DNA of 61,243 nucleotides from Deltaproteobacteria bacterium. Lineage in GTDB: Bacteria; Desulfobacterota; Desulfobulbia; Desulfobulbales; Desulfurivibrionaceae. The notes below the pieces were generated by a model. The model saw only the letters and a list, made by a program, of their open reading frames with translations, was not told the origin of the DNA and ran no database searches. The translations under genes and the position numbers were made by a program. Shown here in pieces: positions 1-61,243 of the stretch. Position 1 is the first letter of the stretch; each line of letters opens with the position of its first letter. The stretch lies in assembly GCA_021802645.1 (NCBI GenBank), contig JAJZRO010000014.1, forward strand, positions 1-61,243. The letters are read 5' to 3'.

Positions 1-2
1 AC

Positions 3-851
3 GGCGGCAAGGCCGAGGAGTATCTGGGACTGGGCAAGATCAAGCAGCCCGGCGTGCCCAAGATCATGGTGCCCACCACCGCCGGCACCGGCGCCGAGGT
101 GACCTTCACCGCGGTCTTCATCAACGAAAAGACCAAGTCCAAGGGCGGCATGAACGGCGACCCGCTCTATCCGGATGCCGCCCTGCTCGATCCGGCGCTC
201 ACCGTCTCCATGCCGCCGCGGGTCACCGCCATGACCGGCATCGACGCCTTGACCCACGCCCTGGAGGCCTTTGTCTCCACCCAGGCCCATCCCATCTCCA
301 ATATGTACGCCCTGGAGGCCATCGACCTCATCAGCCACAACCTCGGCATGGCCTATGCCCACGGCGGCAATATCGAAGCCCGTTCGGCCATGCTCATGGG
401 CAGCCTGCTGGCCGGCAAGGCGCTGGCCACCGCCGGCGTCGGCCTGGTACATGCCATGGCTTACCCTCTGGGCGGCATGTTTGGCATCCCGCACGGCCTG
501 GCCAATGCGGTGCTGCTGCCCTACGTCATGGAGTACAACCTGATCGGCGCGCCGGACAAGTTCGCGGTGCTGGCCGAGGTGATGGGCGCCGACGTGGCCG
601 GTCTGTCCAGCCGCCAGGCGGCCGAGGCGGCGGTGGATATTGTGTACCAGCTTAATCAGGATGTGAACATCCCCGCCACCCTGGCCGAGTTGAAGATTCC
701 GGCCAAGAAGATCCCGGAGATGGCGAGCATCGCGCTGACCGTCACCCGGCCGGTGGAGAACAATCCCCGCAAGCCGACGCTGCCGGAGGTGGTGGCGATT
801 TACGAGGCCGCCATGCGCGGCTGGGAGCATGACCATCATTGCGACCATTGA
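3..851 (+). CDS. kdnB: Iron-containing alcohol dehydrogenase, probable Kdo 8-oxidase KdnB (5' truncated)
   Basis: The open frame runs in from the window edge, so the N-terminal nucleotide-binding half is missing; the GTG at 54 is internal. What remains is the C-terminal helical metal-binding part of a group III (Fe) alcohol dehydrogenase. It has the TTAGTGAEVT stretch, the GIDALTHALEAF ligand block (Asp and His three residues later) and the two later histidines in GLVHAMAYPLGG and GIPHGLANA. The protein ends in a His-rich tail (HDHHCDH). It lies 108 bases before a KdnA-like aminotransferase. In Shewanella the KdnB/KdnA pair oxidises C8 of Kdo and then aminates it, giving 8-amino-3,8-dideoxy-manno-octulosonate for lipopolysaccharide. 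The family call is firm. The KdnB assignment rests on this neighbour, because Fe-alcohol dehydrogenases share little substrate-specific sequence. Confidence 0.8.
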   Translation, partial: GGKAEEYLGLGKIKQPGVPKIMVPTTAGTGAEVTFTAVFINEKTKSKGGMNGDPLYPDAALLDPALTVSMPPRVTAMTGIDALTHALEAFVSTQAHPISNMYALEAIDLISHNLGMAYAHGGNIEARSAMLMGSLLAGKALATAGVGLVHAMAYPLGGMFGIPHGLANAVLLPYVMEYNLIGAPDKFAVLAEVMGADVAGLSSRQAAEAAVDIVYQLNQDVNIPATLAELKIPAKKIPEMASIALTVTRPVENNPRKPTLPEVVAIYEAAMRGWEHDHHCDH

Positions 852-959
852 GCAAGGCAAACGGCAAAAGGTACAAGGCAAAAAGGGCGGGAAAGACCGC
901 AAGAGCGGCTTCAGCCGCGAAGGGATTGCGGCTCAACGGAGAAGTAAGGAGAAACGATC

Positions 960-2162
960 ATGCCTGGTTTTGAGATATTCGGCGCGGAGGAGAAGAAGGA
1001 GATTGGCGAGGTCTTGGAAACCGGCGTGCTGTTCCGCTATGAGTTTCCGGACCAGCGCCAAGGCATCTACAAGGTCCGCGAGTTCGAGGAGAAGTTCGCG
1101 GCCTACTGCGGCGTGAAGCACGGCCAGGCGGTCACCTCCGGCACCGCCGCGCTGAAAGTCGCCCTGGCCGCCCTGGGCGTCGGGCCGGGGGATGAGGTGA
1201 TCACCCAGTGCTTCACCTTTGTCGCCACCTGGGAGGCGATCTTCGATGTGGGCGCGGTGCCAGTCTTTGCCGAGGTGGACGAGACCCTCAACATGGACCC
1301 CAAGGACCTCGAAAAGAAGATCACCGCCAAGACCAAGGTGATCATCCCGGTGCACATGATGGGCGCTCCGGCCCGCATCCACGAGATCAAGGCCATTGCC
1401 GACAAACATCGTATCCCGGTGCTGGAGGATACCGCCCAGGCCTCCGGCGCGAGCCTCAATGGCAAGCGGCTCGGTTCCTTCGGCAGTTGCGGCACCTTCT
1501 CCTTCGACCCGGTGAAGACCATGACCACCGGCGAGGGCGGCATGATCATCACCAACGACGAGAAGCTCTGGCGGGCCATGAGCGAGTACCACGACCACGG
1601 CCACGACCATGCGGTGAACCCTGGCGGCCGCGGCGGCGAGGGGAGGAGCTTCATCGGCTTCAACTACCGGATGATGGAGTTGCAGGGCGCCATCGGCCTG
1701 GCCCAGCTTGCCAAGCTCGACGGGATCGTGGCGGCCCAGCAGCAGAACAAGGCCGCCATCAAGCAACTGGTGGCCAAACTCCCTGGCGTCACCTTCCGCA
1801 CCATCCTGGACGAAAAGGGCGACAATGCCTCCTTCCTCGCCTTCTTCCTGCCCAGCAGGGAAAAGGCGCAGGCAGTGAACAAGGTATTGGGCGAAAACGG
1901 CGCCGGCGCGGTCTACTTTGCCAACAACACCTGGCACTACTACCCCAAGTGGGAGCACCTGCTGGCCGGTTCGACGCTCACCAAATCCGGCTGGCCCTTC
2001 AACGAGGCGGACGGCCGCCGGCGGGTGGTGTACGATCCGGCCGCTCTGCCGCAGTCCGCCGCCATCATGGAGCGCCTCTTGGTCTATCCGGTGCCGGTGA
2101 AGCTTTCCGACGAGCGGCTGGCGCAGATCGGCGCTGCCATCGCCAAGGCCGCTGCCCTCTAA
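960..2162 (+). CDS. kdnA: DegT/DnrJ/EryC1/StrS aminotransferase, probable 8-amino-Kdo transaminase KdnA
   Basis: A 400-residue PLP-dependent sugar aminotransferase of fold type I. The Schiff-base lysine is K186 in SFDPVKTMTTGEGG, with the cofactor-phosphate block SGTAALKVAL near residue 60 and the LEDTAQASG aspartate at about 157. From memory, the N-terminus (MPGFEIFGAEEKKEI, then FRYEF) and the HDHGHD block near 211-217 closely resemble Shewanella KdnA, which transfers an amino group to 8-oxo-Kdo to make Kdo8N. The Fe-alcohol dehydrogenase immediately upstream fits the partner oxidase KdnB, and kdsB lies about 5.8 kb downstream. The start has an AAGGAG site nine bases upstream. The alternative is another nucleotide-sugar aminotransferase, but the neighbour and end sequences favour KdnA. 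Confidence 0.85.
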   Translation: MPGFEIFGAEEKKEIGEVLETGVLFRYEFPDQRQGIYKVREFEEKFAAYCGVKHGQAVTSGTAALKVALAALGVGPGDEVITQCFTFVATWEAIFDVGAVPVFAEVDETLNMDPKDLEKKITAKTKVIIPVHMMGAPARIHEIKAIADKHRIPVLEDTAQASGASLNGKRLGSFGSCGTFSFDPVKTMTTGEGGMIITNDEKLWRAMSEYHDHGHDHAVNPGGRGGEGRSFIGFNYRMMELQGAIGLAQLAKLDGIVAAQQQNKAAIKQLVAKLPGVTFRTILDEKGDNASFLAFFLPSREKAQAVNKVLGENGAGAVYFANNTWHYYPKWEHLLAGSTLTKSGWPFNEADGRRRVVYDPAALPQSAAIMERLLVYPVPVKLSDERLAQIGAAIAKAAAL

Positions 2163-2296
2163 GGGGGCGGCGGCACCCGGCAGGCGCGGGAAGCGGGGCG
2201 GTCGCTCCCCTCGCAAGAGGTTCCGACCTGCGCCTTTACGGCAAGCGGCTTCCCCGCCGCCGTAAAACCACCCTTTGCAACCACAGGGGGATGACC

Positions 2297-4969
2297 ATGC
2301 GCAAGGCAAACAGGTTGCTCACCGGCGCGCTTTTCGGCGTGCTTCTGCTGTTGGTCGGCTTCTCCGGCCGGGCGGTAGCCCAGGACCAGGTGGTGCGCGC
2401 CACCCTGGCCAACGGCCTGCGGGTCATCATCGTGGTCGACCGGCTGGCGCCGGTGGCCAGCGTGCAGGTCAACTACCTGGTCGGCTCCAACGAGACCCCG
2501 GCCGGATTCCCCGGCACCGCCCACGCCCTGGAACACATGATGTTCCGCGGCAGCCCCGGCCTTTCGGCCGATCAGCTCGCCACCATCATGGCCGCCTTGG
2601 GCGGCGCCTCCAACGCCGATACCCAGCAGACGGTGACCCAGTATTTCGTCACCACCCCGGTGGAGGAGCTGGAGGCGGCGTTGCGGGTCGAGGCGATCCG
2701 CATGGCGGGGCTCCTGGCCACCGAGGAGCTCTGGATCAAGGAACGGGGCGCCATCGAGCAGGAGGTGGCCCGCGATCTCTCCGAGCCGATGTACGTCTTC
2801 CACACCCGGCTGCTGGCTAGGGCCTTTGCCGGTACCCCTTTTGCCACCGACGCCCTGGGCGACAAGCCCTCCTTCGACCAGACCACCGGGGCGATGCTCA
2901 AGAAGTTTCATGACGAGTGGTACGGCCCCAACAACGCGATTCTCTTCATCGTCGGCGATGTGGCGCCGCAACCGACCCTGCGCATGGTGCGGCAGCTCTT
3001 CGGCGCCATTGCCAAACGGCCGCTGCCTTCGCGGCCGACCGGCACGCTCCTTCCGCTCAAGCCGGCGCAGCTCGACATGGAAACCGATCTCCCTTACGGC
3101 CTGGCGGTGGCTGCCTATCGGCTGCCCGGCTATGAGAGTGCGGACTATGCGGCCGGCCGCATCTTGGGCGATGTGCTCGACAGCCAGCGGGCCCGGCTTT
3201 ATGATCTGGTGACCGAAGGGGCGGCCCTCTCGGCCGGCTTCTCGACCGAGGAGCGGGCGCCGGCCACCTTGGGTTACGTGGCAGCCTCCTACGCAAAGGG
3301 CGGCGATGGCGCCGCGTTGGTCAAGCGGCTCCAGGCCATCATCGAAGGGTATCGGCGTCACGGCGTGCCGGCCGAGTTGGTGCAGGCGGCCAAGGCCCAG
3401 GAGATCGCCGCCGCCCAGTTCGCCAAGAATTCCACCGAGGGGCTGGCCTTTGCCTGGGCGCAGGCGGTGGCGGTGGAAGGGCGCCATTCGCCGGAGGAGG
3501 ACATCGCGGCGATCCGGCGGGTGAGCGTGACCGATGTCAATCGGGTGGCCCGGGCCTGTCTGCGCAACGGCTCCGCCATCACCGCGGTGCTCACCCCCAG
3601 GGCCGCCGGAGCGCCGGTGAGCGCCGGCGCCGCCCGCGGCAAGGAGGCCTTCGCCCCCAAGGAGGTCAAGCCGGTAGCCTTGCCGGGTTGGGCCCAGGGG
3701 CTCGCCACCCTCAAGGTGCCGGCGCCGCCGCCGGCCCCCCACGAATTCCGTTTGCCGAACGGCCTGCGTCTCCTGGTCCTGCCTTCGCAGGTCAGCCCCA
3801 CCGTCTCGCTCTATGGCGAGGTGCGCAACCGGCCGGCGATCCAGGAACCGGCCGGCAAGGAAGGGGTGGCCTCACTGCTGGCCGCGCTCTTTTCCTACGG
3901 CACCACCTCCCTTGACCGGCTTGCCTATCAGAAGGCAGTGGATGACATCGCTGCCAACGTCACCGCCGGCACCACCTTCTCCCTCCAGACCCTGACCAGC
4001 CATTTCGACCGGGGGGTGGCCCTGTTGGCCGACAATCTGCTGCATCCGGCCCTGCCTCCCCAGGCCTTCAGCGTGGTGCAGCGGGAGGCGGCCGCCGCCC
4101 TGGCCGGCGAACGGCAGAGCCCCGAATATCAGGCGCGCCACGCCCTGCTCAAGGCGCTCTTTCCGTCCGGCGACCCGGCGGTTCGGGAGGCCACCCCGGA
4201 AAGCATTGCGGCCCTGCGCCTCGACGACGTCAAGGCGTACCATCAACAGGTCTTCCGGCCCGATCTTACCACCATCGTGGTCATCGGCCGCATCACGCCC
4301 CAAGAGGCGCACCGGGTGATCGGCCGCTATTTCGGGGTCTGGCAGGCCAGCGGCCCGCCGCCTGATCTCGATCTGCCGGCGGTGCCCTTCAGCCCGCCAT
4401 CGGCTCACCTGGTCCCCGATCTCGGCCGGGTGCAGGACCGGGTGGTGCTCGCCCAGAGCGGGGAGGTCACCCGCTCCAGTGCCGACTATTACCCCCTGCA
4501 GGTGGGGATGCACGTCCTCTCCGGCGGCTTTTACGCCACCCGCTTCTTCCGGGATCTGCGGGAGGAAACCGGGCTGGTGTATACGGTGGAGGGTGCGCTC
4601 GAGGCGGGGCCCCACCGTTCGGTCCTCTCCGTGGCCTATGGCTGCGACCCCGCGAACGTCGGCAAGGCGCGAGCCCTGATCGAGCGGGATCTGCGGGCCA
4701 TGCAAGAGGAGGAGGTCACGCCGGACGAGTTGCGGCAGGCCAAAACCCTGCTGCTCCGGCAGATTCCGCTCTCCCAGGCCAGTGTCGAGGAGGTTGCCGC
4801 CCAATATCTCGCTCTGGTGCGGGATAAATTGCCGCTTGACGAGATGCAGCGGGCAGCCCGGCGGATTGTCGATATCACGGCCGGCGAGGTGAAGGCGGCC
4901 TTTGCCAGAGGGATCCGGCCCGCCGAGCTGGTGCAGGTGACCCAGGGGCCGCCGCCGCAAGGGGAATGA
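2297..4969 (+). CDS. Secreted double-domain M16 (pitrilysin-like) zinc metalloprotease
   Basis: An 890-residue protein with a hydrophobic signal peptide (about residues 8-28, cleavage near GRAVAQ). It has two M16 repeats. The first carries the inverted zinc motif HALEH at 76-80 and the later ligand glutamate in ERGAIEQEV. The second, starting near 490, has no HxxEH and is the usual non-catalytic half (the RDLREETGLVYTVE region packs over substrate). Such periplasmic proteins degrade peptides inside a clamshell chamber. ATG 2297 is preferred over ATG 2291 because the GGGGG ribosome site ends one base before 2291 but six bases before 2297. A weak GC-rich stem followed by seven T residues lies just after the stop (about 4950-4988) and may terminate transcription. 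Confidence 0.9.
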   Translation: MRKANRLLTGALFGVLLLLVGFSGRAVAQDQVVRATLANGLRVIIVVDRLAPVASVQVNYLVGSNETPAGFPGTAHALEHMMFRGSPGLSADQLATIMAALGGASNADTQQTVTQYFVTTPVEELEAALRVEAIRMAGLLATEELWIKERGAIEQEVARDLSEPMYVFHTRLLARAFAGTPFATDALGDKPSFDQTTGAMLKKFHDEWYGPNNAILFIVGDVAPQPTLRMVRQLFGAIAKRPLPSRPTGTLLPLKPAQLDMETDLPYGLAVAAYRLPGYESADYAAGRILGDVLDSQRARLYDLVTEGAALSAGFSTEERAPATLGYVAASYAKGGDGAALVKRLQAIIEGYRRHGVPAELVQAAKAQEIAAAQFAKNSTEGLAFAWAQAVAVEGRHSPEEDIAAIRRVSVTDVNRVARACLRNGSAITAVLTPRAAGAPVSAGAARGKEAFAPKEVKPVALPGWAQGLATLKVPAPPPAPHEFRLPNGLRLLVLPSQVSPTVSLYGEVRNRPAIQEPAGKEGVASLLAALFSYGTTSLDRLAYQKAVDDIAANVTAGTTFSLQTLTSHFDRGVALLADNLLHPALPPQAFSVVQREAAAALAGERQSPEYQARHALLKALFPSGDPAVREATPESIAALRLDDVKAYHQQVFRPDLTTIVVIGRITPQEAHRVIGRYFGVWQASGPPPDLDLPAVPFSPPSAHLVPDLGRVQDRVVLAQSGEVTRSSADYYPLQVGMHVLSGGFYATRFFRDLREETGLVYTVEGALEAGPHRSVLSVAYGCDPANVGKARALIERDLRAMQEEEVTPDELRQAKTLLLRQIPLSQASVEEVAAQYLALVRDKLPLDEMQRAARRIVDITAGEVKAAFARGIRPAELVQVTQGPPPQGE

Positions 4970-5028
4970 CGCCGGCGGGCTTTTTTTGATATTCTGGGGA
5001 AAGCCCTTCTTTGCCGGAAAGGAGAGCG

Positions 5029-7071
5029 ATGACCGCTCCTCACACCAACAACACGGCGGTGGATTCCCTGCTGCGGGCCTTCTGGTCCTCCGAAACCGCG
5101 GTCCTGGTGACCTTTGCCGTCATCGTCGGGCTCGGGACCGGCACCGGCACGGTCATCTTCATCCGGATGATCGCCTTGTTCACCAGCCTCTTCCAGGCCC
5201 CGAGTCATCTGCTCCCCATGCTGGGCGGAGCCTACGTCATCCTGATGCCGGCCATCGGCGGCCTGTTCGTCGGCCCGCTCGTCTATTTCGTCGCGCCGGA
5301 GGCCAAAGGACATGGGGTGCCGGAGGTGCTGACCGCTATCGCCACCAAACGCGGGCACATCCGGCCGGTGGTCGTCCTCGCCAAGGCCCTGGGTTCCGCC
5401 GTCACCATCGGCTCCGGCGGCTCGGTGGGCCGGGAAGGTCCCATCGTCCAGATCGGCTCCGCTTTAGGCTCCACCATCGGCCAGCTCTTCAAGCTGCCCG
5501 AGCGGCGCATCGTCAACCTGGTGGCCTCCGGCGCCGCCGCCGGCATCGCCGCCACCTTCAACACCCCCATCGCCGGGGTGATGTTCGCCCTGGAGGTGAT
5601 CCTGGCCGACTTCGGCATCCAGACCTTCAGCACCATCGTCATCTCCGCCATCACCGCCAGCATCGTGAGCCGTGCGGTGCTCGGCGATTATCCCGCCTTC
5701 GTGGTGCCGGCCTACACCCTGCGCAGCTATTGGGAGCTCATCCTTTACCTGGGGCTAGGCCTGGTCGCCGGCCTTGCCGCCTTCGCCTTCATGAAGCTCC
5801 TCCACCTGCTGGAGGATGGTTTCGACGCCTGGCGCATCCCGCCCTATCTGAAGCCAGCGGTTGGCGGGCTCTTTCTCGGCCTGCTGGGCTATCTGGTCCC
5901 CGACATCCTGGGCATCGGCTTTGGCACCATTCACGCCGCCCTGACCGGCCAGACCGCGCTTGTGCTGTTGTGTCTCCTCATCTTCGCCAAGATCCTCGCC
6001 ACCTCCCTCACCCTGGGCTCCGGCGCCTCGGGCGGCGTTTTCGCCCCGGCCCTCTTCATCGGCGCCATGGTCGGCGGCGCCTATGGTCATGTCGCCGGCC
6101 TGGTGCTGCCGGGCATCACCGCCCCCAGCGGCGCCTATGCCATGGTGGGCATGGCCGCCGTCTTTGCCGGGGCGGCCCGGGCCCCGATCACCGCCATCCT
6201 CATCCTCTTCGAGATGACCCAGGATTACCGGATCATCCTGCCGCTGATGTTCGCCACCGTGGTGAGCACCATCCTTGCCCAGTGGTTCGAACCGGAGAGC
6301 ATCTACACCTTCAAGCTCAAGCGTCGCGGCCTCGACGTGCGGGCCAAGAAGGACGAAAACCTGATGCGGGCCATTCTGGTGGAGGAGGCCATGACGCCGA
6401 GCAACCGCTTCACCAGCGTGCGGCCCGAGACCCCGCTCACCGACCTGCCGCGGCTCTTCCAGGTCACGGGGCATCACGGCATCATGGTCCTCGACGCCAA
6501 CGACGAGCTCTTCGGCATCGTCACCCTCACCGATCTGGAGCGGGCGATGGAGACCAACCGGATGAGCGGCACCGTGAAAGACATCTGTATCACCAGGGTG
6601 CTGACCGCCTTTCCGGACGAGACGCTGGACGAGGCCTTGCGTCATTTCGGCGCCCTCGATGTCGGCCGGGTCCCGGTGGTGGATCGGCACAACCCTCGCA
6701 AGCTGGTAGGGGTATTGCGGCGCAGCGACGTGGTCCGTGCCTATTCCCACGGCCTGGTGGACCGGCACTACCGTGAGCAGCACCTGGAGCGTTTGCGGCT
6801 GGAGACCGAAACCGGCGCGGAACTGGTGGAGATCTGCCTGCGCCTCACCGACCCCGCGGCACACCGGCAGTTGAAGGATCTGGTGCTGCCCGAAGACTGC
6901 GTGGTGGTTTCCATCCGCCGCGCCCACCGGCTGGTGATCCCCCGCGGCCACACCGAACTGCTGCCTGGCGACTGCATCATCGTGCTGGCCAAGGACGAGA
7001 GCCTGCATCAGCTCCATGCCGCCTTCCAGGGCCTTGGTGCCGGCGGGTCGGAATCGGCGGTTGAGGGTTAA
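5029..7071 (+). CDS. ClC-family chloride channel/transporter with CBS pair and TrkA-C (RCK-C) domain
   Basis: A 680-residue inner-membrane ClC protein. The anion-pathway signatures are present: GREGP with gating glutamate E136, FNTPIAGVMFALE near 178-189, and GSGASGGVFAPALFIG. After the membrane domain come two CBS motifs (about 450-580, starting at VEEAMTPSNRF) and a C-terminal TrkA-C-like domain (about 590-675), which probably sense nucleotides or ions. Two pore positions depart from E. coli ClcA. The central serine is replaced by H95 (GHGVPE), and the internal proton glutamate E203 aligns with V190. Valine there is typical of channels rather than proton antiporters. The start has GGAAAGGAG just upstream. 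The stop overlaps that of the convergent rsmJ. Confidence 0.93.
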   Translation: MTAPHTNNTAVDSLLRAFWSSETAVLVTFAVIVGLGTGTGTVIFIRMIALFTSLFQAPSHLLPMLGGAYVILMPAIGGLFVGPLVYFVAPEAKGHGVPEVLTAIATKRGHIRPVVVLAKALGSAVTIGSGGSVGREGPIVQIGSALGSTIGQLFKLPERRIVNLVASGAAAGIAATFNTPIAGVMFALEVILADFGIQTFSTIVISAITASIVSRAVLGDYPAFVVPAYTLRSYWELILYLGLGLVAGLAAFAFMKLLHLLEDGFDAWRIPPYLKPAVGGLFLGLLGYLVPDILGIGFGTIHAALTGQTALVLLCLLIFAKILATSLTLGSGASGGVFAPALFIGAMVGGAYGHVAGLVLPGITAPSGAYAMVGMAAVFAGAARAPITAILILFEMTQDYRIILPLMFATVVSTILAQWFEPESIYTFKLKRRGLDVRAKKDENLMRAILVEEAMTPSNRFTSVRPETPLTDLPRLFQVTGHHGIMVLDANDELFGIVTLTDLERAMETNRMSGTVKDICITRVLTAFPDETLDEALRHFGALDVGRVPVVDRHNPRKLVGVLRRSDVVRAYSHGLVDRHYREQHLERLRLETETGAELVEICLRLTDPAAHRQLKDLVLPEDCVVVSIRRAHRLVIPRGHTELLPGDCIIVLAKDESLHQLHAAFQGLGAGGSESAVEG

Positions 7072-7844
7072 GGAAAATAGACGTCGAAGCGGCTCGACTT
7101 GCCGGCGAGCAGCAGATCGGGTTCCCGGTCGGCAAGCGGCGGCGCCAGGCGGGGCCGCTTGACCACCACCCGTTTGGCCCCGCAGGTCATGGCGACCAGG
7201 AAGAGTTCCTCGGCATCGTGGTCGTCGCCGACCAGGGCACGCAGGAGACGCATCTCCTTCTTGGCCAGGGCATTCTTTTCCCGGTGCGGATACATGGGGT
7301 CGAGGTAGACTACCTCAGGGATGTTTTTCTGCAGGGTCTGGAGGAAACGCCGGCTGTCGCCGAGGGTGAGTCTGAGCCGGCGGCGGATGAGCGGGCCTAG
7401 TTCCTTGTCCCCCATGGCCCGCTTGATGCCGTCTTCGAGCAGGGCGAAGATCACCGGCGCGCGCTCGAACATCCGCACCTGGCAGCCCAGACAGGCGAGG
7501 ACGAAGCTGTCGCCGCCCAGCCCCGCGGTGGCGTCGAACACCGAGGGCAGATGTTTGCCGCGCACCCCCACCGCCTTGGCCACCGCCTGGTCGCGGCCGC
7601 CCCCGTGTTTGCGACGGTAGTGGGCGGCCCCGGCCAGAAAATCGGCATAGATCGGCCCCGGCGCCCCTTTGCCGGCCTGGCGCAGCTCCAACCGCTGGTC
7701 GGTGACCAGGAGCAGATAGCGGAATTCCTCGCCCTCCGCCTCGGCCAAGGGCAGGTGGAAGAGCTCGGCGAGCTGCCGGGCACGAAAAAGGAGTCCCGGC
7801 TGTTCGCAGGCAACGGCCACAATGTGGTTGGCGGTGTTGGCCAT
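7068..7844 (-). CDS. rsmJ: 16S rRNA (guanine(1516)-N(2))-methyltransferase RsmJ
   Basis: A 258-residue class I SAM methyltransferase that modifies G1516 of 16S rRNA in the small subunit. Features of the RsmJ family are the SAM loop FDATAGLGGDSFVLA, the acidic block FERAPVIFALLEDG and the catalytic DPMYPHREK. The C-terminal end has VVVKRPRLAPPLA, also typical. The only in-frame ATG that keeps the N-terminal region intact (7842-7844) lacks a clear ribosome-binding site. The gene is convergent with the ClC gene, their stop codons interlocking, and divergent from kdsB with about 100 bases between them. Confidence 0.92.
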   Translation of the reverse strand: MANTANHIVAVACEQPGLLFRARQLAELFHLPLAEAEGEEFRYLLLVTDQRLELRQAGKGAPGPIYADFLAGAAHYRRKHGGGRDQAVAKAVGVRGKHLPSVFDATAGLGGDSFVLACLGCQVRMFERAPVIFALLEDGIKRAMGDKELGPLIRRRLRLTLGDSRRFLQTLQKNIPEVVYLDPMYPHREKNALAKKEMRLLRALVGDDHDAEELFLVAMTCGAKRVVVKRPRLAPPLADREPDLLLAGKSSRFDVYFP

Positions 7845-7944
7845 GGGCAGGAAGCTGGTGATTTTCTCGGAAATGGGGTATAAAAACTCGTTTTGCGGGC
7901 AAGGCGCCCCTTTTCCTTACCATCGAACCGCAGTCGAGGCAACC

Positions 7945-8715
7945 ATGGATTCGCTCCATAAAGAGCCGCCCCAGGTGGTGGCGATCATCCCGGCCCGTTA
8001 TCATTCGAGTCGTTTCGAGGGCAAGCCGCTGGCCCACATCATGGGCCGGCCGATGATCGAGCATGTCTACCGCCGCGCCACCCAGGTGCCGCTTCTCTCC
8101 CGGGTGGTGGTGGCCACCGACGACGACCGCATCGCCGAGTGCGTTCGCGGCTTCGGCGGCGAGGTGGTGATGACCAGGCCGGATCATCCCTCCGGCACCG
8201 ACCGCCTGGCCGAGGCCGCGAGCCTGCTGGACATCGCCGAGCAGGACGTGGTGGTCAACATCCAGGGCGATCAGCCCCTCTTCGACGCCGCGGTGATCTC
8301 CCAAGTGGCCTCTCCGTTGCTGGAGGACCCCGGCCTGCCGATGGCGACCCTGATCTACCAGATCGTGCGGCCCGAGGAGATCACCGATCCCAATCACGTG
8401 AAGACCGTTTTCGACCGCCACGGCAACGCCCTCTATTTTTCCCGCTCCACCATCCCCTATCTCCGCAACCCCGAGGAGGGGATGCCGACCTACTACAAAC
8501 ACCTCGGCTTCTACGCCTACCGCAAGGGATTTCTCCTCACCTTCGTCGGCCTGCCCGAGGGGGAATGGGAGCGGTGCGAAAAGCTCGAACAGTTGCGGGC
8601 TCTGGAATACGGCTATACCATCCGCGTGGTGCTCACCGCCCACGACTCGGTGGAGGTGGACACCCCCAAGGACCTGCGGCGGGTGGAGGAACTCATCCGG
8701 GCCGGGGCGGTATGA
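7945..8715 (+). CDS. kdsB: 3-deoxy-manno-octulosonate cytidylyltransferase KdsB
   Basis: A 256-residue CMP-Kdo synthetase that activates Kdo (or Kdo8N) with CTP for lipid A core assembly in the cytoplasm. Diagnostic features are IPARYHSSRFEGKPL at the N-terminus, the VATDDDRI and RPDHPSGTDRLAEA blocks, VNIQGDQPL, and the HLGFYAYRKGFL segment. ATG 7945 has GAGG five bases upstream; the open frame extends further upstream but without similarity to the family. A TATAAA at about 7880 could be its -10 box, with only a weak -35. Because probable kdnA/kdnB lie upstream, its in vivo substrate may be 8-amino-Kdo, as described for Shewanella KdsB. Confidence 0.95.
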   Translation: MDSLHKEPPQVVAIIPARYHSSRFEGKPLAHIMGRPMIEHVYRRATQVPLLSRVVVATDDDRIAECVRGFGGEVVMTRPDHPSGTDRLAEAASLLDIAEQDVVVNIQGDQPLFDAAVISQVASPLLEDPGLPMATLIYQIVRPEEITDPNHVKTVFDRHGNALYFSRSTIPYLRNPEEGMPTYYKHLGFYAYRKGFLLTFVGLPEGEWERCEKLEQLRALEYGYTIRVVLTAHDSVEVDTPKDLRRVEELIRAGAV

Positions 8716-8720
8716 GCCCA

Positions 8721-8796
8721 GTTCCAAATCATGTGGATAACTTCGCCGCTTCGCTGCTGTCGGCTGCGCTGCGCGTTCTCCTTGTGATTTGAAACC
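8721..8796. repeat. Palindrome-ended intergenic repeat, copy A (short)
   Basis: A 76-bp element between kdsB and mdh. Its ends are near-perfect inverted repeats (GTTCCAAATCA on the left; TGATTTGAAACC on the right). Its interior carries GATAACTTCGCCGCTTCG and CGCTGCGCG, which recur in copy B at 29142-29306; the CGGCT and CTGCGCG parts also recur in copy C at 59051-59167. It looks like a shortened relative of those copies with different terminal sequence. It contains no credible gene, although one frame reads DNFAASLL, a peptide also encoded by copy B. Confidence 0.7.
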
Positions 8797-8875
8797 GGAA
8801 TGCGCGCCTTTTGACGTGTACGTTATCCAGGAATCTCAGATTCATTCGATAAGAGCAGAACAGCAAGGAGTCACT

Positions 8876-9805
<930 letters not shown>

Positions 9806-9887
9806 TATGCTAGAATGAAATCCGGCGTGGTGGCTGCCGAACGCCGCCGCGCCGGCGATGTTCCGCAACCCGCAACAAGGGGGATGG

Positions 9888-12122
9888 GTGACAGGGGAAT
9901 CGACCATTAACGCGGCGCTTCAGGAGATGACGGCGGCCCACTTCGGTCCGCTGGATCTCTTGCCCTATGCCGAACTGCCGGAGAAACTGCTTGCCCTGGC
10001 GCTGACCGGTCCACCGGCCGGTCCCGCCGGCGTGGCGGCCGGGCTTCACGATCTGGCCGCGGCGCTGAACAGCGTCGAGACCAGCACCGTGCGGGTGGTG
10101 GTTTTTGGCGGCGGCACCGGGCTTTCCAACGTCATCGGCGGCGACAGCCGCGACCCCGAATGGCCGCGTGCTCCCTTCTTCGGCCTTAAAACCCTGTTTC
10201 CCCAGACTCGGGCCGTGGTCTGCGTCACCGACGACGGTGGTTCCACCGGCGAATTGCTCAAGGAGCTGCCGCTCATCGCCATCGGCGACCTGCGCCATGT
10301 GCTGCTTTCGACGGTGCAGAAGGCCAAGCTCCAGAAGCAGTATGACCTGACCGATCTGGAGGCAACGCGGGTGGCCGCTGGTCTCCATGCCTTGTTCAAC
10401 CACCGTTTCAGCGGGCAGGTGGCCACGGTGGCTGATCTGCTGGCTGGTTGCGCGGTGTGCCTCGACGAGTTGCCGGAATTCATGGGCCGTTCGCTCTACT
10501 GGCTGCTGCATGCGGTCTGCACCAATCCGCTGCTCCAGGGCCAGCTTGCGCATCCGCACTGCCTCGGCAACCTGCTGGTGGTGGCGGCCATCTACCAGCA
10601 GGGCGGGGCAGCCGCCACTGCCATTGTCCGCGGTCTGGAGTTTCTGGCCGATCTGCTCGGCGCCGACCCTGATGCGGTGCTGCCCTCCACCACCACCCCG
10701 GCCCAACTCAAGCTCCTCTATGACAACGGGGTGCTGGTCACCGGGGAGCACAAATCGAGCGAGGCGCGTCGCCATTGCGCAGTGGACCGGGTCTTGGTCG
10801 AGTTCGCCGATGAACCCGCGGTGCCGGCCGAGGTGTTGGCCGCCATCGCGGCGGCGGACATCATTCTCTTTGCGCCGGGCAGCCTCTTCACCAGCGTCGT
10901 GCCGATCCTCCAGGTGCCGGGAATTGCCGAGGCGATCCGCGCCAACCGGACGGCCCTCAAGGTGCTCATCTCGAACCTTTGGGTGCAGGCCGGCGAGACC
11001 GACCTCATCGTGGGCAACCCCGAGCGGCGCTTCCATGTCTCCGACCTGCTGCTCGCCTATCAGCGCAACATTCCCGGCGGTATCGCCGGGCTCTTCGAAG
11101 AAATCATGGTCATGGGGCTGGAGGAGATTCCCGGCTCCATCCTCCAGAGCTATGCGCTGGAAAACAAGATGCCGATCTACCTCGACCGGGAGCGGGTGCG
11201 CGCCCTGGGTTTTACTCCCATCGAGGCCCCCATCTACTCCCAGCATGACATCGACCGCCGCCGGGTGGTGCAGCATGATCCTGCCTCGGTGGCGCGGGCG
11301 ATCCGCGCCCTGTGGGGCATCCGCACCCTGCTGTGCCAGGACGGCCAAAAAGCAGGGCTGCCGGCCGCCCCGGCGCCGCTGACGCTGCTCAATCCCCGGC
11401 GTCAGACCCCGAACCAGCGGCTGGCAACCATGGCCACGCGGCTCAATGAACTGACCATGCCGGCAACACTACGCCAGCCGATCCTGGAGATTCTCTGGCA
11501 TCACGGCGACATTCCGCCGGAACACCTGGATTACCTGGCCGGGCTGACGCTCGTCCCATTCGACGAGTGGGGCCGCTGCCAGGAGTGGGACAATGTCTTT
11601 TCCTTCTACGATCCCGAGGATCAGTTGATCAAAATCCGCGCCGATGCGGCGGCAAAGGTCGAACACCTGGAACCGGCTTTTTTGGTGGCCCTTGGCCAGT
11701 CCCTGCTCGGCGACTATGCCGTGGCCAAGGAAAAATCGCCGGTCCAGCTCGATGGCGAGGCCGTGGGCTCCATTTTCCAGCTGACCTTGCGAAAACCCGA
11801 GGCGCGGCACTGCTTCTTCTCGCCGGCGGAACTCACCACCTATCTCACCCTGGCCCGCATGCGGCAATCCGAGGCCAACCCGCTGCTCTTTACCCGGGTG
11901 GTGAACGGCAGCGAAGGCTTCACCCCGCCGGGGCTGCTCTTCGGCCTCACCTATGCCTGGTACCTCGATAACCGTTTTGCCCCCAACATGGAATACAAGA
12001 TGTCCATCGTCGCCGCCGAAACCTCCGACCTGGTACCGGAACAGATCCGCATTGCCCGGCGCCGCCAGACCCTCATCGACTTTTTCCGTACCGTGGTCTT
12101 CCGCTACGACTGGCTCCCGTGA
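9888..12122 (+). CDS. Long CofD/YvcK-family protein
   Basis: A 744-residue protein. Residues about 60-480 resemble the CofD/YvcK (2-phospho-L-lactate transferase-like) fold: VVVFGGGTGLSNVIGG, then CVTDDGGSTGELLKELP and IGDLRHVLLS, and later DIILFAPGSLFTSVVPIL. Short YvcK proteins of about 320 residues bind UDP-sugars and influence cell-wall and carbon metabolism. This longer form adds a C-terminal region of about 250 residues that I do not recognise. I prefer the GTG at 9888, which has AAGGGGG five bases upstream, over ATG 9858, which has no ribosome site. No ATP-grasp or other GAK-type partners are nearby. The true substrate is unknown. Confidence 0.75.
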   Translation: MTGESTINAALQEMTAAHFGPLDLLPYAELPEKLLALALTGPPAGPAGVAAGLHDLAAALNSVETSTVRVVVFGGGTGLSNVIGGDSRDPEWPRAPFFGLKTLFPQTRAVVCVTDDGGSTGELLKELPLIAIGDLRHVLLSTVQKAKLQKQYDLTDLEATRVAAGLHALFNHRFSGQVATVADLLAGCAVCLDELPEFMGRSLYWLLHAVCTNPLLQGQLAHPHCLGNLLVVAAIYQQGGAAATAIVRGLEFLADLLGADPDAVLPSTTTPAQLKLLYDNGVLVTGEHKSSEARRHCAVDRVLVEFADEPAVPAEVLAAIAAADIILFAPGSLFTSVVPILQVPGIAEAIRANRTALKVLISNLWVQAGETDLIVGNPERRFHVSDLLLAYQRNIPGGIAGLFEEIMVMGLEEIPGSILQSYALENKMPIYLDRERVRALGFTPIEAPIYSQHDIDRRRVVQHDPASVARAIRALWGIRTLLCQDGQKAGLPAAPAPLTLLNPRRQTPNQRLATMATRLNELTMPATLRQPILEILWHHGDIPPEHLDYLAGLTLVPFDEWGRCQEWDNVFSFYDPEDQLIKIRADAAAKVEHLEPAFLVALGQSLLGDYAVAKEKSPVQLDGEAVGSIFQLTLRKPEARHCFFSPAELTTYLTLARMRQSEANPLLFTRVVNGSEGFTPPGLLFGLTYAWYLDNRFAPNMEYKMSIVAAETSDLVPEQIRIARRRQTLIDFFRTVVFRYDWLP

Positions 12123-12145
12123 TCTTCTCCGGCGGGCCGGGTTAT

Positions 12146-12811
12146 TCAGACGCCGCGGCTCAGGCCGGGCCAGAGCAGGGTGTGGAGCTGGAGTTGGAGC
12201 CGCACCGGCAGGCCGTCGGCAAGGAGCCAGCGGGCCAGGTCGGCGGCAGGAAGTTTTGCGACCACCGGTGAAAAATGGAGGGGATGGCGGCCGAGGAGGC
12301 CGTGGCGCTGGACAAAGGCTGCGGCCCAGTCGTAATCGGCCCGCGAGGCAAGGACGAACTTTAACTCGTCCCTGGGCCGCAGACGGTCGAGGTTGGCGGG
12401 ATCGAAACGGTCGGCCATGGTGCTGCCGGGGCATTTGATGTCCATGATGGTGACGACGCCTTCGGGCACCCGATCAAGCGACAGGGAGCCGTTGGTCTCC
12501 AGCAGCACGGTGCGGCCGGTGGCCAGCAACTGCGCCATCAGCGGATAGACCCCCTCCTGGAGCAGGGGCTCGCCGCCGGTGATCTCCACCAGGGCGGTAG
12601 CCGGGTAACGCCCGATCTCCGCAAGGATCGCCGGCAACTCCCACACCGTGCCGGGTTCCTCGTAAGTGTAGCGGGCGTCGCACCACCGGCAGCGCAGGTT
12701 GCAGCCAGCTAGGCGCACAAAGACGCAGGGGTAGCCGGCATAGGTGGATTCCCCCTGGATGCTGTAGAAGATTTCGGAGAGGAGCAGGGTTGGTTCGGTC
12801 TGCGCGGCCAT
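12146..12811 (-). CDS. queE: 7-carboxy-7-deazaguanine synthase QueE
   Basis: A 221-residue radical SAM enzyme that contracts 6-carboxytetrahydropterin to 7-carboxy-7-deazaguanine in queuosine synthesis. The N-terminal YSIQGEST is the family signature, and the [4Fe-4S] cysteines are C37, C41 and C44 in GCNLRCRWCD. VEITGGEPLLQ follows near residue 77. The start codon at 12811 (MAAQTEP...) has a weak AAGAG upstream and gives the usual N-terminus; the longer open frame to 12838 has no site. The previous enzyme of the pathway, QueD, is encoded on the same strand 104 bases upstream, so the two are probably co-transcribed. Confidence 0.92.
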   Translation of the reverse strand: MAAQTEPTLLLSEIFYSIQGESTYAGYPCVFVRLAGCNLRCRWCDARYTYEEPGTVWELPAILAEIGRYPATALVEITGGEPLLQEGVYPLMAQLLATGRTVLLETNGSLSLDRVPEGVVTIMDIKCPGSTMADRFDPANLDRLRPRDELKFVLASRADYDWAAAFVQRHGLLGRHPLHFSPVVAKLPAADLARWLLADGLPVRLQLQLHTLLWPGLSRGV

Positions 12812-12915
12812 CACTCTTCTCGGCGCCCCGGCAACCATGCGGCCGCGCCGGGCCGTATTATGAGGCTCGTTGTCTTCACCTTCCCGTCCGCTACGGTTTG
12901 GGGCCGGTTGTGGGC

Positions 12916-13290
12916 CTAGTCATCTTCATGGTAGGTCACGCCGGAGGTGTCGGTCTCCCGTACCGTGACGCTGTAAGGGCAATAGCGATCGGTGGTGAGC
13001 GTTTTCTTGAGTTCCGTGAAGATGTGGCGGGCGAGGTTTTCCGACGAGGGATTCTGGCTCTGGAAGGCGGGATGCTCGTTGAGATCGGTGTGGTCGAGGG
13101 TGTCGATGACCGCCTTGGTGGCGGCCTTGAGCGCCCGGAAGTCGATGCCCATGCCGAGCTCGTCCAGTTCGGTGGCACGGACCGTCACCGTCACCTTCCA
13201 GTTGTGGCCGTGGGGCTTCTCGCAGTTGCCGGGGTAGTTGCGCAGATGGTGGCCCGAGGAAAAATGGGTGTCGATGAAGATGTCGAACAT
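12916..13290 (-). CDS. queD: 6-carboxy-5,6,7,8-tetrahydropterin synthase QueD
   Basis: A 124-residue pterin synthase of the PTPS family, making 6-carboxytetrahydropterin from dihydroneopterin triphosphate for queuosine. Zinc-binding histidines are visible in SSGHHLRNYP (about 14) and KPHGHNW (27 and 29), the catalytic cysteine is C23, and LDHTDLNEH and PSSENLARHI carry the other active-site residues. Length is normal for the family. It precedes queE on the minus strand. No preQ1 riboswitch-like structure was recognised in the 227 bases upstream. Confidence 0.95.
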   Translation of the reverse strand: MFDIFIDTHFSSGHHLRNYPGNCEKPHGHNWKVTVTVRATELDELGMGIDFRALKAATKAVIDTLDHTDLNEHPAFQSQNPSSENLARHIFTELKKTLTTDRYCPYSVTVRETDTSGVTYHEDD

Positions 13291-13349
13291 GGGCTGCTCC
13301 GTTCATGCTCTCGTTGCGGGAAGGGGTGGACCGCAACGGTAAAGTTCAC

Positions 13350-13378
13350 TTGAAAACCGCTCTGTTTTTGAATATGAA
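13350..13378 (+). promoter_or_regulatory. Probable sigma-70 promoter for the DUF1015 gene
   Basis: TTGAAA (13350-13355) and TATGAA (13373-13378) are separated by 17 bases, close to consensus. They lie about 140 bases before the DUF1015 start, in the divergent space shared with queD. Confidence 0.55.
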
Positions 13379-13517
13379 GGACTTGCAGCCGCGCCGCCTC
13401 GCCTGAACCGGGGAGATCGCGGGCCGCCGCCGACCTTATTTCTACCTGATGTCGGCAAAAATGGACAGGGGAAAGAGCAGCAAGGCCGGTCAGCCCGGCC
13501 GGCAAAGAGAGGAGTTT

Positions 13518-14873
13518 ATGGCAGTCATCGCGCCGTTTTGCGGCCTGCGGTACAATCTGGCGAAGGTTCCCAACATGGAGGCGGTGGTCACCCCGCCCTA
13601 TGACGTGATCGATGCCGAGGCGCAGGTCGCCTTCATGGCCAAGAATCCGTACAACATGATCCATCTGGACCTGAGCAAGAATTTCAAGGCGGATCAGTTG
13701 ACCGAGGCGCGGTATGCCGGCGCCCGGAGCCTGTTCGAATCCTGGCAGGCCGAGGGGGTGCTGGTGCGGGATGCGGTGCCGGCGATCTATCTCTACCATG
13801 TGGAATACCGCCTGCCGTCCGGTGAGCGGCGCACCCGGAAAGGGTTGCTCGCCCAGGTGCAGCTGGCCGAGTTTTCCGAGGGCGTCGTCAAGCCGCACGA
13901 GAAGACCTTTGCCAGTGCCATCAGCGACCGTCTGCGACTACTCGACACCTGCCACGCCCAGTTCAGCCCGATTTTTTCGCTCTATTCCGATGCGCAGGGG
14001 GCGGTGATGCAGTGCCTGGAGGCGGCGCAGCCCCAACCGCTCTGCAGCGCCACCGACCACGACGGCTGCGTCCATCGCCTCTGGGCGGTGACCGACCCGG
14101 CGACGCTCGACCAGGTGCGGGAACTCTTCCGCGCCAGGGCTCTCTACATCGCCGACGGCCACCATCGCTACACCACCGCCCTCCAGTTCCGCGCCTTGAT
14201 GCGGGAACGGCTCGGCAGTGTGGCGCCGGAGAGTCCGTACAACCACACCATGATGTATCTCTGCCCCATGGAGGAGCCGGGGCTGGCCATCCTCCCCACC
14301 CACCGGCTGGTGCGGGCACCGGGCCGGCTGGCGGTCGACGACCTCTTGGCACGCTTCGCCGGAGCGTTCACGGTGGAAGAGGTCCGCGACGGCGGTCGGG
14401 AAAGCCTCGTCGTCGAATTGCTCGGCAAGATGGCCGACACGCCAACCGGTCAGACCAGTTTCGGTTTGTACCATGCGGCCGCCGACCGCTCCTTCCTGCT
14501 CACCATGAAAGAGGGTGCCATGGAGCGATTCGCGGGGCATCACCCGGCGGCCCTGCGCGATCTCGACGTGGTGGCCCTCTCCGACCTGATCTTCGACAAG
14601 TTCCTGGCCCTCGACAAGTCCCGCTGCGTGCAGGGCGACCTCCTCGAATACTACAGCGACGCGGACGAGGCACTGGACAAGGCTGTCAAGGAGGCGGAAG
14701 GGGCACCCGATTCCACGCCGCTGTTGTTCTTCATGAACGCCACCCTGGTTTCTCAGGTGCGGCGGGTGGCGGACGAGGGGCTGGTGATGCCGCACAAGTC
14801 CACCTTCTTCTACCCCAAGCTCCTGACCGGCCTCCTGCTCAACAAGATCGTGCCCGACGAAGCAATCCGCTGA
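13518..14873 (+). CDS. DUF1015 family protein
   Basis: A 451-residue protein of the DUF1015 family, recognised by VVTPPYDVID near residue 28, the KPHEKTFASAISDRLRLL block and the hallmark ADGHHRYTTALQFR near 213. The biochemical role is not settled. The pattern of conserved charged residues suggests a nucleotide- or phosphate-using enzyme, but I would not assign a reaction. The start is set by GAGAGGAG six bases before ATG 13518. Four bases separate its stop from the TrmN6-like gene, so the two are likely co-transcribed. Confidence 0.85.
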   Translation: MAVIAPFCGLRYNLAKVPNMEAVVTPPYDVIDAEAQVAFMAKNPYNMIHLDLSKNFKADQLTEARYAGARSLFESWQAEGVLVRDAVPAIYLYHVEYRLPSGERRTRKGLLAQVQLAEFSEGVVKPHEKTFASAISDRLRLLDTCHAQFSPIFSLYSDAQGAVMQCLEAAQPQPLCSATDHDGCVHRLWAVTDPATLDQVRELFRARALYIADGHHRYTTALQFRALMRERLGSVAPESPYNHTMMYLCPMEEPGLAILPTHRLVRAPGRLAVDDLLARFAGAFTVEEVRDGGRESLVVELLGKMADTPTGQTSFGLYHAAADRSFLLTMKEGAMERFAGHHPAALRDLDVVALSDLIFDKFLALDKSRCVQGDLLEYYSDADEALDKAVKEAEGAPDSTPLLFFMNATLVSQVRRVADEGLVMPHKSTFFYPKLLTGLLLNKIVPDEAIR

Positions 14874-14877
14874 CCCC

Positions 14878-15612
14878 ATGGTACGCGAGCTTGCGGTGAC
14901 CCACGACACCCTCTTTGCCGGCCGCCTCGCCTGCCTGCAACACCGGGATGGATACCGTTTTGCCGTCGATGCCATCCTGCTTGCCCACTTTGCCGCGCCG
15001 CGACCGGGAGAAAAGGTACTGGAGCTTTGCGCCGGCAACGGCGTGGTCTCGCTCATCATGGCGTATCGTGAGCCACGGCTGGCCATCACCGCCCTGGAGC
15101 TGCAACCGCAGCTCGTTGGCCTCCTGCGCAGCAACGTCGCGTTGAACCACTTCGAGGAGCGGATAACGGCGGTGGAGGGCGACTGCCGTTCCCTTGCCGA
15201 CCATGTGGTGCCTGCCGGTTTCGACCGGGTGGTGATGAATCCTCCCTACCGGAAGGTCGCCAGTGGCCGGCAGAATCCCGACGATGAGGCGGCCCGCGCC
15301 CGCCACGAAGTGAGTCTCTCCCTGGACGAGGCGGTGACGGCCATGGCCGTGGCGGTCAAGAACCGCGGCCGTTGCGTGATGGTCTATCCGGCCGGGCGTC
15401 TGGCCTCGCTGGTCGCGGCGTTGAAGGCGCAGCGGCTGGAGCCCAAGCGGTTGCAGATGGTGTACAGCTATCCTGGCGACGCCGGCCGGCTGGTGCTGCT
15501 GGAAGCGGTGAAGAATGGCGGCGAAGAGCTGGCTGTCCTGCCGCCGTTCTTTATCTATCAGTCAGCGGGCGGCGTCCATAGCCCGGAAATGGCCGCCCTC
15601 TACGCGCCTTGA
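14878..15612 (+). CDS. TrmN6-like tRNA1(Val) adenine-37 N6-methyltransferase
   Basis: A 244-residue class I SAM methyltransferase of the YfiC/TrmN6 type. It starts with LFAGRLACLQHRDGYRFAVD, the usual substrate-recognising lead of this family, followed by the SAM loop ELCAGNGVVSL near residue 50 and the amino-methyltransferase motif NPPYRK near 120. The likely product is m6A37 in tRNA1(Val). It follows the DUF1015 gene by four bases. Other N6-adenine or glutamine methylases share NPPY, so the exact target is inferred. Confidence 0.8.
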   Translation: MVRELAVTHDTLFAGRLACLQHRDGYRFAVDAILLAHFAAPRPGEKVLELCAGNGVVSLIMAYREPRLAITALELQPQLVGLLRSNVALNHFEERITAVEGDCRSLADHVVPAGFDRVVMNPPYRKVASGRQNPDDEAARARHEVSLSLDEAVTAMAVAVKNRGRCVMVYPAGRLASLVAALKAQRLEPKRLQMVYSYPGDAGRLVLLEAVKNGGEELAVLPPFFIYQSAGGVHSPEMAALYAP

Positions 15613-15750
15613 AGTTTGGCGAGAAAGGCATTGACCAGCGACGGTTCTTGTGATGTCCTGAAGAAAGGAAGCTGGTCGGCTCTTTCCGAAGGAAAGGAGA
15701 GGAAGCCGGCCAGCTGGCTCTGGTGAACGCACGAACGGAGGATGGTGGCC

Positions 15751-16155
15751 ATGCGGAACAGAACGAAAATCATCGTCGGGTCTCTCGGTTTTTTGCTCGC
15801 GGTCAATCCCGCGCTGGTGCATGCCGTACCGAAGGAGCGGTTTGACCAAGGTTCGCAGATGTGCCGCAAGCTGACCTTTTTCAACAGCGGTTGGGTTAGC
15901 GAGGGGGCGGCCCTCTTCAAGAAAAACTGCAAGTCCTGTCACTATCATGGCAACGACAAGGGCGCCCGTTTTCTCTACAGTGAATCATTCACCCCGCGGG
16001 CTTGGAATCGCATTTTTTACGAAAAGACGGTGCAATGCGCCAATGACGGTTCTTGGTCCGGCCTGGACCAGGAGCAACTGCGGAAGATCAACGACTACCT
16101 CTACCTGAATGGCTTCGGCACCTACGACCCCAATGATGCGGAAAGCTGCGGCTGA
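15751..16155 (+). CDS. Small periplasmic monohaem cytochrome c-like protein
   Basis: A 134-residue protein with a signal peptide (charged MRNRTK, hydrophobic core to about 20, cleavage near VHA). One haem-attachment motif, CKSCH, is present at about 59-63 of the precursor. Downstream methionines and histidines are few; the axial partner is not obvious. Four other cysteines (MCRK, VQCAN and the C-terminal SCG among them) could form disulfides. It probably carries electrons in the periplasm. ATG 15751 is preferred to ATG 15742 because GGAGG at 15737-15741 abuts the latter. A strong terminator follows. Confidence 0.75.
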   Translation: MRNRTKIIVGSLGFLLAVNPALVHAVPKERFDQGSQMCRKLTFFNSGWVSEGAALFKKNCKSCHYHGNDKGARFLYSESFTPRAWNRIFYEKTVQCANDGSWSGLDQEQLRKINDYLYLNGFGTYDPNDAESCG

Positions 16156-16204
16156 TGAGGGCATTCTTTCCCGGTCGGGAAAGTCGGCAAGAAGGAAATG
16201 ATCG

Positions 16205-16252
16205 CGGCCCGGATCCCCGTTGCTCGACGGGGGATTCGGGCCGTGCTTTTTT
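16205..16252 (+). terminator. Rho-independent terminator after the cytochrome gene
   Basis: A stem of GGCCCGGATCCCC against GGGGGATTCGGGCC (one bulge) is closed by about ten loop bases and followed by six T residues at 16247-16252. It ends the plus-strand unit; the minus-strand ycaO-like gene ends immediately after. Confidence 0.85.
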
Positions 16253-16257
16253 AGGCG

Positions 16258-18012
16258 TTACGCCTTGGCGTCGCCGGTCAGTGCCGCCAGGTGGGCGCGG
16301 GCGAAGTCGAGGGAAGGGTCGAGTTCCAGGGCGAGGGAAAGGTGGGCTACGGCCTCGTCGAACCGGCCGAGTTTGCGCAGGTTGACCCCGAGATTGGCGT
16401 AGTCGATGGCCGAGGCCGGATTCAATTCCACCGTCCTGGCAAAGTGCAGCACCGCGGCCGCATGGTCCCCCAGCTTGAAATGGCAGAAGCCGGCCAGGTT
16501 GTGCAGATCGGGTCGTTCCTCGTCATGGCTCAGTCCTTCGTAAAGCGCGGCCAGCGCCTCTTCGTAGCGGCCCATCTCCTTGAGGCAGTCCCCCATGAAG
16601 GAATAGAGATAGGGCAGGTCCTCGGCCTCGGGATGGCGTGCGAGCGCCAGTTCGAAGTGTTTGAGGGCCTGATCGTGCTGGCCGGCGGCCATCAGGTTTT
16701 TGCCGAGGTAGAATTCGAGATAATAGGCCTCGGGCAGGAACTCGCGCAGCCGCATGAGCTGGCGGCTCTGCTCCACCAGGTCGTCGATCTGCTCATGCAC
16801 CAGCTTGGCGACAAAGAGGCCGACATTCTGCACCATCGACCGCTCGCGGAAATGGGCGCCCGGCACGATGGTGTAGATCGCCGGCACCTGCAGCGCCGGG
16901 TGCCTGGTGTCGATCACCAGCACCTCCATGCCAAGGCGTTGCAGCGCGCCGAGATAATTCTCGATCTCCACCCGCATGTTGTTGTCGCTCAGATTGGGCA
17001 GCTCGCCGATCGTCACGGTGCGGCCCGGCGTGGTGAGGTAGTCCATCTCTTCTATGGTGAGCGGCTTGGGCAGGCCGCTGGCCACGTAGTTCGACTTGCT
17101 CTCAAAATCGCCGGCCAGTTGCGCCACCTCGGTGATGGCCCGGATCAATGCCTTTTCCGGGTCCGGCGTGGTACCGGCGGTGTAGACGATTTCGCTCGTG
17201 GCCGGAAAGGTGGCGCGGTCGATGGCTAAAGCCGCCACGGTGGGGATGCCGGTGTCGAGGGTGAAGTCGTTGAGGTAGAGTTCGATGTGGTGGCGCTGGA
17301 ATTTTTCGATCAGCTCGCGGGCCACCGGGTCCTGGAGCGAGGCGGGGTCGATCTGCGGGGCGGGCCTCCGTTCGCGGGTGACGATGGCGCAGACGTGGCG
17401 CTCGACGATCTCGCTCACCCCCTGCAGAATCGCCTCCTCATAGGTATTGCCCGCCGACGGTCCGTTGAACTCGTTGATGGCATAGAACCAGCTGAAGGGC
17501 ACCAGCACCTCTTCGCCGCGGGTGAGGTTGCTGGCCCAGACCCACTGCATGGGGAGATCGGCGATGAGGGCCGCCAGAGTGGCGGGGTCGGTGGTCTCGT
17601 CGTGCACCGACTGCAGCAGGTAGTCGAGACCGAGCACCGGCTCGCCCTTGGCTTTAAGCCGGCTATAGGTGTCGCGGATGAAGTTGGCCGGATTCTTCTT
17701 GAAGCTGAAGAAACTGAAGCGTTCGGCCAGTTCCATGCAGGCGCTGGCCTGGGATTGTTCCGGCGTGCTGCCCTTGCCCATCTGCTTCTTGTTGCCGATG
17801 GTTTCCACGGCGTCCTTGCCGCAGACGCTGAAATAGACCGGGATGTCGAGTCGGCCGGTATCGATGCGCCGCACTTCCTGCAGGATGTCGAGGTTGACCT
17901 CGGCAAGCCGCGCCTTGAAGCGGTTAACGGTATCCAGCGGACTACAGGCCTTGTCCTGGTCGAAGGTGTAGGACTTGAAGCAATCCTGCGGGCGGATGGG
18001 TTGCGGTTTCAT
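16258..18012 (-). CDS. YcaO-domain protein with C-terminal TPR repeats
   Basis: A 584-residue protein. Residues about 20-400 form a YcaO domain, an ATP-dependent backbone-amide-activating enzyme. The ATP/Mg-binding segments include GKGSTPEQSQASACMELAER near 88-107 and the glutamates in EAILQGVSEIVERH near 200. From about 420 there are TPR-like repeats (HFELALARHPEAEDL, EALAALYEGLSHDEER, AAVLHFARTVELNPASA, EAVAHLSLALELDPSLD). YcaO enzymes make azolines or thioamides in peptides or proteins, or assist ribosomal protein S12 methylthiolation. No TfuA partner, dehydrogenase, precursor peptide or RimO is adjacent, so the target may be a cellular protein chosen through the TPRs. ATG 18012 gives the expected N-terminus. 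Confidence 0.82.
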   Translation of the reverse strand: MKPQPIRPQDCFKSYTFDQDKACSPLDTVNRFKARLAEVNLDILQEVRRIDTGRLDIPVYFSVCGKDAVETIGNKKQMGKGSTPEQSQASACMELAERFSFFSFKKNPANFIRDTYSRLKAKGEPVLGLDYLLQSVHDETTDPATLAALIADLPMQWVWASNLTRGEEVLVPFSWFYAINEFNGPSAGNTYEEAILQGVSEIVERHVCAIVTRERRPAPQIDPASLQDPVARELIEKFQRHHIELYLNDFTLDTGIPTVAALAIDRATFPATSEIVYTAGTTPDPEKALIRAITEVAQLAGDFESKSNYVASGLPKPLTIEEMDYLTTPGRTVTIGELPNLSDNNMRVEIENYLGALQRLGMEVLVIDTRHPALQVPAIYTIVPGAHFRERSMVQNVGLFVAKLVHEQIDDLVEQSRQLMRLREFLPEAYYLEFYLGKNLMAAGQHDQALKHFELALARHPEAEDLPYLYSFMGDCLKEMGRYEEALAALYEGLSHDEERPDLHNLAGFCHFKLGDHAAAVLHFARTVELNPASAIDYANLGVNLRKLGRFDEAVAHLSLALELDPSLDFARAHLAALTGDAKA

Positions 18013-18109
18013 GGCGATACGACAGGAAGTGTGGTCCGGAGCACGACCGGGATGGCCGCTTCGAACAAAGGGCCGATTATGCCCCATGGGGGGCGGCTTG
18101 TCAAGTGAT

Positions 18110-18126
18110 CTGCCACAATGTGGCAG
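18110..18126. promoter_or_regulatory. Perfect 8-bp-arm palindrome before the YcaO gene
   Basis: CTGCCACA, a single A, then TGTGGCAG. It lies between the stop of the dgkA-like gene (18133) and the start of the YcaO gene (18012). With a one-base centre it suits a dimeric regulator's operator better than an RNA hairpin, and no T-tract follows it. No regulator gene is adjacent. Confidence 0.5.
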
Positions 18127-18132
18127 AGGCGG

Positions 18133-18495
18133 TCAGCCGCGCAGAATCAAAAACCAGGTCAGCATGGCAACGGCAATGGCGAGCAGCACCGCGGCAGAGC
18201 CGAGATCCTTGGCGCGGCCGGCGAGTTCGTGGTGCTCCGGCCCGACCCGGTCCACTACGGCCTCGATCGCGCTGTTGAGCAGTTCGACGATGGGTACCAG
18301 CAGGAGGCTGCCCACCAGCAAGGCCCGCTCGATGCCGGTCCGGCCCAGCCACAGGCCGAGCGGTACCAGCACCACCAGGGCCATGACCTCTTGCCGGAAG
18401 GCGGCCTCATGGTGAAAAGCGGCCCGCAGCCCCTGGAGGGACCACCCCCAGGCGTTGAAAATCCGGCGCAGGCCGTTGCCACTTGCTTTGCCCAC
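18133..18495 (-). CDS. dgkA: Diacylglycerol kinase (DgkA family)
   Basis: A 120-residue inner-membrane kinase that phosphorylates diacylglycerol to phosphatidate, recycling lipid released by envelope glycan synthesis. The amphipathic start (RRIFNAWGWSLQGLRAAFHHE) is followed by three membrane helices. The catalytic VELLNSAIEAVVDRVGPEHHELAGRAKD region is clear, with the active-site glutamates near residues 62-70. I chose GTG 18495, which has GGAG nine bases upstream and gives the family's normal length. The longer frame to 18588 would overlap the preceding methyltransferase gene by 74 bases and adds only low-complexity sequence. Confidence 0.88.
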   Translation of the reverse strand: MGKASGNGLRRIFNAWGWSLQGLRAAFHHEAAFRQEVMALVVLVPLGLWLGRTGIERALLVGSLLLVPIVELLNSAIEAVVDRVGPEHHELAGRAKDLGSAAVLLAIAVAMLTWFLILRG

Positions 18496-18514
18496 GGCAG
18501 GAGGCTCCGCCCGA

Positions 18515-19087
18515 TCACGCCGCAGCGGTGAGGGTGATGCAGTAGGTGTGGGGGCCGGTGTCGAAGAGTTTGTGGCGGTGGAAACCAAAAGGTGCCAGCA
18601 GCGCGGCGACCTCTTCCGGCGCCAGCCGGATCGGCAGCGGCGGCCCCGGCCCGTCGCCGGTCTTCTTGAACTCCACCACCGCGAAGGTCCCGCCGGGGCG
18701 GATCACCCGCCGGATCTCGGCGAGGGCTCCTTGATCGGTGTGGTCGTGCACCAGGTCATGCAGCACGGTGGCCATGAAGCAGATGTCGATGGAGTGGTCG
18801 TCGAGCGGCAGCTTTTTGCTTACGTCGGCATGGATCGGTTCGATGTTGGCAAGGCCTTGCTCTTCGATGCTCTTGCGTAGGGTGGCGATGCCTTCGGTCC
18901 AGAGGTCCGCGGCGTACACGATGCCCTCTGGCTTGATGGCCTTGGCCGCCGCCAGAGTGTACCGGCCGATGCCGCAGGCCACGTCAAAAAAGGAACTCGC
19001 CTCGGCGAGGCCGATCTCCCGGAAGACCAAGGGAACATCCACCAGGTCGAAACTGCTTTTGCCGGCAGCAATGGGTGGGGGTGTCAT
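18515..19087 (-). CDS. Class I SAM-dependent methyltransferase (UbiE/Methyltransf_11-like)
   Basis: A 190-residue methyltransferase with the SAM-binding motif FFDVACGIGRYTLAAA near residue 36, the acidic strand-2 end VYAADLW, HADVSKKLPLDDHSID, and the post-motif FMATVLHDLVHDH. The IRRVIRPGGTFAVVEFKK block is typical of small-molecule methylases such as UbiE. The substrate cannot be read from the sequence. It lies 19 bases before dgkA on the same strand. Confidence 0.82.
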   Translation of the reverse strand: MTPPPIAAGKSSFDLVDVPLVFREIGLAEASSFFDVACGIGRYTLAAAKAIKPEGIVYAADLWTEGIATLRKSIEEQGLANIEPIHADVSKKLPLDDHSIDICFMATVLHDLVHDHTDQGALAEIRRVIRPGGTFAVVEFKKTGDGPGPPLPIRLAPEEVAALLAPFGFHRHKLFDTGPHTYCITLTAAA

Positions 19088-19244
19088 GGGTTCTCCGTAT
19101 CAAGCGTTAGTCGGCCTGTTGGGTAGAGGGGGAAGGAATAACGCCGCCACACGGCGGCGAGAGACACGGTGCTCCGAGGGTTCTGCCTCTGGACGCCGGG
19201 GCTGCCGCCGTGTCCCACACGAAGGCCGGTGGGGCAGGCGGAGA

Positions 19245-19287
19245 GGCCGATCATCATCGCCGGTCCGCGGTGGGGTGATGATCGGCC
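19245..19287. terminator. Perfect 12-bp inverted repeat downstream of the RRM gene
   Basis: GGCCGATCATCA at 19245-19256 and its exact complement TGATGATCGGCC at 19276-19287 flank 19 bases. It sits 22 bases past the stop of the minus-strand RRM gene. There is no T-tract, so it may act as an RNA-stabilising or factor-dependent terminator hairpin. A second small hairpin, CGCCGCC/GGCGGCG, lies at 19142-19159. Confidence 0.55.
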
Positions 19288-19308
19288 CGGAAGGATGCGT
19301 GCGATCGT

Positions 19309-19590
19309 TTAGTAGCGGCGCGGGCCGCCGCCATGGCCCGCCTTCTTCTGGGGCGGCCGGGCCTCGTTGACGATGATCTTGCGGCCTTCGACCTCTTTGC
19401 CGTTGAGTGCCTGCATGGCCTGCTGGCCGCTATCCCCGCTGGACATCTCCACGAACCCGAACCCCTTGGATTGGCCGGTGGCCTGATCCTTGATGATCTT
19501 GGCGCTTTTCACCTCGCCAAATTGGCTGAAGAGCTCCGTGAGTTGTGATTCGCTGAGCTTGTACGACAGGTTTCCAACATAGAGATTCAT
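19309..19590 (-). CDS. Single-RRM RNA-binding protein
   Basis: A 93-residue protein consisting of one RNA recognition motif. It has RNP2 NLYVGNLSYKL at the N-terminus, RNP1 KGFGFVEM near residue 46, and a short Gly/Arg tail (GHGGGPRRY). Such proteins bind single-stranded RNA and are often cold-induced in bacteria. The start has AAAGGAGG about nine bases upstream. An AT-rich stretch at 19640-19740 before the gene may hold its promoter. Confidence 0.93.
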   Translation of the reverse strand: MNLYVGNLSYKLSESQLTELFSQFGEVKSAKIIKDQATGQSKGFGFVEMSSGDSGQQAMQALNGKEVEGRKIIVNEARPPQKKAGHGGGPRRY

Positions 19591-19898
19591 GGCACAACGT
19601 CCTCCTTTGGGTGCCAAGGTTCTTTGCCATGTCCAGCCGATTAGGTGATTGAACGGTGTGACAGGTACAAGAAGGCCGCTTAGCACAGTTTAATGGTTCC
19701 CTAAATCGTTATTACCATACCAATTTGCAGAACAAAAGGGAATTCTTCCCACTATATCAGCGGGATGGGGAAGGGGGGCGGGTGCCGCCCGGGAGACGGC
19801 ATCAGCCGCTGTCGGCCGGGCCGGAGCCACGGCGGGTTTGGCGGCATCCGGACCAAGCGGCGAGAGTAATCGGCGGCCCGGCGAGGGGGCGGCTGGTG
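19591..19898. other. Intergenic region upstream of the RRM gene
   Basis: 308 bases without a convincing gene. The part near the RRM gene (about 19640-19745) is distinctly AT-rich against the surrounding G+C and could supply a minus-strand promoter with a leader of 80 bases or more; TAATAA preceded by a TTTGTT at 16 bases is the best pair seen. The rest (19746-19898) is GC-rich and shows nothing recognisable. A 92-residue frame here has low-complexity composition and was not accepted. Confidence 0.4.
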
Positions 19899-20618
19899 CT
19901 ACTTGCGCTCCCGGATCTCGCTGATGAGTTCCATCTGAATTTTCTGGATCTCCATCAGCCGTTCCCACTGGGTGGAGAGGAGGTGGTCCACCTTTTGGTG
20001 CAGATGACGGATTTCCAGTTCGGCCTTGAGATTCACCTGGTAGTCGTGCATGGCCCGCAGGCGGTCCCGGTCCTCCTGGCGATTCTGGCTCATCATGATC
20101 ACCGGCGCCTGGACGGCCGCCAGACAGGAGAGCACGAGATTGAGCAGGATATAGGGGTAGGGGTCAAAGGCATTTCTGAGCAGGAAGAGGCTGTTGAACA
20201 CCATCCAGGCCAGCAGCACCACGCCGAATAGGCTGAGGAAGGTCCAGCTGCCGCCGAAGTCGGCAATCTTGTCCGCCAACCGCTCGCCCAGGCTCAAGGT
20301 GGTGTCGAACTCGGTGTCGGGGTTGTGACTTAAGACCTCGTGCTGGGCGAGGCTTTGCAATACCTCCTGGTCAAGCTGGGTCAATTCCCCCTTCTCCTTG
20401 GCGAGCAGCGCCTCGACATACTGGCGCCGGAAACGCTGGAGGTCGTCAATGCAGATCCAGCCCTGTTCATCCCAGTTGCCGAATTTTTCCTGGATAAAAC
20501 TCGAGATTGCCGGTCGGATCACGCCGGCTCGCGTGAGGAGGCGCCGGTTGCTGCTGCCGCAGATCTGGCAGGCGGGTTTGTCCTTGATGATCTCCTGGGG
20601 CGGATGGTGTTGGGGCAT
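19899..20618 (-). CDS. DUF1003 family membrane protein
   Basis: A 239-residue protein with an N-terminal CQICG pair of cysteines, a soluble lead rich in charged residues, and then the DUF1003 core. That core is LADKIADFGGSWTFLSLFGVV with two membrane helices (about 118-140 and 155-175), followed by SQNRQEDRDRLRAMHDYQVN and a coiled-coil-like tail. It is an inner-membrane protein of unknown function. Its partner on the same strand is TerC, 26 bases upstream, suggesting a shared transcript and a possible link to metal homeostasis. Confidence 0.85.
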   Translation of the reverse strand: MPQHHPPQEIIKDKPACQICGSSNRRLLTRAGVIRPAISSFIQEKFGNWDEQGWICIDDLQRFRRQYVEALLAKEKGELTQLDQEVLQSLAQHEVLSHNPDTEFDTTLSLGERLADKIADFGGSWTFLSLFGVVLLAWMVFNSLFLLRNAFDPYPYILLNLVLSCLAAVQAPVIMMSQNRQEDRDRLRAMHDYQVNLKAELEIRHLHQKVDHLLSTQWERLMEIQKIQMELISEIRERK

Positions 20619-20644
20619 GGAGGCCTCCTTTGGCGGGCAGCCGG

Positions 20645-21352
20645 TTACTCGATACGGGTAAGGTTTTCCTGGCGGTTGGATTCGTAACGCATCTGGAGCA
20701 GCTCGACCAGCAGGGCAAAACCCATGGGCAGATAGATGTATGCCTTGGGCACGTGTTTGTGCATCCCCTCCATGAAGATGGTGACGCCGATGGTGATGAG
20801 AAAGGCAAGGGCCAGGATCTTGAGGGCGGGGCGGGCCAGGAGGAACTCGCCGATGGGGCCGGCGAAGAAGAGAATGGCGACAAAGGAGATCACCACCGAA
20901 CCGATGATGATCCAGAGCTGGTCGGTGAGCCCGATGGCGGTGATGACCGAATCAATGGAAAAGACCAGATCCAGCAGCACGATCTGGATGATGATGGTGG
21001 CCAAGCCGCTCAGGAGCGCGCCGGCGGTATGCCCCTCTTCTTCTCTCAGCTCCACGGTATGGTGGATCTCGCGTACCGCCTTGACCAGCAGGAAAAGGCC
21101 GCCGGCGAGGAGGATCAGGTCGCGGATCGAGAAATCGAGGAAGATGTTGCTGGTAAGCCCGGTCAGCGTCAGCACGAGGAGCAGCATGAGGATGCGGGCG
21201 ACGAGCGCGAAACCGAGGCCGGCCAGCCGGGCGCTCTTGCGCTGTACCGCCGGCAGCCGGCCGACGAAGATGGAAATGACCAGAATGTTGTCGACCCCGA
21301 GGACCAGTTCGAGGCCGACGAGGAGGGCGAGAAGGGCGAGGGCGTCTGCCAT
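20645..21352 (-). CDS. TerC family integral membrane protein (probable metal exporter)
   Basis: A 235-residue protein with about seven membrane helices and the TerC hallmark acidic motifs: LELVLGVDNILVISIFVGRL in helix 1 and LLDLVFSIDSVITAIGL in the middle. Related proteins (Alx, YkoY, MeeF) export manganese and support metalation of exported proteins. This is a short TerC without CBS domains. It precedes the DUF1003 gene by 26 bases. Confidence 0.88.
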   Translation of the reverse strand: MADALALLALLVGLELVLGVDNILVISIFVGRLPAVQRKSARLAGLGFALVARILMLLLVLTLTGLTSNIFLDFSIRDLILLAGGLFLLVKAVREIHHTVELREEEGHTAGALLSGLATIIIQIVLLDLVFSIDSVITAIGLTDQLWIIIGSVVISFVAILFFAGPIGEFLLARPALKILALAFLITIGVTIFMEGMHKHVPKAYIYLPMGFALLVELLQMRYESNRQENLTRIE

Positions 21353-21417
21353 GGGGGCTCTCCGTGGTGGTTGGGAACAGGCCGCGGCGTTAGCCGGGGA
21401 TGGTGCAACGCGGCTGG

Positions 21418-23304
21418 TTACAGTTCCAGTTGGACGCCCACCTCGATGACCTGATCCGGCGGGATGTCGAAGAAGGCGGCCGCGTCCATGGCGTTTCTGG
21501 CCATGAACAGGAAGAGGTTGGAGCGCCAGCGGCTCATCCGCGGATGGTCGCCGATGGAAAGTTTTTCCCGGCCAAGGAAGAAGCTGGCCGTCTGCATGTC
21601 CAGATTGATTCCCTTGGCGCGGGCGAGGGCGAAGATGGTGCCGATCTGCGGCTCCTCCATGAAGCCATAGTGGGCGATGATGCGATAGAGGCCGCTGCCC
21701 AGTTTTTCCGCTTCGATCTTCTCGAAGTTCGGTACCCGCGGGATCTCCTCGGTGCGGATGTTCAGGAAGACCACCTCGGAGTGGAGGATCTTGTTGTGCT
21801 TGAGATTGTGCATGAGCGCCGCCGGTACTGTATCGTGGTTGCGGGTCAGAAAGATGGCCTGGCCGCTGATCCGCTGGGGTGGGGTCTTGGCCAGCATGGC
21901 CTTGAAGACGTCGAGCCGGGTGGTGATGGCCGCCATCTGGGTGCCAAGAATCTCACGGCCTTGTTCCCAGGTGATCATCAGCAGGAAGGAGAGGCCGGCC
22001 AGGGCCAGCGGAAACCAGGCGCCGTGGAGAATTTTGGTCATGTTGGCGGCAAAGAAGGGCACATCGACGGCGAGAAAGAGGGCGGTAACGAGGCCGGCGG
22101 CGAGCGGGCTCCAGCCCCAGCGTTTGCGGGTCACCGCGAAGAAGAGGGTGGTGGTGATGAGCATGGTGGTGGTGACCGCGATACCGTAGGCGGCGGCCAG
22201 CTTGCTTGACGACTGGAAGCCGATCACCACCCCGATGGTGCAGAGCATCAGCAGCCAGTTGACCGGCGCGACGTAGATCTGGCCGATCTGGGAGGATGAG
22301 GTATGGGTGATCCGCAGACGGGGCAGGTAGCCGAGCTGGATGGCCTGCCTGGTCAGGGAGAAGGACCCGGTGATCACCGCCTGTGAAGCGATGATGGTGG
22401 CCAGGGTGGCCAGAATGATCATGGGCACCGTGGCCCAACTTGGTACCAGGGCGTAGAAGGGATGGTGCGATTCCTCGGGCCGGGTCAGGAGCAGGGCGCC
22501 CTGGCCGAGGTAGTTGAGGACCAGAGAGGGGAAGGCGACGAAGAGCCAGGTAAGCTGGATGGGGCGCCGGCCGAAGTGGCCCATGTCGGCATAGATCGCC
22601 TCGGCGCCGGTCACCGCCAGGAAGACGGCGCCCAGGACGATGAAGCCGTGGACATGGTTGTTGATCAGGAAGAGGAGGCCATGCCAGGGCAGGAGGGCCG
22701 TGAAGACCTGGGGGCAGCGCAGGGCCTCGATGAGGCCGAGGATGGCCAGGGCGACGAACCAGAGCAGCATGATCGGTCCGAAGAGGCTGCCAACCTTGGC
22801 TGTTCCCCGGCGTTGGATCAGGAAGAGACCGGCGAGGATGACGATGGTCACCGGGATGATGGAAGATTCGAAGACTGGGGCGATGTTGCGTATCCCCTCC
22901 ACGGCGCTCAGGACGGAGATGGCGGGGGTGATGATCCCGTCGCCGTAGAGGAGGCAGGCGGCAAAAAGGCCCATCCCCACCAGGGTCCATTGGATGGTGC
23001 GGGGCTTGACGTTTTTGGGCTTGATGAGGGCGGTGAGGGCCAGGACGCCGCCTTCTCCCTCGTTGTCGGCCCGCAGGATGAAGATCAGGTACTTGACGGT
23101 CACCAGGAGCAGCAGGGACCAGAAGATGAGGGAGACCACGCCGAGCACATTGGCGCGGGTGACCTCGATGCCGAAATCGCCGTGGAAACATTCGCGCAGG
23201 GCATAGAGCGGGCTGGTGCCGATGTCGCCGAAGACCACGCCGAGGGCGGCCAGGGAAAGCTCGGCGAGTTTCTTGCCGTCATGGGATTCTGTCGTTGTGC
23301 TCAT
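21418..23304 (-). CDS. kup: KUP-type low-affinity potassium transporter
   Basis: A 628-residue potassium/proton symporter of the inner membrane. The N-terminal ALGVVFGDIGTSPLYALREC is the KUP signature, followed by YGDGIITPAISVLSAVEG and ADMGHFGRRPIQ. About twelve membrane helices lead to a soluble C-terminal part (about 470-628) of normal length. ATG 23304 is used; the longer frame adds a proline-rich, non-family stretch. Together with the K+ channel gene 152 bases upstream on the same strand it makes a potassium locus. Confidence 0.95.
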   Translation of the reverse strand: MSTTTESHDGKKLAELSLAALGVVFGDIGTSPLYALRECFHGDFGIEVTRANVLGVVSLIFWSLLLLVTVKYLIFILRADNEGEGGVLALTALIKPKNVKPRTIQWTLVGMGLFAACLLYGDGIITPAISVLSAVEGIRNIAPVFESSIIPVTIVILAGLFLIQRRGTAKVGSLFGPIMLLWFVALAILGLIEALRCPQVFTALLPWHGLLFLINNHVHGFIVLGAVFLAVTGAEAIYADMGHFGRRPIQLTWLFVAFPSLVLNYLGQGALLLTRPEESHHPFYALVPSWATVPMIILATLATIIASQAVITGSFSLTRQAIQLGYLPRLRITHTSSSQIGQIYVAPVNWLLMLCTIGVVIGFQSSSKLAAAYGIAVTTTMLITTTLFFAVTRKRWGWSPLAAGLVTALFLAVDVPFFAANMTKILHGAWFPLALAGLSFLLMITWEQGREILGTQMAAITTRLDVFKAMLAKTPPQRISGQAIFLTRNHDTVPAALMHNLKHNKILHSEVVFLNIRTEEIPRVPNFEKIEAEKLGSGLYRIIAHYGFMEEPQIGTIFALARAKGINLDMQTASFFLGREKLSIGDHPRMSRWRSNLFLFMARNAMDAAAFFDIPPDQVIEVGVQLEL

Positions 23305-23456
23305 GGGATAATTCTTAACAGGGGCTCCCTTCGAAAAGGTCTGGAATGGTTGTGGCGATGGGATTGCCGCCAGGATTGGGGTCGGTCGAGGGCCGGAAAC
23401 CGGCTGTTGCCCTGTTGGAATATCGGTAATTGCCGGCAAAAGCGCAACAAAAAAAA

Positions 23457-24278
23457 TTACCCCCGCACCACCGCCGAGGCCTGCGGATCAAAGGGATTGA
23501 TGCGCACGGCCAGGGAAAAGAGATAGGGGTAGTCGCCCTTGAGGTACTGGAGATAGTCGAGCCACTGGCCGACGATGGTGGCATAGACCCGTTTCATGTC
23601 GCCGGCCAGGTGGTGGCGGTCGCTGTCGGGCAGATCACGAAGGTTTGTTCGGTAGACGAGTTCCTCGGCCAGATGGAAGACGGCCTGGAGGTGGTCGGTG
23701 AAGAGATCATGTTCCAGCAGGGTCGGGTGTTCGAGGAGCCCGACCAGAAAGGCGCGCCGGTTGCCGAGCAGGGTATGAAGGGCGTTCAGGTCCACCAGTC
23801 TGGTGTCCACGGCATGGGGATGGGTGCTCAGCGCCGCGGCTGCCTTGGCGAAATCCGCCTCCTGCCATGACGGGTCCACCAGGAGCTGGTTGCGTATTTC
23901 TGCCAGCTGCGGGTCGGCGGCGGCAAAGGCCGCCAGCAGCCGATTGCCCAATTCGCTGAAGTAAACGCCGACGAGGATGTGGTGCTTGCGCAGGCGCGAC
24001 TGCTTGTCGCGGCGGCTCAACATGATCTCGGTGGCATTGGCGATCACGCCCAGAAAGGTGCCGGTGCCGACGAGGATGACCAGGATGGCCAGCGCCTTGC
24101 CGGCCGGGGTGGTGGGATGGATGTCGCCGTACCCCACGGTGGACATGGTGACGAGGCTGAAGTAGAAGGCGTCGCCGAGGCTGAGATGTTCGGTGACGGT
24201 GAAGCCCCAGGTTCCAAGCGCGATGACGATGCAGAGGGCGGCGAGGAAGAAGCGCAGGCGCGCAGCAAGGGATTTCAT
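23457..24278 (-). CDS. Two-helix potassium channel with a non-canonical cytoplasmic domain
   Basis: A 273-residue ion channel. The first helix is at about 8-28, the selectivity filter STVGYGD at 46-52 and the second helix at about 61-82. After the pore comes KHHILVGVYFSELGNRLL (98-115), which recalls the first strand and loop of an RCK domain. The remaining 150 residues do not continue as an RCK Rossmann fold; they look mostly helical and lack a nucleotide motif. Its ATG overlaps the stop of the CarS/phosphoesterase gene (ATGA), so translation is probably coupled. kup follows downstream. Confidence 0.85.
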   Translation of the reverse strand: MKSLAARLRFFLAALCIVIALGTWGFTVTEHLSLGDAFYFSLVTMSTVGYGDIHPTTPAGKALAILVILVGTGTFLGVIANATEIMLSRRDKQSRLRKHHILVGVYFSELGNRLLAAFAAADPQLAEIRNQLLVDPSWQEADFAKAAAALSTHPHAVDTRLVDLNALHTLLGNRRAFLVGLLEHPTLLEHDLFTDHLQAVFHLAEELVYRTNLRDLPDSDRHHLAGDMKRVYATIVGQWLDYLQYLKGDYPYLFSLAVRINPFDPQASAVVRG

Positions 24279-25711
24279 GGGGTCTCCTGGGCAGGGGGGC
24301 AGTCAGGTGAGCATATTTGGGTGCCCCGGCGCAGGGTGATGAGAGTCACCTCGGCCGGGCAGTTGAAGCGCAGGGGCACGCTGGAGGCCCCCACCCCGCG
24401 GCTGGTGTAGCCGAGCATTTTTTGCCATTGCCACTGCCCTTCGGCGGTGGAGCGGGGGGCGCGGCTGTTGGTGTAAATGGCGCCGCGGCCCAGGCGGCGG
24501 ATCTGGCCGGCATGGGTGTGGCCGCAGAGGTAGAGCCGGGCGCCGTGGGCCGCCGCCTGGCGGTAGGCCTCGGGCGAATGGGCCAGCAGGATGGTGAAGG
24601 CCTGGTCGGGCACGGTACGGAAGGCCGCGGTCTCGTCGTTGGTCTGGTAGTAGTGGGGGTCGTCGAGGCCGAGCAGCCAGAGCGACTGCCCCTCTTTGGC
24701 CAAGGGCTGGGCATCGTTGATCAGCATGCGCACTCCCGCCTCCTCCAGGTCCGGCACCATCTCGATGCAGTCGTGGTTGCCGAGCACCCCGAAGATGCCG
24801 CCCCGGCTGCGGATGTGTGGCAGCACCCGCTTGAGCCGCCGCAGCGCCGGGCCAAAGGGGCCATAGAGCTTCATCCGCAGGTCGCCGCCGATGAGGCAGA
24901 GGTCCACCTCGAGATCGCGCACTTGGGCGATGAGGGCATCGGTGAGGCCGTGCACGCCGTCGAGGTGGAGGTCGGTAAGCAGCAGCAGGCGGAAGCCGTC
25001 GAAGGCCTCCGGTAGATCGGCAAAGGTGTATCCCACCTCCTCCAGCCGGATGTCGCGGGCATTGGTCATCCCTTTTTCATAGCGGCCGATGGCTTTGAAG
25101 AAGAAGGTGAGGAAGAGCTCGTTGTAGAGGAGATTCGAGAGGTTGAACCAGGTGTGCCAGCGGGCCAGGGGCTGATGGCAGGCTCGCCACTCGCGCAGCC
25201 GCACGGTGGAGCGGATGATGCGCGGATAGTTGTGCATGGCCGGTTTGAAGAGCAGCTCCTTCCAGAAGCGCGCCCCGGCGTGGGCGAGCGGGATGAAGGT
25301 AAAGCCGACCGCAAGGCGGAGCCAGACCGGAATGGCGAGATGGCTGCCGAGATAAAGGGCCGGGAGCATGGCCTCGAAGCACTGGTCGAGACCAAAGAGG
25401 GCGGTGCCGCTCGGCAGCCGGAAGCGGCGCTTGATGCAGCTCGAAATGAGATCACCGAGAATCGCGAGCAGGCTGGCGGTGGACGCCACCTGCCACGAGA
25501 CGCCGAGCAGCGGAAAGGTCAGCGTCCCGCCCAGGAGCGCGGCCATCACCCCGCGCACGGTTTTGTGCGAACCGAAGAGGAACTGGCCGTCGGGCAGACG
25601 CAGGCCGCCATCGAGCGGTTGCTGCCAGCGGTCGCCCAGGGCCATGCTGGCCAGGGGGGGCAGCAGGTTGACCCAGAGCACGAAGCCGAAGAGGAGGAGG
25701 GCGGTGGTCAT
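24275..25711 (-). CDS. CarS-like CDP-archaeol synthase domain fused to a metallophosphoesterase
   Basis: A 478-residue fusion. Residues 1-175 are a membrane domain related to CarS, with GSHKTVRGVMAALLGG (47-62), LGDLISSCIKRR (85-96) and GLDQCFEAMLPALYLG. Archaeal CarS transfers CMP to a polar isoprenoid glycerol lipid. A linker (about 176-215) includes an aromatic, possibly membrane-near segment. Residues about 216-478 are a calcineurin-like phosphoesterase of the YkuE type: TDLHLD (D247, H249), GGD (D277), GNHD (311-314), H378 and GHTH (397-400). It might make or hydrolyse a lipid-linked phosphate, but no substrate can be named. Both ends overlap neighbours by four bases (ATGA). Confidence 0.82.
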   Translation of the reverse strand: MTTALLLFGFVLWVNLLPPLASMALGDRWQQPLDGGLRLPDGQFLFGSHKTVRGVMAALLGGTLTFPLLGVSWQVASTASLLAILGDLISSCIKRRFRLPSGTALFGLDQCFEAMLPALYLGSHLAIPVWLRLAVGFTFIPLAHAGARFWKELLFKPAMHNYPRIIRSTVRLREWRACHQPLARWHTWFNLSNLLYNELFLTFFFKAIGRYEKGMTNARDIRLEEVGYTFADLPEAFDGFRLLLLTDLHLDGVHGLTDALIAQVRDLEVDLCLIGGDLRMKLYGPFGPALRRLKRVLPHIRSRGGIFGVLGNHDCIEMVPDLEEAGVRMLINDAQPLAKEGQSLWLLGLDDPHYYQTNDETAAFRTVPDQAFTILLAHSPEAYRQAAAHGARLYLCGHTHAGQIRRLGRGAIYTNSRAPRSTAEGQWQWQKMLGYTSRGVGASSVPLRFNCPAEVTLITLRRGTQICSPDCPPAQETP

Positions 25712-27033
25712 CGACGCCGGCGGCCTGGCGGGGAGGGCACGAGCGGACGCAGCGGCGGGTTGTAGTAGCCGAAGCGCAGATGCGGGAAGCGTTTCTTGAG
25801 GGTGGCCAGCCAGGCCCGCAATCCCAGCGCGTCGCCGGTCGGTTGGAAGCCGAGAGCCGCGAGGTACCAGTCCATGTCCATGTTGAGGTTGCGGAGCTGG
25901 ATGAAGTCGGGCCGGCAGTCGTCGAGCAGGGCGCAGAGGGCCGCGAATTCGTCCGGATCGTCGGTGAAGCCCGGCAGGATGAAGTAGTTGAGCGAGACAA
26001 AGCGCCGGTGGCGCTTCATCAGCCGGATCGACTCCCTGACCATCGCCAGGTCGAAGCCCTTGGGCCGGTAATAGCGGGTGTGGTAATCCGGGCGGGCGCT
26101 GTTCATGCTGACCCGCATGGAGTCGAGGCCGGCGTGGGCGAGGCGTTCCACCGCTTCGGGCAGGCTGGCGTTGGAGTTGAGATTGACCGTGCCCTGGCTG
26201 GTCTGCCTGCGGATCAGGCGGATGGCGGCCTCCAGGGTTGCGACCTGGAGCAGCGGCTCGCCCTCGCAGCCCTGGCCGAAGCTCGCCACATGGCCGGTTT
26301 TGTCGAGATGGGGTACGGCGATCTCGGCGATCTCGGCAGGAGTCGGCACGAAGCCGATGCGTTCCTGGGGCGAGGCGCAGCAGCCCGAGGGCTGGAGCGA
26401 GATGCAGCCGACGCATTGGGCATTGCAGACCGGCGAGGTGGGCAGCGGCGCCTCCCATTTGCCCATGAAGTAGTTGACCGCCGCCGGGCAGCGGTAGGTG
26501 AGGCAGCAGTGGCCGAGGTGCTGGATCAGCCGGTTGGCGGGATGCGCCTTGAGCTGTTTGGTGGTGCGGCTGGTGATGCTCTGCGGGGCATAGCGGTTGG
26601 CCTCCTGGCGGGGATCCTTGTCGCTGCGGAAGCCGCAGGCCCAGAATTGGCCATCATGCCAGCCTACTGCCGCGTAGGCAAAGAGTGGCAGGGTGGGGGC
26701 CTGGTCGTGCGCTTTTTCGTAGGCCGCCCAGAAGGTAGCGGTATGGGCTGGGGCCAGAAAGGCAGCCACTGCCTGGATGCCCTCGCCGGGGCTGTCCGGG
26801 TTCTGATCCAGGAGCATCGCCTCGCCGGTCTCGGGGTGGATGCCCACCGGCAACCGCTCCGGCAGAACAAAGAGATCGCTCCCCTCGGGCAGCGGGATAC
26901 AGTCGGCCGGCTCGGGCCGGAAAAAGCCGTGGCCGCTGCGGCCAGCCAGCAGAAGTTCGGGAAATTCCTTAATCTCGCCCTGGCCGTTGGCATAGACCAG
27001 GCAGGGGGTATGCTCTGGATGGCGTTTCTTCAT
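25708..27033 (-). CDS. Radical SAM enzyme of unknown substrate
   Basis: A 441-residue protein. The radical SAM cluster cysteines are C203, C207 and C210 (PVCNAQCVGC). Extra cysteines lie just before (CCLTYRC, 176-182) and after (PSGCC, about 215-219) and could hold a second cluster. GQGCEGEPLLQ and the LNSNASLPEAVERL segment follow the usual barrel order. The first 170 residues form an unrecognised N-terminal region. It is not a close match to known maturases that I recall. Its stop overlaps the next gene's ATG, making it first in a three-gene coupled unit with the CarS/phosphoesterase fusion and the K+ channel. Confidence 0.82.
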   Translation of the reverse strand: MKKRHPEHTPCLVYANGQGEIKEFPELLLAGRSGHGFFRPEPADCIPLPEGSDLFVLPERLPVGIHPETGEAMLLDQNPDSPGEGIQAVAAFLAPAHTATFWAAYEKAHDQAPTLPLFAYAAVGWHDGQFWACGFRSDKDPRQEANRYAPQSITSRTTKQLKAHPANRLIQHLGHCCLTYRCPAAVNYFMGKWEAPLPTSPVCNAQCVGCISLQPSGCCASPQERIGFVPTPAEIAEIAVPHLDKTGHVASFGQGCEGEPLLQVATLEAAIRLIRRQTSQGTVNLNSNASLPEAVERLAHAGLDSMRVSMNSARPDYHTRYYRPKGFDLAMVRESIRLMKRHRRFVSLNYFILPGFTDDPDEFAALCALLDDCRPDFIQLRNLNMDMDWYLAALGFQPTGDALGLRAWLATLKKRFPHLRFGYYNPPLRPLVPSPPGRRRR

Positions 27034-27090
27034 GGCCTTTCTTTAGCAGAGCCGCTGGCGCTGGTCAAGGAGGGCGAGGGTGGATCGATG

Positions 27091-27118
27091 TTGCCGATCA
27101 ACCTGGGAAAAAGATAAT
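27091..27118 (+). promoter_or_regulatory. Possible promoter for speA
   Basis: TTGCCG (27091-27096) and GATAAT (27113-27118), 16 bases apart. A weaker pair, TTGAAT and TATGTT, lies nearer the gene at about 27149-27176. Use of the first would give a leader of about 90 bases containing the short frame and hairpin described separately. Confidence 0.4.
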
Positions 27119-27178
27119 AACCTTATGAAAGCACGTTGGAAAAGAAGGGTTGAATTTCTGGAGGAATTTTGTATGTTG

Positions 27179-27210
27179 CCCTCTTCCTTTCACCACCTTG
27201 AAGAGGGAGG
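27179..27210 (+). promoter_or_regulatory. Hairpin overlapping the speA ribosome-binding site
   Basis: CCCTCTTC (27179-27186) can pair exactly with GAAGAGGG (27200-27207), leaving a 13-base loop. The right arm includes most of the GAGGGAGG site (27203-27210) that serves the GTG start of speA at 27217. Confidence 0.5.
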
Positions 27211-27216
27211 TGCCAC

Positions 27217-29136
<1,920 letters not shown>

Positions 29137-29141
29137 GCGTT

Positions 29142-29306
29142 ATTCCGTTTCTCAATCAAGATGCGAACGCGAACACCCCGCAAGGGGGGATAAAGGCGAG
29201 TGAGCAGCGACGAGACAGTACAAGAGGAGTACGGCGAGGAGCCGCGCAGCGCGGTTAGCCGGCAGCAGCGAAGCGGCGAAGTTATCGCTTGATTGAGAAA
29301 TGGAAT
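29142..29306. repeat. Palindrome-ended intergenic repeat, copy B (165 bp)
   Basis: The left end ATTCCGTTTCTCAATCAAG (29142-29160) and right end CTTGATTGAGAAATGGAAT (29288-29306) are inverted repeats matching at 18 of 19 positions. The interior shares GCAGCGACGAGACAGTAC and GTACGGCGAGGAGCCGCGCA with copy C in reverse orientation, and AGCAGCGAAGCGGCGAAG with copy A. It fills the gap between convergent speA and the hypothetical gene, whose stop codon starts at the element's last base. It has no transposase and no credible gene. Confidence 0.85.
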
Positions 29307-29725
29307 TACTGGGGTGGCCGGAGGGCGCCAAGGACCGAATCCACGGCGCGGTAGATCTCCAGATCGTCGCCGAAGACATCCTGGATCTTGTCGTGCTCGA
29401 TGAGATCCTCGGCGATGTACTGGGTGAGGTAGATGCTGATGAAGTTGGGGTCCACCACCAGGCTCCGCAGCGGGGCGGTCTTGTACTGCATGTCGAACTC
29501 GTCCATCTCCGGCAGCTTCTGGAAGAGGGAGACGAAGACCTCGCGGATGGCGTCGGTGGAGGTGGTTTCGATGATGTGTTTGTCCAGCAGCCGTTGCACC
29601 AGCTTGGTGGCCAGTTCCGGGGCGTTCTTGTAGAGCGCTTGCAGCATCATCTGTCGTTCGCGCTGCCGTTTGCGGTCGATGGCGCCGACGTTTTTATCGT
29701 TATATGGTCTGGTGTGGCTTCCCAT
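29306..29725 (-). CDS. Conserved-looking hypothetical protein
   Basis: A 139-residue soluble, mostly helical, acidic protein that I do not recognise. It begins MGSHTRPYNDKNVGAIDRKR and has a charged N-terminus, no signal peptide and no membrane helix. Segments such as LATKLVQRLLDKHIIETT and YLTQYIAEDLIEHDKIQDVF look like packed helices. The start has AAGGAG about seven bases upstream. Codon use matches the neighbours, supporting a real gene. It is convergent with speA and divergent from the DUF1992 gene. Confidence 0.7.
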   Translation of the reverse strand: MGSHTRPYNDKNVGAIDRKRQRERQMMLQALYKNAPELATKLVQRLLDKHIIETTSTDAIREVFVSLFQKLPEMDEFDMQYKTAPLRSLVVDPNFISIYLTQYIAEDLIEHDKIQDVFGDDLEIYRAVDSVLGALRPPQ

Positions 29726-29934
29726 GCTGGTCTCCTTCCCGGTCCCTTCGAATGTCTGCCCGTTCCTGTGAAGATAGATACAGGAAAAAATAGGAAAACA
29801 AAAGGGAAAAGAACAGCGGCTTATGCTTTTCTTTGGCTTGGCGTGCGGCTTTCGCGGCATCCCCGCTCGCTGGGCCGGTAGCGAGAGGCCATGGCGGCCC
29901 TTTTGCTTTTGACAAAAAGGCGGTATGGTTCCTC

Positions 29935-30330
29935 ATGCCGAATGCTATCCAGATCATCGCAGAACGTAAAATCGCCCAGGCCATCCAGAATGGGGAACTG
30001 GCGGTGGAGGGCTGGCAGAACCGGCCGCTGCCGCTGGAAGATGAGCAGCATATCCCGCCGGATTTGCGCATGGCCTATAAGCTCCTGAAGAATGCCGGTT
30101 ATCTGCCGCCGGAGATCGAGGCCAAGAAGGAGATCCAGCAGCTCGAAGAGCTCATCGCCGCCACCGAGGACGAGCACGAGCGGCTGCGTCAGTTGCAAAA
30201 ACTCAATGTGCTGCGCCTGCGGTGCAACACCATGCGCCAGCGGCCCATCCACGTGGAGGAAGGGGAATACCACCGCAAGGTGGTGGAGAGGCTGACGGTC
30301 GCTCCGCGGCGCGATGCCCCCCCAAAATAA
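29935..30330 (+). CDS. DUF1992 (DnaJ-C28-like) protein
   Basis: A 131-residue protein with the DUF1992 core at the N-terminus: IIAERKIAQAIQNGELAVEGW, then GRPLPL-like NRPLPLEDE and AYKLLKNAGYLPPEIE. A charged helix follows (ATEDEHERLRQLQKLNVLRL). The family is shared with the conserved part of DNAJC28 and bacterial YhdN-like proteins; its function is unknown. Two short ribosome-site-like stretches lie upstream but neither is well placed. Confidence 0.82.
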   Translation: MPNAIQIIAERKIAQAIQNGELAVEGWQNRPLPLEDEQHIPPDLRMAYKLLKNAGYLPPEIEAKKEIQQLEELIAATEDEHERLRQLQKLNVLRLRCNTMRQRPIHVEEGEYHRKVVERLTVAPRRDAPPK

Positions 30331-30334
30331 GCCG

Positions 30335-31306
30335 TCAGCCCGGATTGATCGCCTTCACAAAGACCCGCAAGGGGGCCGGATATCCTTCCACGGTGCGGCC
30401 GGGGTCGGCCGGATCGATGAAATCCGCGTAGGACTCGAAGGTCATCCACTCCGTCTGGCGCTGCTCCTCGCTGCTCATGGGGTGGGAGCAGAAGCACTCC
30501 ACCTCGTCGAACCCCACCCTTTTTAACCAATTCACCAGACAACTCGCCGTGGGCACGAAGTAGGTACCCGGGACCTTGGCGTAGCGCTCCGCCGGGAAGA
30601 GGGCCACCGGCTCGTCGCCGGGGATGGCCTGGGATTCGACCAGCAGGGTGCCGCCCGGCTGCATGGCCTCGCGGACTTCGCGCAGCATGGTGACCGGCGA
30701 GATGCGGTGGTAGATGATGCCCATCAGGAAGACGACGTCGAAGCAGCGCGGATAGTGGATGAGCTGCTCGACGCCAAAGGGCTCGATGAAGAGGTGTGGT
30801 TGCCCGGCCAGGTGGTTCAAGGCCTGGAAGCAGTAATAATGCTGGAGCATGGGCTCGAAGCCGACCACGCAGCGCGGTCGGTAGGGCGCCATGCGGAACA
30901 TGTAGTAGCCGTTGTTGCAGCCGATGTCGGCCACCACCTTGCCGGCAAGGTCCGGCAGCTCGGGGAGCAGCCGGTTCCACTTACGAAAGCTCCGCCACTC
31001 CGCATCGATCTCAAGGCCAAAAAGATTGAAGGGCCCCTTGCGCCACGGCATGAAGGCCCGCATGGCCGCGGTCAACTGCTGAAACGTCGTGTCAGCCAAC
31101 TCCTGGCGCTCGCCGATCCGTACCGTGTCGCCATCGAGGTCGCTGCATCGGGCCTGCGGCAGCGACCGCACCGTCTCGTAGGGGGCGCGGAAGCGCTGGA
31201 AGCCCTTTTTGTCCTGGGCCAGACGGGCCGCATGGTCGGCGCGCAGTTGCAGGATCACGTCACGTCGGGCGGAGGAGGGCAGCAGATCGAGAGAGTCGGC
31301 GATCAT
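30335..31306 (-). CDS. cmoB: tRNA U34 carboxymethyltransferase CmoB
   Basis: A 323-residue enzyme that transfers the carboxymethyl group of carboxy-SAM to 5-hydroxyuridine at tRNA position 34, giving cmo5U. It shows WRKGPFNLFGLEIDAEWRS, the SAM-like loop VVADIGCNNGYYMFRM, VGFEPMLQHYYCFQAL, FDVVFLMGIIYHRISPV and SWLTFE-like WMTFESYADFIDP at the C-terminus. It follows cmoA by seven bases, so the pathway pair is co-transcribed. Confidence 0.95.
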   Translation of the reverse strand: MIADSLDLLPSSARRDVILQLRADHAARLAQDKKGFQRFRAPYETVRSLPQARCSDLDGDTVRIGERQELADTTFQQLTAAMRAFMPWRKGPFNLFGLEIDAEWRSFRKWNRLLPELPDLAGKVVADIGCNNGYYMFRMAPYRPRCVVGFEPMLQHYYCFQALNHLAGQPHLFIEPFGVEQLIHYPRCFDVVFLMGIIYHRISPVTMLREVREAMQPGGTLLVESQAIPGDEPVALFPAERYAKVPGTYFVPTASCLVNWLKRVGFDEVECFCSHPMSSEEQRQTEWMTFESYADFIDPADPGRTVEGYPAPLRVFVKAINPG

Positions 31307-31313
31307 GGCGCGC

Positions 31314-32036
31314 CTACTTCACCGCCACGAAGGAGACAAAGTTGAACCACTGGAAAAAGGTCTCGATACTGGCAAAGCCGGCCTCGGCGAGCAGCCGGCG
31401 GTTTTCCTCGACGGAGAAGGGGATGAGCACGTTTTCCAGGGCCTCGCGTTTGGCCGCGATCTCGATCTCCGAGTAGCCCTGTGTCCGCTTGAAGTCGAGG
31501 TAGAAGTCGATGTAGGCGCGGTTCAGCACCGGATCGTGGGAGATGATCTTCTCGCTCAGGATCAACACCCCGCCGGGCTTGAGGCCGTGGGCGACTTTCG
31601 TGAGGAACGCCTGGCGCTGCAGGGGGCGGATGAACTGAAGGGTGTAGTTGCAGAGGATCGCCCCGGCCGACTCCAGCGCCATGGCGGTGATGTCGCCCTG
31701 CTGGAAGGCGAGGTGTTCCCTGGTGCGGTACATTGCCGCCTTGGTGGTTGCCTTGTGGATCATGGCCGGCGAGGAATCGATGCCGACAAAGCGAAGAGCC
31801 AGATGGTCGAGCCGACGGGCGAGTTGCAGCAGGGTGTTGCCGGTGGAGCAGCCAAGGTCGTAGACCCGGTCGCCGGGGGCCAGGAAGCGGCCCAGCAATT
31901 GGGCGGTCATCTCGATGACCTGGCCGTAATTCGGCACCGAGCGGGCCAGCATGTCGTCGAAGACCTCGGCCACCCGCTCGCTGAACTGGAAGTCGGCCGG
32001 CACCTCGCCGTGCTGGAAGAGATCGTCCTTGCTCAT
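31314..32036 (-). CDS. cmoA: Carboxy-S-adenosylmethionine synthase CmoA
   Basis: A 240-residue enzyme making carboxy-SAM from SAM and prephenate, the donor for CmoB. Typical blocks are FSERVAEVFDDMLARSVPNY, the loop VYDLGCSTGNTLL, FVGIDSSPAMI, and AILCNYTLQFIRP. The start at 32036 overlaps the yhbY stop by four bases (ATGA), so translation of yhbY, cmoA and cmoB is likely linked. A longer frame upstream is rejected because it runs through yhbY. Confidence 0.95.
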   Translation of the reverse strand: MSKDDLFQHGEVPADFQFSERVAEVFDDMLARSVPNYGQVIEMTAQLLGRFLAPGDRVYDLGCSTGNTLLQLARRLDHLALRFVGIDSSPAMIHKATTKAAMYRTREHLAFQQGDITAMALESAGAILCNYTLQFIRPLQRQAFLTKVAHGLKPGGVLILSEKIISHDPVLNRAYIDFYLDFKRTQGYSEIEIAAKREALENVLIPFSVEENRRLLAEAGFASIETFFQWFNFVSFVAVK

Positions 32037-32356
32037 TGGCGTGGCAGGTGAATCTTCTGCTCCTCGTTCTTCTCGGGGTTTTCGCGGTAGAGGAGGAAGG
32101 TGCGGCCGATGATCTGGGCGATTCTGCTCTTGGTCCGGCGGGCCAGGAGTTCGGCGGCCTCCTCCTTGCCCAGCGGACAATTCTCCTGGATCTTGACCTT
32201 GATCAACTCATGGGCCGTAAGCACCGCCGCGACCGATTTGACCACCCCGTCGGTGACGCCCTCCTTGCCGATCATGGCGGTGGGGGAGAGATGGTGACCC
32301 AGGCCCCGCAGATGGCGGGCCGCTTTGCCGGTGAGGTAGAGGGTGGAGTTGTCCAT
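32033..32356 (-). CDS. yhbY: CRM-domain ribosome assembly protein YhbY
   Basis: A 107-residue RNA-binding protein associated with 50S precursors. The CRM fold is seen as LTGKAARHLRGLGHHLSPTAMIGKEG, VVAVLTAHELIKVK-like VAAVLTAHELIKVKI and QIIGRTFLLYRENPEK. It is first in the yhbY-cmoA-cmoB unit. Confidence 0.93.
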   Translation of the reverse strand: MDNSTLYLTGKAARHLRGLGHHLSPTAMIGKEGVTDGVVKSVAAVLTAHELIKVKIQENCPLGKEEAAELLARRTKSRIAQIIGRTFLLYRENPEKNEEQKIHLPRQ

Positions 32357-32468
32357 GCGTCCGTCAGAAGAAAAGGTTGCGGGGAGGGTGCCCCTTGCTG
32401 GTTCGCCGTCCGATCATGTTGCCGAAGTTCGCCACCATAAACGCGACTCGGCCTCCGGGCAAGCGGTT

Positions 32469-32509
32469 TTTCCCTGACCGGCCGCCGGTGTGACGGCCGG
32501 CCAGGGAAA
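32469..32509. terminator. Long hairpin downstream of fadL
   Basis: TTTCCCTG and CCGGCCG pair with CGGCCGG and CAGGGAAA around a nine-base loop, with one mismatch (A32477/C32501). It lies 11 bases past the fadL stop on the minus strand and before yhbY. There is no T-tract in the transcript direction, so termination efficiency is uncertain. Confidence 0.6.
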
Positions 32510-32520
32510 CGGGGTTGGCG

Positions 32521-33723
32521 TTAGAAATCGTAGCGCAGGCCGAGGGTGACCATATGCGCCGCCGCGTTGTCAAAGGTGCCGTTGATACCGCCGGCGTTTG
32601 CCACACTGCGGCTTTCCTTGTCGTCGTAAAGGTAGGCGGCGCCGAGGGCCAGGTGGTCGTTGTACTGATACCGGGCGCCGATGGAGTAGAGTCTGGCGTC
32701 GGAATCAGGCAACTCAAAACCCAGGGTGCTGGCCGGCACCGGCGTCTTGTCGATGGCAAAGCCGGCCATCAGGGTCCATTGCTTGTTGAGCTGATGGGTG
32801 ACGCCGATGCGGTAGGCATCGCTGTTGCTCCAGTTCTTGGTAACCGGGTTGTCAAAGGCGGGGGCCTGCGGGTAGGCGTAATTGAAATCGAGCTTGTCGT
32901 AGGCCGACCAGTAGGTCTTGTCATAGGCGAGTTCGACCGTGGTTTTATTCCACGTATAGGCCGCGCCCACCGTGAGCACCGCGGGGGCGGGGATCATGAC
33001 TTCGGCATAGCCGCTATAGGCGAGGGGGCCATAGGTCAGCCGCGCGTTCCCATCGATGTTCAGATTGACCTTGGAACGGTAGGTGACGGCCAGGGAGAGA
33101 TCCTTGATGGGAAGGTAGGAGATCGCCAGGTTGTAGCCGTAGTCGGTGGAGTCGCCGTCGAGGTCGCGGGCAGCGGGGCTGCCAAGGCCAAAGGCGTTGC
33201 TCTTCACCTTGCCGTCGCTGTAGAGCATGCGGGCACCGGCGGCCACGGAGAGTTGGTCGGTGATCTTGTAGGAAACCGAGGGGTTGAACTCATACACCTT
33301 CAGGGTGAATTCTTCCGCCGTTGCCCTGGGATACGGATTGTCCCACCGTTTGGAAAGACCGTAGGGGCAGGTCGCTGAAAAACCGAAACGAAAGTTGTGG
33401 TAATCCGGCGAGACGACATGGAGGTCCGGCATCAGGAAATTTTCCGTCCGCGAGCCGCTGTTGAAGGCCACCGAACGGTTGTCCGTGTAGTCGATGCTCG
33501 GCAGATTGATGTAGGTCAGGCTGAAGTCGGTCTGCCATCGGTTCTCCATCCAGCTCATGCGGGCCGGGTTGTAGTAGCTGGTGTCGGCGCCGTTGGTGTT
33601 GGCGACGTAGGCGTTGCTCAACGCCGTGGCGTTGAGGGACTGCTCCGGGATGCGGTAGCCCGAGGCAAAGGCCGGGCCGGCGGTGAGGGCAAGGGCGGCG
33701 GCAACCAAAAAAACTTTTTTCAT
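32521..33723 (-). CDS. OmpP1/FadL-family outer-membrane transporter
   Basis: A 400-residue precursor with a signal peptide (MKKVFLVAAALALTAGPAFA, 20 residues). The mature start GYRIPEQSLNATALSNAYVA with GADTSYYNPARMSWM is the FadL/TodX hatch signature. Alternating hydrophobic strands follow and the chain ends in YDF, the aromatic outer-membrane signal. Such channels take up long-chain fatty acids or aromatic hydrocarbons. The acyl-CoA ligase gene lies 51 bases upstream on the same strand, consistent with uptake followed by activation. The gene has an AAAGGAGAG ribosome site and its own TATAAT. Confidence 0.92.
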   Translation of the reverse strand: MKKVFLVAAALALTAGPAFASGYRIPEQSLNATALSNAYVANTNGADTSYYNPARMSWMENRWQTDFSLTYINLPSIDYTDNRSVAFNSGSRTENFLMPDLHVVSPDYHNFRFGFSATCPYGLSKRWDNPYPRATAEEFTLKVYEFNPSVSYKITDQLSVAAGARMLYSDGKVKSNAFGLGSPAARDLDGDSTDYGYNLAISYLPIKDLSLAVTYRSKVNLNIDGNARLTYGPLAYSGYAEVMIPAPAVLTVGAAYTWNKTTVELAYDKTYWSAYDKLDFNYAYPQAPAFDNPVTKNWSNSDAYRIGVTHQLNKQWTLMAGFAIDKTPVPASTLGFELPDSDARLYSIGARYQYNDHLALGAAYLYDDKESRSVANAGGINGTFDNAAAHMVTLGLRYDF

Positions 33724-33756
33724 TTTTCTCTCCTTTCTCGTCTTGCGATGCTGGTG

Positions 33757-33762
33757 ATTATA
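33757..33762 (-). promoter_or_regulatory. Perfect TATAAT -10 box before fadL
   Basis: On the minus strand TATAAT reads from 33762 to 33757, 34 bases before the fadL start. No good -35 is found at normal spacing; TTGACC at 33778-33773 is only 10 bases away. It may drive fadL separately from the ligase. Confidence 0.45.
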
Positions 33763-33774
33763 GGGGGAGCCAGG

Positions 33775-35463
33775 TCAATCCTCCTGGCCGGTTGTATAGA
33801 GGTAGCGCTTGATTTTTTGGGTGGCGGTCTTGATGAATGGTGCCTGCCGCTCGATGGTCTGGTGGAGTTGGGAATAGCGGGGGAGTTGCGCGTTCACCTC
33901 CTGCTGGATCCGGTGGAGGAGGGTGCCGATGAATTCCAGCTTGCGCTGCTGGCTCATCCCCTTGGTCTCTTCGTCAACCCGCTCGTAGTCGAGATAAACC
34001 CGCGCCACCAGACGGTCGTTCTGCTCGGTGACCAGCGATTCGATGACCATGGCCGAGGTGTTGATCTTCTCCTCGATCGTTTCCGGGTAGATGTTCTCGC
34101 CGTGGGAGAGCACGATGACGCTTTTCGAACGCCCCTCGATGAAGAGGTTGTTGTGGGCATCGAGATACCCCAGATCACCGGTGGCGAGCCACCCATCCTG
34201 ATCGAGCACCTCGCGGGTGGTGACTTCGTTTTTGTAGTAGCCGCGCATCACGTTGGGGCCACGAACCTCGATTTCGCCCAGGCCGGTCTCGGGATTCACA
34301 TGGGTAATGCGTACCTCCACGTCCTGGACGGGCTTGCCGGACGAGCCGATGGCCACACTCCGGTCACCCCAGGGGCCGGCGCTCACCAGCGGCGAGGCCT
34401 CGGTGAGCCCGTAACCGCAGAGGTAGGGGAACTCGGCGGCGTTGAGGAACTTTTCCACTTCCAGGTTGAGGGCGGCGCCGCCGATGGCCACGAGTTTGAG
34501 ATGGCCGCCGAAGAATTCGCGGAGCCGTCGGCCGATTTTCCGGTGGATTGCCTTGCCGACGACGGGCAGCCGGATGGCGGTGCGGAGCAGGGGGTTTTGG
34601 TTGATGGCCGGCTGTATCCGCTTCTTGTAGATCTTCTCCATGACCATCGGCACCATGCACATGATGGTGGGCTGTTCCGCCCGGCAGATCTTTTCCAGGA
34701 TCGAGGGGGTCGGGGTCTTGCCGGCATAGACGATCCGTGCCCCCTCCGAAAGGGGCAGGAGGAAGCTGGTAGTGAACTCGTAGGCGTGGGACATCGGCAG
34801 GATGGAGAGAAAGGTCCAGTCGGCGATCTCCTCGGCCGGGGAGGTGAGGATCCCTCGGGTGGAGCGGACGTTGCAGATGAAGTTGCGGTGGGAGAGCATC
34901 ACCGCCTTGGAATGGCCCGAGGTGCCGGAGGTGTAGATGATGGAGGCAAGGTCCTCCTCCTTGAGCGGAGCAGGCTTGGGAGTGGCGAGCGCTTCCGCCC
35001 TGGCCAGAAAGTCGGTGAACGCTTCGCAGGGCAGCAGGCGGTTTTTGTCGCAGGCATCGTCGAGGGTGATGATGTTCCTGAGTTTGCAGCCGCCTAGTTC
35101 GTAGAGTTTCTCCAGTTGCCGTTGGGTGGTGAAGAGTACCTGGGTCTCGGCTTCCGACAGGATGTGCTTGACGTCGTTTTCGGGAAAGTCGGGCAGGATC
35201 GGTACCGCTACGGCGCCAAGGCGCACGATGCCGAAATAGGCGAGCCCCCATTGGGGTGAGTTTTCGGCCAGGATCGCCACCCGGTCGCCTTTTTTGATGC
35301 CGCATTCCTTGAGGATGGTCGCGACCAACAGGAGGCGCCGGTGGAACTCCGTATAGGATAGCGGCGGTTCATGGGCGATGCCCACTGCCGGTTTGGGTCC
35401 GAACCGGGCGCAACTCCGGTCGATCAGGTCGTTTATGGTGGCGGGGTGACAATGCTGGTCCAT
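33775..35463 (-). CDS. Long-chain fatty acid-CoA ligase (AMP-forming)
   Basis: A 562-residue adenylate-forming enzyme that activates fatty acids with ATP and CoA. It has the P-loop-like YTSGTSGHSKAVMLSHRN near residue 175, GYGLTEASPLVSAG, and WLATGDLGYLD. The catalytic C-terminal lysine region, FIKTATQKIKRYLY, sits at the end. Its length resembles FadD-like ligases. It shares its strand with FadL, 51 bases downstream, and with the hybrid kinase, 24 bases upstream. Confidence 0.9.
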   Translation of the reverse strand: MDQHCHPATINDLIDRSCARFGPKPAVGIAHEPPLSYTEFHRRLLLVATILKECGIKKGDRVAILAENSPQWGLAYFGIVRLGAVAVPILPDFPENDVKHILSEAETQVLFTTQRQLEKLYELGGCKLRNIITLDDACDKNRLLPCEAFTDFLARAEALATPKPAPLKEEDLASIIYTSGTSGHSKAVMLSHRNFICNVRSTRGILTSPAEEIADWTFLSILPMSHAYEFTTSFLLPLSEGARIVYAGKTPTPSILEKICRAEQPTIMCMVPMVMEKIYKKRIQPAINQNPLLRTAIRLPVVGKAIHRKIGRRLREFFGGHLKLVAIGGAALNLEVEKFLNAAEFPYLCGYGLTEASPLVSAGPWGDRSVAIGSSGKPVQDVEVRITHVNPETGLGEIEVRGPNVMRGYYKNEVTTREVLDQDGWLATGDLGYLDAHNNLFIEGRSKSVIVLSHGENIYPETIEEKINTSAMVIESLVTEQNDRLVARVYLDYERVDEETKGMSQQRKLEFIGTLLHRIQQEVNAQLPRYSQLHQTIERQAPFIKTATQKIKRYLYTTGQED

Positions 35464-35487
35464 GGTTACCGATGGCTCGTGATGGTT

Positions 35488-37458
<1,971 letters not shown>

Positions 37459-37751
37459 GCGGTCACGGGGGCAACGACGGCATGATACGAAAAAAAATAA
37501 CAAAAAAATGAACCACACTTTGCGCGGAGAAGCAAGGAGAAGAAGGAGGGGAACAAGGGGCGCGAACATCTAACTCGGTGCCGTTAGGCAACAACAAGAG
37601 GCCTCCTGACAGAAACATGGTATCTGGAGGATCGTCTGAGAAATTTCAAAGGCACGTGGCAGGGATGGTGGTGGGTGGCCGTGTCAATGGCCGCCTTTCC
37701 GACTTCGGGCGGTGCGGGTTGTCCGACCATGACCTGGGGAGGCGCTTGGCC
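37459..37751. other. Intergenic region between the hybrid kinase and Nudix genes
   Basis: 293 bases. The part nearest the kinase (37484-37510) has long A-runs, giving T-runs on the minus strand, and probably includes the kinase promoter. A purine-rich AAGGAGAAGAAGGAGG-like stretch near 37535-37555 resembles a ribosome site on the plus strand but precedes no gene. Nothing else is recognised. Confidence 0.4.
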
Positions 37752-38237
37752 TTAGAGCCGCGTGTAGGACCAGCCGATGGGGCGATTGTCCCGATAGGGC
37801 ATGTGGCCGTAAAAGATCCGCGGGTCCTGGTCAAAGACCAGCGGCAGGAAATGGCGGTCCCCCTCCCACATGGGCAGCTCGTGGAGCCGGCCGATCGGCT
37901 GCCAGGAGAGTACCCCCTCACTGTTCTCGCGGTAGGGCGTGCCGCGGAAGCGGTCGATGCGGAAGATGAAGCCCAGCCAGTCTTCACCGTCCGGGCCGAA
38001 GCCGGTCCAGTTGATGATACCCCGCAATATCGTGGCCTCGCACGCGATCCCCGCTTCCTCCCGGATTTCCCGGTGGAGGCAGGTCAGCACGTCCTCATGG
38101 GGCAGCATCTTGCCGCCCAGGCCGTTGTATTTGCCGAGATGGGCATCGTCCGCCCGGGCATTCCGATGCACCAGCAGAGTCTGTTCACGGTCCGGCGAGA
38201 GAATGTAGCCGAGGGTGCCGACGATGGGTCTGTACAT
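37752..38237 (-). CDS. Nudix hydrolase (MutT/8-oxo-dGTPase-like)
   Basis: A 161-residue Nudix protein. The Nudix box runs from GGKMLPHEDVLT through REIREEAGI (about 41-63) and is intact, so it should hydrolyse a nucleoside diphosphate-linked substrate with Mg. GKYNGLGGK before the box and WEGDRHFLPLVFD after it resemble MTH1-like 8-oxo-dGTP diphosphatases. That substrate is an inference. The gene stands alone, divergent from the diguanylate cyclase gene. Confidence 0.88.
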   Translation of the reverse strand: MYRPIVGTLGYILSPDREQTLLVHRNARADDAHLGKYNGLGGKMLPHEDVLTCLHREIREEAGIACEATILRGIINWTGFGPDGEDWLGFIFRIDRFRGTPYRENSEGVLSWQPIGRLHELPMWEGDRHFLPLVFDQDPRIFYGHMPYRDNRPIGWSYTRL

Positions 38238-38446
38238 GCAGGGCCTCCCGAGGGGCAGAGCGTTTTGGTGGGTGCGGCTTCGACCTCATGGCATGATGTA
38301 CCCCAAAATTATCCGAAAGGCCATTCTTGGCCAGGAAAAATGTTCCCTGGAAAGCAGGGGAAATTTCTGCTACAAGATAATGTCGCCAACCGGTTACGGC
38401 CGTGGCGGCATAAGCGAGGGGCATGACGACAGGGGCGAGGAGCACG

Positions 38447-39433
38447 ATGTCGATACTGATTGTGGACGATACACCGGTCAATCTGGTGTTGCTGGAAGAT
38501 ATCCTGAAGCAGGAGGGCTACGGCGATATCCATTGTGTGGGTTCCGCCCGCGAGGCCTTTGCCTTTCTGGAGCGGGGCGGCCCGCTTGGGCCGGACGTCG
38601 ATCTCATCCTGATGGACGTGGTCATGCCGGGCATGGACGGCATCGAGGCCTGCCGGCAGATCAAGGCCCAGGAGCGGCTGAAGGACATTCCGGTGGTGAT
38701 GATCACGGTGCGGGACGACACCGAGGCGTTGCAGCAATCCTTTGCCGCCGGCGCCAACGACTATATCATCAAGCCCGTCAAGGAAACCGAGCTGCTTTCC
38801 CGCACCCGTTCGGTCATGCGGCTGAAGAGGGAGATCGATTGCCGTAAGGCCCGTGAGGCGGAGTTGCTCCGCATGACCGAGCAGCTCGAGATAATCAACA
38901 AGACCCTGGAAAATCTGATCAACATCGACAGCCTCACCGAGGTGGCCAATCGGCGTTATTTCGACCGCCTGCTGGAAAACGAGTGGCAGCGGGCTATCCG
39001 GCGCGCCGATTCCCTCGCCCTGTTGATGATCGATCTCGACGACTTCAAGGCCTACAACGAAACCTACGGCCACCAGAAGGGGGATCAGTGTCTGCGCCAG
39101 GTGGCCTCGGCGTTGAACGAGGTGATCAAGCGGGCGGGGGATTTGGTCGTGCGTTACGGCGGCGAGGAGTTTGCCGTGGTGCTGCCCAACACCGACAGTG
39201 AGGGCGCCATGGTCGTGGCGGAGCGGCTCCGGTCGGAGATCGATACCCTCAAGATTCCGCATGAGCACGCCAGTAGCGGTGACACCCTGACCGTGAGCAT
39301 CGGCATTGCCGCCGGAGTGCCGAAGGAGGGGGACGACCGGCGGCAGATCGTGACGGCGGCGGAGAGCGCCCTCTACATCGCCAAGAGCGAGGGGCGCAAC
39401 TGCATCCGGGTAGCCAAAGACTCCTGCGCCTGA
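38447..39433 (+). CDS. Receiver-GGDEF response regulator, diguanylate cyclase
   Basis: A 328-residue WspR-like protein. The receiver domain has its acidic pair (LIVDDTP), phospho-aspartate D57 in LMDVVMPGMDG and IIKPVK. A helical linker (about 120-165) leads to GGDEF with the active site RYGGEEFAVVLP. The inhibitory RxxD site (RAGD) precedes it by five residues, so product feedback by cyclic di-GMP is expected. ATG 38447 has GAGGAG four bases upstream; ATG 38423 is a possible alternative. Its cognate kinase could be the hybrid kinase about 1 kb away, but no operon joins them. Confidence 0.92.
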   Translation: MSILIVDDTPVNLVLLEDILKQEGYGDIHCVGSAREAFAFLERGGPLGPDVDLILMDVVMPGMDGIEACRQIKAQERLKDIPVVMITVRDDTEALQQSFAAGANDYIIKPVKETELLSRTRSVMRLKREIDCRKAREAELLRMTEQLEIINKTLENLINIDSLTEVANRRYFDRLLENEWQRAIRRADSLALLMIDLDDFKAYNETYGHQKGDQCLRQVASALNEVIKRAGDLVVRYGGEEFAVVLPNTDSEGAMVVAERLRSEIDTLKIPHEHASSGDTLTVSIGIAAGVPKEGDDRRQIVTAAESALYIAKSEGRNCIRVAKDSCA

Positions 39434-39480
39434 ATCCGCCTGGCGCGATCAGGGTAGGGCAGCACACCCCGGCTTATTCC

Positions 39481-40206
39481 ATGGATTTCTCTCTCCCTGT
39501 CTTCTTGTATGCAGCCGTGGTGCTGCTTTTTGCCTATTTCATCCGTGGCATCGCCGGGTTCGGTTCGGCGCTTATCGCGGTGCCGTTGCTGGCCCTGCGG
39601 CTGCCGCTGGCCACCGTGGTGCCGCTCATCGCCCTGCTCGACTACACGGCCTCGCTGACCCAGGGCATCCAGAACCGCAGCCACATCCGCTGGCGGGAGA
39701 TTTGGCCGCTGCTGCCCTTTACCGTGCTGGGCGTGGCCACCGGTCTCTTGCTCCATCGGGTCACCAATCCGGCGCTGCTGACCACGGCATTGGGACTTTT
39801 CATCAGCAGCTATGCGGTGTACGCCCTGCTGCCGTTGCCCAATCTTGCCGGACCACGCTGGTGGGCGGTGCCGGCCGGCTATTGCGGCGGAACCGTGGGT
39901 ACCCTTTTCGGCACCGGCGGTCCTTTCTATGTCATCTATCTCACCCTGCGGCGGGCGGATAAGTTCGGCTTCCGCGCCACCGCCGCGACCATCTTCCTCT
40001 TTGACGGTGGCTGCCGGCTCGTCGGCTTCACCGTCTCGGGCATGTTCCGCCGTTCCATTCTGCTGGCTGCGGTGGCGGCCCTGCCGCTGGTGGCCATAGG
40101 GCTTCGCCTCGGCAATCGCATCCATCTCACCATCACCCCCAAGAACTTTACGCGCCTCATCTGTCTCATTCTTCTGGGTAGCGGATTGATGCTTCTGCTG
40201 AAATAG
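39481..40206 (+). CDS. TSUP (TauE/SafE) family permease
   Basis: A 241-residue inner-membrane protein with about seven or eight helices. The first helix holds the family pattern FIRGIAGFGSALIAVPLLAL, repeated in reverse in the second half as YCGGTVGTLFGTGGPFYVIY. TSUP proteins export or import sulfite, sulfoacetate or similar anions. With the YeiH-type exporter 2.7 kb downstream this is the second possible sulfur-anion transporter here. It is a single gene with no convincing ribosome site. Confidence 0.85.
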   Translation: MDFSLPVFLYAAVVLLFAYFIRGIAGFGSALIAVPLLALRLPLATVVPLIALLDYTASLTQGIQNRSHIRWREIWPLLPFTVLGVATGLLLHRVTNPALLTTALGLFISSYAVYALLPLPNLAGPRWWAVPAGYCGGTVGTLFGTGGPFYVIYLTLRRADKFGFRATAATIFLFDGGCRLVGFTVSGMFRRSILLAAVAALPLVAIGLRLGNRIHLTITPKNFTRLICLILLGSGLMLLLK

Positions 40207-40266
40207 ACCGCGGCAATCGGCGGCATTGGCAGGGCGCAAAATCCTGACGCAGTGACGTTGTTGCCG

Positions 40267-40295
40267 TGGCAATTCCCTTCGGCTGTTGCTATAAT
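40267..40295 (+). promoter_or_regulatory. Probable promoter of the MltD-like gene
   Basis: A perfect TATAAT at 40290-40295 is preceded at 17 bases by TGGCAA (40267-40272), a weak -35. A transcript from about 40302 would leave about 77 leader bases before ATG 40379, which argues against the GTG at 40307 as start. Confidence 0.55.
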
Positions 40296-40378
40296 AAAGT
40301 TGTGGTGTGGCAAGGTTCCGCCTTGCTGCCGCCGTGTGCGGTTTCTGGGTAGGTTTTCATGATGGGGTTCTTGCGCGT

Positions 40379-42478
40379 ATGATTTCTTCCGGTGGTGGTC
40401 GTTCCCTCGTTGTTGCCCTCTGTCGCGCGCTGTTGGCGGTATTGTTGTTTGTTGCGCCGGCGGCGGCCAATCCCTTCCCGCTCTACGAGTGCATCAAGCC
40501 CAATGTCGCCTTCTGGAAGGATATTTACGCCAAGTATCCTTCCAGTCAGGGAGTGCTTCACGACGCCAGCGATCTGGGCGTGGTCTACGAGGTGATCGAT
40601 CTGGAGCCGGAACTCGGCAGCGCGGCCCGCGAGCGCAATAACAACCGGATCAAGGACGCCAAGGCACATTACGAGGGGGTGTTGCTCCGTCTTGCCGACG
40701 GCAATCCGCCGGAAAATGCCGAGGAACGGCGGGTGCTCGCCCTGTTTGGCCCACGGGTCGATCCCCTTCGCCTCCGTCAGGCCGCGGCCGCCATCCGTTT
40801 CCAGCTCGGTCAGAAGGATCATTTTCTGGAAGGGGTCATCCGCTCCGGCGCCTACCTCGGCCAGATCAAGGAGATCCTCCGCAGCTACGGCCTGCCCGAG
40901 GAACTCGCCTATCTGCCCCATGTGGAGTCCTCCTTCAACTACAAGGCCTACAGCAAGTTCGGGGCTGCCGGCATCTGGCAGTTCACCCGGGAAACCGGCC
41001 AGCGTTTTCTGACCATCGACTACTCGGTGGACGAGCGGCGCGACCCGATCCGCGCGACCCAGGCCGCCGCCCGGTTGCTCAAGGAGAACTTCGAGAAGCT
41101 CGGGAGTTGGCCGCTGGCGGTCACCGCCTATAACCACGGCGTCAACGGCATGCGGCGGGCCCGGGAGGAAAAGGGCGACTACGAGGCAATCTTCCGGGAA
41201 TACGAAAGCGGGCTCTTTAAGTTCGCCTCGCGCAACTTCTATTCCGAATTTCTGGCCGCCTGCGAGGTCGCCAAGAACTATCGCGCCTACTTCGGCGATG
41301 TTCCTCTGTTGCCGCCGGTGGCGAGTCACGAGGTCACCCTCCACGGGAATCTTCCGGTTGCCCGCCTGCTCGCCCACTTCAAGGTGGGCATGGATGATTT
41401 TCAGCGGCTCAACCCCGCCCTGCGTGAACCGGTCTACCTTGGCGAAAAATATGTGCCCCAGGGGTATCGGGTGCGGTTACCGGCGAGCAGGGAGATGACC
41501 AAACTGGCCGGTCGTCTGTCGGAAGAGCCTTATCAGAAGGGGCAGAAACGGAGCATCATCTACCGGGTCCATCGCGGTGATACCGTAAGTTCCATCGCCA
41601 GGCGGCATCATGTGGGCGTCCAGGAACTCCTGGCTGCGAATCGTCTCGGGAAGCGGGCGGCCATTTTCATGGGGCAGAACCTGCGAATCCCGAAACAGGA
41701 GGAGGCTCCCGCCATGGTGGCCGAAGCCAAGCCGGAGAAGCGTTTGGCCAGCTTGACGGCCCAGGTGCCGCCAGCCGAGGTGGCGACCGAGGCCGCGCCA
41801 GCGCCGGCACGGGTGAGGGTGGCGATCGTGCCGCGGGTAAGCACGTTGTCAGAATCGGCCACCGCCCCGACCACCGCCGTCCCGATTCGCATCACCCAGC
41901 TGGGAATGCCGGCGCCGAAGCCTGATGCCGATCGGGAGGTCGCCGGCAGTGCCCAGGGGGAAGGGGCGCCGGACAGCGAGGTGGCGGCGCCTATTTCTCC
42001 AGCCGCGCTGGCCAATCCGGCCGTGGTGACGGAACAGTTCGACGTTGAGCGCGTCTATGCCAAAAAGGGAAAAAAGTACGCCGTCATTCGGGTCGCGCCG
42101 GAGGAGACCTTGGGACATTATGCCGAATGGCTCGGGGTGACCATTCCCGAGTTGCGGCGACTGAACCACCTGTCGGCTGGTCAGGAGATCCAGATGGACC
42201 AGCGGATCAGTATCCCGTTGGATGGCGTGGGCCGTGAGCGTTTCGAGGAGTTGCGCTATGACTTCCATCGCGAGATGGAGGAGGATTTCTTCGCGGCCTA
42301 CCGGGTTGACCGGGTGCGCCGCTATCAGGTGAAGCCGGGGGATAACATCTGGCGTCTGTGCCAGTATGAGTTCGATGTGCCGCTCTGGCTGATTCGCAAG
42401 TACAACGCCGATTCCGACGTGACCAATCTCAAGCCGGGCAGGCAGCTTCTGGTGCCGGTGGTGGAGAAGAAGAGCTAA
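40379..42478 (+). CDS. MltD-like lytic transglycosylase with LysM repeats
   Basis: A 699-residue envelope protein that cleaves peptidoglycan glycan strands. A signal peptide (about residues 1-30, ending APAAA) is followed by the SLT domain: the catalytic glutamate in LPHVESSFNYKAYSKFGAAG, then GIWQFTRETG and AVTAYNHGVNGMRRA. LysM-type peptidoglycan-binding repeats lie at YRVHRGDTVSSIARRHHVGV and RYQVKPGDNIWRLCQYEFDV, with a less typical one between them (VIRVAPEETLGHYAEWLGV). A proline/alanine-rich linker joins the repeats. The start follows from the promoter position and the signal peptide. Confidence 0.9.
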   Translation: MISSGGGRSLVVALCRALLAVLLFVAPAAANPFPLYECIKPNVAFWKDIYAKYPSSQGVLHDASDLGVVYEVIDLEPELGSAARERNNNRIKDAKAHYEGVLLRLADGNPPENAEERRVLALFGPRVDPLRLRQAAAAIRFQLGQKDHFLEGVIRSGAYLGQIKEILRSYGLPEELAYLPHVESSFNYKAYSKFGAAGIWQFTRETGQRFLTIDYSVDERRDPIRATQAAARLLKENFEKLGSWPLAVTAYNHGVNGMRRAREEKGDYEAIFREYESGLFKFASRNFYSEFLAACEVAKNYRAYFGDVPLLPPVASHEVTLHGNLPVARLLAHFKVGMDDFQRLNPALREPVYLGEKYVPQGYRVRLPASREMTKLAGRLSEEPYQKGQKRSIIYRVHRGDTVSSIARRHHVGVQELLAANRLGKRAAIFMGQNLRIPKQEEAPAMVAEAKPEKRLASLTAQVPPAEVATEAAPAPARVRVAIVPRVSTLSESATAPTTAVPIRITQLGMPAPKPDADREVAGSAQGEGAPDSEVAAPISPAALANPAVVTEQFDVERVYAKKGKKYAVIRVAPEETLGHYAEWLGVTIPELRRLNHLSAGQEIQMDQRISIPLDGVGRERFEELRYDFHREMEEDFFAAYRVDRVRRYQVKPGDNIWRLCQYEFDVPLWLIRKYNADSDVTNLKPGRQLLVPVVEKKS

Positions 42479-42724
42479 GCCGTCGGTAAGACCGGCGCCT
42501 GACCGTTCTGTTGGGTAAGCTGCCGGCCCGCGCGAGTTTTGTCTGCGCAGGCCCCGTCGTCCAAGGAATATGGTCCCCGGAAGGCCAGGCCTTGTCCCTG
42601 GCCCGTTCCCCGATAATCGATCGCCGTGCCTCCGCGGAGGCGGCAGCAAAGACATTGCCACCGGGTACCGGAAGGCTCCTTTTCCCTTGTCGGCTGGCGG
42701 GCGGCGGCGGGATTTTTCTTTGCC

Positions 42725-42754
42725 TTGACTTCGTCAAAGTGCGAGGACTAGAAT
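42725..42754 (+). promoter_or_regulatory. Strong candidate promoter of the YeiH-type exporter operon
   Basis: TTGACT (42725-42730) and TAGAAT (42749-42754), 18 bases apart. It lies within a 447-base gap (42479-42925) after the MltD-like gene, giving a leader of about 165 bases. The first part of the gap (42479-42720) shows nothing recognisable. Confidence 0.6.
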
Positions 42755-42771
42755 CTAGCCAACAATTGGCC

Positions 42772-42807
42772 GGCGAGGAGGCTCGGGGGACGCGGCATCC
42801 CCTCGCC
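42772..42807 (+). other. Hairpin in the exporter leader
   Basis: GGCGAGG (42772-42778) pairs with CCTCGCC (42801-42807), with GGGGA/TCCCC as an alternative inner register. It lies about 11 bases into the predicted transcript. No T-tract follows, so it is not an obvious terminator. Confidence 0.45.
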
Positions 42808-42838
42808 ACACAATAAAAGGAAACACGGGTTTTGTCCG

Positions 42839-42848
42839 AAGGAGGTGA
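42839..42848 (+). promoter_or_regulatory. Orphan full-length Shine-Dalgarno sequence in the leader
   Basis: AAGGAGGTGA matches the 16S rRNA tail over ten bases, yet the next ATG in suitable spacing is absent; only ATC (42853) is near. The gene's own GAGGAGG and ATG are about 78 bases further on. It may be a ribosome standby site or the remnant of a lost small gene. Confidence 0.4.
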
Positions 42849-42925
42849 CGCACATCGGTTTCGCAGAGTTTTCGGGTTTGGTCTGAGGTCTGTTTTGTGT
42901 GACTCAACGGGAGAGGAGGAACCGT

Positions 42926-44743
42926 ATGGTCGAACAGAAGATCGATGAGGACAAGCTTGCGGAAGGAAAATGCGATTCGGTGGATACATGCAAGCGAGAA
43001 GAAAAAAAAGGTTGTCTGAGTGAGGATTGGCTTTCGCTGTGGCTGGGGCTGATCATCTTCGCTCTCTCCCTGGGGGTATTCCAGGGCGCAGATATCCTGG
43101 GCTGGGGGGTAAAGACCAGCGTCTGGAGCGATGTCTCCAAGGCATTCAAGCCGGTCTCCATCAACTATGAGACCGTCAAGGGGGAGATCAGCAAGATCGA
43201 CGGCCAGAAGATCACCCTCAAACAGGCGGACGGCAAGGAAGTCACCGTCACCACCAAGGATGATCCCACCACGTTGCAGGTGGGGCAGCAGTATGAACGC
43301 AAAGGTCTTTCCTCGGTTACCTCTCTGCTCCTGACCTTCCTGGCCATTCTTGTGATCATGGGCATCGGGTCGCAACTGATCGGGGCCGATCTCGGGAAAT
43401 TCGTCATCGGTTTCACCCTGGTTTTCTGGCTCAGTTATCTCTGCTGGCTGCTGGGACATAACGCCTACATCGCGGCCACCAAGAACGAACTCGACAAGTT
43501 TCACATCGGCTGGTCGCTCAGCATGACCGGCGAATTCGGCTTCATCATCGCGCTGGTCGGCGGCCTGATCGTGGGCAACTTTTTCCCCAGACTGGCGGAG
43601 TGGATGAAGGAGGCGGCCCGGCCGGAGCTCTACATCAAGACCGCCATCGTCATCATGGGAGCGGGGCTTGGCGTCAAGGCCGCCCAATCTTTCGGCCTTG
43701 CCACCAACATCATGTTCCGGGGCTTCTGCGCCATCGTCGAGGCCTATCTCATCTACTGGGCCATGGTCTATTATATCGCCCGGAAATACTTCAAGTTCAG
43801 CCGGGAGTGGTCGGCTCCCCTTGCCTCGGGTATCTCCATCTGCGGGGTTTCGGCAGCCATCGCTACCGGCGGCGCCATTCGCGCCCGCCCGATCGTGCCG
43901 ATCATGGTCTCCTCGCTGGTGGTTATCTTCGTGGCAGTGGAGATGATCATCCTGCCCTTTGCCGCCAAACTCTATCTGTGGGGTGAACCGCTGGTGGCCG
44001 GCGCCTGGATGGGGTTGGCGGTGAAATCCGACGGCGGCGCGATCGCCAGCGGCGCGGTGACCGATGCGTTGATCCGGGCCCAGGCCATGGATCTGTCCGG
44101 GGTCAAGTACGCCGAAGGATGGGTCACCATGACCGCCACCACGGTGAAGATGTTCATCGACATCTTCATCGGCATCTGGGCCTTCCTGCTCGCCTACATC
44201 TGGTGCGCCAAGATCGAATGCAAGCCGGGCCAGAAGGTGAGCGCCACCGAGATATGGAACCGCTTTCCCAAGTTTGTCATCGGCTATGCCCTTACCTTTG
44301 TGCTGCTCTTGCTCTTCTGCTGGCCGGCGGCCAAGGTCATGGGGCCGGCCGAGCACCGCATGAATGAACTGAAGGCGCAAGTGACCTCTCTGGAAAAGCA
44401 GATCGCGGCGACCACCGCCCCGGCCGCCCAGGCGCCGCTCAAGGCCTCGCTCCAGGAAGCCCAGGACCGCATCAAAGCGTTGAACGACGAGATCAAGGCA
44501 CCCAAGAAACTGATTGGCACCGCCAAGGAATCCACGGCCCAGGGCGATGTCTTCCGGGGCACCTTTTTCCTGCTCTGCTTTTTCACCATCGGGGTGATCT
44601 CCAACTTCAAGAAGCTGATGGAGGAAGGGATCGGCAAGCTGGCCGCGGTGTACTGCATCTCGCTTTTCGGCTTCATTATCTGGATCGGCCTCTTCATCTC
44701 ATGGCTCTTCTTCCATGGGGTCAAACCGCCCACCATCAGCTGA
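42926..44743 (+). CDS. Enlarged YeiH-family putative sulfate exporter
   Basis: A 605-residue membrane protein. The YeiH-like core has the SGISICGVSAAIATGGAIRA block, SDGGAIASGAVTDALI and TVKMFIDIFIGIWAF. Normal members have about 340 residues; two additions explain the size. Residues about 76-128 form a soluble loop rich in Lys and Thr with alternating strands (EISKIDGQKITLKQADGK). Residues about 474-532 form a charged coiled coil (NELKAQVTSLEKQIAATT and LQEAQDRIKALNDEIKAPKK) between membrane helices. The N-terminus has three cysteines (C16, C22, C30). Export of sulfate or a related anion is a family guess. GAGGAGG precedes ATG 42926; a 52-residue membrane protein follows. Confidence 0.8.
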   Translation: MVEQKIDEDKLAEGKCDSVDTCKREEKKGCLSEDWLSLWLGLIIFALSLGVFQGADILGWGVKTSVWSDVSKAFKPVSINYETVKGEISKIDGQKITLKQADGKEVTVTTKDDPTTLQVGQQYERKGLSSVTSLLLTFLAILVIMGIGSQLIGADLGKFVIGFTLVFWLSYLCWLLGHNAYIAATKNELDKFHIGWSLSMTGEFGFIIALVGGLIVGNFFPRLAEWMKEAARPELYIKTAIVIMGAGLGVKAAQSFGLATNIMFRGFCAIVEAYLIYWAMVYYIARKYFKFSREWSAPLASGISICGVSAAIATGGAIRARPIVPIMVSSLVVIFVAVEMIILPFAAKLYLWGEPLVAGAWMGLAVKSDGGAIASGAVTDALIRAQAMDLSGVKYAEGWVTMTATTVKMFIDIFIGIWAFLLAYIWCAKIECKPGQKVSATEIWNRFPKFVIGYALTFVLLLLFCWPAAKVMGPAEHRMNELKAQVTSLEKQIAATTAPAAQAPLKASLQEAQDRIKALNDEIKAPKKLIGTAKESTAQGDVFRGTFFLLCFFTIGVISNFKKLMEEGIGKLAAVYCISLFGFIIWIGLFISWLFFHGVKPPTIS

Positions 44744-44756
44744 CGGAGGAATTCAC

Positions 44757-44915
44757 ATGACACCCCCGAAACTTTCCGATGAGTTGCAAAAGATGGAATA
44801 CGAGCCGCTGTCGCCTGCGGAGATGAGCCTGATCCGCTGGAGCCTGTGTCTCGGCGTCGGGTTGCTCTTTGTGCTCTATTGGTTGAGCAAGGTGCTCTTC
44901 CCCGGCGGCCATTGA
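44757..44915 (+). CDS. Small single-helix membrane protein linked to the exporter
   Basis: A 52-residue protein, MTPPKLSDELQKMEYEPL at the start, with one membrane helix (about 27-45: WSLCLGVGLLFVLYWLSKVL) and a short end PGGH. CGGAGG lies about six bases before the ATG, which is 13 bases after the exporter's stop, so it is almost surely co-transcribed and well translated. No family is recognised. It could be an accessory subunit of the exporter. Small genes like this are easily missed by annotation. Confidence 0.72.
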   Translation: MTPPKLSDELQKMEYEPLSPAEMSLIRWSLCLGVGLLFVLYWLSKVLFPGGH

Positions 44916-44944
44916 TGGTTGTTCCCGGAGAAGGTCTGCATGGA

Positions 44945-44978
44945 AAACGCCGCCAGAGGGTTCCCCCTGGCGGCGTTT
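44945..44978. terminator. Bidirectional terminator
   Basis: AAACGCCGCCAG (44945-44956) pairs perfectly with CTGGCGGCGTTT (44967-44978), with a further GGG/CCC inside. It separates the exporter unit from the convergent hypothetical gene that ends at 44992, and has short T-runs on both strands. Confidence 0.7.
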
Positions 44979-44991
44979 CTGGTGGGGCGGG

Positions 44992-45258
44992 CTATTTTTT
45001 CAGGGCGCGGTAGGCTTCTTCGTATTCCTGCAACCGCTGGCGCCAGGCGAGGAGCCCGGCATGGATTTCCAGCCAGGCGTCGCGTTCCGCACCGTGGGGC
45101 TGGCCCTGGTGCCCGGCGAGCAGGTCGGCGGTGGTGAGCCCGTGACGTTTTTCGAGCCGCGCCAGCCGGTCGGTGGCGGTGGCGATCATGTTCTTGCAGA
45201 CCACGATCTCCCGTGAAATCGAGATGGTGTACTCATCGGTGCGGAGTTCATCGGCCAT
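44992..45258 (-). CDS. Small hypothetical protein
   Basis: An 88-residue soluble, helical protein (MADELRTDEYTISISREIVV ... YEEAYRALKK). It has no recognised domain; the central CKNMIATATDRLARLEKRHG and the C-terminal WRQRLQEYEEAY look like two antiparallel helices. AGGAGG lies upstream at about 11 bases. A longer open frame to 45444 would run into the promoter region of pepN and is not used. Confidence 0.6.
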   Translation of the reverse strand: MADELRTDEYTISISREIVVCKNMIATATDRLARLEKRHGLTTADLLAGHQGQPHGAERDAWLEIHAGLLAWRQRLQEYEEAYRALKK

Positions 45259-45421
45259 GGGGCGTGTTCCTCCTGATGCGCCGTGATCGTTTGGCTTTTC
45301 AAGCCTCTCATATTTTTGCGGAGATGGCAATGGATAAGACCCCGGCGGCTCCTCTTCCCCATTTCCTTCCGGGCCCTTCTCGGGTATGCTGCGTTCCACG
45401 CCGCATGCGACGGAGGAGACC

Positions 45422-48061
45422 ATGACCGCCAGCCACGCCACCATCCATCTTGCAGACTACCGGCCACCCGCCTTTGCCATCCCCGCGATGCATCTGCGAG
45501 TCGAAATCCACCCCGACCATACCCTGGTGACCGCCAGCCTCGAGTTGCAACGGCGCCAGCCAGGAGGCAGCGAGCCCTTGGTGCTCATGGGCCAGGAGCT
45601 GGAGCTGATTCGTCTCAGCCTGGATGGCCAGGCGCTTGCCGCGGGTGACTATAGCCTGACCCCGGAAACCCTCACCATCCCGAAGGTGCCGGATGCCTTC
45701 CGGCTCACAGTGGTCACCCGCATCTATCCGGAGAAAAACACCGCCCTCGAAGGGCTCTACCGCTCCGGGGCCATGTTCTGCACCCAGTGCGAGGCCGAAG
45801 GCTTCCGCCGCATCACCTACTTCCTCGATCGGCCCGACGTGCTCGCGCGCTACACCACGCGGATCGAGGCCGACAAGGCCTGCTGCCCGGTATTGCTCGC
45901 CAACGGCAACTTGGTGGAGAGCGGTGATCTCCCTGCTGGCCGCCACTATGCGGTGTGGGAAGACCCCTTTCCCAAGCCGGCCTATCTCTTCGCCATGGTG
46001 GCGGGTGATCTGGTCTGTCTCCACGGCACCTTCACCACCGCCTCGGGCCGCGAGGTGCGGCTGGAGATTTACGTGGAGGCGCACAACCGCGACAAGTGCG
46101 ACCATGCCATGGCCGCACTCAAGGCCGCCATGCGTTGGGAGGAGGAGACCTTTGGCCTGGAGTACGACCTCGGCCAGTACATGATCGTGGCCACCGACGA
46201 CTTCAACATGGGCGCCATGGAGAACAAGGGGCTCAACATCTTCAACTCCAAGTACGTGCTCGCCCGGCCCGACACCGCCACCGACGACGACTTCGAGGCC
46301 ATCGAGGCGGTGATCGCCCACGAATACCTGCACAACTGGACCGGCAATCGGGTCACCTGCCGCGACTGGTTTCAGTTGAGCCTCAAGGAAGGGCTCACCG
46401 TTTTCCGCGACCAGCTTTTTTCCGAGGCCACCATCTCCCAAGGGGTCAAAAGGGTGCACGACGTGCAGACCCTGCGCAATCATCAGTTTCCCGAGGATTC
46501 CGGGCCCATGGCCCATCCGGTGCGGCCGGACGCCTATATCGAGATCAACAATTTCTACACCGTCACGGTCTACGAAAAAGGCGCCGAGCTCATCCGCATG
46601 CTCCATACCCTGCTGGGCCGGGCCCGCTTCCGCGACGGGCTGCGGCTCTATCTTGCCCGCCATGATGGCACCGCCGCCACGGTGGAGGACTTTGTCGGCG
46701 CCATGGCCGAGGCCGGCGGCCGCGATTTCTCCCAGTTTCTGCGCTGGTACACCCAGGCCGGCACGCCGGTGGTGCGGGCCACCACGGTCTATGACGCTGC
46801 CAGCCAGCGGTATTCGCTCACCCTGGCCCAATCCTGCCCGCCCACTCCAGGCCAGCCGGTCAAAAAACCGCTGCATATTCCAGTGGCCGTGGGGCTGCTC
46901 GACCAGGCGGGACGGGAGCTGCCGCTTGCACTGGTGGGCGGCGGAGCGGAGGCGCGGGATGGTTCGCTGCTCCTCGAGTTGCGGACGGCGGCTGAAACCT
47001 TCGTGTTCGAAAAGATCGCGACCCGGCCGGTGCCCTCGCTGCTGCGCGGCTTTTCCGCGCCGGTCAAACTCGACTACGACTATACCGACGCCGAGCTGGC
47101 CGTGCTGCTGGCCCATGATCCCGACCCCTTCAACCGCTGGGAGGCCGGGCAGCGCCTGGCCGGCCGGGTGCTGCTCGATCTGGTGGCGCGGTACCAGGCC
47201 GGGCAGCCCCTCACCCTGGCCGATGACTTTGTCGCCACCATGGCGGCGGTGCTGGCGGATACCACCCTTACCGATCGGACCTTTGTCGCCCAACTGCTTA
47301 CCCTGCCCACCGAGGAGTACCTGGGCGAGCAGTTGCCGGTAATCGATGTGGAGGCGATTCATGCGGCGCGCGAGTTCGTCCGGCGCGAGCTGGCGGCGCG
47401 GTTGCGGCCGCAGTGGGAGCAAGCCTACGCGACGAATCGGACGCCGGGTCCTTATCGCTATGACCCGGCCCTGGCCGGGGCGCGGCGGCTCAAGCACCTG
47501 GCCCTTGGCTATCTCATGGCCCTCGATGAGCCGGCGATCCGCCAGCAGTGCCTTGCCCAGTTCACCGGCGCAGACAACATGACCGACAGCGGCTCCGCCC
47601 TGCGCCTGCTGGTGCATGCCGGCGCGCCGGAGGCTGGGGCGGCGCTCGCCAGCTTTGCCGAACGTTGGCAGGCTGAGCCGCTGGTGATGGACAAGTGGTT
47701 CACCATCCAGGCCACCGCGCCGTTGCCGGATACGCTGGCCGAGGTGACAAAACTCATGAATCATCCGGCCTTCCGGTTGTCGAACCCTAACCGGGTCCGG
47801 GCTCTGATCGGCGCCTTTGCCGCCGCCAACCCGCTCTGCTTCCATGCGGCAGACGGGGCGGGCTACCGCTTCCTCGCCGACCAGATCCTGGCCCTGGACC
47901 CGGTGAATCCGCAGATCGCGGCCCGGCTCGCCATCCGCCTCAGTCGCTGGCGCCGTTACGCCCCGGACCGCCAAGCGCTCATGCGGGCGGAACTGGAACG
48001 ACTGCTGGCGGCCGAACTCTCCCGCGACCTTTACGAGGTGGTGCAGAAAAGCCTGGCCTGA
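45422..48061 (+). CDS. pepN: Aminopeptidase N (M1 family)
   Basis: An 879-residue zinc aminopeptidase of the E. coli PepN type, removing N-terminal residues from cytosolic peptides. The substrate-binding GAMENKGLN precedes the zinc site HEYLH at 300-304 with its third ligand E323 in SLKEGLTVFRDQ. The Y of YEKGAEL stabilises the transition state. The four-domain length is normal. GGAGGAG lies just before ATG 45422. It is monocistronic: a small gene diverges upstream and a promoter for the next gene follows. Confidence 0.96.
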   Translation: MTASHATIHLADYRPPAFAIPAMHLRVEIHPDHTLVTASLELQRRQPGGSEPLVLMGQELELIRLSLDGQALAAGDYSLTPETLTIPKVPDAFRLTVVTRIYPEKNTALEGLYRSGAMFCTQCEAEGFRRITYFLDRPDVLARYTTRIEADKACCPVLLANGNLVESGDLPAGRHYAVWEDPFPKPAYLFAMVAGDLVCLHGTFTTASGREVRLEIYVEAHNRDKCDHAMAALKAAMRWEEETFGLEYDLGQYMIVATDDFNMGAMENKGLNIFNSKYVLARPDTATDDDFEAIEAVIAHEYLHNWTGNRVTCRDWFQLSLKEGLTVFRDQLFSEATISQGVKRVHDVQTLRNHQFPEDSGPMAHPVRPDAYIEINNFYTVTVYEKGAELIRMLHTLLGRARFRDGLRLYLARHDGTAATVEDFVGAMAEAGGRDFSQFLRWYTQAGTPVVRATTVYDAASQRYSLTLAQSCPPTPGQPVKKPLHIPVAVGLLDQAGRELPLALVGGGAEARDGSLLLELRTAAETFVFEKIATRPVPSLLRGFSAPVKLDYDYTDAELAVLLAHDPDPFNRWEAGQRLAGRVLLDLVARYQAGQPLTLADDFVATMAAVLADTTLTDRTFVAQLLTLPTEEYLGEQLPVIDVEAIHAAREFVRRELAARLRPQWEQAYATNRTPGPYRYDPALAGARRLKHLALGYLMALDEPAIRQQCLAQFTGADNMTDSGSALRLLVHAGAPEAGAALASFAERWQAEPLVMDKWFTIQATAPLPDTLAEVTKLMNHPAFRLSNPNRVRALIGAFAAANPLCFHAADGAGYRFLADQILALDPVNPQIAARLAIRLSRWRRYAPDRQALMRAELERLLAAELSRDLYEVVQKSLA

Positions 48062-48085
48062 GGCGGAGCGCCCGGAGCATTTCCC

Positions 48086-48115
48086 TTGGTTTTTGCGCCG
48101 CCTCTGGGGTACAAT
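48086..48115 (+). promoter_or_regulatory. Probable promoter of the PAS histidine kinase gene
   Basis: TTGGTT (48086-48091) and TACAAT (48110-48115), 18 bases apart, placed 54 bases before the kinase start. Confidence 0.5.
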
Positions 48116-48168
48116 GCCTCTGCCGGATTGAATCCAGAGGCGAATGGGGCCAACTCCGAAGGGTATTC

Positions 48169-50064
48169 ATGGCCAGACTGTCGATCGACCAAAATCTCCT
48201 CGAAACCTTGATCAACCAGTCGAACGATGCTGTCTTCGTCGTCGATCCCGCTACCGCTTCGATCTTGTATGGTAACGACAAGGCATGTGCCAATCTGGCT
48301 TACACCCGCGAGGAGTTGTTGCGGCTCAGGGTGACGGATTTCTCCGAAGCGGCCCCTGATGCGAGCGCTTGGCAACAGCAGGTGGAGGGGATGCGGCGGG
48401 AGGGGCGGGCTCTCTTCGAAACCCACCAGCGGCGGCGGGACGGCAGTTGGCTGCCGGTGGAGGTGAGTGCCCGTTTCTTGATGCTCGACGGTCAGGAATT
48501 CATTGTTTCGGTGGCGCGCGACATCACGGAGCGCAAGAAGGCGGAGGCCGCGCTTCGGGAGGAGAAGAACAAACTCGAAGCGGTGATTTCGGCATTGGGC
48601 GACGGGCTCACCGTGCAGGACACCGAATACCGTATCCTCTATCAGAACGCCGTGCATCGGGAAAAGCAGGGCGATCATGTGGGGGAATACTGCTACCGGG
48701 CCTACCAGCATCGCGAGTCCATTTGCCCCGGCTGCGTTCTGCAGAAAAGCCTTGCCGATGGCCAGATCCACCGGCGCGAAACCGCGGCCCGTTCCGGCGA
48801 CCGGGTAATCCACCTGGAGGTGTCGTCAAGCCCTTTGCGGGACGCCGCCGGCACCATCGTAGGCGGCATTGAGGTCGTGCGCGACATCACGCCGCAGAAG
48901 GAACTGGAGCTGCAACTGCGCCATGCCCAGAAGATGGAGGCAATCGGCACTCTGGCCGGCGGTGTGGCCCACGATTTCAACAACATCCTTTTTGCCATGC
49001 TCGGCAACACCGAGATGGCCATCAATCGGCTGGCGTTGGATGATTCGGCCCGGCCGTTGCTGGCTGAAGTGGTGCGGGCCGGCAAACGGGCCGCGGAACT
49101 GGTGCGGCAGATTCTCACCTTCAGCCAGAAGGCGGAACAGGAGCTGCGGCCGGTGGCGTTGCAGGAGGTGGTGCAGGAGGTCGTCCGTCTGCTGCGCGCC
49201 ACCCTGCCTCCAACCATCGAGATTCGCGCCCAGATTGCCGCCGACTGCGACCCGGTCTTCGGTGATGCCACCCAGTTGCACCAGCTGGTGATGAATCTGG
49301 CGATCAACGGGTACCACGCCATGCAACCGGAGGGCGGTCGCCTGGAGATTGTGCTGGACGAGGTCGCGGGCGAGGAGCAGACGCCGCCCCGCCGCTGGGT
49401 GCGACTCCGCGTCGCGGATACCGGCCACGGAATGGATGAGGCCACGCTGGAGCGCATCTTCGAGCCGTATTTCACCACCAAGGGCGCCGGCCGGGGTACC
49501 GGTCTGGGGCTTGCCTTGGTACACGGCATCGTCAAGGCGCATCAGGGGCAGATTCAGGTAAAGAGCGCGCCAGGGGCGGGAACGACTTTCGAGATTCGTT
49601 TCCCGGCGCATCGGGAAATCGCCGCGGCGGCAAAAGAGGCTGGCGAGGCGCCGGCGCCGCTCTGCGGTTTGGCTGCCCGTGTTCTCTTTGTCGACGATGA
49701 AGAGATGCTTCTTCGTCTTGCCCAGGTGGCGCTTGGGGAATTGGGTTGCACCGTGACCGCGGCCAGTAACCCGCTGGAGGCCTTCGCGTTGTTCGCCGCC
49801 GCGCCGGAGAATTTTGACCTGATGATCACCGATCAGGCCATGCCGCGGTTGAGCGGCGTCGAGTTGGCGCGCAAGGTGCTCGCTCTCCGGCCCGATCTGC
49901 CGGTCATCCTTTGTACGGGGTTTGCCGATGCGACGGCGATCCAAGCGGCCAAGGAGGCGGGCATCACCACGGTGGTGATGAAGCCGTTGACGCTGGGGGA
50001 ACTCAGCCGGCTCATCCATCAACTTCTTGCGGTGCCGGCAACCCGCAGCCGCGCCCCGCAGTAA
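48169..50064 (+). CDS. Cytosolic PAS-PAS histidine kinase with receiver domain
   Basis: A 631-residue protein without membrane helices. Two PAS domains come first (about 8-125 and 130-240). The second contains CYRAYQHRESICPGC, a cysteine pattern found in PAS domains that may bind an iron-sulfur cluster or act as a redox switch. The histidine kinase core (GGVAHDFNNILFAMLGNTEM) and HATPase (IFEPYFTTKGAGRGTGLGLA) follow. The C-terminal receiver has VLFVDDEEM, the phospho-aspartate in LMITDQAMPRLSG and VVMKPLT. It probably senses a cytoplasmic redox or metabolic cue. Its final output partner is not encoded nearby. Confidence 0.88.
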   Translation: MARLSIDQNLLETLINQSNDAVFVVDPATASILYGNDKACANLAYTREELLRLRVTDFSEAAPDASAWQQQVEGMRREGRALFETHQRRRDGSWLPVEVSARFLMLDGQEFIVSVARDITERKKAEAALREEKNKLEAVISALGDGLTVQDTEYRILYQNAVHREKQGDHVGEYCYRAYQHRESICPGCVLQKSLADGQIHRRETAARSGDRVIHLEVSSSPLRDAAGTIVGGIEVVRDITPQKELELQLRHAQKMEAIGTLAGGVAHDFNNILFAMLGNTEMAINRLALDDSARPLLAEVVRAGKRAAELVRQILTFSQKAEQELRPVALQEVVQEVVRLLRATLPPTIEIRAQIAADCDPVFGDATQLHQLVMNLAINGYHAMQPEGGRLEIVLDEVAGEEQTPPRRWVRLRVADTGHGMDEATLERIFEPYFTTKGAGRGTGLGLALVHGIVKAHQGQIQVKSAPGAGTTFEIRFPAHREIAAAAKEAGEAPAPLCGLAARVLFVDDEEMLLRLAQVALGELGCTVTAASNPLEAFALFAAAPENFDLMITDQAMPRLSGVELARKVLALRPDLPVILCTGFADATAIQAAKEAGITTVVMKPLTLGELSRLIHQLLAVPATRSRAPQ

Positions 50065-50081
50065 CGATCAGGGGAAACGAT

Positions 50082-50447
50082 ATGGATATTTCGCAGGCTA
50101 TTGCCGCCATGAAGCAGAAACCGGGCTTTGCCGAGAATGTCGGCATGGTGCTGGTGCACAACGGCGTGGTCCGCGCCTGGAGCCGCAAGGACAAAAGCGG
50201 GGTGACGGCGCTGGAGGTGACCCCGGATCAGGCCAAGATCGAGGCGATCCGCCAGGAGTTTCTGAGAAGGCCGGGCATCTTCGACATCGTCATCGAGGCC
50301 AAAAGCGGCCGCTTCCAGCCCGGCGACGATCTGCTCTTTCTCATCGTGGCGGGCGACATCCGCGAGAACGTGAAACCGGCCCTGGCCGACCTCCTCGACC
50401 GGGTCAAGGCCGAGGCGATCACGAAGCAGGAGATCGCGGTGGCGTAA
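50082..50447 (+). CDS. MoaE-like protein
   Basis: A 121-residue protein resembling MoaE, the large subunit of molybdopterin synthase, in overall length and order: NVGMVLVHNGVVRAWSR, then EAIRQEFLRRPGIFDIVIEA, SGRFQPGDDLLFLIVAGDIR and a C-terminal AEAITKQEIAV. The key lysine of IWKKE-type ends may be the K in ITKQE, but the usual tryptophan is absent. No MoaD or other cofactor gene is adjacent. It may therefore be a divergent member with a separate role. It lies 17 bases after the kinase. Confidence 0.65.
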   Translation: MDISQAIAAMKQKPGFAENVGMVLVHNGVVRAWSRKDKSGVTALEVTPDQAKIEAIRQEFLRRPGIFDIVIEAKSGRFQPGDDLLFLIVAGDIRENVKPALADLLDRVKAEAITKQEIAVA

Positions 50448-50471
50448 GCGGTCTGCCGCCCATTTCTCTGC

Positions 50472-50537
50472 TTGCAAAACCTCGCATTTCCGGTTAGTAA
50501 AGAGCCTTCCTCAGCGGCCGGCTTTGTGGCGCCGGCC
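50472..50537 (+). promoter_or_regulatory. Promoter and leader hairpin of efp
   Basis: TTGCAA (50472-50477) and TAGTAA (50495-50500) are 17 bases apart. A hairpin GGCCGGC (50516-50522) / GCCGGCC (50531-50537) follows at the start of the predicted transcript, 24 bases before the efp start. Confidence 0.5.
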
Positions 50538-50561
50538 CCAATCATTTCAGGAGAAGGGCGT

Positions 50562-51125
50562 ATGTATACCAGTTCCGATCTGCGCAAGGGCCTCAAGGTC
50601 AGCATCGACGGCGACCCCTATATCATCACCGATTTCGAATTCTCCAAGCCCGGCAAGGGGCAGGCCCTCTACAAGTGCCGCTTGAAGAACATGATTACCG
50701 GCAATGCCTTTGACCGCACCTTCCGCTCCGGCGACAAGTTCGAGAAGCCGGACCTGATGGAGCGCACCATGCAGTACCTCTACGCCCAGGCCGACGAGTT
50801 CCACTTCATGGACACCCGCAGCTTCGAGCAGATCGTCATCACCAAGGAGCAACTCGGCGACGCCATCAACTTCCTGATCGACAACATGGAAGTGGATGTG
50901 CTCCTCTTCAACGACCGGCCCATCGGCGTCACCCTGCCCAACTTCGTCAACCTCACCGTGGTCCGTGCCGATCCGTGGGTCAAGGGCGACACCAGCGGTT
51001 CCGACACCAAGCCGGTCACCGTGGAGACGGGCTACGTGGTGCAGGTGCCGCCCTTCATCGAGGAGGGCGAGAAGCTCCAGATCGACACCCGTACCGGGCA
51101 GTACGTGACCCGCGTCAAAGAATAA
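50562..51125 (+). CDS. efp: Translation elongation factor P
   Basis: A 187-residue factor that helps ribosomes pass polyproline stretches by entering the E site. The conserved modification loop is FSKPGKGQAL with the target lysine K32. VLLFNDRPIGVTLPNFVNLTV and the C-terminal IEEGEKLQIDTRTGQYVTRV are family marks. It is followed after 11 bases by epmA, which encodes the enzyme that lysylates K32, so the modification system is encoded together. No epmB lies in the window. Confidence 0.96.
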   Translation: MYTSSDLRKGLKVSIDGDPYIITDFEFSKPGKGQALYKCRLKNMITGNAFDRTFRSGDKFEKPDLMERTMQYLYAQADEFHFMDTRSFEQIVITKEQLGDAINFLIDNMEVDVLLFNDRPIGVTLPNFVNLTVVRADPWVKGDTSGSDTKPVTVETGYVVQVPPFIEEGEKLQIDTRTGQYVTRVKE

Positions 51126-51136
51126 CCCGTAGGCAG

Positions 51137-52039
51137 ATGGGCACCCTGCGCGGTCTCCATCTGCGGGCCGCCGTCATCCGGGCGGTCCGCGCCTTTTTTG
51201 AGGAGGCGGGGTATCTGGAGGTCGATACCCCGCTCCGCCTTCCCTCCCTCGCCCCCGAACCCCATATCGAACCGCAGGAGTCCGGCGACTGGTTTCTCCA
51301 GACCTCGCCGGAACTCTGCATGAAGCGGCTCTTGGCCCGCGGCTATCCGAAGATCTTTCAGCTCTGCCACTGCTTCCGCAAGGAGGAACGCGGGAAAAAG
51401 CACCTGCCGGAATTTGCCATGCTTGAGTGGTACCGGGCCGAGTGCGATTGCCACGACCTCATGGCCGAGACCGAGGAGCTGATCCGCTCCGTGGCCAAGA
51501 TGGTGGGGATGGGGGAATCATTGTTCTACCGGGGGCAGCGGATCGACCTAACTGCACCATGGGAGCGGCTTACGGTGGCCGCGGCCTTTGCCCGGTATGC
51601 ACCGATGTCGGCGGAGGAGGCGTTGCGGCAGGGGACTTTTGACGAGGTGCTGGTGGAGCGGATCGAGCCCCATCTTGGCCAGGGGCGCCCCACTTTTTTG
51701 TATGAGTATCCAGCGGCGTTGGGTTCGCTGGCGCGGCTCAAGCCCGGTGACTCAACCGTGGCCGAACGTTTCGAGCTGTACATGGCCGGCATCGAAGTGG
51801 CCAACGGTTTTTCCGAACTGACCGATCCGGCCGAGCAACGTCGTCGTTTTGTGGCGGACCAGGCCGCCATCCGGGCTCAGGGACGCGACCCCGGCCCGAT
51901 GCCGGAAAAATTCCTCGATGAGCTTACCGCCATGCCGGAAGCCGCAGGCATCGCCCTCGGCCTCGACCGCCTGGTGATGCTTATTGCCGACGCCGCCACC
52001 ATCGATCAGGTGGTGGCTTTCCCCCCTGAACACTTGTAG
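51137..52039 (+). CDS. epmA: EF-P (R)-beta-lysine ligase EpmA
   Basis: A 300-residue class II lysyl-tRNA synthetase-like enzyme without an anticodon-binding domain, which attaches beta-lysine to EF-P. The class II motifs are visible: LPSLAPEPHIEPQE, the motif 2 region CHCFRKEERGKKHLPEFAML with EWYRAECD, and motif 3 GIALGLDRLVMLIADA. NGFSELTDPAEQRRRF is also characteristic. The link to efp is direct. It starts at ATG 51137; the longer open frame overlaps efp and is not used. Confidence 0.95.
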   Translation: MGTLRGLHLRAAVIRAVRAFFEEAGYLEVDTPLRLPSLAPEPHIEPQESGDWFLQTSPELCMKRLLARGYPKIFQLCHCFRKEERGKKHLPEFAMLEWYRAECDCHDLMAETEELIRSVAKMVGMGESLFYRGQRIDLTAPWERLTVAAAFARYAPMSAEEALRQGTFDEVLVERIEPHLGQGRPTFLYEYPAALGSLARLKPGDSTVAERFELYMAGIEVANGFSELTDPAEQRRRFVADQAAIRAQGRDPGPMPEKFLDELTAMPEAAGIALGLDRLVMLIADAATIDQVVAFPPEHL

Positions 52040-52046
52040 CCTTTTT

Positions 52047-52423
52047 CCTCCTTCTTTTGCTCGCCCAAAAGAAGGAGGCAAGAAAAGGGCGCCCCGACTG
52101 TCCCGGTCCTGCCGGACTGCCCTTAGGTGCTCGCCGCCAGCGGGAACGCTGTGAACTCGCCCTCCCTGGCTCAGACAGCACAGCGTCCTTTTTCCGCCAG
52201 CGGCTGCGCCCTGCGGCGGGACAGGACGGGGGTTCAAAAAACCGTCTCACGCAGCCGAGCACCGGAGAACAGGCCGGAAAGAGCGCGAGGACTGTCTGAG
52301 GGTGAAGCCCGAGTTCCGCAGCGCCCGGCCTGCTCTTCGGGGCGCAGGGAATCCGCCGCAGGCGGACCAGTGACCGGGTGCCGTTTCTTTGGTTCCTTTC
52401 TTTGGGCAAGCAAAGAAAGGAAC
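52047..52423. repeat. 377-bp intergenic element bounded by two matching hairpins
   Basis: The left end is a perfect 13-bp hairpin (52047-52059 with 52066-52078; loop CTCGCC); the right end is another perfect 13-bp hairpin (52392-52404 with 52411-52423; loop GGCAAG). Read on the opposite strand, the right hairpin resembles the left one closely (loop CTTGCC), so the whole element has inverted-repeat ends that are themselves palindromes. The interior is GC-rich and untranslatable in any credible way. It occupies nearly all of the 428-base gap between epmA and the glycosylase gene. I recall similar purine/pyrimidine-rich ends in other proteobacterial intergenic repeats. Confidence 0.8.
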
Positions 52424-52467
52424 GGAAAAGATGACGTATTCGAGTGTTCTTTCAGGGTTCGGGAATG

Positions 52468-53256
52468 TTACCGTGATGCAAATGTGGCCAGCCGTTTCTG
52501 GATGAGCTGCAAATCGACCCAGGCGGCCTTTTTCATCTCCGGGTTACGGAGGAGGAAGACCGGGGAGAAGGTAGGCATCAGTGGAATCTGCTGACATTTG
52601 TGCCAGGTGCCGCGCAGTTGCAGCAGGTTTTTTTTGCTGTGCAGCAGGGCCTGGGCGGCCAGGCCGCCCATGGCGCAGATCACCTTGGGCCGCACTGCCG
52701 CGATCTGCTGGAGCAGGAAGGGTTGGCAGGCGGCGATCTCCTCGGGCAGCGGCTCATGGCCGTCGGTTGGCCGACATTTGACCAGGTTGGCGAGATAGAG
52801 GTCCGGCCGGTCCAGGCCGATGGCCCCCATCATCTTCATGAGCAACTCGCCCGCCTCGTCTTGGAAAGGAAGGCCGGCACCGTCATCTTCCGCCGTCGGA
52901 AATTCACCCACGATCAAGAGCTTCGCCCCGCTCTCCCCCTCACCGAAAACGATATTCTTCCGTCCCTCATGCCGGGCGCAGCGCTGGCAGTCGCCCAATT
53001 CCTTGCGGAGGTCGGCCAGGCTACTGGCGCTGGTTACCGGCGCAGCTACCGGACGGCGCGGCCGTCTTTCCCCGGTTGGTACCGGAGTCGCGGTCTTCTT
53101 CTCGGTGGCGGGGCAGAGAAAGCGGGAAAGTTCCGGGGAGGCTGGATAGCCCTCGATGCCCATGGCCTGCTGGAAAGCCACCAGATTTCTGGCGTCACGG
53201 ACCAGTCCGGCCAAGGCTGCCCGGTCGGGCGGGATCATCGCTTTCTCGTTTTCCAT
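52468..53256 (-). CDS. Family 4/5-like uracil-DNA glycosylase
   Basis: A 262-residue protein. Its C-terminal two-thirds is an iron-sulfur uracil-DNA glycosylase domain that removes uracil from DNA. Cluster cysteines include CQRCARHEGRK (two), LVKCRPT and possibly AACQPF. The active-site motif is VGEFPTAEDDGAGLPFQDEA, somewhat divergent from the usual GEAPG. The later motif is PTFSPVFLLRNPEMKK, where the usual HPS reads SPV-like. The N-terminal 90 residues are an unstructured, basic extension. ATG 53256 gives the normal start; the open frame continues to 53385. Confidence 0.85.
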   Translation of the reverse strand: MENEKAMIPPDRAALAGLVRDARNLVAFQQAMGIEGYPASPELSRFLCPATEKKTATPVPTGERRPRRPVAAPVTSASSLADLRKELGDCQRCARHEGRKNIVFGEGESGAKLLIVGEFPTAEDDGAGLPFQDEAGELLMKMMGAIGLDRPDLYLANLVKCRPTDGHEPLPEEIAACQPFLLQQIAAVRPKVICAMGGLAAQALLHSKKNLLQLRGTWHKCQQIPLMPTFSPVFLLRNPEMKKAAWVDLQLIQKRLATFASR

Positions 53257-53404
53257 GCCCGTTTTATACCCTGCCTGGCCGTGAAAACCAAGGGACAATC
53301 CGGCCAGTTGCCTCATGCGCCGGATTCGCCTACACTGATCTCTGAGGCGGGGCTGCGACGGTTTTTGGCCGTTCCGCGTTCGCAAACACCAGGGAGGTTA
53401 CGCT

Positions 53405-53605
53405 ATGGCGGAATTTAGGGTCTGCACCACCTGCGGCTACCAGCGCGGTTTCCACGTCCACTTCCGCGAGGCCCCCGGCGGCGGGGTGATCATCGGGCTC
53501 ATCTGCCCCAACTGCGGGCAATCCTTTGACCTTGGCTGGCGCGCGGGGGAGATCACCATCCCGCTCACGGTCACGCCGGGGCCGGTCTTTGGAAAGACAG
53601 GGTGA
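53405..53605 (+). CDS. Small zinc-ribbon protein
   Basis: A 66-residue protein with two CxxC pairs: CTTCG at 7-11 and CPNCG at 34-38, separated by 23 residues, the arrangement of a zinc ribbon. AGGGAGG lies seven bases before the ATG. Between the pairs are mixed beta-type residues (GFHVHFREAPGGGVIIGL). No homologue is recognised; a nucleic-acid or protein adaptor role is possible. It is divergent from the glycosylase gene. Confidence 0.68.
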   Translation: MAEFRVCTTCGYQRGFHVHFREAPGGGVIIGLICPNCGQSFDLGWRAGEITIPLTVTPGPVFGKTG

Positions 53606-53744
53606 GCAATGCCCCATGCGGCTGGACTCCCGCCGCCAAGGCCTTAATCTCGCACCAAGCCAGGCGCCAGGCGCGTAACAGGGGGCAAGGTCCCATTGAT
53701 TCGGGAAGGCGCTCCTCGTGGCCGCGGGGTGTGTCTGCCCACGC

Positions 53745-55514
53745 CTAGTGGGAACGGGGGGCTGCCCCATGGTCATTCCGTGGCGTCGCCTCTTTTGCGG
53801 CAGAGACGGGAGTGGCGACGGGCAGGATTTTTTTGATCTCCATGGCCTGGGCCATGATGGTCAGGTAGGCCTTGTAGTAATCGACCGGGGCAAAGGTGCC
53901 ATTGCGTCCCTTGGAGGAGCGGCGTACATAGTTGAGGATGATGTTGGGCACCTCATAGTGGTGGATGGTGTTGTACTCCACGCTCCGGCCGTTCTCCACA
54001 AAGAAGATCCGGTTCAGATAGAGAAACTCTTCCTGTTGTCCGAGATAGTTATAGTCCTCGTAGGTATTCGGTCCGAATTGCAGTGGCGGCAGGTGGTCGC
54101 TCACCAGGATGATCAGGCTTTTCGGGTCGATGCGCACCAGCTCCCGGACAAAGGCGGCAATGGCCTGGGTGCGATAATAGTACTGGTTGACCGCGCGTTG
54201 CAGCTGCTCATCCTCCGGCCCCCCCGTAACCGTTATAATTTCCGGCCGTTTTTGCGTATTGATGTCGTTGGGGGTATGGCCGTACATGGTCAAGACATAG
54301 TTGAACAAGGGGGTTTGGGGATGCTCCTTGAGCCAGTGGGCCACGAATTTGAGATTCTGACCGAGAAGATCGCCATCAAACATGTACTCCTCGTCGGTCA
54401 CATCGCCTCTGGTGAGATAGGTGTCCTGGCCCGGCGCGTATTCGCTGGGATAGTATGCCTTTTCAAAGCCAAGGCCGGCATAGGCATTGACGGAATTGAA
54501 GAATTCGGGCCGGTAGCCGTTGGTGGCCATGGTGTGGTAGCCGGCCTCGTTGAGGAGATTCGGCAGGCAAGCGGTCCTGGCGCCGGTGAAGACATTGAAC
54601 TCCACGCCGGAGACTTCCCGTAAGGCAGGCACCCCGCAAAGCACTTCAAACTCGGCCTGGCCGGTGCCACCTCCGAAAACCGGGGAGTGGGAGAAGCTGC
54701 CCCGGTGTTTGAAGATCTTCTCGAAATCAGGATGGGTTGGCCTGCGCGAGTATTTGGCAGCGAGCAGGAGTTCCGGGTCCAGAAAGCTTTCGAGGACCAC
54801 GAGGTGCACGTTCCGTTTGCGCCGCTGTTTCTTGATCTCTCCGACCATCCGGTCCTTGTCCAGGAGATAGAAGGGATTCTCTCGGTAGTGGGCGGTCTTC
54901 TTGAGCATGCTTCGGCGCTGCGCCTCGTTGTAGAGGGCCATGCTGAACCGGCCGTTGTTGCCGGCGCTGATCATATCGGAATAATGGACGATCTCGTCCT
55001 GGGTCGCCTCAAAGGCGGTTGAGAAGGCCTCGGGGTACCATTCCACCGCGATTCCCAGGGCGGCGAGCGGTAACAGCCCCAGGGCCGCCGGTTTGACGGA
55101 CTGCCGGGAGATATTCCCGAGGAAGAGGAGCAGGGGAATCTCCCAGACGCCGATGAGTACCGCCTTGAGCCAGAAGGGCAGGATGGTCAGCAGTTCTGGC
55201 AGTTCCCTCACCTCTATCAGGCGTGGCATGCGGCCGAGTTGGAGACGGTACACATCAAAAACGGCGTAGCAGAGCACGATGGGCACCGCGACAATCACCG
55301 GCTGCCAGCGCGACTTTCGGGTAATCAGGTTGCCGAAAAAGTAGAGATAGAGCAGCAGGGGGATTTCAAGCCGCCAGGCTGGCAGCAGCGAAGGAAAGCC
55401 GCCGACTTGCTCCATGACCGTCGTGTAGCCGAGGAGGAAAAGGAGAAACGCCGTATAGCGGCTCCAGAGCACCGGCAACAGCGAGGAGAGGAGTGTCAGG
55501 AGCCGTTTCCTCAT
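53745..55514 (-). CDS. LtaS-like membrane sulfatase (phosphoglycerol transferase family)
   Basis: A 589-residue protein: about five N-terminal membrane helices (to about 180), a linker, then a periplasmic sulfatase domain. VVLESFLDPELL holds the first metal ligand, GGGTGQAEFEVLCG the nucleophilic threonine, and TMYGHTPN and LVSDHLPPLQFG the further metal-site residues. In Gram-negatives such enzymes decorate periplasmic glucans or lipopolysaccharide with phosphoglycerol or phosphoethanolamine. The donor cannot be read. ATG 55514 is used; a GTG at 55529 with AAAGGG upstream is possible. Confidence 0.85.
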   Translation of the reverse strand: MRKRLLTLLSSLLPVLWSRYTAFLLFLLGYTTVMEQVGGFPSLLPAWRLEIPLLLYLYFFGNLITRKSRWQPVIVAVPIVLCYAVFDVYRLQLGRMPRLIEVRELPELLTILPFWLKAVLIGVWEIPLLLFLGNISRQSVKPAALGLLPLAALGIAVEWYPEAFSTAFEATQDEIVHYSDMISAGNNGRFSMALYNEAQRRSMLKKTAHYRENPFYLLDKDRMVGEIKKQRRKRNVHLVVLESFLDPELLLAAKYSRRPTHPDFEKIFKHRGSFSHSPVFGGGTGQAEFEVLCGVPALREVSGVEFNVFTGARTACLPNLLNEAGYHTMATNGYRPEFFNSVNAYAGLGFEKAYYPSEYAPGQDTYLTRGDVTDEEYMFDGDLLGQNLKFVAHWLKEHPQTPLFNYVLTMYGHTPNDINTQKRPEIITVTGGPEDEQLQRAVNQYYYRTQAIAAFVRELVRIDPKSLIILVSDHLPPLQFGPNTYEDYNYLGQQEEFLYLNRIFFVENGRSVEYNTIHHYEVPNIILNYVRRSSKGRNGTFAPVDYYKAYLTIMAQAMEIKKILPVATPVSAAKEATPRNDHGAAPRSH

Positions 55515-55544
55515 GGCGGATAGATCCACACCGTCGGGTGCCCT

Positions 55545-57749
55545 TTAGAGCGGCACGGCAATGGTGATGACCTCGTCCGGCAACAGCGTGTGATGCCGCC
55601 GCACCCGCACCTGCATGGTCTCGCCCTTTTTCCGATAGAAGAGGGCGATTTTTACCTCATCTATGGAGGTGATCGGCTCGTTGTCCAAGGCGAGCAGGTC
55701 GTCCCCCGGCTCAAGCCCGGCCTTGCCGGCCACGCCCTCCGGCAGCACTTCGTCAATCCGCACGCCGTTGTTCTTCTCCGTCAGCTTTACCCCCAAGGTC
55801 GGCAGGGGGGGAAGCGGCGCCGGCGTCACGCTGATGAGGTAATCGGCCTCGCTTGGTTTGATCTCCTCCTCGCGCGCCGGCAGGAGCACCGCCTGGGCGA
55901 CCGGCAGCCGTCGGGCGATGCGCGGCGGGATCGCGGTATCCTTCAGGGCATGGCCTTGGCCGACCACCATGGCCAGACGGTAGTCAGGATGTCTGGCGAG
56001 AAACTCCGCTGCGGACTCGGCCATGGTCTCGTCCCACAGCGCCTGGGCCTCAAGGAAATTGTTCAGCTCTTTCGGCGGGGCGTGCCCGTCGTGCATGGCA
56101 AACGCGTCGGCAACCCGCTCCCGGTAACCGGGCAGGCCAAGGTCCCGTTCCGGCGGGAGCTTGGCGGTTTCTTCCGGCGTCAGGGCCGCCAGCCCGCCGG
56201 CCCGGAAGACTTTGGCAGTGATGCCCTTCTCCAGGTTGAGCGCCACCACCGGCAGCCGGTTGGCTCGGGCAAAGGCGAGGATATCCCGATAGAAGCGGAA
56301 GTCGAACCCCCAGTTGGTGAAGTAGTCCGACTTTTTGAGAAACTCCCGTTCGTCGATGGTGCCGGCCACATAGGCGTCGAGCGCCGCTTGGGTCGGGCGC
56401 GGGAACATCTCCATGCCGATGGCAAGCTTGGGCGATTGCCGGTAGAGGGCGCGGATGACCCGGAGTTGGAGCTGGTGGTCCTCGAACTTGTCATGGGTCT
56501 CGCCGATGAAGACTACCCTGGTGTGCCGCAGCCGTTCCATGATCGCGGCAAAGCCGAGCTGGTTGGCCAGCGCCACCCCGGTGGGGGGCTGGTCCAGCCA
56601 CCAGCCGATGCCCATGTCGGCGTCGGCGGTGCGCTGCTGCCGGACCATGCCGCCGGCCAGATGGGCAAAGGTGGCGAGGTCGAGTCCGTCGAAGAGGCGG
56701 GGCAGGGCCAGGGTGGTCTCCGCGGTCGAGGCGGCGGAGATGAGCACCGCGACCTGGTCCGGCCCCAAGGGATTGGCGCGGACCTCGAGAGTGAAGCCAT
56801 CGGCGGGATGGGAGGGCCGGGCGAAGAGGCTGCGGACGATCGGGGTATTGAGGCCGAGGAAAAGCACGTTGCGACCGACAAGGTCGGTGTCCTTTACCGT
56901 GGCGGCCGGGATGGTCTCGCAGCCGAGGCGGCGAAGCCGTTCCGCCAGCGGGCCGAAGGGCGAGGCCGCAAGGTCGTCGGGTACCACGGCGAGCGGTTTG
57001 GCGCTGTTGCGGTAGCGGGCCCAGACCGGCGGGTATTCGTCCGCCACCAGGGCGCGCAGCAGATGATACTCCGGGTCGAGGAGCAGCTCGGTGGGCAGTT
57101 CGGTGAGGGTGAGGCTGACCGGCGTCTCCGCCGCGCTGATCGCGATCTCCTGCGTCACCACCTCGGCCGGGGTGGTGACCCGGATCGGCACCGAGAGGGT
57201 GGCGGGATGCTTTTGCTCCTGCACCAGGGTGAAGGAGAGGCGGACCTGGCCCTTTTCTTCCTCGGTGGCCACCTTGTTGATGGTGAGTTGGGGCAGCTCG
57301 CGCTGGTCCGGCCACTGGCTGAAGAATTTTTCCAGCTCGGGGTTGGCCGCCACAAAGGCCTGCCGCAGCGTAGGCCAGTCCAGGGCCCGGTTGCCGGCGA
57401 GAAGGCTTGTGCTGGTGGCCTGAAAAACTGCCTCGCCTGCCTGACGGCGCAGCATCTGGAGGAGCATCCCCGCGCGGGCGTCGGCCGCTTCCTGGCGCGC
57501 CGCCTCGCTCTGGTTCCCGTCCAGGCTTTGGAGGCGGATCAGCAGCGCCTTGCGCTCGACCGCGGTGGTGGGGTGACTGGCAACCTGGGTGAGCAAGAGG
57601 CGCAGGGTATCGGGCGTCATGGCAACGGGCGGCGGCGGGGTTGGCGTGGTGGGGGCGGGTGGCGGCTGATCGGCGGCAGTCGCCATCAGCGGCCAGCACG
57701 CCGCGGCGACCAGCAGGGCCAGGCAAAAATTACGGCAGCGTGAGGCCAC
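55545..57749 (-). CDS. Secreted ChaN-like protein with N-terminal unknown region and PDZ domain
   Basis: A 734-residue protein with a signal peptide ([18 protein letters not shown]). Residues about 30-380 form an unrecognised N-terminal region with a peptidase-like or adaptor feel. Residues about 380-640 resemble the ChaN/haem-binding DUF399 fold: [39 protein letters not shown] and [11 protein letters not shown]. The last 90 residues are a PDZ domain ([35 protein letters not shown]). The GTG at 57749 gives a tidy signal peptide; ATG 57794 would overlap trmFO by 65 bases. The two genes overlap by 20 bases as placed. Confidence 0.75.
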
Positions 57750-59046
57750 TCTCGGCCTGCCAGGCCGCCAGGGCGGCAAGAGCTTTGTGCGCACGGTATT
57801 CTCCTCGCTCCTTTTTGCGGACTCTCTCCGTCACCGGCGGAAAGAGGCCGAAGTTCACGTTGGAGGGCTGGAAGTGCTTTGCCTCGGTGTGGGTCAGGTG
57901 GGTGATCAGCGCCCCCATGGCCGTCTCCGGCGGCGGCACCATTAAATTCTGCCCCGCGGCGAGCCGCGCCGCGTTGAGTCCGGCCAGCAGCCCCATGGCG
58001 GTCGATTCCACGTAGCCCTCCACCCCGCTCAACTGGCCGGCCAGCAGCAGATCGGGCCGGTTGATTACCTGGAGGGTGGGCCGCAATACCTTGGGGGCGC
58101 AGACAAAGGTGTTGCGGTGGATGCTGCCGAGCCGGGCGAACTCCGCTCTCGCCATGCCCGGAATCAGGCGGAAGATGCGCTGCTGCTCCGGGTAGGTCAG
58201 CTTGGTCTGGAAGCCCACCATATTGTAGAGAATACCCTCGCGGTTCTCCTTGCGCAACTGCACCACCGCGTAGGGCTCCCGGCCGGTGCGCGGATCGGGC
58301 AGCCCCACCGGCTTCATGGGGCCGAAGCGCAGGGTGTCCACCCCGCGGTCGAGCATCACCTCGATGGGCAGACAGCCCTCGAAGTACCTTTGTTCCTCGA
58401 ATTCCTTGAGCGGTACCTTGTCCGCCGCCTTGAGGGCGGCAGTGAAGGCGAGATACTCCGCCTCGCTCATGGGGCAGTTGAGGTAGTCGCCCGGCCCCTC
58501 GTCGTAGCGCGAGGCCTGGTAGACGATGGCGCGGTCCAGGGAATCGGCATGAACGATGGGGGCGATGGCGTCGTAGAAGGCCAGGTGCGCCTCGCCGGTG
58601 AGGCGGGCCAGGGCGGCGGCCAGGGAGTCGGTGGTGAGCGGGCCGGTGGCGAGGATGATCGGCCCCTTGTCCGGTGGCGGCAGTTCCGTAACCTCCTCGT
58701 GGACCACGGTGATGCGCGGATGGGTGCCGATCTTCTCGGTGATCCAAGCGGCGAAGAGTTCGCGGTCCACCGCTAAGGCGCGACCGGCTGGCACGCTGGT
58801 GGCAGTGGCCGCCTCCATGAGGAGTGAATCCATCCGCCGCATCTCTTCCTTGAGCAGCCCCACGGCGGAATGGGGGTCGTCGGAGCGCAGAGAGTTGCTG
58901 CAGACCAGTTCGGCCAGATGGGGCGAGTGATGGGCCGGGCTGTAGCGGCCCGGTTTCATCTCGTGGAGGGTAACGTGGACCCCGCGGCTGGCGGCCTGCC
59001 AGGCCGCCTCGCTGCCGGCCAGGCCGCCGCCGATGATGGTTATCAT
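57730..59046 (-). CDS. trmFO: Folate-dependent tRNA U54 methyltransferase TrmFO
   Basis: A 438-residue flavoprotein that makes ribothymidine at position 54 using methylenetetrahydrofolate. The FAD-binding [18 protein letters not shown] starts the protein. Typical blocks follow: [59 protein letters not shown] and [11 protein letters not shown] 59046 is preceded by GAGGATGG, which lies in the terminal repeat of element C. It replaces the SAM-dependent TrmA in this organism, at least in this region. A downstream ChaN-like gene overlaps its end. Confidence 0.95.
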
Positions 59047-59050
59047 CGTC

Positions 59051-59167
59051 CCATCCTCAATCAAGTGTTAACTTTGTCGGCTGCACTGCGCGGCTCCTCG
59101 CCGTACTCAACTGTACTGTCTCGTCGCTGCTCGCTTGCCTTCGCGTTCCCATCTTGATTGAGAATGG
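59051..59167. repeat. Palindrome-ended intergenic repeat, copy C (117 bp)
   Basis: Ends CCATCCTCAATCAAG (59051-59065) and CTTGATTGAGAATGG (59153-59167) are inverted repeats with 14 of 15 bases matching, and share CTCAATCAAG with copy B. The interior matches copy B in reverse orientation (CGGCTCCTCGCCGTACTC, TGTACTGTCTCGTCGCTGCT). It lies between adk and trmFO and supplies the trmFO ribosome site. Confidence 0.85.
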
Positions 59168-59240
59168 AACCAGGGGCACTGCCAAATTCAAAACACCGCC
59201 GCGGAGCATTTGTCCCGCAACGGCGCCGAAAGATTGGGGT

Positions 59241-59888
59241 TCAGATTTTGAGATGCGCCTTGATACCGTTCACCACCGCGTCGCTGGAGGTGCCGGTGAT
59301 GGAGTGCAGCATCCCTTCCTTCTCGTAGAAGCCGATGAGGGGCGCGGTCTTCTGGTTGTAGGTCTCCAGCCGGTGGCTGATCGCCTCCACCGTTTCGTCG
59401 GCGCGCTGGACCACCGGGCTGCCGCACTTGTCGCAGATGCCTTCCTTCTTCGGCGGGTTGCTCTTCACGTTGTAGATCGCCTGGCATTTGGCATTCTCGC
59501 AGGTGCGGCGGGTGGTGAGGCGGTCGAGGATCACCTCGCGCGGCACGTCGATGCTCACCACCATGTCGAGCTTGATGTTGAGCTTGTTAAGCAGCACCTT
59601 GAGGGCCTCGGCCTGCGGAATGGTGCGCGGGAAGCCGTCGAGCAGGAAGCCCTTGGCGCAATCCGGCTCCTGCAGACGCTTCTCCATGATGCCCATGATG
59701 AGGGAATCCGGCACCAGGTCGCCCCGGTCCATGTAGCCCTTGGCCTCCTTGCCGAGGTCGGTGCCGGCCTGGACCGCGCCGCGCAGGATGTCGCCGGTGG
59801 AGATCTGGACCGAGCCGTCGAGGGCGGTGAGCATCTTGGCCACGGTGCCTTTGCCGGCGCCGGGCGCGCCCAACAGGATGAGTTTCAT
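59241..59888 (-). CDS. adk: Adenylate kinase
   Basis: A 215-residue enzyme interconverting ATP + AMP and 2 ADP. The P-loop GAPGAGKGT is at the N-terminus, followed by STGDILRGAV and DGFPRTIPQAEAL. The LID domain contains four zinc-type cysteines (CENAKC, then CDKC), as in structural-zinc adenylate kinases of many Gram-positives and some other phyla. The start is fixed by MKLILLG; GGAGG lies about seven bases upstream on the minus strand. Confidence 0.96.
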   Translation of the reverse strand: MKLILLGAPGAGKGTVAKMLTALDGSVQISTGDILRGAVQAGTDLGKEAKGYMDRGDLVPDSLIMGIMEKRLQEPDCAKGFLLDGFPRTIPQAEALKVLLNKLNIKLDMVVSIDVPREVILDRLTTRRTCENAKCQAIYNVKSNPPKKEGICDKCGSPVVQRADETVEAISHRLETYNQKTAPLIGFYEKEGMLHSITGTSSDAVVNGIKAHLKI

Positions 59889-60033
59889 ATGGTTCCTCCA
59901 GGTGGTTGATTTGATGTGTGTTTGGTGCGCTTCGAGCGAGCCACTATACCCGATTTGGTTGCCGGAACCTAGGGAAAACTGGTGACCGTTGCCCGCCGCG
60001 AAAGGAGGGCAAGGGCGGGGGAATGACCCTCCC

Positions 60034-60061
60034 TTGACAAGCAGGGTAACGGCCTTATTGT
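60034..60061 (+). promoter_or_regulatory. Possible promoter of the Hsp20 pair
   Basis: A perfect TTGACA (60034-60039) and TATTGT (60056-60061), 16 bases apart, about 60 bases before the first Hsp20 start. No clear sigma-32, CIRCE or ROSE-like element was recognised. Confidence 0.45.
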
Positions 60062-60122
60062 TTTGGCATCCGGAGTATTGTGGAATTAAATCAAATAATT
60101 ACACAGAGTATGGAGGTGGCGT

Positions 60123-60581
60123 ATGGCAATCATCCGATTCAGTGACCGGCCGCTCTTCCGGAATCCGTGGGCGGATTTCGAAAGGATGCGCCGCGAGTTC
60201 GACACCCTTTTCCATGGCTTGGCCCCGGAATATCCCGGTCGGCCAGGGGGGACCGTGTTTCCGGCCCTGAATATCTCCGAGGATGCCGATCATCTCTATG
60301 TTCGGGCCGAGATTCCCGGCGTCAAGGCGGCAGATCTCGATCTTTCGGTGGAGGGCGACACCCTCACCATCAGCGGCGAGCGCACCACCTGCCCGGCCGG
60401 CCAGCAGCTCTCCTACCATCGCCGGGAGATCGAATGCGGTCGTTTCAACCGGGCGGTCACCCTGCCCACCAAGGTGAATCCCGACCAGGTTGCGGCCGGC
60501 TTCGTCAACGGCGTGCTTACCATTACCCTGCCCAAGGCAGCGGCGGTGAAGCCCCGCAAGATCGAGATCAAGACCCAGTAA
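60123..60581 (+). CDS. Hsp20/alpha-crystallin small heat-shock protein (first copy)
   Basis: A 152-residue holdase chaperone. The N-terminal RNPWADFERMRREFDTLF precedes the alpha-crystallin domain: FPALNISEDADHLYVRAEIPG, VEGDTLTISGERT and GRFNRAVTLPTKVNPD. The C-terminal partner motif GVLTITLPKAA and the tail IEIKTQ are intact. GGAGG lies seven bases upstream. It is the first of two adjacent Hsp20 genes. Confidence 0.94.
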   Translation: MAIIRFSDRPLFRNPWADFERMRREFDTLFHGLAPEYPGRPGGTVFPALNISEDADHLYVRAEIPGVKAADLDLSVEGDTLTISGERTTCPAGQQLSYHRREIECGRFNRAVTLPTKVNPDQVAAGFVNGVLTITLPKAAAVKPRKIEIKTQ

Positions 60582-60601
60582 GATTGCAGGAGGGTATGAC
60601 C

Positions 60602-61003
60602 ATGACCGAAAAGGAGATGCAGGTGCGCGAAAAGCAGGAAGTCCAGCAGGCCGGCGAACCGACCAAGGCGGAGCGCTATTTTATGCCGGCAGTGGATATC
60701 TATGAAACCGACGAGGCCGTGACCGTGGTGGCCGAAATGCCGGGGGTGGCCAAGGAAGGGGTGGAGGTCCGCCTGGAGGACGATACCCTCACCATCAAGG
60801 GTACCAAGACCGGGAACGGCGGTGAAGGCGAGCGCGTGCTGCTCCGTGAGTTCGAGAGCGGCCACTATCTGCGGCGCTTCACCATTACCGAGATCATTGA
60901 TCAGACCAAGATCGAGGCCGCCATGGCCGATGGCGTCCTGACCCTGAAACTGCCCAAGGTGGAGCCGGCCAAGCCGCGCAAGATCGTGGTCCAGGGCGGG
61001 TAA
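60602..61003 (+). CDS. Hsp20/alpha-crystallin small heat-shock protein (second copy)
   Basis: A 133-residue paralogue 20 bases after the first copy. The N-terminal region is short and highly charged (MTEKEMQVREKQEVQQAGEP). The alpha-crystallin domain runs from FMPAVDIYETDEAVTVVAEMPG to DGVLTLKLPKVEPAKPRKI. ATG 60602 has GGAGGG seven bases upstream, whereas ATG 60596 has it one base away. The two copies differ mainly in their N-terminal arms and may form mixed oligomers. Confidence 0.93.
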   Translation: MTEKEMQVREKQEVQQAGEPTKAERYFMPAVDIYETDEAVTVVAEMPGVAKEGVEVRLEDDTLTIKGTKTGNGGEGERVLLREFESGHYLRRFTITEIIDQTKIEAAMADGVLTLKLPKVEPAKPRKIVVQGG

Positions 61004-61039
61004 TGTCCTGGTTGTGTTTGGGAGTGCGGTGCAAGGCAT

Positions 61040-61077
61040 AAGGCAAAAGGCCATCCAAATGGATGGCCTTTTGCCTT
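61040..61077 (+). terminator. Perfect 17-bp hairpin after the Hsp20 pair
   Basis: AAGGCAAAAGGCCATCC pairs exactly with GGATGGCCTTTTGCCTT around a four-base loop. No T-tract follows, but the internal T-run in the right arm may help release. It ends the plus-strand unit. Confidence 0.7.
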
Positions 61078-61174
61078 GGGAAGAGAAGGAAGAAGACACA
61101 CAAGGAGAGAGGGATTCTTGTACCGTCTTTAAGAAGAAAGACCATGGGTTTTAGAAAAGGTTCCCGGCGGTGGT

Positions 61175-61210
61175 AAAAAAAATCGGCGGGGCTTGAGAGC
61201 GCCCGCCGAT
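61175..61210 (-). terminator. Minus-strand rho-independent terminator
   Basis: ATCGGCGGG (61182-61190) pairs with CCCGCCGAT (61202-61210), and eight A residues at 61175-61182 become a U-tract on the minus strand. It implies a gene on that strand entering from beyond the window; a TAG at 61240-61238 could be its stop. Confidence 0.7.
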
Positions 61211-61243
61211 GGAGAAGAACCGCTGGATGGGTTGTTGCTAGAA

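Follow-up and report, generated by a model that had tools for sequence, protein, structure and literature searches.

A CarS-like/phosphoesterase fusion, possibly of envelope-lipid metabolism, in a family-level neighbourhood with a radical SAM gene and a K+ channel gene

CDP-archaeol synthase CarS (PF01864; A. pernix structure 5GUF) is the closest described relative of one half of the fusion protein reported here; K+ binds to the A. pernix enzyme and stimulates it (PMC9385802). The other half is nearest to LpxG, a calcineurin-like UDP-2,3-diacylglucosamine pyrophosphatase that is membrane-associated (PMC4807358), and to the phosphodiesterase YaeI (PRK11340). The flanking genes compare best with MoaA/NifB-like radical SAM enzymes and with the 2-TM K+ channels MthK and Kch. 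In the literature searched, we found no paper on a bacterial CarS-phosphoesterase pair, and no role was described for CarS-like enzymes where the bacterium has a CdsA as well.

The window is the whole 61,243-nucleotide stretch of contig JAJZRO010000014.1 that was analysed. A sequence-only reading had noted three minus-strand genes joined by two ATGA overlaps, and we found the coordinates, the strands and both junctions to be exact. The features are as follows.

25708..27033, minus strand: radical SAM protein, 441 aa (P0001), assigned from the PF04055 match, a cysteine alignment and orthologue counts
24275..25711, minus strand: CarS-like/metallophosphoesterase fusion, 478 aa (P0002), assigned from Pfam and a homologue alignment
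25217..25711, minus strand: CarS-like membrane domain of the fusion, residues ~1-165, from the 5guf profile match and invariance over 27 homologues
24323..25000, minus strand: calcineurin-like phosphoesterase domain of the fusion, residues ~238-463, from Pfam and invariance
23457..24278, minus strand: 2-TM K+ channel with a non-RCK C-terminal domain, 273 aa (P0003), from Pfam
23460..24014, minus strand: unnamed channel C-terminal domain, residues ~89-273, from invariant residues and its presence on pore-less 2-TM proteins
25708..25711, minus strand: ATGA overlap of the radical SAM and fusion genes, within the window's genus only (G000, G001)
24275..24278, minus strand: ATGA overlap of the fusion and channel genes, retained in 8/8 genomes of the family in which the two adjoin

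Two successive ATGA overlaps are an unusual feature of the block. To call them the strongest coupling in the window was a slight overstatement, as a rough ORF count shows a further ATGA pair at 37578-38426/38423-39433.

We confirmed that the product of the middle gene is a true fusion and is related to a lipid nucleotidyltransferase. Pfam placed a CarS-like domain (PF01864, E 1.6e-7; 32 bits against a gathering score of 22) and a Metallophos domain (PF00149, E 1.9e-7) in a single reading frame, and a profile search matched the N-terminal domain to 5guf, the CarS of A. pernix, with E 1.3e-15. The fusion shares with CarS the motifs D..DG..(L/F)G..KT.(R/E)G and GD..(S)..KRR...G...DQ, and D34, D41, G47, K50, T51, G86, D87, S91, K94-R96, D109, Q110 and E113 are invariant over 27 homologues; by the 5guf alignment and this invariance, the CTP/Mg-binding core of 5GUF appears conserved. 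Unlike CarS, however, the protein carries a phosphoesterase, the C-terminal third diverges, it scores far below the cut-off of the CarS equivalog model NF003114 (49.5 vs 148 bits), and CdsA usually coexists with it. An archaeal-type substrate is not expected for such a protein. In the phosphoesterase domain, D247, H249, D277, N312, H313, H378, H398 and H400 are invariant, and both active sites are retained across the 27 fusions, down to 39% identity. Predicted structures of the channel (single sequence) and of the fusion (two sequences) had too little confidence to be usable, with pLDDT of 43 and 35.

The nearest NCBIfam models of the phosphoesterase half are YaeI, the best match with 79.2 bits against a cut-off of 188, and LpxG (NF033458), both below cut-off; YaeI has no CarS domain. 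The LpxG match (E 7.9e-16), together with the membrane association of LpxG, raises the possibility that the phosphoesterase half does the main work, as a UDP-2,3-diacylglucosamine pyrophosphatase of the LpxG/LpxH type for lipid A, and that the CarS half serves chiefly to anchor the protein in the membrane or to regulate it. We consider this unlikely. The score lies far under the LpxG cut-off (58.3 vs 350 bits), and of the LpxG motif DXH-(X)25-GDXXDR-(X)25-GNHD only the calcineurin-type metal motifs DLH and GNHD are present, GDXXDR being replaced by GDxR(M/P/A/F). Moreover, the catalytic residues of the CarS domain are invariant, and a mere anchor would not need them. A further point in favour of a lipid A enzyme comes from the unfused relatives of this CarS domain, which often have lptD or an msbA-like gene as a neighbour.

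These relatives, stand-alone proteins of the same CarS subfamily, occur at 14 loci of the phylum. A PHP-family ORF lies downstream in all 14, within ~130 bp in 13 of them, and the PHP-type phosphoesterase is non-homologous to the calcineurin-type domain of the fusion. The constancy of this arrangement supports a functional tie between CarS and a phosphoesterase. An lptD or msbA-like gene adjoins the pair at 11/14 loci (LptD at five loci from four families, an MsbA-like ABC transporter at six loci, all from one family), which points to envelope-lipid metabolism. With the fusion itself present in seven families, the linkage of a CarS-like protein to a phosphoesterase has thus recurred in several families, and the pairing with two unrelated phosphoesterases, in one form next to lptD or an msbA-like gene, offers a testable lead to an unrecognised step of Gram-negative envelope-lipid metabolism.

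We found the full-length fusion in 23 of 395 phylum genomes. In a tree, the fused CarS domains group as a single clade (100/100 support, 200/200 bootstraps), which joins the CarS-like proteins that are paired with PHP; judged by these sequences, the fusion has one origin. The phosphoesterase domain occurs without CarS in seven genomes and can therefore act alone; in these genomes no separate CarS was found within about 7 kb, and none of the genomes that gave a CarS-family match is one of these seven. Among viral contigs, one partly matched the phosphoesterase half. An ordinary CdsA-type enzyme is present in 56/58 relatives, so the fusion is generally an extra enzyme, and we rejected the idea that it generally takes the place of CdsA. 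Two relatives, G009 and G035, gave no CdsA match, and both carry the fusion; assembly gaps are the likely cause, and replacement of CdsA in these two is the less likely one. At three loci a CDP-alcohol phosphatidyltransferase gene directly adjoins the fusion, once with an ATGA-type overlap. We rejected this enzyme as an obligate partner, since no more than four relatives have a close ortholog: in three it lies beside the fusion, and the fourth (G055) lacks the fusion. At fusion loci outside the window's family, we observed no consistent lipid-gene neighbours and no LptD or full-length MsbA nearby.

From homology and the intact catalytic residues, the N-terminal CarS-like domain would most likely use CTP to place CMP, with phosphate as the less likely alternative, on a membrane lipid phosphate. 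The fused calcineurin-type domain would act at the cytoplasmic face and hydrolyse a phosphoester or pyrophosphate, either of the same intermediate or of the one after it. In short, we infer that envelope-lipid metabolism here includes a CTP-dependent lipid-activating enzyme partnered by a phosphohydrolase.

The radical SAM protein meets the superfamily definition, with a PF04055 match (E 3.4e-14, Pfam) and a CX3CX2C motif at C203/C207/C210. The sequence-only reading had remarked on its extra cysteines. C176, C182 and C256 are indeed invariant in 23 homologues, but these homologues do not share the conspicuous CC pair at 218-219. The CX3CX2C core is shared with MoaA/NifB-like enzymes, and the protein is weakly similar to MoaA (E 1.2e-5) and to the solved radical SAM chain 6y1x. 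It differs from MoaA/NifB-like enzymes in forming its own family, with an N-terminal part of ~190 aa to which no function is assigned and the three extra invariant cysteines, and it falls far below all named-family cut-offs: no named NCBIfam equivalog was matched above cut-off, the best being MoaA with 24.5 vs 284 bits. A known tetraether-lipid type of enzyme was rejected, as no such model was among the NCBIfam matches. Orthologues are present in 57/58 genomes of the order and in 194/395 of the phylum. All 23 fusion genomes carry the gene, and its co-occurrence with the fusion at family level was 7/7 (p 0.008), or 13/14 (p 0.0007) when the families with PHP-paired CarS were included. This co-occurrence leaves room for a metabolic link, although shared ancestry can account for it.

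The channel has a 2-TM architecture and an Ion_trans_2 pore (PF07885, E 7.6e-19) with a TVGYGD filter, and its pore resembles that of MthK (profile E 7.7e-20). In contrast to MthK and Kch, it lacks an RCK domain, in keeping with the sequence-only reading that its cytosolic part is not a normal one: Pfam gave no TrkA_N/TrkA_C match after the pore, and PDB matches end at residue ~106. No Pfam or NCBIfam family matched the C-terminal domain. E189, H202, E206, R210, H223, D227, W239 and Y242 are invariant there, and the E/HxxxE/HxxxD pattern that they contain suggests a putative metal site. The same domain is found on pore-less proteins with a two-helix anchor, which showed no conserved neighbours; no relatives of the domain were found in viral contigs. 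K+ channels and membrane proteins without a pore have in common this unnamed module, whose conserved pattern predicts a metal ligand.

We then consider how far the three genes belong together. The trio order was found in the window's own family alone, where the region around the block is syntenic over 15-20 kb, so adjacency by itself is weak evidence. Where fusion and channel adjoin in the family, their overlap measures exactly -4 bp every time (8/8 genomes), which is more than chance; the radical SAM-fusion overlap is confined to the window's genus and gives way to gaps of +6 to +193 bp elsewhere. At the loci examined outside the family, the radical SAM gene was never seen near the fusion, and in related families another small gene lies upstream of it. 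The four other genomes that carry both fusion and channel (G032, G233, G335 and G406) have them unlinked. This distribution led us to reject the three-gene pathway that the sequence-only reading had suggested, and we also rejected kup, proposed as a partner next door, since no other locus of the family was seen to have it here.

A real possibility, though we would put it at less than even, is that the three genes are functionally unrelated and that the fusion-channel overlap is an accident of genome packing inherited within one family. Synteny over 15-20 kb keeps unrelated genes adjacent too, neither the radical SAM nor the channel gene had widely shared partners (20 loci each), and fusion and channel separate elsewhere. 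Packing does not, however, explain the recurrent pairing of CarS with two different phosphoesterases, nor an overlap that stays fixed while the upstream gap varies. The rare co-occurrence that had been named as a sign of accidental packing was seen for the trio but not for CarS and phosphoesterase. We favour, at slightly better than an even chance, a family-level neighbourhood that contains an informative fusion (CarS-like plus phosphoesterase, acting on envelope lipids) and is not a three-part system. On this favoured account, the radical SAM enzyme would be a core gene of the whole order, independent of the fusion and brought next to it in a single family, and the independently distributed K+ channel would have joined the fusion's transcript and become translationally coupled to it there.

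That a lipid product of the fusion, perhaps radical SAM-modified, gates the channel while Kup supplies K+ appears very unlikely. The conserved translational coupling, a non-RCK domain that could sense something new, the radical SAM gene in every fusion genome and the K+ binding and stimulation of A. pernix CarS are consistent with it. Most fusion genomes, however, lack the channel and most channel genomes lack the fusion, kup is not a conserved neighbour, the invariant pattern of the channel domain resembles a metal site, and the domain also occurs on the pore-less proteins. A broader proposal, which we regard as quite improbable, is that an undescribed CTP-dependent envelope-lipid step, carried out in this phylum by the CarS-calcineurin fusion or the CarS/PHP pair, is coupled translationally in one family to a K+ channel whose gating domain would be of a new, metal-binding kind, and that lipid metabolism and K+ flux would be set together. 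Upstream of the radical SAM gene, a sigma-70-like match lies at 27142-27114 on the minus strand, as a consensus match only.

We confirmed the positions and junctions of three minus-strand genes that the sequence-only reading had described as joined by two ATGA overlaps:

27033-25708, minus strand, radical SAM gene (441 aa; Pfam Radical_SAM)
25711-25708, minus strand, ATGA overlap of the radical SAM gene and the fusion
25711-24275, minus strand, CarS-like/metallophosphoesterase fusion (478 aa; Pfam CarS-like and Metallophos in a single frame)
24278-24275, minus strand, ATGA overlap of the fusion and the channel gene
24278-23457, minus strand, K+ channel gene (273 aa; Pfam Ion_trans_2 pore, RCK absent)

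The domain assignments were also borne out: both Pfam domains of the fusion share one frame, the channel has Ion_trans_2 without RCK, and the extra cysteines of the radical SAM protein (C176, C182 and C256) are invariant and additional to its cluster motif. A sigma-70-like match, by consensus only, precedes the radical SAM gene. The assembly is 2.55 Mb in size, and the window contains a further ATGA-coupled pair on the plus strand (37578-38426 and 38423-39433), encoding a protein without a Pfam family and then a response regulator-GGDEF protein.

The trio is not a system. A pathway uniting the three genes had been proposed; however, outside the window's own family the radical SAM gene is unlinked to the fusion, and fusion and channel are unlinked in four genomes that carry both (G032, G233, G335 and G406). 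No fusion locus examined outside the family had the radical SAM gene nearby, nor did any radical SAM locus examined there have the fusion. Of 58 relatives, 57 have the radical SAM protein, 29 an intact fusion (2 others have it in pieces) and 9 a full-length channel orthologue. The corresponding counts in a phylum sample of 395 genomes were 194, 23 (with the phosphoesterase part alone in 7 more) and ∼30, so that the histories of the three genes differ. Wherever fusion and channel are adjacent (8 genomes), their junction measures exactly −4 bp, and the channels of the 7 other genomes share 53-55% identity with that of the window. The radical SAM-to-fusion junction was −4 bp in the window's genus only; in the rest of the family it was +6 to +193 bp. 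The meaningful coupling, if there is any among the three, is that of fusion and channel, and it is conserved within one family.

Looking for the same three-gene order across genomes, we found that, in the loci examined, radical SAM-fusion adjacency is confined to the window's family. The family loci examined have the order speA (divergent), radical SAM gene, fusion, except in one genus (g5) without the fusion. The same genomes also preserve the order of the surrounding genes over 15-20 kb, including the first two listed here and two further ORFs:

18133-18588, minus strand, dgkA-type prokaryotic diacylglycerol kinase gene
16258-18087, YcaO-TPR gene
29306-29860, minus strand, on the far side of speA, homologue of a small neighbour of the radical SAM gene

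Since the surrounding genes are syntenic too, adjacency within the family is mostly inherited synteny. The family loci compared show no conservation of kup, terC or DUF1003 at the trio position, which speaks against kup as a partner. The small gene, whose protein had no Pfam or NCBIfam match, is probably the radical SAM gene's older neighbour, because its homologue lies directly upstream of that gene, as a small conserved gene, in families f3, f11 and f12 (L178-L181). Throughout the family's loci, the dgkA-type gene shares the fusion's strand and lies ∼2-6 kb further downstream; lipid phosphate is the product class of this kinase and the substrate type that a CarS-like enzyme would use. Several relatives have a small 2Fe-2S ferredoxin-like ORF immediately after the fusion or channel (L036:10466-10771, L033:10033-10350); none was seen in the window.

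The radical SAM protein matched no named subfamily and forms its own unnamed family. It occurs in 23/23 fusion genomes of the phylum sample and, by family, in 7/7 fusion families versus 55/107 families (hypergeometric p 0.008, uncorrected for ancestry), or 13/14 versus 55/107 when families with a PHP-paired CarS are included (p 0.0007, also uncorrected); the family counts were made by hand. The association with the fusion or the PHP-paired CarS is suggestive only.

Two results are durable: an association of CarS with phosphoesterases, and an unnamed domain in the channel. In an alignment of 27 full-length fusions (39-80% identity to the window protein), the CarS core (D34, D41, G47, K50, T51, G86, D87, S91, K94-R95-R96, D109, Q110 and E113) and the calcineurin-type motifs (D247, H249, D277, N312, H313, H378, H398 and H400) are invariant; in a profile comparison, the fusion matched CarS of A. 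pernix (5guf) with E 1.3e-15. By family-averaged hydropathy, only residues 1 to ∼150 contain membrane segments; the linker (186-207) is too low in hydrophobicity for a clear extra helix. Given this N-terminal confinement and the five-helix topology of CarS with its cytoplasmic active site (PMC9385802), the phosphoesterase domain would be cytoplasmic. An ordinary CdsA is encoded in all but two of the 58 relatives, and three fusion loci from f3 and f12, outside the family, have a CDP-alcohol phosphatidyltransferase directly adjoining the fusion.

A CarS-family search also found unfused CarS-like genes (∼166 aa) in other families of the phylum. In a related unfused subfamily, 14/14 loci carry a PHP-type phosphoesterase downstream, on the strand of the CarS-like gene, within ∼130 bp in 13; in the two loci scanned, this CehA/McbA-like partner matched PF13263 above and PF02811 below the cut-off. 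In the tree, all fused CarS domains group in one clade (support 100/100; 200/200 bootstraps) attached to the PHP-paired proteins. No genome of the phylum sample has both fused and PHP-paired CarS, which is weak alone, with ∼1 overlap expected by chance. That two non-homologous phosphoesterases partner the CarS-like enzyme is good evidence for phosphoester hydrolysis as part of this enzyme's pathway. LptD then follows in 5/14 CarS-PHP loci, from four families, and an MsbA-like ABC transporter precedes the pair in 6/14, all of one family; these neighbours point to a link with the envelope. The literature searched yielded no description of a CarS-phosphoesterase pair in bacteria. Family f89 has another, distantly related CarS subfamily (L242:4438-10726, L244 and L247; genomes G329, G310 and G401), clustered with genes for phosphatidylserine (archaetidylserine-type) decarboxylase and UbiA prenyltransferase; this bacterial cluster resembles the archaeal ether-lipid pathway in part. 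In family f45 (L239:4174-5919), a CarS-like gene directly follows an AhbC/AhbD-like radical SAM gene of a family different from the window's, with a related pair in L238 (family f22).

The C-terminal domain of the channel (residues ∼89-273) matched no Pfam or NCBIfam family, and structure prediction of the channel gave a pLDDT of 43. Across the phylum, the domain is borne by 2-TM K+ pores and by pore-less two-helix anchor proteins; the latter, membrane proteins of ∼247 aa, are widespread (L217-L236). Neither form had widely conserved neighbours in the loci compared. Both forms, and members as remote as 27-29% identity, share the invariant residues E189, H202, E206, R210, H223, D227, W239 and Y242; the HxxxE and HxxxD motifs among these point to a possible metal site within a helical domain.
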